The notes under the pieces: model-generated
What the model was told of the DNA's origin: nothing
What the model saw: the letters and a program-made list of their open reading frames with translations, nothing else
Database searches by the model: none
In this document: piece by piece, positions 1 to 29,187 of the stretch
Position numbering within the stretch: the stretch's first letter is position 1
How the letters are laid out: each line of letters begins with the position of its first letter
DNA from: a virus
DNA: 29,187 bases
Strand: one strand, 5' to 3'
Virus record (IMG/VR): IMGVR_UViG_3300025120_000354
Span: 1-29,187 of that record
Position numbers and translations under genes: made by a program

Positions 1-2
1 TC

Positions 3-317
3 ATTAAGGACGGCTTGAGCGACAACACGGGCCGTCAACTTCCTAGCCCAGCCATTCAAACATACGGTTCAGCTATTGGAGTACAGTTAGAAAACTTCCT
101 AATGGAAAACCCGGGAGTAGATGAGCTAACGGCGTTAAGGGCCTTAGTAGATAGCGGTTCAATAGACCCCAGAGCAATTGAAATCTTTAGGGCTAATCAA
201 AACACGGGCGCAGGAGAACCACCGCCTGTATATGAAGATGTCCCCGCTTTTCGAGGGCAGCCCACAGAAAACGTAGAGCCACCCAACGCCTACTTTATGG
301 ATAGATTAAGGAATTAA
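3..317 (+). CDS. Unrecognised protein, 5' end probably outside the window
   Basis: The frame is open from the first complete codon (base 3) to TAA at 315-317, and there is no ATG near the left edge. A TTG at 15 could start a 100-residue protein, but no clear Shine-Dalgarno sequence precedes it, so I read this as the C-terminal part of a gene that begins upstream. The product is acidic to neutral with a Pro-rich stretch (GEPPPVYED) near residues 67-75 of the TTG-started form. No known domain is apparent. It lies five bases before the portal ATG, so it belongs to the same transcription unit. In related marine phages small genes commonly lie between terminase and portal, but nothing here shows terminase motifs. 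Confidence 0.55.
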   Translation: MKDGLSDNTGRQLPSPAIQTYGSAIGVQLENFLMENPGVDELTALRALVDSGSIDPRAIEIFRANQNTGAGEPPPVYEDVPAFRGQPTENVEPPNAYFMDRLRN

Positions 318-322
318 TAAAC

Positions 323-2776
323 ATGGCGGATGAACCTGTAGTTTCGTTTATGGAGCGGTCGGGAGACGACCCTAAGTTGGATGAAATGGCTTTGGACATG
401 GAAATAGAAACTATTGGCACCTCGATGGGGGTAGCAGAAGGAACTCCAGAAGGGATAGAGATAGAGCTGGCCGAAGATGGCGGCGCTACCGTAGATTTTG
501 ATTCGGAAGAAAACGAAGAAGAAGCCGATTTTTTTGACAACTTAGCAGAATTTTTAAGCGACAGAGAACTTAGCCGCATTAGCAGCGAGCTTTCTTCGGA
601 GTACGAAGCCAATAAGTCGTCAAGAAAAGAATGGGAAGACACTTACGCTAACGGTATGGAGCTTTTGGGGCTTACTTACGAGGAAAGAACACAACCTTTT
701 CGCGGAGCCACAGGAGTAACGCACCCTTTGTTGGCCGAAGCGGCCACACAATTTCAAGCCCACGCCTTTAACGAACTGCTTCCGGCCAACGGTCCGGTAA
801 GAACAGCGGTCATGGGCACCCCTACCGCGGAAAAAGAACAGCAAGCGGTCCGCGTAAAAGAATTTATGAACTATTACTTGATGAATGTAATGGAAGAATA
901 CACACCTGAAGTTGATCAGATGCTGTTTTATCTCCCATTAGCAGGTTCTACGTTCAAAAAAGTATACTTTGATGAAACGCTAGACCGAGCCATCAGTAGT
1001 TTTGTGCCTGCGGAGCAGCTAGTAGTACCGTATGAGGCCAGCAGCTTAGACACTTGCCCCAACATTACTCAAGTATTGCGTATGCCACTCAACGATCTGC
1101 GTAAAAAACAGGTGTCTGGGTTCTATAGAGATGTGGAAGTACACCCCACACAAGCGGGCACCAACTCTGTTGACGATAAAATAGATGATATTGACGGCGT
1201 ACACTCCTCTACCATAGATTACGACAGCACTTTATTAGAATGCCACGTAGATCTAGACCTTAAAGGCTATGAAGAACTGGACGAAGAGGGCGAAGAGACG
1301 GGGATCAAGGTGCCGTATATTGTCACAATTAGTGAGGATAACGGACAAGTACTGGCTATTCGACGTAATTACCAAGAAAACGACCCTTTAAAGCGTAAAA
1401 TACAATACTTTGTGCATTACAAGTTTTTACCCGGGTTTGGCTTTTATGGACTAGGTTTGATACATACCATAGGCGGATTATCGCGGACCGCGACTGCCGC
1501 ACTGCGACAATTGATTGATGCGGGTACGTTATCGAACCTTCCCGCAGGCTTCAAGGCCCGCGGCCTACGGATCAGGGACGACGAAGAACCTTTACAGCCG
1601 GGAGAGTTTAGAGATGTAGACGCACCCGGCGGCGCGATTAGAGACAGCTTGATGCCGCTTCCTTTTAAGGGACCGGACCAAACACTGATGGCGCTATTAG
1701 GTTTTGTCGTGGAAGCCGGACAACGGTTCGCAACCATTACAGACTTAAAAGTAGGTGACGGAAATCAAAACGCGCCCGTAGGCACCACTGTTGCTATGTT
1801 GGAACAAGGTACCCGGGTTATGAGCGCCGTCCACAAGCGGCTGCATTATGCCATGCGGCAAGAGTTTAAATTACTTGCCCGGCTTATGGCAGAATACCTA
1901 CCGCCTGAATATCCGTATGAAGTGGCTAACGCTGACCAAAGCATTAAAGCGGAAGACTTTGACGACCGCGTAGACATTATTCCGGTATCTAACCCTAATA
2001 TATTTTCACAATCGCAGCGTATTGCTTTGGCCCAAACTCAATTAGAGTTAGCGTCACAAGCGCCTGACATGCACAATCGCTACGAAGCGTTTCGTCGTAT
2101 GTATGAAGCGTTAGGTGTTAGGGACATTGATAAAATATTAACGGCTCCACCTACCGAAGAGCCTGTGCCTAAAGATCCGGCACAAGAAAACATAGACACT
2201 TTGGATAAGATCCCTTTAAAAGTTTTTGAAGGACAAAACCACGACTCACACATTATGACGCATTTAGTTTTTGGATCATCTGGTATTGTTCAAGGCTCTC
2301 CAGAAATTGCAGTATCCATGCAAAAGCACATTATGGAGCATGTAAAAATAAAAGCCCAAGAACAAGCTCAAGTGATTTATATGCAGCAAGTGCAACAAGG
2401 TCAGATACCGCAGCCTCAGTCTGAAGAAGAACAGATGATGGGTATGGAAGTGATTGTCGCGGAGCTAATTGCAGAAGGTATGCAGCAAGTGAAAGCTCTA
2501 GGTGAACAAGTAGCAAATGCAGGCGAAGAGCAACGCCCTGATCCGTTAATCGCGCTTAAAGAACAAGAGCTACAGATTAAAGGACAGAAAAGCCAAGCGG
2601 ACATTTCTATGGACCAAGCTGAATTGGCCCTTGACCAAGAGAAAGAAATGCGTAAAGGTGATGAATTTCAGCAAAGACTACAAAGCCAAGAGCAACAAAC
2701 TCAGGCTAGAATAAAGTCTGCGATGGACCGAGAGGCAATGAGGCTACAAAACCAAAACAGAGGACAACAGCGATGA
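323..2776 (+). CDS. Portal protein, P22-like
   Basis: This 817-residue protein is the likely dodecameric ring at the capsid vertex through which DNA is packaged and ejected. After an acidic N-terminus (residues 1-80) comes the block WEDTYANGMELLGL, RTQPFRGATGVTHPLLAEAA and AHAFNELLPANGPVRT (about 104-161), followed by QMLFYLPLAGSTFKKVY (about 199-215). I know this pattern from marine podovirus portals of the P22 gp1 type. The last roughly 150 residues are Gln/Glu/Lys-rich and predicted helical, comparable to the extended C-terminal barrel of P22 portal. The length is in the range of P22-like portals (about 720-800). It starts at ATG 323, just after the previous stop, and its stop overlaps the next ATG by four bases (ATGA). 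Lysis genes sit unusually soon downstream. Confidence 0.88.
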   Translation: MADEPVVSFMERSGDDPKLDEMALDMEIETIGTSMGVAEGTPEGIEIELAEDGGATVDFDSEENEEEADFFDNLAEFLSDRELSRISSELSSEYEANKSSRKEWEDTYANGMELLGLTYEERTQPFRGATGVTHPLLAEAATQFQAHAFNELLPANGPVRTAVMGTPTAEKEQQAVRVKEFMNYYLMNVMEEYTPEVDQMLFYLPLAGSTFKKVYFDETLDRAISSFVPAEQLVVPYEASSLDTCPNITQVLRMPLNDLRKKQVSGFYRDVEVHPTQAGTNSVDDKIDDIDGVHSSTIDYDSTLLECHVDLDLKGYEELDEEGEETGIKVPYIVTISEDNGQVLAIRRNYQENDPLKRKIQYFVHYKFLPGFGFYGLGLIHTIGGLSRTATAALRQLIDAGTLSNLPAGFKARGLRIRDDEEPLQPGEFRDVDAPGGAIRDSLMPLPFKGPDQTLMALLGFVVEAGQRFATITDLKVGDGNQNAPVGTTVAMLEQGTRVMSAVHKRLHYAMRQEFKLLARLMAEYLPPEYPYEVANADQSIKAEDFDDRVDIIPVSNPNIFSQSQRIALAQTQLELASQAPDMHNRYEAFRRMYEALGVRDIDKILTAPPTEEPVPKDPAQENIDTLDKIPLKVFEGQNHDSHIMTHLVFGSSGIVQGSPEIAVSMQKHIMEHVKIKAQEQAQVIYMQQVQQGQIPQPQSEEEQMMGMEVIVAELIAEGMQQVKALGEQVANAGEEQRPDPLIALKEQELQIKGQKSQADISMDQAELALDQEKEMRKGDEFQQRLQSQEQQTQARIKSAMDREAMRLQNQNRGQQR

Positions 2777-2976
2777 GTGCAGTAAAGATTGTTAGCGGAC
2801 CCGAAATCGCGGCCCCCGAACCTACTAATAAAGCAGTGATAGACGGGCAAGGTTCTATTTCTTATGCTAAAACAGTAGAGGAAAAAACACCTAATATTGG
2901 AAAAGCAACTGTCGTAAAAGGCAAGAAACGTGGCATGGGCGCAGCCCTTCGCGGCGGCAGCTTTAAAAACTGCTGA
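2773..2976 (+). CDS. Small basic phage protein downstream of portal
   Basis: This 67-residue protein starts in an ATGA overlap with the portal stop, which suggests coupled translation. It ends in a short Gly/Arg/Lys-rich tail, KKRGMGAALRGGSFKNC, a type of ending I recognise from small marine-phage proteins encoded next to the portal. The N-terminal two thirds have no catalytic motif, signal peptide or membrane segment. Its own stop overlaps the next ATG by one base. Function is unknown. The conserved position suggests a virion or assembly accessory role, but that is inference. Confidence 0.7.
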   Translation: MSAVKIVSGPEIAAPEPTNKAVIDGQGSISYAKTVEEKTPNIGKATVVKGKKRGMGAALRGGSFKNC

Positions 2977-3143
2977 TGAAAGGCGTAAAGCACTATAAGA
3001 AAGACGGCACTGAGTGGAAGGGAAACACCCACAAAATGTCGAATGGTACGCTACACACAAACAAAACACACACCAAAAACAGCAAGCGACTTTATCATTT
3101 AAGTGATTTATCAAAAACAGCAAGAAAAAAAGCGGTGGCATAA
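2976..3143 (+). CDS. Small Lys/His/Thr-rich phage protein (55 aa)
   Basis: The ATG at 2976-2978 overlaps the previous TGA by one base, and the frame runs to TAA at 3141-3143. The product begins MKGVKHYKKDGTEWKGNTHK and continues with a THTKNSKRL segment and a SKTARKKA tail. I have seen the pattern HKM(P/S)NG...THTKxSKRLYH...LSKTA(R/K)KKA in short proteins of many marine phages. It is very basic and very short, with no domain assignable. Placement between portal and nuclease in an unbroken overlapping gene string supports it being real. Confidence 0.75.
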   Translation: MKGVKHYKKDGTEWKGNTHKMSNGTLHTNKTHTKNSKRLYHLSDLSKTARKKAVA

Positions 3144-3146
3144 ACA

Positions 3147-3371
3147 ATGGTTAAAAAAGGTTTGTACGCAAATATTAGAGCTAAACGAGAAAGAATCAAA
3201 AAGGGTTCTGGGGAAACCATGCGAAAAGTAGGAAGCTCCGGGGCACCTACAAACGAAAACTTTAAACAAGCGGCAAAGACAGCAAAACTTTCCGGCGGGG
3301 GATTAGTCAGTAAGAAAAACATAGACGGCATTGCAATGCGTGGAAAGACCCGAGCAACACGGAGCACGTAA
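3147..3371 (+). CDS. Small basic protein with GLYANI and IDGIAMRGKTR modules
   Basis: This 74-residue protein has two recognisable parts. The N-terminal part (residues 1-45) reads MVKKGLYANIRAKRERIKKG, then SGETMRKVGSSGAPTNENFK, a module found as a stand-alone short protein in many phages. The C-terminal part (about 50-74) carries GGGLVSKKNIDGIAMRGKTR, which I also know as the end of separate small phage proteins. It could therefore be a fusion of two usually separate peptides. It is strongly basic, with no transmembrane segment. It starts three bases after the preceding stop and abuts the nuclease gene. Function is unknown. Confidence 0.75.
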   Translation: MVKKGLYANIRAKRERIKKGSGETMRKVGSSGAPTNENFKQAAKTAKLSGGGLVSKKNIDGIAMRGKTRATRST

Positions 3372-3743
3372 ATGGCTAAACCTTTTGTATACCAATGTAC
3401 GTTAGATCGCGTAGTCGATGGAGATACGATAGACGTTAATATCGACTTAGGTTTTAAGATTATTCTTGCAAAACAGCGTGTAAGGCTTGTGGGCATTGAT
3501 ACCCCAGAGTCCAGAACCAAAGATTTAGCAGAAAAGAAACTAGGGCTGCAAGCTAAAGAACTGCTACAAGAATTAACCAAAGACGGGTTTGTACTAGAAT
3601 CACAAGGGCGTGGTAAGTATGGACGTATCCTTGGTGTGCTTTGGGACCTTGAAGAAAATTCAATTAACGAAAAACTAGTTAAAGCTGGCCTTGCAGTTGA
3701 ATACTGGGGTGGCACTAAAGTAAAAGTGTGGGGCGACTACTAG
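3372..3743 (+). CDS. Thermonuclease-fold (SNase/TNase family) nuclease
   Basis: This 123-residue protein is a compact staphylococcal-nuclease-like domain, expected to hydrolyse DNA or RNA phosphodiesters with a metal ion (Ca2+ in the family type enzyme). The family signature is complete: VVDGDTIDV (Asp18 aligns with SNase Asp21), RVRLVGIDTPE (Arg38, Asp43 and Glu46 align with Arg35, Asp40 and Glu43) and GKYGRILG (Arg85 aligns with Arg87). There is no signal peptide, so it acts in the infected cell or in the virion. The start directly abuts the previous stop, and the stop TAG overlaps the GTG start of the next gene. Host DNA breakdown or a packaging-related cut are possible roles, but neither is shown. 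Confidence 0.9.
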   Translation: MAKPFVYQCTLDRVVDGDTIDVNIDLGFKIILAKQRVRLVGIDTPESRTKDLAEKKLGLQAKELLQELTKDGFVLESQGRGKYGRILGVLWDLEENSINEKLVKAGLAVEYWGGTKVKVWGDY

Positions 3744-4045
3744 TGAAAAAGAAAACAGAGCTTCGAGTTTTTGCGGACAATGCTCAAAGAAAATCAAAAA
3801 TCAGAAGTGTTGGCGGGAACTATGAGTTTAAAGGCGGTAGCGTAAGTGGTCGGGTTAATTTAGGTAGAGGAAGCCCCAGTTTTTCTGGACGGCTTACAAA
3901 GGAAATAGGCGACACAACGGTCAGTCTAGGTGGCGCAAAAAAGCCTTTTGATAGCGAGGTCATGCTTACTATAAATAAACGTTTTAAATACGGCGGCGAA
4001 GTCAAAAAAACAAAAAAGTATAAACGATCTAAAAATGGGATTTAA
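3743..4045 (+). CDS. Small Gly/Lys-rich phage protein, GTG start
   Basis: This is a 100-residue protein if translation starts at GTG 3743, which overlaps the nuclease stop as TAGTG. A GTG at 3728 would add five residues but lies deeper inside the nuclease gene, so I prefer 3743. Residues 20-70 alternate polar and hydrophobic residues with Gly pairs (GGNYEFKGGSVSGRVNLGRG, FSGRLTKEIGDTTVSLGG), which suggests a small beta-sheet protein. The tail RFKYGGEVKKTKKYKRSK is strongly basic and carries the GGxVKK motif seen elsewhere in this window. It overlaps the i-spanin gene by 11 bases. Similar small proteins exist in marine phages. Function is unknown. Confidence 0.7.
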   Translation: MKKKTELRVFADNAQRKSKIRSVGGNYEFKGGSVSGRVNLGRGSPSFSGRLTKEIGDTTVSLGGAKKPFDSEVMLTINKRFKYGGEVKKTKKYKRSKNGI

Positions 4046-4493
4046 ACTAGCAATAATACTGGGTATTTTGTTATTTGCTTCTGTTGCAGGCTCGGCCAGT
4101 TACATAAAATATCTTAACGGTCAGATGGTTGTGCTCAAAGGCAACCAAGTTATTCTTGAGAGCAAGATACAAGAACAGAATGACTCTATTGATGCTTATC
4201 TACAAAAGCAAGAACAGATAAGCTTTCAGCTAAACAGCTTAGAATCAGAGAAAAACGAGGCTTTACGGCAAGTAGGGACACTTAGAGACAAGTTTTCCAA
4301 GCACGACATGAATAGTCTAGCGTTAGCCAAGCCAAAGTTAATCGAAACAAGAGTCAATAACGGCACACAAAAGCTTAAAGTTCAACTAATTAAGATGACA
4401 GATCCCAACCAGTTTGACCCCAAAGAAGATGTTCCACGTGAAACATCCAACCCAGTAGAGGTTCCAGATGCGCCTGCTTCTGTTCGCGGTTAG
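4035..4493 (+). CDS. Inner-membrane spanin subunit (Rz-like)
   Basis: This 152-residue protein has one N-terminal transmembrane helix (about residues 4-25, FKLAIILGILLFASVAG) followed by a periplasmic helical coiled-coil region (about 30-90, rich in Gln, Glu and Lys) and a Pro-rich C-terminus. That is the architecture of i-spanins, which pair with an outer-membrane lipoprotein to fuse the two membranes at the end of lysis. The next gene, which starts inside its 3' end in another frame (26-base overlap), encodes a lipoprotein, as expected of overlapping Rz/Rz1 pairs. The endolysin lies 0.7 kb downstream. Confidence rests on architecture and context, since spanins are poorly conserved in sequence. 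Confidence 0.72.
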   Translation: MGFKLAIILGILLFASVAGSASYIKYLNGQMVVLKGNQVILESKIQEQNDSIDAYLQKQEQISFQLNSLESEKNEALRQVGTLRDKFSKHDMNSLALAKPKLIETRVNNGTQKLKVQLIKMTDPNQFDPKEDVPRETSNPVEVPDAPASVRG

Positions 4494-4815
4494 CCTAGCT
4501 TTGCTAAGTGGCTGCTCGCTGATGCAGCCCGTAAAACCTGTGGAAGTAAAAACCATAGCAGAGCGTCCACCTATGTATCACCCGCCATTGCCCATGGAAA
4601 TGCAGTTAACCGACATACAGTTTGAAGTTTTAACCCCGGATATAATGCAAGAGTATTTATTGTCCGTAGAAGAAGGAAACGCCCCGGCAAAGCCCTATTA
4701 TGCTTTGACAACAAAACAGTACGAAAACTTAGCTATGAACATGGCTGAAATAAAAAGGTACACTAGCAATATTATTGCTGTCGTTAAATTTTATAGAGAC
4801 TATGATAAGGAGTAA
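4468..4815 (+). CDS. Outer-membrane lipoprotein spanin (Rz1-like)
   Basis: This 115-residue protein starts MRLLLFAVSLALLSGCSLMQ. The lipobox LLSG-C predicts cleavage before Cys16 and lipid attachment in the outer membrane. A Pro-rich stretch follows (about 20-45, with ERPPMYHPPLP), then a helical C-terminal region with the phrase YALTTKQYENLAMNMAEIKRY. I recognise this protein type in marine phages next to i-spanin genes. The 26-base out-of-frame overlap with the i-spanin gene matches the classic arrangement. It is longer than lambda Rz1, so an additional or different role is possible, but an o-spanin is the best reading. Confidence 0.72.
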   Translation: MRLLLFAVSLALLSGCSLMQPVKPVEVKTIAERPPMYHPPLPMEMQLTDIQFEVLTPDIMQEYLLSVEEGNAPAKPYYALTTKQYENLAMNMAEIKRYTSNIIAVVKFYRDYDKE

Positions 4816-4823
4816 GGTAAGGT

Positions 4824-5006
4824 ATGTTTGATTTTATTATTGAAGTAGTAGGGGTTATATCAGCGGTTGTTTGCGGAGCATCTTTTGTAGCTTCAGTAAC
4901 AGCTACACCAAAGGATGACGAATTAATTGGTAAGCTGTATAAGATTATTGAAGTTTTAGCCCTTAACGTAGGCCGGGCAAAAATGCTGCCGCCTAACAAA
5001 GACTGA
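4824..5006 (+). CDS. Small membrane protein, holin candidate
   Basis: This 60-residue protein has one hydrophobic segment (about residues 3-27, IIEVVGVISAVVCGASFVAS) followed by TATPKDDELIGKLYKIIEVL, a wording conserved in short marine-phage membrane proteins. A stretch with AAGG immediately before the ATG may serve as ribosome binding site. Its place between spanins and endolysin makes it a holin candidate, which would let endolysin cross the inner membrane. Only one membrane segment is clear, as in class III holins, and no family assignment is certain. Confidence 0.6.
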   Translation: MFDFIIEVVGVISAVVCGASFVASVTATPKDDELIGKLYKIIEVLALNVGRAKMLPPNKD

Positions 5007-5170
5007 TGGATCTTATAAAGCTAATTTTTATTGTTTTAGTAGGCTTTAGTGCTTACGGTTTTTTTAACAGTTATCTACCTAAAAAGTTGGTTAAAAAGCC
5101 TGTTACTAAAGTACAAGCTATAGCAAAAATTAGAAAAAAAACCACGACAAAAAAGAAAGCAAGCGAATGA
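5006..5170 (+). CDS. Small membrane protein with Lys-rich tail (54 aa)
   Basis: The ATG at 5006-5008 overlaps the previous TGA by one base, and the stop TGA (5168-5170) overlaps the endolysin ATG in the ATGA arrangement. The product starts MDLIKLIFIVLVGFSAYGFF, a single hydrophobic helix. A cytoplasmic-type basic tail with many Lys residues follows (KKLVKKPVTK, KKTTTKKKASE). One membrane helix with a strongly positive tail right before an endolysin suggests a holin or antiholin-like role. It could also be an unrelated membrane anchor. Tight translational coupling on both sides supports that it is a real gene. Confidence 0.65.
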   Translation: MDLIKLIFIVLVGFSAYGFFNSYLPKKLVKKPVTKVQAIAKIRKKTTTKKKASE

Positions 5171-5682
5171 AAGAAAATTTAGATGACGCTATAGAAGAAG
5201 TCTTACGCCACGAGGGCGGGTATGTTAACCACCCACACGATCCCGGGGGCGCAACAAACCAAGGCATTACCAAAAAAACATACGAGCATTATCTAGAACG
5301 AAAAGTGTCTATAGAAGAAATACAAAACATACCTATAGAACACGTTAAAGCTATCTACACCAAAAATTATTGGGGAGCCGTAAAAGGTGATGATCTACCT
5401 TCTGGCGTAGACTTTGCCGTTTTTGATTGGTCCGTGAACAGCGGGCCTCGACGCGCCATCAAAGGTTTACAAAAAGTAGTTGGCGCTACTACAGACGGAC
5501 TTATTGGACCCAACACATTAAAGGCGGTTGCCGCCGAAGACCCTATTAGAGTTATTTCAGAATTGCACAAAGACCGCGAAGAGTTCTACCGAGAGTTAAG
5601 TACGTTTAAAACTTTTGGAAGAGGCTGGATACGGCGCAACAATGAAACAAAAACTTACGCACTAAGTTTGGCAGAATCCTAG
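5167..5682 (+). CDS. Endolysin, glycoside hydrolase family 108-type muramidase
   Basis: This 171-residue enzyme would cleave the glycan strands of peptidoglycan. The N-terminal catalytic module has the family 108 signature LRHEGGYVNHPHDPGGATNQ, with Glu16 in EGGY as the expected catalytic acid, followed by GITKKTY. The C-terminal half (about 85-165) fits the associated peptidoglycan-binding domain, with VDFAVFDWSVNSGPRRAIKG and TTDGLIGPNTLKAV. There is no signal peptide, so export would need a holin, for which two candidates lie immediately upstream. The length is typical of this endolysin type. It ends the lysis cassette, and a short AT-rich gap follows. Confidence 0.92.
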   Translation: MKENLDDAIEEVLRHEGGYVNHPHDPGGATNQGITKKTYEHYLERKVSIEEIQNIPIEHVKAIYTKNYWGAVKGDDLPSGVDFAVFDWSVNSGPRRAIKGLQKVVGATTDGLIGPNTLKAVAAEDPIRVISELHKDREEFYRELSTFKTFGRGWIRRNNETKTYALSLAES

Positions 5683-5695
5683 CTTTTTTTAATTC

Positions 5696-5734
5696 TATAA
5701 GATATATTAAGATTCCATTTGAAAATATAAGATA
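5696..5734 (+). promoter_or_regulatory. AT-rich gap with direct TATAAGATA repeats, possible promoter
   Basis: The 55-base gap after the endolysin stop is almost all A/T and contains TATAAGATA twice, at 5696-5704 and 5726-5734, exactly 30 bases apart. The second copy ends three bases before the ATG of the next gene. The elements resemble -10 or late-promoter cores, but no convincing -35 box is paired with either. A run of T (5684-5690) precedes them without a stable hairpin. A promoter for the capsid block is a reasonable guess, no more. Confidence 0.3.
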
Positions 5735-5737
5735 CTT

Positions 5738-5935
5738 ATGGATACAATACAACTTGCTCAATTTGTTCAAAAAACAATTAGAGACAGGAAAGCCCTTGTT
5801 TTAGATGTACTGGAAAACAACGGGATTAAATCAATGGAACAGTACAAAGAGCTAATGGGTGAGATGATTGCCCTAAATTATATTTTACAGGAACTCACGG
5901 GCCTTTTAGAAAAACAGGAGCAAATAGATGATTGA
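5738..5935 (+). CDS. Small helical protein of unknown function (65 aa)
   Basis: The protein starts MDTIQLAQFVQKTIRDRKAL and is almost entirely predicted helix, ending in an acidic Gln/Glu stretch (LLEKQEQIDD). It has no membrane segment and no catalytic motif. It overlaps the GroES-like gene by eight bases. A comparable short protein is found near head genes of marine phages, so a chaperone or assembly accessory role is conceivable. No strong Shine-Dalgarno sequence precedes the ATG, which follows the AT-rich repeat region. Confidence 0.65.
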   Translation: MDTIQLAQFVQKTIRDRKALVLDVLENNGIKSMEQYKELMGEMIALNYILQELTGLLEKQEQIDD

Positions 5936-6359
5936 AGCCGTTAAAAGTGTAGCTGAAGAAGTAGAAAACGTATACGTCAAGCCTGACGAGCGCGTGTTAG
6001 ACCCGTCATTATTAGATAGTAGCTTACTTGAGCGTATGCCCGCCCCCACAGGTTGGCGAATGCTTATTTTGCCTTATCGCGGGAAAGCCACTTCAGAAGG
6101 GGGAATACACATCCCGGATAAAGTATTAGAAGATGGGCAAATACAAACCGTTGTTGGTTATGTTCTGAAACAAGGACCTTTGGCCTATAAGGACAAAGAA
6201 AAGTTTCCAGACGGGCCTTGGTGCAACGAAAAAGAGTGGGTAATTTTTGCTCGTTATGCGGGGTCTAGGTTCCGTATTGATGGGGGAGAAGTTCGGATTC
6301 TTAACGATGATGAAATCTTAGCCACTATTTCAGACCCTGATGATATTTTAAACTATTAA
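5928..6359 (+). CDS. GroES-like co-chaperonin
   Basis: This 143-residue protein has a Cpn10/GroES beta-barrel in residues about 38-135. PAPTGWRMLILPY opens the barrel. Then comes a mobile-loop-like segment with SEGGIHIPDKV (about 56-66, comparable to the GGIVL loop that contacts GroEL), then VVGYVLKQGP, and the closing strand VRILNDDEILATI. It would cap the host GroEL chamber, as T4 gp31 does, to fold the capsid protein. No GroEL gene is in the window. It has about 35 extra N-terminal residues and an acidic C-terminus compared with bacterial GroES (about 95 residues). It sits directly before the scaffold and capsid genes, which fits a dedicated capsid-folding role. Confidence 0.85.
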   Translation: MIEAVKSVAEEVENVYVKPDERVLDPSLLDSSLLERMPAPTGWRMLILPYRGKATSEGGIHIPDKVLEDGQIQTVVGYVLKQGPLAYKDKEKFPDGPWCNEKEWVIFARYAGSRFRIDGGEVRILNDDEILATISDPDDILNY

Positions 6360-6370
6360 GGCGGATAATC

Positions 6371-7294
6371 ATGGCGCAAATACAAGAAAACAAATACGAG
6401 CCTGATGATGGCATGGTAGACCTTGAGTTTACCGAAGAGGCCACAGAGGTAGAGGTTAGCGAAGGCCCTAAACAGTTTTTAGACCCGGAAGCTTCGGAAG
6501 CTTCGGAAGCCCCTGAAATAGAGGCTGTCGAGGAAGAAGTAGACCCGGAAGTAGAAGAATATAGCTCTTCTGTTCAAAAACGCATTGACCGTTTGACCAA
6601 AAAAATGCGTCAAGCGGAAAGAGATCGAGAAGAAGCTATTCGTTTTGCTCAACAACAAAAGCAAGAAGCAGAGCAAACAAAGCAAAAAATGCAGCAACTT
6701 GACCAAGGCTATATGCAGGAATATGGGGGAAGAATTTCTGTAGAACAGCAACAAGCTGAAGATGCTTTAAGACGTGCGGTAGACTCCGGTGACACTGATG
6801 CGACCATTGAAGCACAAAGAAAAATGACGCAATTAGCTGTGGCGCAAGAACGTTACAACAGTGCTAAAAGTCAGCAAGAGCAGTATGTACAGCAGCAAGA
6901 GCAGCAGCAGCAACCGCAACCGCAACCGCAACCGCAACCGCAGCAAGCTCCGGACCCTAAAGCAGAAAAGTGGGCGGAAAAAAACAAATGGTTTGGTCAG
7001 GACGAAGCAATGACCTTTGCTGCTTTTGGCTTGCATAAAAAAATGGTAGAAGAAGAAGGGTTTGACCCTTTGAGTGATGAGTATTATAGTGAGCTAAATA
7101 CGCGGATTCAAACATCGTTTCCGCACAAATTTAACGGGGCCAGCAAAAAGACCGCTCAGACTGTCGCTGGCGTTTCCCGCAATACTGGAAATGGGCGCAC
7201 GAACAAAAAGGTTAGACTCACCCCTAGCCAAGTAACTATTGCTAAACGATTGGGTGTGCCGCTTGAAGAATATGCAAAATACGTGAAGGAGTAA
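6371..7294 (+). CDS. Capsid scaffolding protein
   Basis: This 307-residue protein has an acidic N-terminus (residues 1-65, with ASEASEAPE repeats), a long Lys/Arg/Glu/Gln coiled coil (about 66-180), a Gln-Pro linker (about 172-193) coded by a hexanucleotide repeat, and a compact C-terminal part with EKWAEKNKWFGQDEAMTFAA and EEGFDPLSDEYYSELNTRI. Acidic, coiled-coil proteins directly upstream of the major capsid gene are scaffolds in most tailed phages, and the C-terminal wording is familiar from marine-phage scaffolds. It would guide procapsid assembly and then leave or be removed. No protease gene is evident nearby. Confidence 0.85.
   Translation: MAQIQENKYEPDDGMVDLEFTEEATEVEVSEGPKQFLDPEASEASEAPEIEAVEEEVDPEVEEYSSSVQKRIDRLTKKMRQAERDREEAIRFAQQQKQEAEQTKQKMQQLDQGYMQEYGGRISVEQQQAEDALRRAVDSGDTDATIEAQRKMTQLAVAQERYNSAKSQQEQYVQQQEQQQQPQPQPQPQPQQAPDPKAEKWAEKNKWFGQDEAMTFAAFGLHKKMVEEEGFDPLSDEYYSELNTRIQTSFPHKFNGASKKTAQTVAGVSRNTGNGRTNKKVRLTPSQVTIAKRLGVPLEEYAKYVKE
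6911..6940 (+). repeat. Hexanucleotide repeat CAACCG x5
   Basis: Five perfect copies of CAACCG follow a CAG-rich run and code for alternating Gln-Pro in the linker of the scaffold protein. Copy number changes would alter linker length by two residues each without shifting the frame. Confidence 0.95.
7286..7291 (+). promoter_or_regulatory. Ribosome binding site deciding the start at 7300
   Basis: AAGGAG at 7286-7291 lies eight bases before ATG 7300 but only two bases before ATG 7294. The spacing favours 7300 as the start of the downstream gene, even though 7294 overlaps the scaffold stop. Confidence 0.7.
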
Positions 7295-7299
7295 TGAAA

Positions 7300-7788
7300 A
7301 TGACTGAAGAGACAAAAAAAGGTTTTGAAGGTGTGAATAAAACTTCTCGCGCAAAAAATACTAGGGAGACTACTAAAAGGCGTAAGCCTTGGACTCCCCC
7401 GTCTATGTTAGACGCTCCACCTGCCCCCGAGGGGTACAAACACCGTTGGATTCGCGCTGAAGTGAGGGGTTATGATGACCGCCAAAATATTTCAGCAAAA
7501 TTAAGACAGGGTTATGAACTTGTACGAAGTGACGAGTTTCCAGACTTTGAAGCGCCAGTGGTAGATTCAGGTAGATACGAAGGAGTATTTGGAGTAGGCG
7601 GATTAATACTTGCAAGAATTCCTGTTGAAACTGTAGAGGAACGCACGGATTACTTTAACCGTAAACATGCGGACCAAATAGAAGCAGTGGACCATGATTT
7701 GTTGCGAGAAAATTCTCATTCGACAATGACGATTGGACAACCCGAACGTCAAAGTCGTGTAACTTTTGGCGGGCCTCGCAAAGAATAA
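7300..7788 (+). CDS. Conserved head-region protein of unknown function
   Basis: This is a 162-residue protein from the ATG favoured by the AAGGAG spacing (an ATG at 7294 would add two residues). The N-terminal 40 residues are basic (KNTRETTKRRKPWTPP). The central part holds APEGYKHRWIRAEVRGYDDR, QGYELVRSDEFPD, DSGRYEGVFGVGGLILARIP and a C-terminal helix TDYFNRKHADQIEAVDHDLL. I know the motif order (RWIR...DD.QN...G...V...DEGRY.G.. GDL.LA..P) from hypothetical proteins next to scaffold and capsid genes in marine phages. A role in head assembly is inferred from position only. Confidence 0.72.
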   Translation: MTEETKKGFEGVNKTSRAKNTRETTKRRKPWTPPSMLDAPPAPEGYKHRWIRAEVRGYDDRQNISAKLRQGYELVRSDEFPDFEAPVVDSGRYEGVFGVGGLILARIPVETVEERTDYFNRKHADQIEAVDHDLLRENSHSTMTIGQPERQSRVTFGGPRKE

Positions 7789-7814
7789 TGCGTTGCCCAT
7801 AGGAGAAAAAAACA

Positions 7815-8459
7815 ATGGCTAATCTAAATGGAAGTTTTGGCCTGCGCCCTTTGAGTAAATTGGGTGGCGGCACTAATTCCACTGGCCTTACAGGCTTTAC
7901 TCCCTATGAAATTGCTAGTGACAATACTGATAAAATTTACCACGGACAATTGGTTATACCTCTTGCTTCTGGGTACATTGACCACACAGCTAACGCTGCT
8001 GGCGGAACAGTAAGTCACCTAGGTGTTTTTCAAGGGTGTCAATATGTCTCAAGCGTCACTGGAAAACCAACTTGGAGCAACTACTGGCCCGGATCTGGGG
8101 CAGATAGTGATTTTCCTGTTAAAGCATTTATAAATGACGATCCTAGTCAGTTATATGTGATTGCAACGGATGCTTCATGGACAAGTGAGGCAAATGCTCG
8201 CGCAAGTGTCTTTTTAAACGCAAGTCTTTCTACTGGAATAACAGGTGTTGATTCTACCGGCCTTTCTCTTGGTCGTTTAGCTATCTCTACTTTAGCCACA
8301 ACTAATAGCTTGTCGTTACGAGTTATGGGTTGGACTGAAGATCCTGCTAGTGAAGACTTTGCATCCGCCGGTATCGGCGCAATCGTACGTATAAACAACA
8401 GTTTCAATGCACCTACGGGTTCTATTGCGGCTGGTACTGTTTCTACAACCGGCGTATAA
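7815..8459 (+). CDS. Putative capsid decoration or minor head protein
   Basis: This 214-residue, beta-rich protein begins MANLNGSFGLRPLSKLGGGT and contains IASDNTDKIYHGQLV, then GVFQGCQYVSSVTGK and SLSLRVMGWTEDPASE. The pattern (N-terminal NG..GL.P...GG, then A.DNT..I..GD.V, late LRL.GF...P.NE) matches a family placed immediately before or after major capsid genes in marine podoviruses. A strong AGGAG lies nine bases before the ATG. Expected role: binding the outer capsid surface to stabilise it. It has no enzymatic motif. It could also be a different virion surface protein. Confidence 0.6.
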   Translation: MANLNGSFGLRPLSKLGGGTNSTGLTGFTPYEIASDNTDKIYHGQLVIPLASGYIDHTANAAGGTVSHLGVFQGCQYVSSVTGKPTWSNYWPGSGADSDFPVKAFINDDPSQLYVIATDASWTSEANARASVFLNASLSTGITGVDSTGLSLGRLAISTLATTNSLSLRVMGWTEDPASEDFASAGIGAIVRINNSFNAPTGSIAAGTVSTTGV

Positions 8460-8471
8460 GGAGGCTGACAA

Positions 8472-9383
8472 ATGGCTATTTCTCGCGCACAACTAGCAAA
8501 AGAGTTAGAACCGGGCCTCAATGCCTTGTTCGGATTGGAGTATGATCGCTATGATAGAGAGCATACTGAAATTTTTGATGAAGAATCTTCAGACCGAGCG
8601 TTTGAAGAGGAAGTAATGCTTGCAGGCTTCGGCTCTGCTCCCGTTAAAGGGGAAGGAAGCGCAATATCGTTTGATGACGCACAGGAAACTTACACTGCAC
8701 GTTATACTCACGAAACTATTGCACTTGCTTTTAGTATTACTGAAGAAGCCATCGAAGATAATTTATATGACAGATTGGCAAGTAGGTATACACGCGCTTT
8801 GGCACGTTCTATGTCTCAAACCAAGCAGATAAAAGCAGCGTCTATTTTAAACAACGCTTTTTCTACTGGAGCTAATGTCATTGGTGACGGTGTTGCACTT
8901 TGCTCCGCTAGTCATCCGTCTATTAGTGGTAACCAGAGCAATGTTTTGGCTGTCGCTGCGGACTTAAATGAAACTTCGTTAGAGCAGATGTTGATTGATA
9001 TTGCAGGAACAACCGACGAGCGTGGTTTGAAAGTTGCAATTCGTGGTATGAAGCTAATTATTCCTAAAGAGCTTCAATTTACTGCGGAACGTGTACTTAA
9101 TTCTACACTTAGACCGGGAAGTTCGGATAACGATGTTAATGCGGTTAAGTCTATGGGTATGTTGCCTGAAGGAGCGGTTGTAAACCACTTCCTCACAGAT
9201 ACTGATGGCTTCTTCATTAAAACGGATGCGCCAAACGGCTTTAAGCTGTTTCAACGCACACCTATCCGTACTGCAATGGAAGGCGACTTTGACACAGGAA
9301 ACATGCGTTTCAAAGCACGGGAGCGTTATAGCTTCGGTGTCTCTGATTGGCGGTCTGTGTTTGGTACTGCTGGAGCTGCTTAA
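8472..9383 (+). CDS. Major capsid protein
   Basis: This 303-residue protein begins MAISRAQLAKELEPGLNALF and contains YTHETIALAFSITEEAIEDN, then LYDRLASRYTRALARSMSQT and ILNNAF..., and ends with RERYSFGVSDWRSVFG. This wording is that of major capsid proteins of marine phages, distantly like the Mu-type major head subunit, with the HK97 fold expected. A perfect GGAGG seven bases before the ATG and a strong terminator after the stop fit a highly expressed gene. It follows the GroES-like, scaffold and decoration candidates in the usual order. No pro-domain or cleavage motif is obvious. Confidence 0.87.
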   Translation: MAISRAQLAKELEPGLNALFGLEYDRYDREHTEIFDEESSDRAFEEEVMLAGFGSAPVKGEGSAISFDDAQETYTARYTHETIALAFSITEEAIEDNLYDRLASRYTRALARSMSQTKQIKAASILNNAFSTGANVIGDGVALCSASHPSISGNQSNVLAVAADLNETSLEQMLIDIAGTTDERGLKVAIRGMKLIIPKELQFTAERVLNSTLRPGSSDNDVNAVKSMGMLPEGAVVNHFLTDTDGFFIKTDAPNGFKLFQRTPIRTAMEGDFDTGNMRFKARERYSFGVSDWRSVFGTAGAA

Positions 9384-9404
9384 TACTTTTAAAGTATTAA
9401 ATCG

Positions 9405-9433
9405 AAGGGGGCCTTGTGCCCCCTTTCTTTTTT
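9405..9433 (+). terminator. Rho-independent terminator after the capsid gene
   Basis: AAGGGGGC (9405-9412) pairs perfectly with GCCCCCTT (9418-9425) around the loop CTTGT, and the T-rich tail TTTCTTTTTT runs to 9433. This is the clearest terminator in the window and should end transcripts of the head block, probably partially, because there is little sign of a strong promoter right after it. Confidence 0.92.
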
Positions 9434-9451
9434 GTGTACCCTCAAGTTTAT

Positions 9452-9508
9452 CTAGGATTTATTAGTTATAACGACTGCCCTAGCAGACACTTATTATGAC
9501 GTTATAAC
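9452..9508 (+). promoter_or_regulatory. Nested inverted-repeat element, candidate structured RNA or operator
   Basis: GTTATAACG (9465-9473) and CGTTATAAC (9500-9508) form a 9-bp inverted repeat. Inside it CTGC (9475-9478) and GCAG (9483-9486) form a small hairpin with loop CCTA. Just upstream TAGG (9453-9456) is complementary to that loop, so a pseudoknot could form. Each arm also contains the 8-base palindrome GTTATAAC. The element lies between the capsid terminator and the ribosome binding site of the next gene. It could be a cis-acting RNA, an operator or part of a phage promoter. Sequence alone does not decide between them. Confidence 0.45.
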
Positions 9509-9535
9509 GAAACCTTTAATAAGAAGGATAATGAA

Positions 9536-10084
9536 ATGGCTAATTCAACTTTTAATGGTCCGGTCAGATCAGAAAATGGTTTTAAAGTAATCTCAAAAAA
9601 TGCAACTACCGGTGCTGTTACAGACACCGCCGTAATTGCTTCTACAGGAATTGTTACTGATAAATACATAAAGCATGTTGGTTTTGCCACAGGCGTAACA
9701 GTTAACTCAACCGCTGGCGATAGCCCTGCTATTGGCGAATTTACCCAACCAGCAAACACTATTATTACAGACATTAAAATTTTGTGTACCACTGCTCCTG
9801 TAATAGGGGAAGGGGACATTGGTTATGAAGTGGGGACTAGCAGCTCTGGCGCACAAATTGTTGCGGCTCAAACAGATGAAATTTTAGACGCTGGTACTAC
9901 GGTTGTTTTAAACAATGTAACTGTGACCGCTTTGGTTTTACAAACGCAAGACGGTACCACTGCCCCAGCTTCTGTTCAGTTTACGGATACTGCAAGAACA
10001 ATTTTTTGCAATATTACTAACACAGTAGATGCCACAACTGCGGGTGCTTTTACTTTTATAATTGAATACGTTCAAGTAGCGTAA
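9536..10084 (+). CDS. Beta-rich virion protein of unknown function
   Basis: This 182-residue protein begins MANSTFNGPVRSENGFKVIS. The phrase F.GPVRSENGF is familiar from marine-phage structural proteins encoded just after the capsid gene. The rest is Thr/Val/Ala-rich with alternating hydrophobic residues, as in beta-sandwich surface proteins, and ends GAFTFIIEYVQVA. GAAGGA at 9523-9528 lies seven bases before the ATG; an out-of-frame ATG at 9531 is not used. A likely capsid or tail surface protein. There is no enzymatic motif. Confidence 0.7.
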   Translation: MANSTFNGPVRSENGFKVISKNATTGAVTDTAVIASTGIVTDKYIKHVGFATGVTVNSTAGDSPAIGEFTQPANTIITDIKILCTTAPVIGEGDIGYEVGTSSSGAQIVAAQTDEILDAGTTVVLNNVTVTALVLQTQDGTTAPASVQFTDTARTIFCNITNTVDATTAGAFTFIIEYVQVA

Positions 10085-10091
10085 TGTAAAC

Positions 10092-10124
10092 ACGATTTGG
10101 GCGGTAAAAACCCGCCTAAATTGT
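10092..10124 (+). terminator. Long intergenic hairpin without a U-tract
   Basis: ACGATTTGGGCGG (10092-10104) pairs with CCGCCTAAATTGT (10112-10124) over 13 positions, two of them G-T, around a 7-base loop. No T-run follows. AGGAG of the next gene begins one base later (10126-10129 region). It may be a weak terminator, an mRNA-stabilising or processing hairpin, or a modulator of translation of the next gene. Confidence 0.55.
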
Positions 10125-10135
10125 AGGAGTTTTAT

Positions 10136-10753
10136 ATGTCAGATATTCAAGTAAAAACGTATACTAGCAATCTTTCCGCCGCTACAGCATCGCTTGCGGC
10201 TTTACAGACAACAACCGGCACCGCTGCGATGACGTTAACCTCTGCGGCTACCGCAGGAACTTTTCACACGACGGGTTTAGCTGCTAAAGTAACGCTAACT
10301 TCTGGTGGAAATATTTCAGGTGTAGCTATAACGGTTACCGGAACAGACATTGCAGGAAATGCTTTGACTGAAGATATTACCGGGCCAAACAACAATACAG
10401 TTACTGGAACAAAGTTTTTTAACACAGTTACTTCGGTTGCAGGAGACGGTTCTATTGGAACTAACACTTCAGTTGGAGTTGCCGCCGGAACCACTGGCGG
10501 ACAAGCGGTTGTTTTTGCAGGAAGAGCAAGGTTAAAAGGGTTTCACTGTACTACAGGCGGAACAATAGGAGATTTAGCTTTTTACAACGAGTCACCTATA
10601 AGCGGAACAAATTTATTCTCTGTAAAAGTAGCTACAACTACGAAAGATTATATTGACCCTTATATTCCTGATGACGGAATATTATTTAAAAACGGCGTTT
10701 ACTTAGATCTTCCAGCAGGAACATCTGCAAGTATAACTGCGTTCTATGCCTAG
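10136..10753 (+). CDS. Ig-like or beta-rich virion protein of unknown function
   Basis: This 205-residue Thr/Ala/Gly-rich protein contains KVTLTSGGNISGVAITVTGT followed by DIAGNALTEDITGPN and KFFNTVTSVAGDGSIGTNTS. Comparable phrases (GT D..G....E...GPNG..V.....F..VTSV....) occur in phage structural proteins. The C-terminal part, DYIDPYIPDDGILFKNGVYL followed by DLPAGTSASITAFYA, is a compact beta segment. The ATG follows a good AGGAG with a six-base spacer. It overlaps the next gene by eight bases. Probably a virion surface protein. No enzyme motif seen. Confidence 0.68.
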   Translation: MSDIQVKTYTSNLSAATASLAALQTTTGTAAMTLTSAATAGTFHTTGLAAKVTLTSGGNISGVAITVTGTDIAGNALTEDITGPNNNTVTGTKFFNTVTSVAGDGSIGTNTSVGVAAGTTGGQAVVFAGRARLKGFHCTTGGTIGDLAFYNESPISGTNLFSVKVATTTKDYIDPYIPDDGILFKNGVYLDLPAGTSASITAFYA

Positions 10754-11042
10754 GGTTAAAGAAAAGCCTATTCGTAAAACCACTACGGGCAAAGGCGCTA
10801 ATTACCGGCCTACTAAAAAAGGCGCGGGAATGACGGCTAAAGGGGTTAAAGCCCACCGCAAGGCTAACCCCGGCAGTAAATTGAAAACGGCGGTAACGGG
10901 AAAAGTTAAAGCGGGAAGCGCCGCAGCCAAAAGAAGAAAATCATATTGCGCTCGTTCTGCGGGACAAATGAAAAAATTTCCTAAAGCGGCTAAGAACCCC
11001 AACAGTCGTTTAAGGCAGGCTAGAAAACGTTGGAAATGTTAA
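10746..11042 (+). CDS. Small very basic phage protein with conserved CARSAGQM motif
   Basis: This 98-residue, extremely Lys/Arg-rich protein contains KKGAGMTAKGVKAHRKANPG, then SKLKTAVTGKVKAGSAAAKR, RKSYCARSAGQMKKFPKAAK and PNSRLRQARKRWKC. I know this protein from many tailed phages, where it is annotated as a domain of unknown function (I believe DUF6321, not verified). The two cysteines (in YCARS and at the C-terminus) are part of the conserved pattern. Nucleic-acid binding is plausible from charge alone. It starts inside the previous gene and lies among virion genes, so it may be packaged with the DNA. Confidence 0.78.
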   Translation: MPRVKEKPIRKTTTGKGANYRPTKKGAGMTAKGVKAHRKANPGSKLKTAVTGKVKAGSAAAKRRKSYCARSAGQMKKFPKAAKNPNSRLRQARKRWKC

Positions 11043-11054
11043 CGAGGTGTAAAA

Positions 11055-11213
11055 ATGGACGATAAGGTAGGCATGAGAAAAAAATTAGCTATGGGAGAAA
11101 AAATCTCTTGTGGCAAAAGCCCCGTAAAACTAAATATGGGCGGAGAAGTAAAGCCTAAAATGTACAACTATGGCGGCTCTGTTAAGAAAAATAGTAAACG
11201 TCGTAGGAGTTAA
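11055..11213 (+). CDS. Small basic GG-motif protein (52 aa)
   Basis: ATG at 11055 follows GAGGTG at a good distance, and the frame ends in TAA at 11211-11213. The product begins MDDKVGMRKKLAMGEKISCG, and the tail has two GG motifs, MGGEVKPK and YGGSVKKNSKRRRS. The second closely matches YGGEVKKTKK at the end of the protein at 3743-4045. It is strongly basic with no hydrophobic segment. Function is unknown. The resemblance to other short GG-containing proteins in the window suggests a shared localisation or binding signal. Confidence 0.65.
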   Translation: MDDKVGMRKKLAMGEKISCGKSPVKLNMGGEVKPKMYNYGGSVKKNSKRRRS

Positions 11214-11222
11214 AAATAAATT

Positions 11223-12107
11223 ATGGCTACTTCAGGAAGCACTAATTTTGAGTTAGACGTTGCCGACTACATAGAAGAAGCGTTTGAACGCTGTGGTTTA
11301 GAGGTCAGAACAGGAAACGATTTAAAAACCGCCAACCGTTCTTTAAACCTAATGTTAGCTGAATGGGCTAACCGTGGTTTAAATCAATGGACTATTGAAC
11401 AAACTACTATTGCTTTAGCTTCGGGTGTAGCCACATATCCTGCGGGAACCTTAACTATGACCGTAGGTGCCAGCGGAAGTTTTTCCGTCGCAGAAACAAT
11501 TACCGGCGGGACCAGCGGAGCCACCACAGTAATCACCAATTTGACTAGTGCCACTTCTATAGCTATTACAATACCTACGGGAACCTTTACTAGCGGTGAA
11601 ACTTTAACGGGTGGAACGAGCGGGGCTACTACCACACTATCTTCTGCGGTAAGTTTAGATAACGTTAAAGCGACCATAGACCTTTTGTCTGTAGTTCTTA
11701 GACGTAGCAGCACCGATTACTCTATAGACCGAGTAAGCCGAGACTCCTATTTAAACATACCTAATAAATCCACCACAGGTAGGCCTTCTCAGTTTTTTAT
11801 AGACAGGCAAATAATCCCTAAAATAAATGTTTGGCCCACCCCGGATAACAGCACGGACACCCTTATTTTTAATCGTTTGGTTAGAATAGAAGATGCCGAC
11901 AGCTTTACCGATAACTTAGACTTACCTTTTAGATTTTATCCTTGCTTGGCGGCAGGGTTAGCGTATTATTTATCTGTAAAAAGAGCGCCAGATAGGATAA
12001 GTGTTCTAAAAGCTTTGTATGAAGAAGAAATGGAACGGGCTATGACAGAAGACAGAGACAGAGCTTCTTTTCACGTTGCCCCTAGTTTAAGTTATTCGAG
12101 GGCTTAA
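11223..12107 (+). CDS. Head-to-tail adaptor, P22 gp4-like, with repeat insertion
   Basis: This is a 294-residue protein. The N-terminal helical part, ELDVADYIEEAFERCGLEVR with TGNDLKTANRSLNLMLAEWA (residues 10-49), and the C-terminal part, NIPNKSTTGRPSQFFIDRQI (178-197) with INVWPTPDNSTDTLIF, are typical of adaptors that dock on the portal of short-tailed phages (P22 gp4 / T7 gp11 class in role). Between YP at residue 73 and IDLLSVVLRR at 152 sits a roughly 75-residue insertion with two copies of ETxTGGTSGATT (91-102 and 126-137). Homologues as I know them run almost directly from one side to the other. The insertion is probably a beta-rich decoration. Confidence 0.75.
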   Translation: MATSGSTNFELDVADYIEEAFERCGLEVRTGNDLKTANRSLNLMLAEWANRGLNQWTIEQTTIALASGVATYPAGTLTMTVGASGSFSVAETITGGTSGATTVITNLTSATSIAITIPTGTFTSGETLTGGTSGATTTLSSAVSLDNVKATIDLLSVVLRRSSTDYSIDRVSRDSYLNIPNKSTTGRPSQFFIDRQIIPKINVWPTPDNSTDTLIFNRLVRIEDADSFTDNLDLPFRFYPCLAAGLAYYLSVKRAPDRISVLKALYEEEMERAMTEDRDRASFHVAPSLSYSRA

Positions 12108-12110
12108 CTA

Positions 12111-12416
12111 ATGTCTAAATTCGCTACAGGAAAAAATGCGTTAGGGATCTCAGACCGCTCCGGCTTTTCGTATCCATTGCATAAAATGAAAAAAGAGTGG
12201 AACGGTCTTTTGGTAGGGTATGACGAGTGGGAGGCTAAACACCCTCAACTAACACCCAGCAGAAAAGTTAACGATCCTCAAGCACTTAAAGACCCTAGAC
12301 CAGATAAAGCCGAGGCCCTTGACGTTTACGTGTTAAAACCTATTCCTGAAATTACCAACTTTATCCCGGTTATTTCTTACGGTAAAGTAGGAGCAGTTAC
12401 GGTGACCACAACATGA
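12111..12416 (+). CDS. Conserved virion-region protein (101 aa)
   Basis: The protein starts MSKFATGKNALGISDRSGFS and contains MKKEWNGLLVGYDEWEAKHP followed by QLTPSRKVNDPQAL. The order (GK.A..ISDRSG...P...M..EW.G..V...E.E.KHPQL.P) is a pattern I know from marine phages, always near adaptor and tail genes. The C-terminus GKVGAVTVTTT closely resembles the end of the 98-residue protein at 21685-21981. It starts three bases after the adaptor stop and overlaps the next gene by four bases (ATGA). Probably a tail or connector accessory component. Function is not established. Confidence 0.7.
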   Translation: MSKFATGKNALGISDRSGFSYPLHKMKKEWNGLLVGYDEWEAKHPQLTPSRKVNDPQALKDPRPDKAEALDVYVLKPIPEITNFIPVISYGKVGAVTVTTT

Positions 12417-13060
12417 GCTTTACTTATAGCGGACTAAAAACCGCAATTCAAGATTACACAGAAAACTCTGAAACTTCTTTTGTAACGCATTTAAACGATT
12501 TTATTAAGCTTACGGAAGAACGCATTTTAAAAAACGTACAATTAGATATATTTAAAAAGAATGTTTCGGGAACTTTTACGTCGTCTAACCAATTTTTAGC
12601 TGCGCCAAGTGATTTTTTAGCCCCTTTTTCTCTTTCTGCAACAAGCGGAACTAACAAGATTTTTTTAGACTTTAAAGACGTTTCTTTTCTTCAAACAGTC
12701 AACCCAAACAGCAGTAGCACCGGAACACCTAAGTATTACGGTATTTTTGACGTAGACAACTTTGTTATTGCACCTACACCGGATTCCGGTTATGCCGCAG
12801 AAATGCACTATTTTTACCGGCCAAACAGCTTGACGGTTGCAGGAGACTCAGGAACGACTTGGTTAAGCGAAAACGCATCGGTGGCATTATTATACGGATG
12901 CTTAGTAGAAGCGTACACTTACATGAAAGGTGAGCCAGATTTAATGGCAGAATACAATAAAAGATTTGGCGAAGCCATGGTAGGATTAAAAATGTTTGGA
13001 GAGGCTAAAGAAACCCAAGACCTTTACAGGACGGGTCAAGTAATTAGGCAAAGACAATGA
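12413..13060 (+). CDS. Putative second head-to-tail adaptor
   Basis: This 215-residue protein begins MSFTYSGLKTAIQDYTENSE and continues TSFVTHLNDFIKLTEERILK. The helix-loop start, central beta strands (PKYYGIFDVDNFVIAPTPDS, AEMHYFYRPNSLT) and C-terminal helices (LLYGCLVEAYTYMKGEPDLM, then EYNKRFGEAM) resemble the adaptor or tail-tubular-A type fold. In marine podoviruses a protein of this type follows the gp4-like adaptor. ATGA coupling on both sides fits equal-dose structural genes. Alternative: a neck protein of another class. Confidence 0.65.
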   Translation: MSFTYSGLKTAIQDYTENSETSFVTHLNDFIKLTEERILKNVQLDIFKKNVSGTFTSSNQFLAAPSDFLAPFSLSATSGTNKIFLDFKDVSFLQTVNPNSSSTGTPKYYGIFDVDNFVIAPTPDSGYAAEMHYFYRPNSLTVAGDSGTTWLSENASVALLYGCLVEAYTYMKGEPDLMAEYNKRFGEAMVGLKMFGEAKETQDLYRTGQVIRQRQ

Positions 13061-13353
13061 CACAAGCTTTGAGTATGGAATTACCACCAACATTTAAGGT
13101 AGACGTGCAAACTACCGATAACCGGGGTTTTACCCCGGAAGAAGTTGCTGAACGTTGTGCAAACAGAATAGTAGCGGTTTCAGATAACGCAGAACCTATG
13201 GTACGCGCACAAGCTCATGCTTTTAAAGAAGAAATACAGAAAACAGTGGCTTTTTACATGAGAGAAGCTATAAAAAGTGATAGAACAACAGTTTACAATG
13301 CTTTAATAGATGCCGCCCAACCCGAATTAGCGGAATTGATAAGGAGACTTTAG
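13057..13353 (+). CDS. Small helical conserved phage protein (98 aa)
   Basis: The N-terminus MTQALSMELPPTFKVDVQTT is followed by DNRGFTPEEVAERCANRIVA and the C-terminal FYMREAIKSDRTTVYNALID with an ending AELIRRL. I recognise this as a hypothetical protein that recurs in marine phages, including T4-like cyanophages, close to structural genes. It is mostly helical, with no membrane segment and no enzyme motif. Start and stop are tightly coupled to both neighbours. Function is unknown. A structural accessory role is inferred from position. Confidence 0.72.
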   Translation: MTQALSMELPPTFKVDVQTTDNRGFTPEEVAERCANRIVAVSDNAEPMVRAQAHAFKEEIQKTVAFYMREAIKSDRTTVYNALIDAAQPELAELIRRL

Positions 13354-13800
13354 ATGGCTTTTGACGGAAATTTTATGTGCAGCACTTTTAAAAAAGAACT
13401 TTTATACGGGTGCCACGACTTTAAAGGCGACACCGTAAAAGTAGCAATGTACACCAACAGTGCTACTTTCACCGCCGCTACCACAGCATACACCACAAGT
13501 AACGAAGTTACGGGAACGGCATACACTGCCGGAGGAAACACTTTAACAAAAGTAGACCCTACTCTTTCTGGGACAACCGCTTTAACGGATTTTGCAGACA
13601 GCACTTGGGGGTCTTCGACTATATCTAACGCTCGCGGAGCGTTGATATACAACAGCACCCCAAATACCACTTCTCTTAGCGTTACTAATCCTACGGTAGT
13701 GGTTTTAGATTTTGGCGCAGATAAATCTTCGTCTTCTGGTGACTTTGTAATTGTTTTTCCAACAGCAGATGCGAGCAACGCGATTATACGGATTGCTTAA
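13354..13800 (+). CDS. Beta-rich tail or surface protein
   Basis: The 148-residue protein starts MAFDGNFMCSTFKKELLYGC and contains HDFKGDTVKVAMYTNSATFT, then AYTTSNEVTGTAYTAGG and, near the end, VVVLDFGADKSSSSGDFVIV followed by FPTADASNAIIRIA. This is a widespread phage protein (F..FK..LL.G.H.F..D..K.ALY...A.......Y...NEV.G.GY.AGG...), usually close to fibre genes. It has no catalytic motif. It starts one base after the previous stop and ends one base before the next ATG. Likely a small tail or baseplate-type component. Confidence 0.72.
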   Translation: MAFDGNFMCSTFKKELLYGCHDFKGDTVKVAMYTNSATFTAATTAYTTSNEVTGTAYTAGGNTLTKVDPTLSGTTALTDFADSTWGSSTISNARGALIYNSTPNTTSLSVTNPTVVVLDFGADKSSSSGDFVIVFPTADASNAIIRIA

Positions 13801-14178
13801 ATGAGCGGTGTAAATGCTTATGTAGCAGGTTGGAACAGAGGGTCTTGGGCTTCCGGCCCTTGGAACCGAAGTGCAGTTCCTATAGCAACGGCTGTAGTAA
13901 ACGCCGCTGCTCCTGCCATAGTGCAAGGCGTAGGCGTAAATGTTTCAGTTACGGGTAGCGCGGCAACAGCTTCGGGTGGCGCAGTCACCATAACCAACAT
14001 AAACAATTTTTCTGTAACGGGTGTTTCTGCTACAGGCTTAACTAGCCCTGTTCTTGTTTGGGGATTAATTACACCAAGTCAAACTTCGTCTTTTAGTAAT
14101 ATAACACCAAGTCAAACCCCTTCTTATTCTAATATAACCCCGAGTCAAACCCCTAGTTGGGACGATATAGCTGCGTAA
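13801..14178 (+). CDS. Trp-rich tail protein with SQTP repeats
   Basis: This 125-residue protein begins MSGVNAYVAGWNRGSWASGP, continues with Val/Thr/Ala beta strands (NVSVTGSAATASGGAVTITN, then NFSVTGVSATGLTS) and ends with VLVWGLITPSQT and three near-copies of an 11-residue unit (ITPSQTPSYSN). Marine phages carry comparable proteins with V.VTGV.ATG strands and repeated (T/S)QTP.W endings. It probably attaches to the tail or fibre base, but that is inference. It directly abuts the preceding gene and lies 12 bases before the first fibre gene. Confidence 0.68.
   Translation: MSGVNAYVAGWNRGSWASGPWNRSAVPIATAVVNAAAPAIVQGVGVNVSVTGSAATASGGAVTITNINNFSVTGVSATGLTSPVLVWGLITPSQTSSFSNITPSQTPSYSNITPSQTPSWDDIAA
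14068..14166 (+). repeat. Three tandem 33-bp coding repeats
   Basis: Three in-frame copies (14068-14100, 14101-14133, 14134-14166) code for ITPSQT followed by SSFSN, PSYSN and PSWDD. Third-position differences between copies show that they are not a very recent expansion. Confidence 0.9.
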
Positions 14179-14190
14179 AGGTAGGAACAA

Positions 14191-15639
14191 ATGGCAAGTA
14201 CATATGTAAATAATTTAAGACTTAACGAAATGGCAACAGGCGATGCGTCTGGCACATGGGGCACAAACACCAACACCAATCTTGAGTTAATTGGAGAAGC
14301 CCTAGGTTACGGGACAGAAGCCATCACTACTAACGCGGACACCCATTCGACCGTAATTGCAGATGGCGGCACAGACCCCGGGAGATCGTTATATTTAAAA
14401 TACACGGGAACGTTAGATTCCACTTGCACTATTACAATAACCCCTAACACCTGTTCTAAAGTTTGGATTGTTGAAAACGCTACAAGTGGCAGTCAGTCTA
14501 TTATTTTTAAACAAGGCATTGGCGCTAGTGTCACTATACCTACTGGTTCGGTAGCGGTTTGTTATTCTGATGGCGCAGGATCGGGTGCGGCCATGTACAA
14601 CGCTTTTACAGATTTAAGTTTAGCAGGCACAACGGTTTACAGTGCTTTAAATGATGGAACTACGACTCTAACTAGCACAGCAGCAGAGCTTAATTACTTA
14701 GACATTACTACGTTAGGCACTTCTCAAGCCTCTAAAGCGGTAACGGTAGACTCAAGCGGTGATTTACTTGTCCCTGACAGTGATAAGTTTAAATTCGGAG
14801 ATGGTGGCGACCTTGAAATTTATCACGACGGTACTCATAGCTATATTAGTGATGTTGGTACAGGAAACTTAAACCTTACTGGTGCTAGTGTCCATATTCT
14901 TGGCACTGGTGAAACAATGGCGACATTTGTTGATGACGGCGCAGTTACGCTTTATCACAACGGTTCAGCTAAGATAGCTACGGAATCAGGTGGTATCGCG
15001 GTAACAGGAGACATTGATGTATCAGGCGATGTAGACGTAGACGGTACACTTGAGACAGATGCTTTGTCTATTGCAAGCACCACCGTTACCTCAACGGCAG
15101 CAGAACTTAACATTCTTGATGGCGTTACCAGTACAGCCGCAGAGCTTAACATTCTTGATGGCGTTACCAGTACAGCAGCAGAGTTGAACATATTAGACGG
15201 CGTTACCTCAACGGCAGCAGAGCTTAATCTAGTTGACGGTATTACAGCAGGTACAGTTGCAGCGTCTAAAGCAGTTATTGTAGACAGCAATAAAGACATT
15301 ACAGGGTATAGAAACCTTACCTCAACAGGGACTATTACAGCGACTACCAACGTAACGGTTAGTTCTGATATACGACTTAAATCAAACATTGAAACGATTG
15401 ATAGCGCGTTAGATAAAGTAAAAGAAATGCGTGGCGTATACTTTGATAAGCATGGATCGGAAGATAAACGATCTGTCGGTGTTATTGCACAAGAGATGCA
15501 AGAGATAATGCCTGAAGCAGTCGTTACAGATGATACAGAAGATAAGTATTTATCGGTGGCTTATGGTAATTTAGTAGGCGTATTGATTGAGGCTGTTAAA
15601 GAGTTATCGGATAAAGTAGACGAATTAAAGGATAAATAA
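14191..15639 (+). CDS. Tail fibre with S74 intramolecular chaperone domain
   Basis: This is a 482-residue fibre. Residues 1-140 form a virion-attachment module shared with the larger fibre at 16212 (ASGTWGTNTNTNLELI, TITITPN, CYSDGAGSGAAM). The shaft has YHDGTHSYIS and five TSTAAELN-type units. The C-terminal peptidase S74 domain begins near Ser392 (SSDIRLKSNI). Ser392 and Lys397 are spaced like the catalytic dyad of known S74 domains, and GVIAQEMQEIMPEAV is typical of the family. Such domains help the trimer fold and then cut themselves off. A coiled end (KELSDKVDELKDK) closes the protein. Its stop overlaps the next ATG by one base. Confidence 0.88.
   Translation: MASTYVNNLRLNEMATGDASGTWGTNTNTNLELIGEALGYGTEAITTNADTHSTVIADGGTDPGRSLYLKYTGTLDSTCTITITPNTCSKVWIVENATSGSQSIIFKQGIGASVTIPTGSVAVCYSDGAGSGAAMYNAFTDLSLAGTTVYSALNDGTTTLTSTAAELNYLDITTLGTSQASKAVTVDSSGDLLVPDSDKFKFGDGGDLEIYHDGTHSYISDVGTGNLNLTGASVHILGTGETMATFVDDGAVTLYHNGSAKIATESGGIAVTGDIDVSGDVDVDGTLETDALSIASTTVTSTAAELNILDGVTSTAAELNILDGVTSTAAELNILDGVTSTAAELNLVDGITAGTVAASKAVIVDSNKDITGYRNLTSTGTITATTNVTVSSDIRLKSNIETIDSALDKVKEMRGVYFDKHGSEDKRSVGVIAQEMQEIMPEAVVTDDTEDKYLSVAYGNLVGVLIEAVKELSDKVDELKDK
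15085..15240 (+). repeat. Four tandem 39-bp coding repeats in the fibre shaft
   Basis: Four units of 13 residues (VTSTAAELNILDG, the last with NLVDG and preceded by variants) lie head to tail. Copies one to three are close at the DNA level. A related single unit lies at about 14680-14702 of the same gene, and another at about 17248-17277 in the second fibre. Confidence 0.92.
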
Positions 15640-16202
15640 TGGCGGTCACAAGTTCAGCCCCTATTAGCATAACAGACCTTGTTACTGAGTTTGGTGGTGA
15701 TGCCCCTCATTCTTTAACCGAATACTATCGTGGTGGTAGTCTTGTTCCTAATGTTACGGCTAACAACAGTGTTCCTACTAGCGGTGCTATATCTTTAACA
15801 GACTTTTTTGGAGCTACAAACACACAAACCACGGGAAATTACACCATAGGAATAGCCAGTAGTTTTATAGGGCTTGGAATATCTGTTTTTGGATTTAATG
15901 CAAACGGACAAGCAGGAAGTTTTGGAACAATAAGTACAAACACTATCGACTTTTCTGGGTTTGATGTAACTATAGGTGGTGTTTATGCGTCTTCTTCTAA
16001 TTTATTTTTTTATGTAACTTCTCAAGTTTCAAACAGTGGTTGGGTTTCTATGGCAGTAGGGGGAACTACTTATAATCGAACAGACGCTAGTTTTACACAG
16101 TCGAACAGTTCAGCTTTTGGCGGTGATTATACACTTTGGACGTGGAGCGCAAGCAGCGCGATAGCCACGTCAGGAACAGTGACGGTGTCTTGGACAGGAT
16201 AG
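15639..16202 (+). CDS. Adhesin-like tail protein with SGAISLTDF motif
   Basis: The 187-residue protein begins MAVTSSAPISITDLVTEFGG. Residues 14-55 include HSLTEYYRGGSLVPN and SVPTSGAISLTDFFGA. This start (ISI.D...EFGG....SL..YYRGG..VP......VPTSG.ISL.DF.G) is characteristic of many phage tail proteins encoded between fibre genes. The rest is a Ser/Thr/Gly-rich beta domain with aromatic residues, a plausible receptor-contact part. It has no S74 domain, so it probably works with the neighbouring fibres. The start overlaps the first fibre stop by one base. Confidence 0.75.
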   Translation: MAVTSSAPISITDLVTEFGGDAPHSLTEYYRGGSLVPNVTANNSVPTSGAISLTDFFGATNTQTTGNYTIGIASSFIGLGISVFGFNANGQAGSFGTISTNTIDFSGFDVTIGGVYASSSNLFFYVTSQVSNSGWVSMAVGGTTYNRTDASFTQSNSSAFGGDYTLWTWSASSAIATSGTVTVSWTG

Positions 16203-16211
16203 GATAGATAA

Positions 16212-19200
16212 ATGGCAAGTTCGTATACAGGAAATTCAGGAATTCAGAAACCCGGAGATGGTGACCAATCAGGAAGTTGGGGTGACACGATTAACACCAA
16301 CATGGATATTATTGATCGGTCGATCAACGGTGTCTTAGCTCTTACTCTTACTGGAACCACTACCACAGTAGCCACAACCGATGGAACTTTGACCGACGGC
16401 ATGTACAAAGTGCTTGTTTTGGGTGGCTCTCCTAGTGGCACAAATACAATTACTATTACCCCAAACGATGCAGACAAACTGTACTTTGTCGTTAATAGCA
16501 GCGGTCAAACAGCTACTTTTACTCAAGGCAGTGGCGCTAATGTTAGTGTTTTAAACGGCGATACGGCGGTTATTTATTGTGACGGTGCAGGGTCGGGCGC
16601 GGCTGTTGCTGACTTTACCAAAGATTTAGGTATGTCTTCTGTCAACATAGATGGCGGTACGATTGACGGTACGGTTATTGGTGGGGCTAGTGCGGCAGCA
16701 GGGACTTTTACTACGGTAACAGCTAGTGGAGAAATAGATGGCGGTTCGTTAGATATCAGTGGCAACGCTGATATTGATGGTACTTTAGAAGCTGACGCTA
16801 TGACTTTAAACGGCACAGCAATCACTACTACAGCCACTTTGTCTACAGGAATTAGCAACACCAACGTACCTGTATTTACAACTGGCGTTGCTGATGACGA
16901 TTTTTTACGAGTTGCTGGTACTTCTATAGAAGGTAGGTCAGCTAGTGAAGTGCTATCTGATATAGGCGCGTCTGCCACTGCGGGTTCTAGCTCAATCGTG
17001 ACCACTGGGGCTTTGGACGCGGGAAGTATAACTAGCGGTTTCGGAACAATAAATAATGGTGCTTCAGCGATTACTACCACAGGGCTTATTAGTGGCGGTT
17101 CGCTTGATATTGATGATGTTGTCATTAACGGGTCAACAATTGGACACACGGACGATACTGATTTAATTACGGTTGCTGACGGAATTGCAACTGTTGCTGG
17201 TGAAGTCTCAATGACTACGCTAGATATTGGTGGAACGAATGTTACTTCTACAGCAACAGAGCTTAACAAGCTCGATGGGGCAACGGTTACAGCTACAGAA
17301 ATAAACTACCTAGACATCACTACGTTAGGCACTTCGGAAGCATCAAAGGCCGTGACAGTAGACGCAAGTGGTGACTTACTTGTACCAGACAGCGATAAGT
17401 TTAAGTTTGGCGCAGGATCAGATATGCAGGTGTACCACGACGGTACTAACTCATATATCACTAACGCTACGGGTGAGTTAAAACTTGCAACAGAATCTTC
17501 TGGTATAGCTATTGCAATAGGTCATTCTACGTCTGAAGTTACGTTTGGTGATAATGTAACCGTCACAGGTAATTTTGACGTTAATGGCACGACCACCACC
17601 ATAGACACGACTAACCTTACGGTTACTGACCCACTGGTTAAATTTGGTCAAGGGTACACAGGCACAGCCTACGATGAAGGGTTTATTGTCACCAGAGGCA
17701 ACGGCTCTGCTAGTAACACTGCTAACAAAGGACTTATTTGGGACGAATCTGCTGACGAATTTGCAGCAATAGCTTGTAATACAGAAGACGGCACGACTGC
17801 CGGAAATGTCACAATTAACAGCTATGCTGACTTACAAGTAGGCAAACTAACGGGAAGCAGTCTTGATATCAGTGCTGACGTGGACATTGATGGTACTACT
17901 AATCTTGATGTCGTTGATATAGATGGCGCAGTTGATATGGCGGGAACATTGGTGGTAACAGGCGTCACGACGCATGGTGGCAATGTAGTTTCAGACACCG
18001 ATTCCACCGATGATCTTGGTACAACAAGTGTTCGCTGGGCTAATTTGTTTGTCGATGGTATTACCGCAACCGATCAGATCACAGCCACTGGTTTCACAGG
18101 TACGCTAGATGGTATTTTGGGAAGTGGCTCAGCCGCAGCCGCAACTGTAACTACGCTCGATACGAGTGGAGTTGTAAACTTAAATCTAACCACCGACTCA
18201 TCAAGCTCAACGTCAGGCGCTCTTATCATCGACGGTGGTGTCGGTATCGCTAAAAAGCTATACGTTGGCACAGACTTTGATGTTTCTGGTAATGCTGTAA
18301 TTGATGGCACTGCACTTACAACAGGTGTTCATACATTTACTGCTACTCCAGTGTTCAGTGCTGATGTAACAATTGAGGATGACTTATTCTTGGATAGTGA
18401 TGGCGCAGTTATTCACTTAGGGGAAGATAATGAAATTACTCTAACGCACAGTGCGGATAGCGGTTTAATTCTAGGAAGAACGTCAACTGCTGATGATGCT
18501 TTTTCTATTTTTACTATTTCTACTGGAGATAACGATGTTGCTGCTGGGGATAAACTTGGTCAGATTAATTGGTCTGCACCAAACGAAGGTGCTGGTGGTG
18601 ATGCGGTAGCAGTTGCTGCTTCTATTTTTGTAGCATCAGACGGAAACTTTGCTGCTGATAATAACGCATCAACTATGTATTTTAGTACGTCTACATCTGG
18701 TGCGCCTACTGAAAAAATGAAAATAACATCTGCTGGCAACGTAGTATTTCCTACGGATGGAATGGCGTTAGAGTTTGGAGCGCACCCAGCAGACACTACG
18801 TTAACACATGTTGCTGATGAAGGTTTGCGTTTTGCTGATAGTGATCAACTTCAGTTTGGAACTGGTGGCGATTTAAAAATTTTCCACGACAGCGCAAATA
18901 CATATATTCGAAACAGCACAGGATCTTTAAACATAGAAGGAAAATCTGGAGAAAGTAGTATTATAGCTGCGCCAGATGGAGCAGTAACTCTTTACCATGA
19001 CAATGTTGCTAAACTAGCTACGCAATCAACAGGCGTTCATCTTACTGGAGGATTTATAGGTGGTTCTGGTGCGGTAGCGTCAACAGGATCATGGACAGGA
19101 AGCGGTGGTGTAATATTTCACACTACATCCCCCTCTCTTAATTTATCTTCTTATGGCGTAGCAGTTTCACATACTTATCGCGGAGTGTTTTTTACAAACT

Positions 19201-19625
19201 CACTTTGGAATGTTTATGACGAAAATAATACAGGTGTGCATTTAGTCGGTGGAGCAACTTCTTGGACAGCTAACTCAGACGAAAGAATTAAAAAGAATAT
19301 AACAGAACTAAATGGTTCAACTGCTTATAACCATGTAAAAGCTGCAAGAGCCGTAACTTTTAATTGGAAGCAAGAAGATCACGATACAAAAGTTGGAAAG
19401 AAAATTGGTTTTATCGCTCAAGATTGGGAAACTGCTTATCCTGAAGTTGTAGAGGAATCGTTAGCATCACCACAAATAGCAGAAGAAATAGACGGTATTG
19501 AGGCTGATACTAAGATTAAAGGGATGCAATATACAGAAACAATACCTGTGCTAATGGCTGCTTTAAAAGAAGCTATTGCAAAAATAGAAGTCTTAGAAAC
19601 TAAAGTAGCAGCATTGGAAGCATAA
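16212..19625 (+). CDS. Giant tail fibre with S74 intramolecular chaperone domain
   Basis: This is a 1137-residue fibre. The N-terminal module (about 1-140; QSGSWGDTINTNMDIID, TITITPNDADKLYFVV, IYCDGAGSGAAV) is paralogous to that of the fibre at 14191. The long beta-rich shaft has repeated DISGNADIDGTLEADA-type units, YHDGTNSYIT and FHDSANTYIR motifs, and a block LGQINWSAPNEGAGGDAVAV known from other marine-phage fibres. A short distal domain (about 975-1015, containing YRGVFFTNSLWNVYDENN) precedes the S74 domain. Ser1022 and Lys1027 (SDERIKKNITEL) form the expected self-cleavage dyad, followed by KIGFIAQDWETAYPEVVEE. By eye, the last kilobase is more A/T-rich than the front, which fits exchange of the receptor end. 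Confidence 0.88.
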   Translation: MASSYTGNSGIQKPGDGDQSGSWGDTINTNMDIIDRSINGVLALTLTGTTTTVATTDGTLTDGMYKVLVLGGSPSGTNTITITPNDADKLYFVVNSSGQTATFTQGSGANVSVLNGDTAVIYCDGAGSGAAVADFTKDLGMSSVNIDGGTIDGTVIGGASAAAGTFTTVTASGEIDGGSLDISGNADIDGTLEADAMTLNGTAITTTATLSTGISNTNVPVFTTGVADDDFLRVAGTSIEGRSASEVLSDIGASATAGSSSIVTTGALDAGSITSGFGTINNGASAITTTGLISGGSLDIDDVVINGSTIGHTDDTDLITVADGIATVAGEVSMTTLDIGGTNVTSTATELNKLDGATVTATEINYLDITTLGTSEASKAVTVDASGDLLVPDSDKFKFGAGSDMQVYHDGTNSYITNATGELKLATESSGIAIAIGHSTSEVTFGDNVTVTGNFDVNGTTTTIDTTNLTVTDPLVKFGQGYTGTAYDEGFIVTRGNGSASNTANKGLIWDESADEFAAIACNTEDGTTAGNVTINSYADLQVGKLTGSSLDISADVDIDGTTNLDVVDIDGAVDMAGTLVVTGVTTHGGNVVSDTDSTDDLGTTSVRWANLFVDGITATDQITATGFTGTLDGILGSGSAAAATVTTLDTSGVVNLNLTTDSSSSTSGALIIDGGVGIAKKLYVGTDFDVSGNAVIDGTALTTGVHTFTATPVFSADVTIEDDLFLDSDGAVIHLGEDNEITLTHSADSGLILGRTSTADDAFSIFTISTGDNDVAAGDKLGQINWSAPNEGAGGDAVAVAASIFVASDGNFAADNNASTMYFSTSTSGAPTEKMKITSAGNVVFPTDGMALEFGAHPADTTLTHVADEGLRFADSDQLQFGTGGDLKIFHDSANTYIRNSTGSLNIEGKSGESSIIAAPDGAVTLYHDNVAKLATQSTGVHLTGGFIGGSGAVASTGSWTGSGGVIFHTTSPSLNLSSYGVAVSHTYRGVFFTNSLWNVYDENNTGVHLVGGATSWTANSDERIKKNITELNGSTAYNHVKAARAVTFNWKQEDHDTKVGKKIGFIAQDWETAYPEVVEESLASPQIAEEIDGIEADTKIKGMQYTETIPVLMAALKEAIAKIEVLETKVAALEA

Positions 19626-19792
19626 TGAATGACGCAGTTAACAGCTTAAACACGCGAGTCACAATTGTAGAAGTCCAGATGGAAGAACGATGGAAAGAGG
19701 CTATACTGCGTATTAAACGTATAGAGTTTATTATGATTACAGGTGCTGGCGCAGTTATTGCGCTCTTAGCCGGAATTGCTTGGAAGATATAG
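19625..19792 (+). CDS. Small membrane protein, XhlA-like (55 aa)
   Basis: ATG at 19625 overlaps the fibre stop TAA by one base, and the frame ends in TAG (19790-19792), directly before the next ATG. Residues 1-35 are a short heptad-like helix (MNDAVNSLNTRVTIVEVQME, ERWKEAILRIKRI). A single membrane helix follows (about 36-53, FIMITGAGAVIALLAGIAW). A coiled segment plus C-terminal membrane helix in a protein this short resembles the XhlA family of phage lysis-associated membrane proteins. It is far from the endolysin cassette, so a second lysis component or an entry-related membrane factor are both possible. Confidence 0.68.
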   Translation: MNDAVNSLNTRVTIVEVQMEERWKEAILRIKRIEFIMITGAGAVIALLAGIAWKI

Positions 19793-21685
19793 ATGCCTTT
19801 AACTAAATTACAATTTCGTCCGGGAATTAATAGAGAAGTAACTTCCTACACTAACGAGGGCGGGTGGTACGATTGCGATAAAATACGTTTTAGGTTTGGT
19901 TTTCCTGAAAAAATAGGTGGTTGGCAGAAACAAAATGAGAATGTTTATGTCGGTTCGGCCAGATCCTTGCACACATTTACGTCTCTAGCAGGCAATATCT
20001 ACACCGGCGTAGGCACTCACTTGAAGTATTATGTGCTGTCGGGGGAGTCCTATTACGACATTACACCCCTTAGAAAAACGTCTACTACCGACGGTATTTT
20101 TGCCGCCACTAACGGCTCTTCTGTTGTAACCATAACCGACTCGGGCCACGGGGCGGTAAAAGATGATTTTGTAACTTTCGCGAGTGCCGCTTCATTAGGT
20201 GGAACCATTACTGCAACGGTTTTAAATCAAGAATACCAAGTAGAAACGGTAGTCAGTGCTAATGCCTACACTATAATTGCAAAAGATACTTCGGGTAACA
20301 CGGTTACCGCTAATGGCAGTGACACAGGTAATGGTGGAACAGGCACCACTTCTGCCTATCAAATAAACGTAGGTTTAGACACCGTAGTGTATAACGTGGG
20401 TTGGGGAACCGATACTTGGGGTAGAGATACTTGGGATTCTGACGGAACTTTAGGTGTTTTATCTACGCTGCGCCTATGGTCGCACGACAACTTTGGCGAA
20501 GACCTATTGTACAACGTCCGTAATGGCGGTATTTTTTACTGGGATACAAGCGTAAAATCAGCGAGTTTTGCAAGAGGAATACCCTTAACAGAAATAGCTA
20601 ACGCGGATGTAGGGACCCCCACCATAGCCAAACAAGTATTGGTTTCCGATAGATCGCGACACGTTATAGTGTTTGGTTGCGACCCTCAAGATGATGTAGG
20701 GGTACAAGACCCTTTATTAATACGTTTTAGCAGCCAAGAAAGTTTAACTACTTGGGATGCTTTGGCGACCAATAGCGCAGGGGACTTACGACTAAGCTCC
20801 GGCTCTGAAATAGTAACAGCAGTAGAAACCCGGCAACAGATCTTAGTGTTTACCGATGTTTCGCTTCACGCCATGCAATATCTTGGCCCGCCGTTTACTT
20901 TTGGTATTACGCAGATTTCTGAAAACATTACTATCATAGGCCCCAATGCAACTAAAGCCGTGGACGACCTTGTTTTCTGGATGGGCGTAGAAGATTTTTA
21001 TGCGTACGACGGAAGAGTGCAAAAACTGCCTTGCTCTGTTCGCTCTTATGTATTTAACGATTTTAATTTAGCGCAAAAAGAAAAGGTTTTTGCAGGCTTA
21101 AACTCTTCGTTTAACGAAGTGTGGTGGTTTTACCCGTCAGAAGAAAGCACTGAGTGCGACCGTTATGTCGTTTACAATTACCAAGAGCAAGCATGGTACT
21201 ACGGAGTATTGACACGCACAGCGTGGTTAGACCGTGGCGTATTGGACTACCCTTTAGCCGCAGGCGGTGACCACTATTTGTATTACCATGAGCTGGGCTT
21301 AGATGATGGCAGCACAGCGCCCGCAACCGCTATTTCTCCGTACATTGAGTCTAGCCAAGTAGATCTAGGCGATGGGCACAATTTTGCGTTTATAACAAGA
21401 TTGCTTCCTGATATAACCTTCGACGGATCGTCTAGCACCGCCCCTGCGGCCTTATTTACATTAAAAACTAGAAACTTCTCCGGTGGCAATTATCTGCAAA
21501 CAGACTCTAATACGGTAACGCAAACAGCTTCGGCCACGTCTACCGTAGTAGAACAGTTTACGGAACAAGCCTATGTTCGTTTACGGGGTCGGTCTTTTGC
21601 TTTAAAAATAGAAAGCAGCGGTGCTGATACGCAATGGCGGTTGGGTTCTCCTAGATTAGACGTTCGTCAAGACGGACGAAGATAG
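19793..21685 (+). CDS. Tail nozzle-like protein (P22 gp10 / T7 gp12 class in role)
   Basis: This 630-residue beta-rich protein begins MPLTKLQFRPGINREVTSYT, and NEGGWYDCDKIRFRFGFPEK and IGGWQKQ follow. Later blocks include LRLWSHDNFGEDLLYNVRNG with GIFYWDTS, RHVIVFGCDP, LLIRFSSQESLTTWD and EVWWFYPSEESTECDRYVVY. This order of aromatic beta blades is that of the large short-tail protein found in marine podoviruses, thought to form the nozzle below the adaptor and to hold packaged DNA in. The C-terminal RLRGRSFALKIESSG and WRLGSPRLDVRQDGRR are also typical. Its stop overlaps the GTG of the next gene. Confidence 0.8.
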   Translation: MPLTKLQFRPGINREVTSYTNEGGWYDCDKIRFRFGFPEKIGGWQKQNENVYVGSARSLHTFTSLAGNIYTGVGTHLKYYVLSGESYYDITPLRKTSTTDGIFAATNGSSVVTITDSGHGAVKDDFVTFASAASLGGTITATVLNQEYQVETVVSANAYTIIAKDTSGNTVTANGSDTGNGGTGTTSAYQINVGLDTVVYNVGWGTDTWGRDTWDSDGTLGVLSTLRLWSHDNFGEDLLYNVRNGGIFYWDTSVKSASFARGIPLTEIANADVGTPTIAKQVLVSDRSRHVIVFGCDPQDDVGVQDPLLIRFSSQESLTTWDALATNSAGDLRLSSGSEIVTAVETRQQILVFTDVSLHAMQYLGPPFTFGITQISENITIIGPNATKAVDDLVFWMGVEDFYAYDGRVQKLPCSVRSYVFNDFNLAQKEKVFAGLNSSFNEVWWFYPSEESTECDRYVVYNYQEQAWYYGVLTRTAWLDRGVLDYPLAAGGDHYLYYHELGLDDGSTAPATAISPYIESSQVDLGDGHNFAFITRLLPDITFDGSSSTAPAALFTLKTRNFSGGNYLQTDSNTVTQTASATSTVVEQFTEQAYVRLRGRSFALKIESSGADTQWRLGSPRLDVRQDGRR

Positions 21686-21981
21686 TGAGTAAGAATTTAA
21701 ACCTACCTTTTTTTCCTAATCCGCCTGCCGACTATCAGCCTAGTTACTTAGCGGAATTGGTCCGGTCCTTTTCTTCGTTGTTGACCCAGCTTCAAAACGC
21801 GGGAGACGAACGAAGTACCCGGCTAACACTCACTAATTTACCCAATAACGATGCCGGATTAGAAGTGGGTGCGCTGTTTGAAAGAAACGGTTTTGTTAAG
21901 ATAACGTTAGTTTATTCGCCTAATCCATACGGGGTTAGCGGCTCGGGGGGTGTAGGCAGTGTTACTGTTACTACCGCTTAG
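21685..21981 (+). CDS. Small conserved tail-region protein, GTG start (98 aa)
   Basis: The GTG at 21685 overlaps the previous TAG. The product starts MSKNLNLPFFPNPPADYQPS and contains YLAELVRSFSSLLTQLQNAG, then TRLTLTNLPNNDAGLEVGAL with FERNGFVKIT. I recognise the pattern LPLFP.PP..Y...Y..ELVR.F...L.QL..PG......L..T.LP.. D.GLEVG.LF...G..K from marine phages, always next to the nozzle-like gene. The C-terminus GGVGSVTVTTA mirrors that of the protein at 12111-12416. Probably a virion protein with an N-terminal helix pair and a small beta domain. Confidence 0.72.
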   Translation: MSKNLNLPFFPNPPADYQPSYLAELVRSFSSLLTQLQNAGDERSTRLTLTNLPNNDAGLEVGALFERNGFVKITLVYSPNPYGVSGSGGVGSVTVTTA

Positions 21982-21991
21982 GGTTAATGTT

Positions 21992-22000
21992 TGTTATAGT
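21992..22000 (+). promoter_or_regulatory. Extended -10-like element before the ejection gene block
   Basis: TGTTATAGT (TG-N-TATAGT) lies in the 50-base gap before the gene at 22032. It matches an extended -10 promoter core with one mismatch, but no -35 box stands at the usual distance. GAGGTG just before the ATG may be the ribosome binding site. Promoter activity is a guess. Confidence 0.25.
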
Positions 22001-22031
22001 GTTTTTTACCTGTAAATAGAGGTGTATTTTA

Positions 22032-23678
22032 ATGTCTGAAACAGCCACGTACCAACGACCCGAGTCGTTTACCGTTCCCGAAGGTGGTCTAGCCTCTTTT
22101 CTTACTGCGACTACAGGAGATTGGGCGGACGACGACAATAACCCAATACCCTCTTCAGGAATTGCTCAAGCAAAACAGGCCGCAGAGAAACTTTCAGAAT
22201 TTGGACGTTATGAAGACACCTACATGGTTCACGCCGCAGAAGGCGAAACCGTTATACCTACTGCTATTTTTGACGAAAACCCTAGGCTAAAAGAAAGCTT
22301 GTTCCGTCAGATGCGGGAAATGGGGCTAGAGCCAGAAAGTTATGTGGTAGGCAGCGACCTTAATAGTATTAACCCTGTAACGGGACAACCTGAGTTCTTT
22401 TTTAAGAAACTTTTTAAAGGTATTAAAAAAGCCGTAAAAGGCGTAGTTAAAGTCTTTAAAAAGATTGCCCCTATTGTTCTACCTATTGCTCTTTCTTTCA
22501 CCCCTTTAGGCCCTATTTATGGGGCTATGGCGGGGTCTGGTCTAGCCAGTTTAATACAAGGTAAAAGTATCGGTAAATCACTTAAATCCGCCCTTTTAAC
22601 AGGCGCAACGGCAGGATTAGCTACAGGGTTAGCCGGGGGAGTACAGGGGTTAAGTGCTGGAACAGGGTTTGGTCAAGGCTTTACTTCTGGAATAGGTAAC
22701 GCCTTATCTTCTCCGGGCGCACGATTATCTAACCTATTTAATCCTTCGGCAGACCAATTTGGTACTAAGTTTTTAAGCCCCAACACTGCCGTAGAAGGTG
22801 TGGGACCCGCAGGTAATTTTTCCGCTGGCCCCGTTCAAGCTACGGTGGGCCAAAAACTAGATCAACCTTTTCTTGATGCAAACCTTACCGCAGCAGAAAA
22901 ATCTTTTTATAGTCAACCGGGTGTAAATCAGCCTTTTACTAATCTTAGCGCAGCAGAAAAAGCTTATTATAATCAACTTCGACCAGACCAAGTAAATTTT
23001 CCGGCTAGCATAAAACCCACTGGTCTTAATACCAGTGGTCTTAACACCACGGCAGCACCTACAGGTGCGGGAGAAAGCAGGAACTTCTTGCAACGAACAA
23101 AGGACCTTTTGACAGGGGGATCTCCAGCGGACGTTGAACTTATGAAAAAAACTGCTGGGGATAAATTTGTAGCGGATATGGCGGCAAGAAACATCACGCC
23201 TACCGCCGCAGAGGTTACGGCTATAATGGATAAAGCAGGCCCCGGTATGCTTCGTAAATATGGCCCATCCGCTGCGATAGGTACAGGGGTGTTTTCATTA
23301 GCGGGTGGTTTTAAAGTTCCCGAAGAAGAGAAAGTAGACCTAGGCCCTACAGGTCAAGAATTATACGATGCAAACCCTGAACAATACGGATACATGAGCG
23401 ATCTTAGCTATTTAAACCCGTACAACGCACCTTCTAATAATGCGTACCGTCCAACCATGCTTGCAGCTAAGGGTGGAAATGCTGTTGCGTTTCCTAGAAG
23501 AATAGGTGGTATTTCAGGGCCGGGAACAGGAACATCGGATGACGTACCTGCCATGCTTTCTGATGGAGAGTTTGTAATGACAGCCGACGCAGTGCGTGGC
23601 GCAGGTGGCGGTAACCGACAACGAGGAATAAACAATATGTATTCTATGATGCGACGTTTTGAAGGGGGCTTAGTTTAA
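22032..23678 (+). CDS. Ejection-type virion protein with membrane-active segment
   Basis: This is a 548-residue protein. Residues 50-123 (EKLSEFGRYEDTYMVHAAEG, TVIPTAIFDENPRLKESLFR, MGLEPESYVVGSDLNSINPV) are strongly conserved in marine phages. Residues 122-145 are cationic and amphipathic (FFFKKLFKGIKKAVKGVVKV), followed by a hydrophobic, Gly/Ala-rich stretch to about 205. The C-terminal 53 residues begin GPGTGTSDDVPAMLSDGEFV, a motif found in several internal or tail proteins of phages. The middle contains a 60-bp tandem duplication. I infer a packaged protein that helps DNA cross membranes. Direct evidence is only the composition and context. Confidence 0.7.
   Translation: MSETATYQRPESFTVPEGGLASFLTATTGDWADDDNNPIPSSGIAQAKQAAEKLSEFGRYEDTYMVHAAEGETVIPTAIFDENPRLKESLFRQMREMGLEPESYVVGSDLNSINPVTGQPEFFFKKLFKGIKKAVKGVVKVFKKIAPIVLPIALSFTPLGPIYGAMAGSGLASLIQGKSIGKSLKSALLTGATAGLATGLAGGVQGLSAGTGFGQGFTSGIGNALSSPGARLSNLFNPSADQFGTKFLSPNTAVEGVGPAGNFSAGPVQATVGQKLDQPFLDANLTAAEKSFYSQPGVNQPFTNLSAAEKAYYNQLRPDQVNFPASIKPTGLNTSGLNTTAAPTGAGESRNFLQRTKDLLTGGSPADVELMKKTAGDKFVADMAARNITPTAAEVTAIMDKAGPGMLRKYGPSAAIGTGVFSLAGGFKVPEEEKVDLGPTGQELYDANPEQYGYMSDLSYLNPYNAPSNNAYRPTMLAAKGGNAVAFPRRIGGISGPGTGTSDDVPAMLSDGEFVMTADAVRGAGGGNRQRGINNMYSMMRRFEGGLV
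22861..22980 (+). repeat. Imperfect tandem coding duplication
   Basis: Two copies of a roughly 60-base unit code for QPF-LDANLTAAEKSFYSQ and QPF-TNLSAAEKAYYNQ. Copy two lacks two codons. The block GCAGCAGAAAAA is identical in both, exactly 60 bases apart (22890 and 22950). Confidence 0.85.
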
Positions 23679-24892
23679 TGGCTAACGAAACCACCACAAC
23701 GATCCAATCGGAATCTCCCGCGCTAGAAGCTAGAAAACTTGCACTAATAAATAATGCACAAAATTTAGTAACCCAGAACCTTGGTGCAGGGGTTACCCCT
23801 GCCGACTATAACGTAGCGGGTTTTTCTAATTTACAGAACCAAGGGTTTAATTTAGGTCAATCTGGAATAGGTGCTTACGCCCCATACCTTCAATCGGGAG
23901 ATGCCGCAATTCAAGGCGGCATGAACGCCGTAACAGGGGCTGCTTTGCCCATAATGGAAAATGCGTATGGTTTCTCTGACGACCAGCAAGGTAGATATGA
24001 TCCATATCGAGATCAAGCGAGGACGCAATATGGAGACGCTGCTTCAGGGGGACAAGGATATATAGATCAAGGGGCCGCAGGGCTGCAAGGAACAGGTGCG
24101 GCTTTCGACCCTAACACTACTTCTGAGTTTATGAACCCGTTTGAAACGCAAGCCGTACAACAGGCTTTAGCGGACTTACAACGCCAAGGCGACATACAAG
24201 CCATGCAAGGCAATGCCGCAGCCGTAGGTGCGGGCGCTTTTGGCGGAGCAAGGTCTGGCGTACAAAGTGCGGAAATGAATAGGAATTTATTAGATGCTCA
24301 ATCCCGTACTGCCGGAAACATGCGTATGGCGGGTTATCAAAATGCACAACAAGCAGCGCAAGCCGCTTTTGAAGCCAGCCAAGGCAGACAAATGCAGGGG
24401 GCCGGTATGTTGGCCAATATGGGCACAGCCTATGGAAACCTAGGCAACCAAAGTGCCCAAGGTATCGGCAATTTAGGGGTTAACTATGGCAATTTAGATA
24501 TAGCCAACACCAATCAAATGGCTAATATTGGTGCAAGCACTGCGGGCATAGGCGGACAATTAGCCAATATGGGCGTACAACAGGCTGGACTTGGAGAATT
24601 AACTTCTAAATTAAACTCCAACGACCTTAGCACTTTAATGACGTTAGGTGGGCAACAGCAAAACCAACAGCAGAACATTCTAAACACAAACACAGCAAAC
24701 GAGCAGGCTAATCAAAATTATCCGTATACCCAGTATTCTTTTTTAAGTGATATATACAGAAGTAACCCCGGACCTGTATCTAGCGTACAAACGACTAATA
24801 GTCCTAGTGCATCAACCTTTCAAAACATTGCGGGCTACGGCTTAGGCGCATTGACCGCAGGCGCAGCCGCTAAAAAAGCAAACTTATTTTAA
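23678..24892 (+). CDS. Gln/Gly/Ala-rich putative ejection protein
   Basis: This is a 404-residue protein. Residues 150-240 hold FMNPFETQAVQQALADLQRQ, then AVGAGAFGGARSGVQSAEMN and NRNLLDAQSRTAGNMRMAGY, a helix-rich pattern known from internal or ejected proteins of podoviruses. Residues 240-305 form a quasi-repeat of short NLG/NMG units (for example GTAYGNLGNQSAQGIGNLGV). The tail is Gln/Asn-rich and then small and hydrophobic (GYGLGALTAGAAAKKANLF). Its ATG overlaps the previous stop by one base. P22 gp7/gp20-like or T7 gp14-like roles are conceivable. Sequence does not decide. Confidence 0.68.
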   Translation: MANETTTTIQSESPALEARKLALINNAQNLVTQNLGAGVTPADYNVAGFSNLQNQGFNLGQSGIGAYAPYLQSGDAAIQGGMNAVTGAALPIMENAYGFSDDQQGRYDPYRDQARTQYGDAASGGQGYIDQGAAGLQGTGAAFDPNTTSEFMNPFETQAVQQALADLQRQGDIQAMQGNAAAVGAGAFGGARSGVQSAEMNRNLLDAQSRTAGNMRMAGYQNAQQAAQAAFEASQGRQMQGAGMLANMGTAYGNLGNQSAQGIGNLGVNYGNLDIANTNQMANIGASTAGIGGQLANMGVQQAGLGELTSKLNSNDLSTLMTLGGQQQNQQQNILNTNTANEQANQNYPYTQYSFLSDIYRSNPGPVSSVQTTNSPSASTFQNIAGYGLGALTAGAAAKKANLF

Positions 24893-24893
24893 A

Positions 24894-26303
24894 ATGAATA
24901 ATATTTTAACCAGACCTTTGTTTTTTAAAGACGGTGGTTCGCCCGAGGTTAACTTCGGCAACACGGGCGGCGTTAACTTCGGCAACACGGGCGGCGTTAA
25001 CTTTGGTTCTGGAAATATACCGACTACAGCCTCTTTTCAAAACTCAGGCTTGTTCGACTCTTCAACTGCGGCAAACACCGCAAACACCGCGAGCAATACA
25101 GGCTACGCGGCAAACGTTAATCAGGGCAATACTTCCGCTTATGGGGGCTATGTACCCGATCAAAGATTATTAAACCAAGCCAGCTCTCTTTACACGCCTA
25201 GATGGTTAGCGGAGCTTCAAGTTGGGGTCCCCAACGTTTCTGTGGATGGCAAGCAACTTGATATTACTCCTATTAAGGACGATACAGGTTTTACCATAGG
25301 GTATAACGATGGAAGTGGCGTAGACCGCGTAATAGGTAACGGTTTGCCTAATACGGTTGAATCGTTGGCCGCGACCCGCGGCTTTAAAGACCCTCAAGAT
25401 ATGTTTCAAAACAATGTGAATAGAGGAATTGTCAGCCCGCAAGGTTTTATAACAGTAGGCCCACTTATGGGGGCACGAGCGCAAACAGGAGCAACACCGA
25501 AAATAAGCGGGCCGTATGGCGGAGCTTTTAACCCTATTGAAACCCAAGATCCTAATAGACCTGCTTTTAATGCTTGGCAAACCTACCAAAGAACCGGGGT
25601 GCATCCTACTTTAAAAGGTGACGAACTTTACGAATGGGTAGACAATGGTGAGCAAGCACTATATGGAGAGGATAGATATTCCCCGGTTAGAACGTCGAGG
25701 CACACCGTTAGACACCCCTCTCGTGCCGCGCAAAAACTAAGGACAGATGCAGAAGCAGAAGGTTTGGCTTTCCTATCAAGGAACAACGGTGGGCCAATAA
25801 ACAAATACGCAAACGGAGGCGAGATAATGCAGGACCCAAACATGATGGGCGGATCACCCCAAGGATTAGATTCTTTAGTGGAACAAGTAGACCCGCAAAT
25901 GCTTGCGGGAGCAGAACAGCAAGCTGCCACTGAAGCAGAGAGCATAGGCCGTGATTATTTAAGCTCTGTTATGACGGGTTTAGACGGTGCTGAAGATGCG
26001 GAGTCCGTGATTAACGCGCTTAGGGGCGACCAAATGCCCATATCAGCACGGTACGAAGAGCTGGCAGGGATAGTAGGCCTGCAAGACGCACAAGCCACTC
26101 CGGAATCGGTGTTGGCTTTAGTCCAACCTTCAATTATGCTATCACAAGACGAAGGTCCTGTGGACAGTGGGGTAGGACGCTTGATGCAAGGTGTGGCGGG
26201 GGATGTTAATATGGCAACAGGCGAAGGGGACGTTAACCCTATGGGTCAAGGTGTCGGTAATTTAATGATGCAAGGTGCGGCCCCTCAAGAGTCTTTTGCT
26301 TAA
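24894..26303 (+). CDS. Putative two-part internal virion protein
   Basis: This is a 469-residue protein. Residues 1-95 are Asn/Gly/Thr/Ala-rich with a VNFGNTGG repeat. Residues 95-290 form a mixed globular part with no family I can name. After NNGGPINKYANGGEIMQ (298-313), the C-terminal part contains LDSLVEQVDPQMLAGAEQQA, RDYLSSVMTGLDGAEDAESV and INALRGDQMPISARYEELAG. I know this acidic helical domain from marine-phage virion proteins, where I believe it often stands alone. An ATG with a perfect GGAGG lies exactly at the junction (25827), so two products may be made. Short-tailed phage ejection protein is the likely role. Confidence 0.65.
   Translation: MNNILTRPLFFKDGGSPEVNFGNTGGVNFGNTGGVNFGSGNIPTTASFQNSGLFDSSTAANTANTASNTGYAANVNQGNTSAYGGYVPDQRLLNQASSLYTPRWLAELQVGVPNVSVDGKQLDITPIKDDTGFTIGYNDGSGVDRVIGNGLPNTVESLAATRGFKDPQDMFQNNVNRGIVSPQGFITVGPLMGARAQTGATPKISGPYGGAFNPIETQDPNRPAFNAWQTYQRTGVHPTLKGDELYEWVDNGEQALYGEDRYSPVRTSRHTVRHPSRAAQKLRTDAEAEGLAFLSRNNGGPINKYANGGEIMQDPNMMGGSPQGLDSLVEQVDPQMLAGAEQQAATEAESIGRDYLSSVMTGLDGAEDAESVINALRGDQMPISARYEELAGIVGLQDAQATPESVLALVQPSIMLSQDEGPVDSGVGRLMQGVAGDVNMATGEGDVNPMGQGVGNLMMQGAAPQESFA
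24948..25007 (+). repeat. 24-bp coding repeat (VNFGNTGG)
   Basis: Two identical 24-base copies (24948-24971 and 24972-24995) and a half copy code for VNFGNTGG-VNFGNTGG-VNFG. Identity of the two copies suggests a recent duplication. Confidence 0.92.
25815..25819 (+). promoter_or_regulatory. Internal Shine-Dalgarno before in-frame ATG 25827
   Basis: GGAGG at 25815-25819 stands seven bases before the in-frame ATG 25827 (codon 312 of the 469-codon gene). This equals the best initiation sites in the window, such as that of the capsid gene (GGAGG, seven bases). It would give a C-terminal product of 158 residues ending at 26303. Confidence 0.5.
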
Positions 26304-26317
26304 AGGTAGTGTAAATT

Positions 26318-28354
26318 ATGGCTATTCCTAAATCTGCTTTTGACCGTATGAACCCACAAAAAATGAATGTTGGGGGTACGCCAGCAACCGCTTACGAGAC
26401 ACTGGTACGAAGTTTAATGCCACAAGAGCGCACCATTTCAGAATATCAACAAACGGCGGAAGAAGAATTAAGCCCGTTTCTTGGCTCACGGGCCGCGGAC
26501 CGCGATTACAATCAATCTCAGATATTATTTAACTTGTCTAAAAACCTTTTTGATTATGGAAGCACCGGAGAGTTTGGACCCGCAGCAAGCAACTTTATTG
26601 GCAACGTAGGTGCCGTATCAAAAGCGGCAACCGATGCCGAAAAGCAACGTAAGTTAGCGATAGGTACAAGAGCCTTAGCTTCTAGAGACAAAGACATAGA
26701 CGCAAAAAGAAAAATACAACTGGCTATAGCACAAAATAAAAGTTCTACAAAATCTTTGATGGCAAAAGGGCCGGGGGGAAGAACTTTTTTTGGAACAACT
26801 CCTCAAATTTTAAGACAGAACATGTTAGCCGAGGGTATAGATAAAGACTTTGTAAGCAAAGTAGTTCCTAACACTATTACCGGAGCTACAGACTCAGATA
26901 AAAAAGAATTTTACGGTGTAGGCGCAACTGGAACTAAATATTTTGGAAAAAACGCCAAAGAAATACAAGACAAAATGAAAGAAGGTGGAGAAGATCCAGC
27001 GCTTATCAAAAAAATGGTTCCTTACACCATATCGGCTAGAAATGATGCTGACATAAGAGTATCCGGAGACAGTCAATTTGTTCGTTACTTAGATGGCAAG
27101 GGAGAATATCAAGAAGAATTTTTTCCAACTAAACTATTAGCAAACGAGTTTGCAGCTAAACTTAACAAAGGAGATAACCTTGGAAAAGGCAATAAGTTGA
27201 TAAGCGTTGATCCGGCTTCTGAACAAGCAGATTATGATCCAATTAACGTGGTAGACTTAGATACTCAAGAGGTTATTTCATATAACAACTTTAACGAAAT
27301 TCCACAAAAGCAAAAAAATGCAAATTTTCATATAGGAAAATCTACAAACGCAAATTATGCGGATAATTTGAAACGTGCCCAATTAAATTTTGATCGTAAG
27401 AATTTACCTAAAAAACAAAAAAGTGTAGAAAGTTCCGAAGAAAGTGCAGCAAACCAACAAACTAAATATGTAGGGTCGGTTGAGCTATCTTTAGGCAATG
27501 CTACGACAGGCAATGTAAGAGGTTTAAATCAAGTTTCCTCTTTTCCCCTTAACGCAATAAGACCTGTTGATTTAAGAAATATAAAAAATTTAATTAACAA
27601 TAAAGAAGTACCAATAGATTTTGAAAATAATAGAGGGGTAGCTGCTTATTTATTTAAACATGCGCTGCCCACATATAAGAAAAATTTAAAAAACTTAGGT
27701 ATTGAATTTATTAACGACCCTTATTTTAGTAATCCTGAAAAGTATTTTAAACTTGTTGAAGAAACTACACCTGAGTTTTACAACAGTGAAAATTATACAA
27801 CTTTGCTTTCTAATGTTGGTGGAAGTAGTTTAATAAACAACGTATTGGGTGGAGCAGGTTCCGTATTAGATATTTCTTTAACCGAGGCACAAACAAATCA
27901 AGTAGTCTTTAACAAGCTTAATGACATTATTAACAGCAAATTTAGAGTTCAAGCTTTTAACGAATTAGATTTAACTACGCCTAGATTTACTAAATTGGTG
28001 AGTGAGCTAGTTCAGCCTTTTGAACTACCTTCGTTTGGTCTTTTTGCAGGTGAACAAAAATTTCAAAAATCTTTAGAAGCAAAACGACAATCGTACCGAT
28101 CAGGAATGAAAATAGTAGCTGGGGAAATAAAAAGAGGATTTGAAAATCCGAACGATACTACTGTAAAACGAATGGACGAAGCTAAAGCACTTTATGAAAC
28201 AATGCTTCCCGGTTTTATTGCTTTGAACCAATTAACCAACGCGGTGTCTCAAGCAAAATTTGAGGAAAAAGTTTCTCAAGACCCTGCTTACCGTCAAAAC
28301 ACTTCTAACTGGTTTGAAAAAAATATACTAGGGGCAATTAATGGCAATAGATAA
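26318..28354 (+). CDS. Large putative internal virion protein
   Basis: This is a 678-residue protein. Residues 1-150 are helical, with AYETLVRSLMPQERTISEYQ and SQILFNLSKNLFDYGSTGEF. Residues 155-240 contain an internal duplication with a 51-residue period: RTFFGTTPQILRQNMLAEGI...VVPNTIT and TKYFGKNAKEIQDKMKEGGE...MVPYTIS. The C-terminal half is helical and unassigned, with LIQ-free, Lys/Asn-rich composition and, by eye, more A/T in its codons than the upstream genes. It overlaps the next gene by 14 bases. Size and position within the ejection block suggest an internal virion protein. No transglycosylase or protease motif was seen. Confidence 0.65.
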   Translation: MAIPKSAFDRMNPQKMNVGGTPATAYETLVRSLMPQERTISEYQQTAEEELSPFLGSRAADRDYNQSQILFNLSKNLFDYGSTGEFGPAASNFIGNVGAVSKAATDAEKQRKLAIGTRALASRDKDIDAKRKIQLAIAQNKSSTKSLMAKGPGGRTFFGTTPQILRQNMLAEGIDKDFVSKVVPNTITGATDSDKKEFYGVGATGTKYFGKNAKEIQDKMKEGGEDPALIKKMVPYTISARNDADIRVSGDSQFVRYLDGKGEYQEEFFPTKLLANEFAAKLNKGDNLGKGNKLISVDPASEQADYDPINVVDLDTQEVISYNNFNEIPQKQKNANFHIGKSTNANYADNLKRAQLNFDRKNLPKKQKSVESSEESAANQQTKYVGSVELSLGNATTGNVRGLNQVSSFPLNAIRPVDLRNIKNLINNKEVPIDFENNRGVAAYLFKHALPTYKKNLKNLGIEFINDPYFSNPEKYFKLVEETTPEFYNSENYTTLLSNVGGSSLINNVLGGAGSVLDISLTEAQTNQVVFNKLNDIINSKFRVQAFNELDLTTPRFTKLVSELVQPFELPSFGLFAGEQKFQKSLEAKRQSYRSGMKIVAGEIKRGFENPNDTTVKRMDEAKALYETMLPGFIALNQLTNAVSQAKFEEKVSQDPAYRQNTSNWFEKNILGAINGNR

Positions 28355-29187
28355 CAATTTTCCCGGTGGTCGTCCATTAGAAGAAGATGAGTTAACCATT
28401 ACTTTTCCGGAATCAACAGACACGGTTAGCGCGGATGAAATTGAAGGCGGTAAAAAAGACGAAAATTTTTACCCTCTTGAAGACTATAATGTTAGGTCGG
28501 AATACAACTTGTTAAGTGAAGTGATTGACGACGAAGTTGAAGTTACACAGCGCATAGCAAAAGACGTTATTGGAAAGTTTAAGGAAAGATACGGTGAGGA
28601 CAAGTTTCCCCACAGTTACGAGGACATAAAAACTTTAAACAACATTCCACAGGAATTTTCAAATTTGATTCCAAATAAACAAGGTGGAGAAAATCGTAGC
28701 CCGTTTACCGATGAACAAATCATAAGTTCTTTTACAGGGGTACAAGACCTGACTACACTGCAACAAATTTCAAGTTCTATTGGACGAAAAGGTGTGCCCG
28801 CCTACGTTTCAGCAAAGGCCGCTATAGAGGCTGCAAAATATGCTTTTAATGCACCCTTACCACCTCAAGGGAAAGTAATAGCGGGAGGCACCGCAGGAGC
28901 AGTTACTTTTTTAGGTTCATTGCTAGGTTTAGAAGAACTTACGGACGCGGTGTTTGGGGAAAGGGCTAAAATTGTACCGAGTGATTACGCTAACGAAATG
29001 TTTGCCGATGTTTTTTTTGAAAGTATAACTGCGGGTATTCCTATTCAAAAGTCTCTTGCGGCAATTAATCCAACAGCGACAGGCCTTAGAGGATTTCTTA
29101 GAGATTCTGCAAAATTAAGCGGAGGCTTTGCAGAGGGATCTTTATCAGGTGGTGCGGCTGCGGGGGCTTATGTAGGAGAAACTTTTG
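28341..29187 (+). CDS. Putative large ejection protein, 3' end outside the window
   Basis: ATG at 28341 lies inside the end of the previous gene, and the frame is open to the window edge (282 codons seen). The product begins MAIDNNFPGGRPLEEDELTI, with an acidic N-terminal region of about 110 residues. A more hydrophobic Ala/Gly-rich part follows, with GKVIAGGTAGAVTFLGSLLG (about 178-197) and later AEGSLSGGAAAGAYVGETF. Such Gly/Ala stretches are common in very large internal virion proteins of short-tailed phages, often the last and longest of the block. The C-terminus and any enzymatic domain are not visible, so the assignment is by context. Confidence 0.6.
   Translation, partial: MAIDNNFPGGRPLEEDELTITFPESTDTVSADEIEGGKKDENFYPLEDYNVRSEYNLLSEVIDDEVEVTQRIAKDVIGKFKERYGEDKFPHSYEDIKTLNNIPQEFSNLIPNKQGGENRSPFTDEQIISSFTGVQDLTTLQQISSSIGRKGVPAYVSAKAAIEAAKYAFNAPLPPQGKVIAGGTAGAVTFLGSLLGLEELTDAVFGERAKIVPSDYANEMFADVFFESITAGIPIQKSLAAINPTATGLRGFLRDSAKLSGGFAEGSLSGGAAAGAYVGETF

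Follow-up and report, generated by a model that had tools for sequence, protein, structure and literature searches.

In phage lambda, the genes C and Nu3 are nested in frame, such that an internal start yields the C-terminal domain as a protein in its own right. The site described here, an ATG preceded by a Shine-Dalgarno (SD)-like GGAGG within a 469-codon open reading frame (ORF) of a virus, would likewise be an in-frame internal start giving a C-terminal domain. It differs from C/Nu3 in that the start is not conserved in its family and that it is, here, a candidate from the sequence alone.

A second point of comparison is provided by the ejection proteins of the T7/P22 type (gp14/gp15/gp16). 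These are encoded by adjacent genes in the podovirus structural module and are large, divergent and mosaic proteins, whose domains have been swapped (PMC8954989). The genes for podovirus internal virion proteins are hard to place owing to divergence or mosaicism, as stated in a podovirus study (PMC10386132). The 469-residue protein shares this genomic setting and these general features, but differs in that it has no match to a PHROG or Pfam family, and it is likened to the T7/P22-type proteins by position only. Our search of the literature on internal starts and marine ejection proteins found no paper on the acidic-domain family to which it belongs.

The only match to the 469-residue protein or to its C-terminal domain in the phage collection was a protein of DSL-LC04 (OR003939.1), reported as a phage from a lake metagenome whose terminase groups with those of Pelagibacter phages (PMC10611076). 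The DSL-LC04 protein, a hypothetical protein of 645 amino acids, is flanked by a 294-aa protein and a ‘DNA transfer protein’. The two loci share the gene order (tape-measure-like, ejection-like, the 469- or 645-aa protein and, in DSL-LC04, the DNA transfer protein), and the domain core is 51% identical over 45 residues. They differ in that DSL-LC04 has one ORF where our virus has two, lacks the long insert and starts with MKSKVMERSMFRKG, without GG.

Results

A strong SD-like sequence precedes an in-frame ATG at a module border

We analyzed a viral DNA of 29,187 nucleotides (IMG/VR record IMGVR_UViG_3300025120_000354, positions 1–29,187), referred to as the window. Its 469-codon ORF (24894–26303, + strand) is a split-type member of the family described below and comprises a leader, MNNILTRPLFFKDGG (24894–24938), an insert (24939–25805) and an acidic domain. 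The insert ends at YANGG (25806–25820), one copy of a recurring [FYM]xxGG linker motif, whose Gly-Gly is encoded by GGA GGC and therefore includes the SD-like GGAGG (25815–25819). The spacer CGAGATA (25820–25826) separates the latter from the in-frame ATG at 25827, codon 312, from which a candidate internal ORF of 158 residues extends to 26303. A first-pass annotation had pointed out this GGAGG, its seven-base spacer and the ATG; all of these coordinates were confirmed. The signal is thus real, it is strong, and it marks a module border directly before a conserved acidic helical domain. The conserved core of this domain, with the motif DAQATPESVLALVQP, covers its residues 23–108 (25893–26150).

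The C-terminal 158 residues include 24 Asp/Glu, 4 Arg and no Lys (pI 4.05). When modeled alone, the domain was predicted to be helical (AlphaFold2, mean pLDDT 76.4, pTM 0.40), whereas the model of the full-length protein, insert included, was uninformative (pLDDT 31.6). A fold search of the PDB with the domain gave no match at E 1e-3, and a profile search of PDB sequences gave best E values of only 0.016 and 0.024; in BFVD, one match fell below E 0.001, an unnamed viral protein of 942 amino acids (E 2e-6).

SD strength was scored as the duplex energy with the 16S tail, with 34 ORFs of the window treated as genes. With −9.5 kcal/mol, the site at 25827 was the best of the 339 in-frame internal ATG, GTG and TTG codons, a strong start signal inside a longer gene as expected for a nested gene, and the starts of only two of the 34 ORFs exceeded it (8472, −12.2; 23678, −10.8). 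By contrast, an SD is all but absent from the gene's own start, ATG 24894 (−0.1). This gene begins one base past the stop codon of the upstream ORF (24888–24896), so that, given the near absence of an SD, it probably needs translational coupling. The local RNA fold at 25827 showed no unusual stability (z 0.06 and −0.31). A second product from this ATG is possible in biophysical terms.

How often such a site arises by chance was estimated by keeping the proteins fixed and shuffling synonymous codons 1000 times over 33 ORFs. Two copies of GGAGG-N4-10-ATG lie on the + strand of the window, one at 8460, ahead of the capsid ORF at 8472, and the other at 25815; the − strand has none. At least one in-frame copy appeared in 46.7% of the 1000 shuffles (mean 0.63 sites), and 28.5% placed one in the 469-codon gene. 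An equally strong SD arose in the linker in 20% of 40 synonymous shuffles of the 469-codon ORF. The phage avoids GGA-GG pairs (3 observed against a shuffled mean of 22.7, range 10–35), and an ATG stands at the right distance from one of its 83 GG pairs, which gives P = 3/83 = 0.036 for the placement in view of this avoidance. Were it not for the avoidance of GGA-GG, the placement would not look unusual; we regard the site as notable but short of compelling.

The gene is probably a split form of a long modular ORF in an ejection-type cassette

We collected relatives by four scans of viral contigs and one of genome contigs, to which DSL-LC04 and the window were added. Individual loci are designated L001 and so forth. 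The domain-bearing set comprised 244 sequences (243 loci, some from the same contigs, and the window); since loci repeat contigs across scans, it was reduced at 97% identity to 143 non-redundant sequences. L229, in which no domain could be recognized, was dropped. The family as treated here is a sample, consisting of the best 80 loci per scan, out of 147, 392 and 361 matched in three of the scans. In an earlier set of 84 sequences, the first leader motif that we used was missing from 7, which were read separately.

The usual anatomy of these proteins is a leader, R-x(1,2)-[LM]-F and mostly GG, followed by a linker rich in Met and Pro, the acidic helical domain and, still within one ORF, several hundred further residues. 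The leader motif precedes the domain in all 137 non-redundant ORFs with a complete 5′ end. Among the 118 with a complete 3′ end, 115 extend at least 200 residues beyond the core motif (median extension over all 118, 787 residues); the ORF ends behind the domain only in the window, L001 and L166. The raw set has 205 ORFs with complete 3′ ends, of which 5 terminate no more than 250 residues past the core, namely these three and L078 and L118, which represent one contig (a 315-residue ORF ending 186 residues past the core) and lie outside the 118. The first-pass annotation took the domain to be a separate protein in other marine phages; our sample does not support this, as none of the 244 sequences has it standing alone. 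No ORF with a complete 5′ end had fewer than 80 residues before the core when ORFs were taken from their first start codon, a rule that would overlook any bare-domain gene enclosed in a longer open frame.

In L166 (2170–5976), the family ORF is split independently, right behind the acidic domain, with the stop codon followed directly by an ATG that opens the next ORF without a change of frame. In the window, the next gene (26318–28354, +, 678 aa) probably corresponds to the portion that relatives carry fused behind the domain. It matched the DSL-LC04 645-aa ORF behind its domain by blastp (E 2e-4) and the fused part of relatives weakly by hhalign (probability 18% and 40%). We infer from the rarity of the split state that the 469-codon gene and the next gene represent a split form of one ORF, and not the reverse.

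The setting of the gene is that of an ejection-type cassette. The window has PHROG matches to portal, head, tail-fibre and ejection-type genes; the gene immediately upstream (23678–24892, +, 404 aa) matches the ‘DNA ejection protein’ phrog_4287 (E 7.6e-6), and in DSL-LC04 the ‘DNA transfer protein’ comes next. The protein itself matched no known ejection protein in sequence or fold (PHROG, Pfam, PDB). From its position only, we assign it to the ejection machinery, in which it would be a split, insert-bearing derived form of a modular protein.

Other modules recur in the relatives. A loop, FPDLSGDGKVTQKDILMGRG, is present in 34 of the 143 family proteins (for example L065, L145 and L048) as an exchangeable module near the leader. 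It resembles an EF-hand or dockerin loop; Pfam gave no match for L065 or L049. L153 (1651–2838) carries a 396-residue extension with internal repeats ahead of the leader, which ends in AAGGAGGTGAAGTTATG at the leader's Met.

The GG linker motif belongs to the protein, and most relatives lack the start signal

[FYM]xxGG is a protein-level motif. In the 143 proteins it occurs 3.1 times per protein, as compared with 0.6 in shuffled proteins, and Phe or Tyr is enriched 4.6-fold exactly at position −3 of the GG. Its copies (in the window, 24924–24938 and 25806–25820) often lie at module borders, and it is a possible binding or cleavage motif. We also considered that the GG motifs might be a row of old ribosome-binding sites, that is, translated SD sequences; the dominance of GGC and GGT and the Phe/Tyr preference at −3 ruled this out.

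Codon usage at the equivalent sites differs from that of the window. In the larger set of family ORFs, the first codon of Gly-Gly-x-x-Met was GGA in 6 of 94 cases and another codon in the remaining 88. The earlier set (ORFs from 77 of the 84 sequences) had GGC or GGT in 42 of 44, with GGA only in the window and L001, and GGxxM in all ORFs of the loci began with GGA in 7 of 128. L025 and L026 encode GGEAM with GGC GGT. Homologues that keep the coding motif without the GGAGG, which the annotation named among the observations that would refute its proposal, therefore prevail in the family at large; the close sister L001, however, has the GGAGG.

The signal is also depleted as such. Within the linker zone, GGAGG-N4-10-ATG was found at 13 sites in 11 of the 143 proteins, as compared with an average of 32.9 sites in 26.3 proteins over 100 synonymous shuffles, and it is avoided elsewhere in the family ORFs too (18 versus 55.2). 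With 112 proteins, the corresponding values were 10 versus 25.7 in the linker and 13 versus 40 elsewhere. A relaxed avoidance in the linker, suggested by 64 sequences (7 sites in the linker and 2 elsewhere; shuffled, 10.7 and 22.1), vanished with 112 and 143 proteins. The best SD energy in the linker averaged weaker than in shuffled sequences (−6.36 versus −7.42; 63 sequences, 11 of which reach −8.5; the pattern used missed L025 and L047). Since GGA is rare at Gly-Gly-x-x-Met and GGAGG-N4-10-ATG is depleted in linkers, the family shows no sign of keeping an internal start at the domain. Unlike a nested gene with a start conserved among homologues, the start is shared with a single close sister.

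Most relatives have the same type of linker without the signal, which argues against a dedicated product and for either an incidental by-product of the linker or a start that is leaky in one lineage. We consider it most likely, if by no means assured, that the site is incidental and has no dedicated function, although some 158-residue product may leak from it in the cell.

A close sister shares the site

The main alternative is a functional internal start confined to this lineage, by which the gene, like lambda C/Nu3, would produce both the 469-residue protein and the 158-residue acidic domain, and the long insert-bearing form and the bare domain would differ in copy number in assembly. The strength of the SD relative to the gene's own start, the identity of the product with the conserved domain and a location outside any unusually stable fold agree with this, as does the sister locus. 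L001 has GGAGG-N7-ATG at the same place (junction GACGGAGGCGAAGTGATG in L001, AACGGAGGCGAGATAATG in the window). Only 26 of 101 fourfold sites of the gene are identical in the two loci, which amounts to saturation, and the shared GGA is thus not simply a matter of recent ancestry; nevertheless, shared Gly codons are identical in 30 of 92 cases over three genes, which puts the chance retention of GGA at ~0.33. Synonymous conservation at the junction was not exceptional, and the most conserved windows fell in the next gene.

The best argument for use of the start comes from where else the pattern occurs. The L001 record has five GGAGG-N4-10-ATG on the coding strand, including the internal site, and the other four open frames with an in-frame stop 5–23 codons upstream (short stretches only), from which we judge them to be probably gene starts. 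Taken together, the window and L001 have five probable gene starts of this form (8460 and the four in L001) and two copies of the internal site; the pattern is otherwise seen only at such starts, and it is for this reason that we retain a functional start in this lineage as a real, albeit clearly less probable, reading. Against it, the site is not kept in the family, and two further scans, by the insert and by the next gene, returned only the contig of L001 as a close relative, such that conservation rests on the one comparison between it and the window.

The same pair of loci shows a tract of almost identical DNA with long identical runs in the early codons of the next gene (window ~26476–26614, L001 ~4600–4740). 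It includes windows with 8 of 8 shared codons, while the surrounding synonymous sites are far more diverged. The tract may reflect recent recombination or an element acting at the DNA or RNA level; it had no match in the phage collection.

Inserts between leader and domain

The stretch from leader to domain spans ~290 residues in the window and ~195 in L001. The two are similar to each other (tblastn E 1e-29) and to nothing else among all loci compared. At least 150 residues separate leader and core in 21 of the 137 ORFs. L037 carries a different insert in this stretch, and its sisters L021–L024 and L030 have none, a distribution that suggests that inserts of this sort are gained.

It is conceivable, but improbable, that such inserts arrive as modules whose 3′ edge supplies an in-frame ribosome-binding site with its ATG (GGE[IVM]M encoded as GGA GGN GAR NNN ATG), whereby the domain or leader behind the insert would be translated on its own as well as within the long protein. 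The family ORFs contain four GGE[IVM]M sites (window, L001, L037 and L153). All four read GGA GGN GAR, and each lies where an insert or extension ends on its 3′ side. Tblastn showed no similarity among the inserts and extensions of window/L001, L037 and L153 (E up to 1). The L153 site lies within AAGGAGGTGA, an extended complement of the 16S tail. The GGE[IVM]M class was, however, chosen post hoc and comprises three independent cases; among the 21 long-insert proteins, the linker zone carries the signal only in the window, L001 and L037 and lacks it in the other 18. Moreover, the remaining GG[DE]xM sites use codons other than GGA (13 of 17 rows), GGExM has GGA in 4 of 11 cases over all ORFs, and GGEVM in another gene of L034 begins with GGC.

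The gene fusion proposed in the first-pass annotation, in which a once-separate domain gene would have retained its old start, is the least probable reading and is unsupported by our data despite the SD and ATG at a module border, because in the relatives sampled the domain never begins an ORF by the first-start-codon rule but normally lies near the N-terminus of a long ORF behind the leader, the signal is depleted in linkers, the insert (among the loci compared, present only in the window and L001) and not the domain is the part that other relatives lack, and the split and fused states differ at the domain's other end.

Discussion

Our preferred reading, an incidental site, can be placed in the following scheme. 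Marine podovirus-like phages would carry, in an ejection-type cassette, a modular protein composed of a short leader, optional inserts and an acidic helical domain, the modules being joined by the protein motif [FYM]xxGG. The lineage of the window would have an insert between leader and domain that ends in the usual GG motif. With Met-rich linkers, a Gly-Gly that happens to be GGA GGC would then place GGAGG seven bases before an ATG. A caution follows: wherever a Gly-Gly linker has GGA as its first codon and Met comes after it, the coding sequence will imitate a ribosome-binding site.

Use of the start would add another phage gene that gives two in-frame structural products, here in an ejection machine about which little is known. 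As matters stand, what is useful is that a widespread family (392 matching stretches in one scan) has been described that has no PHROG or Pfam name and is marked by its leader, its GG linkers and its exchangeable inserts.
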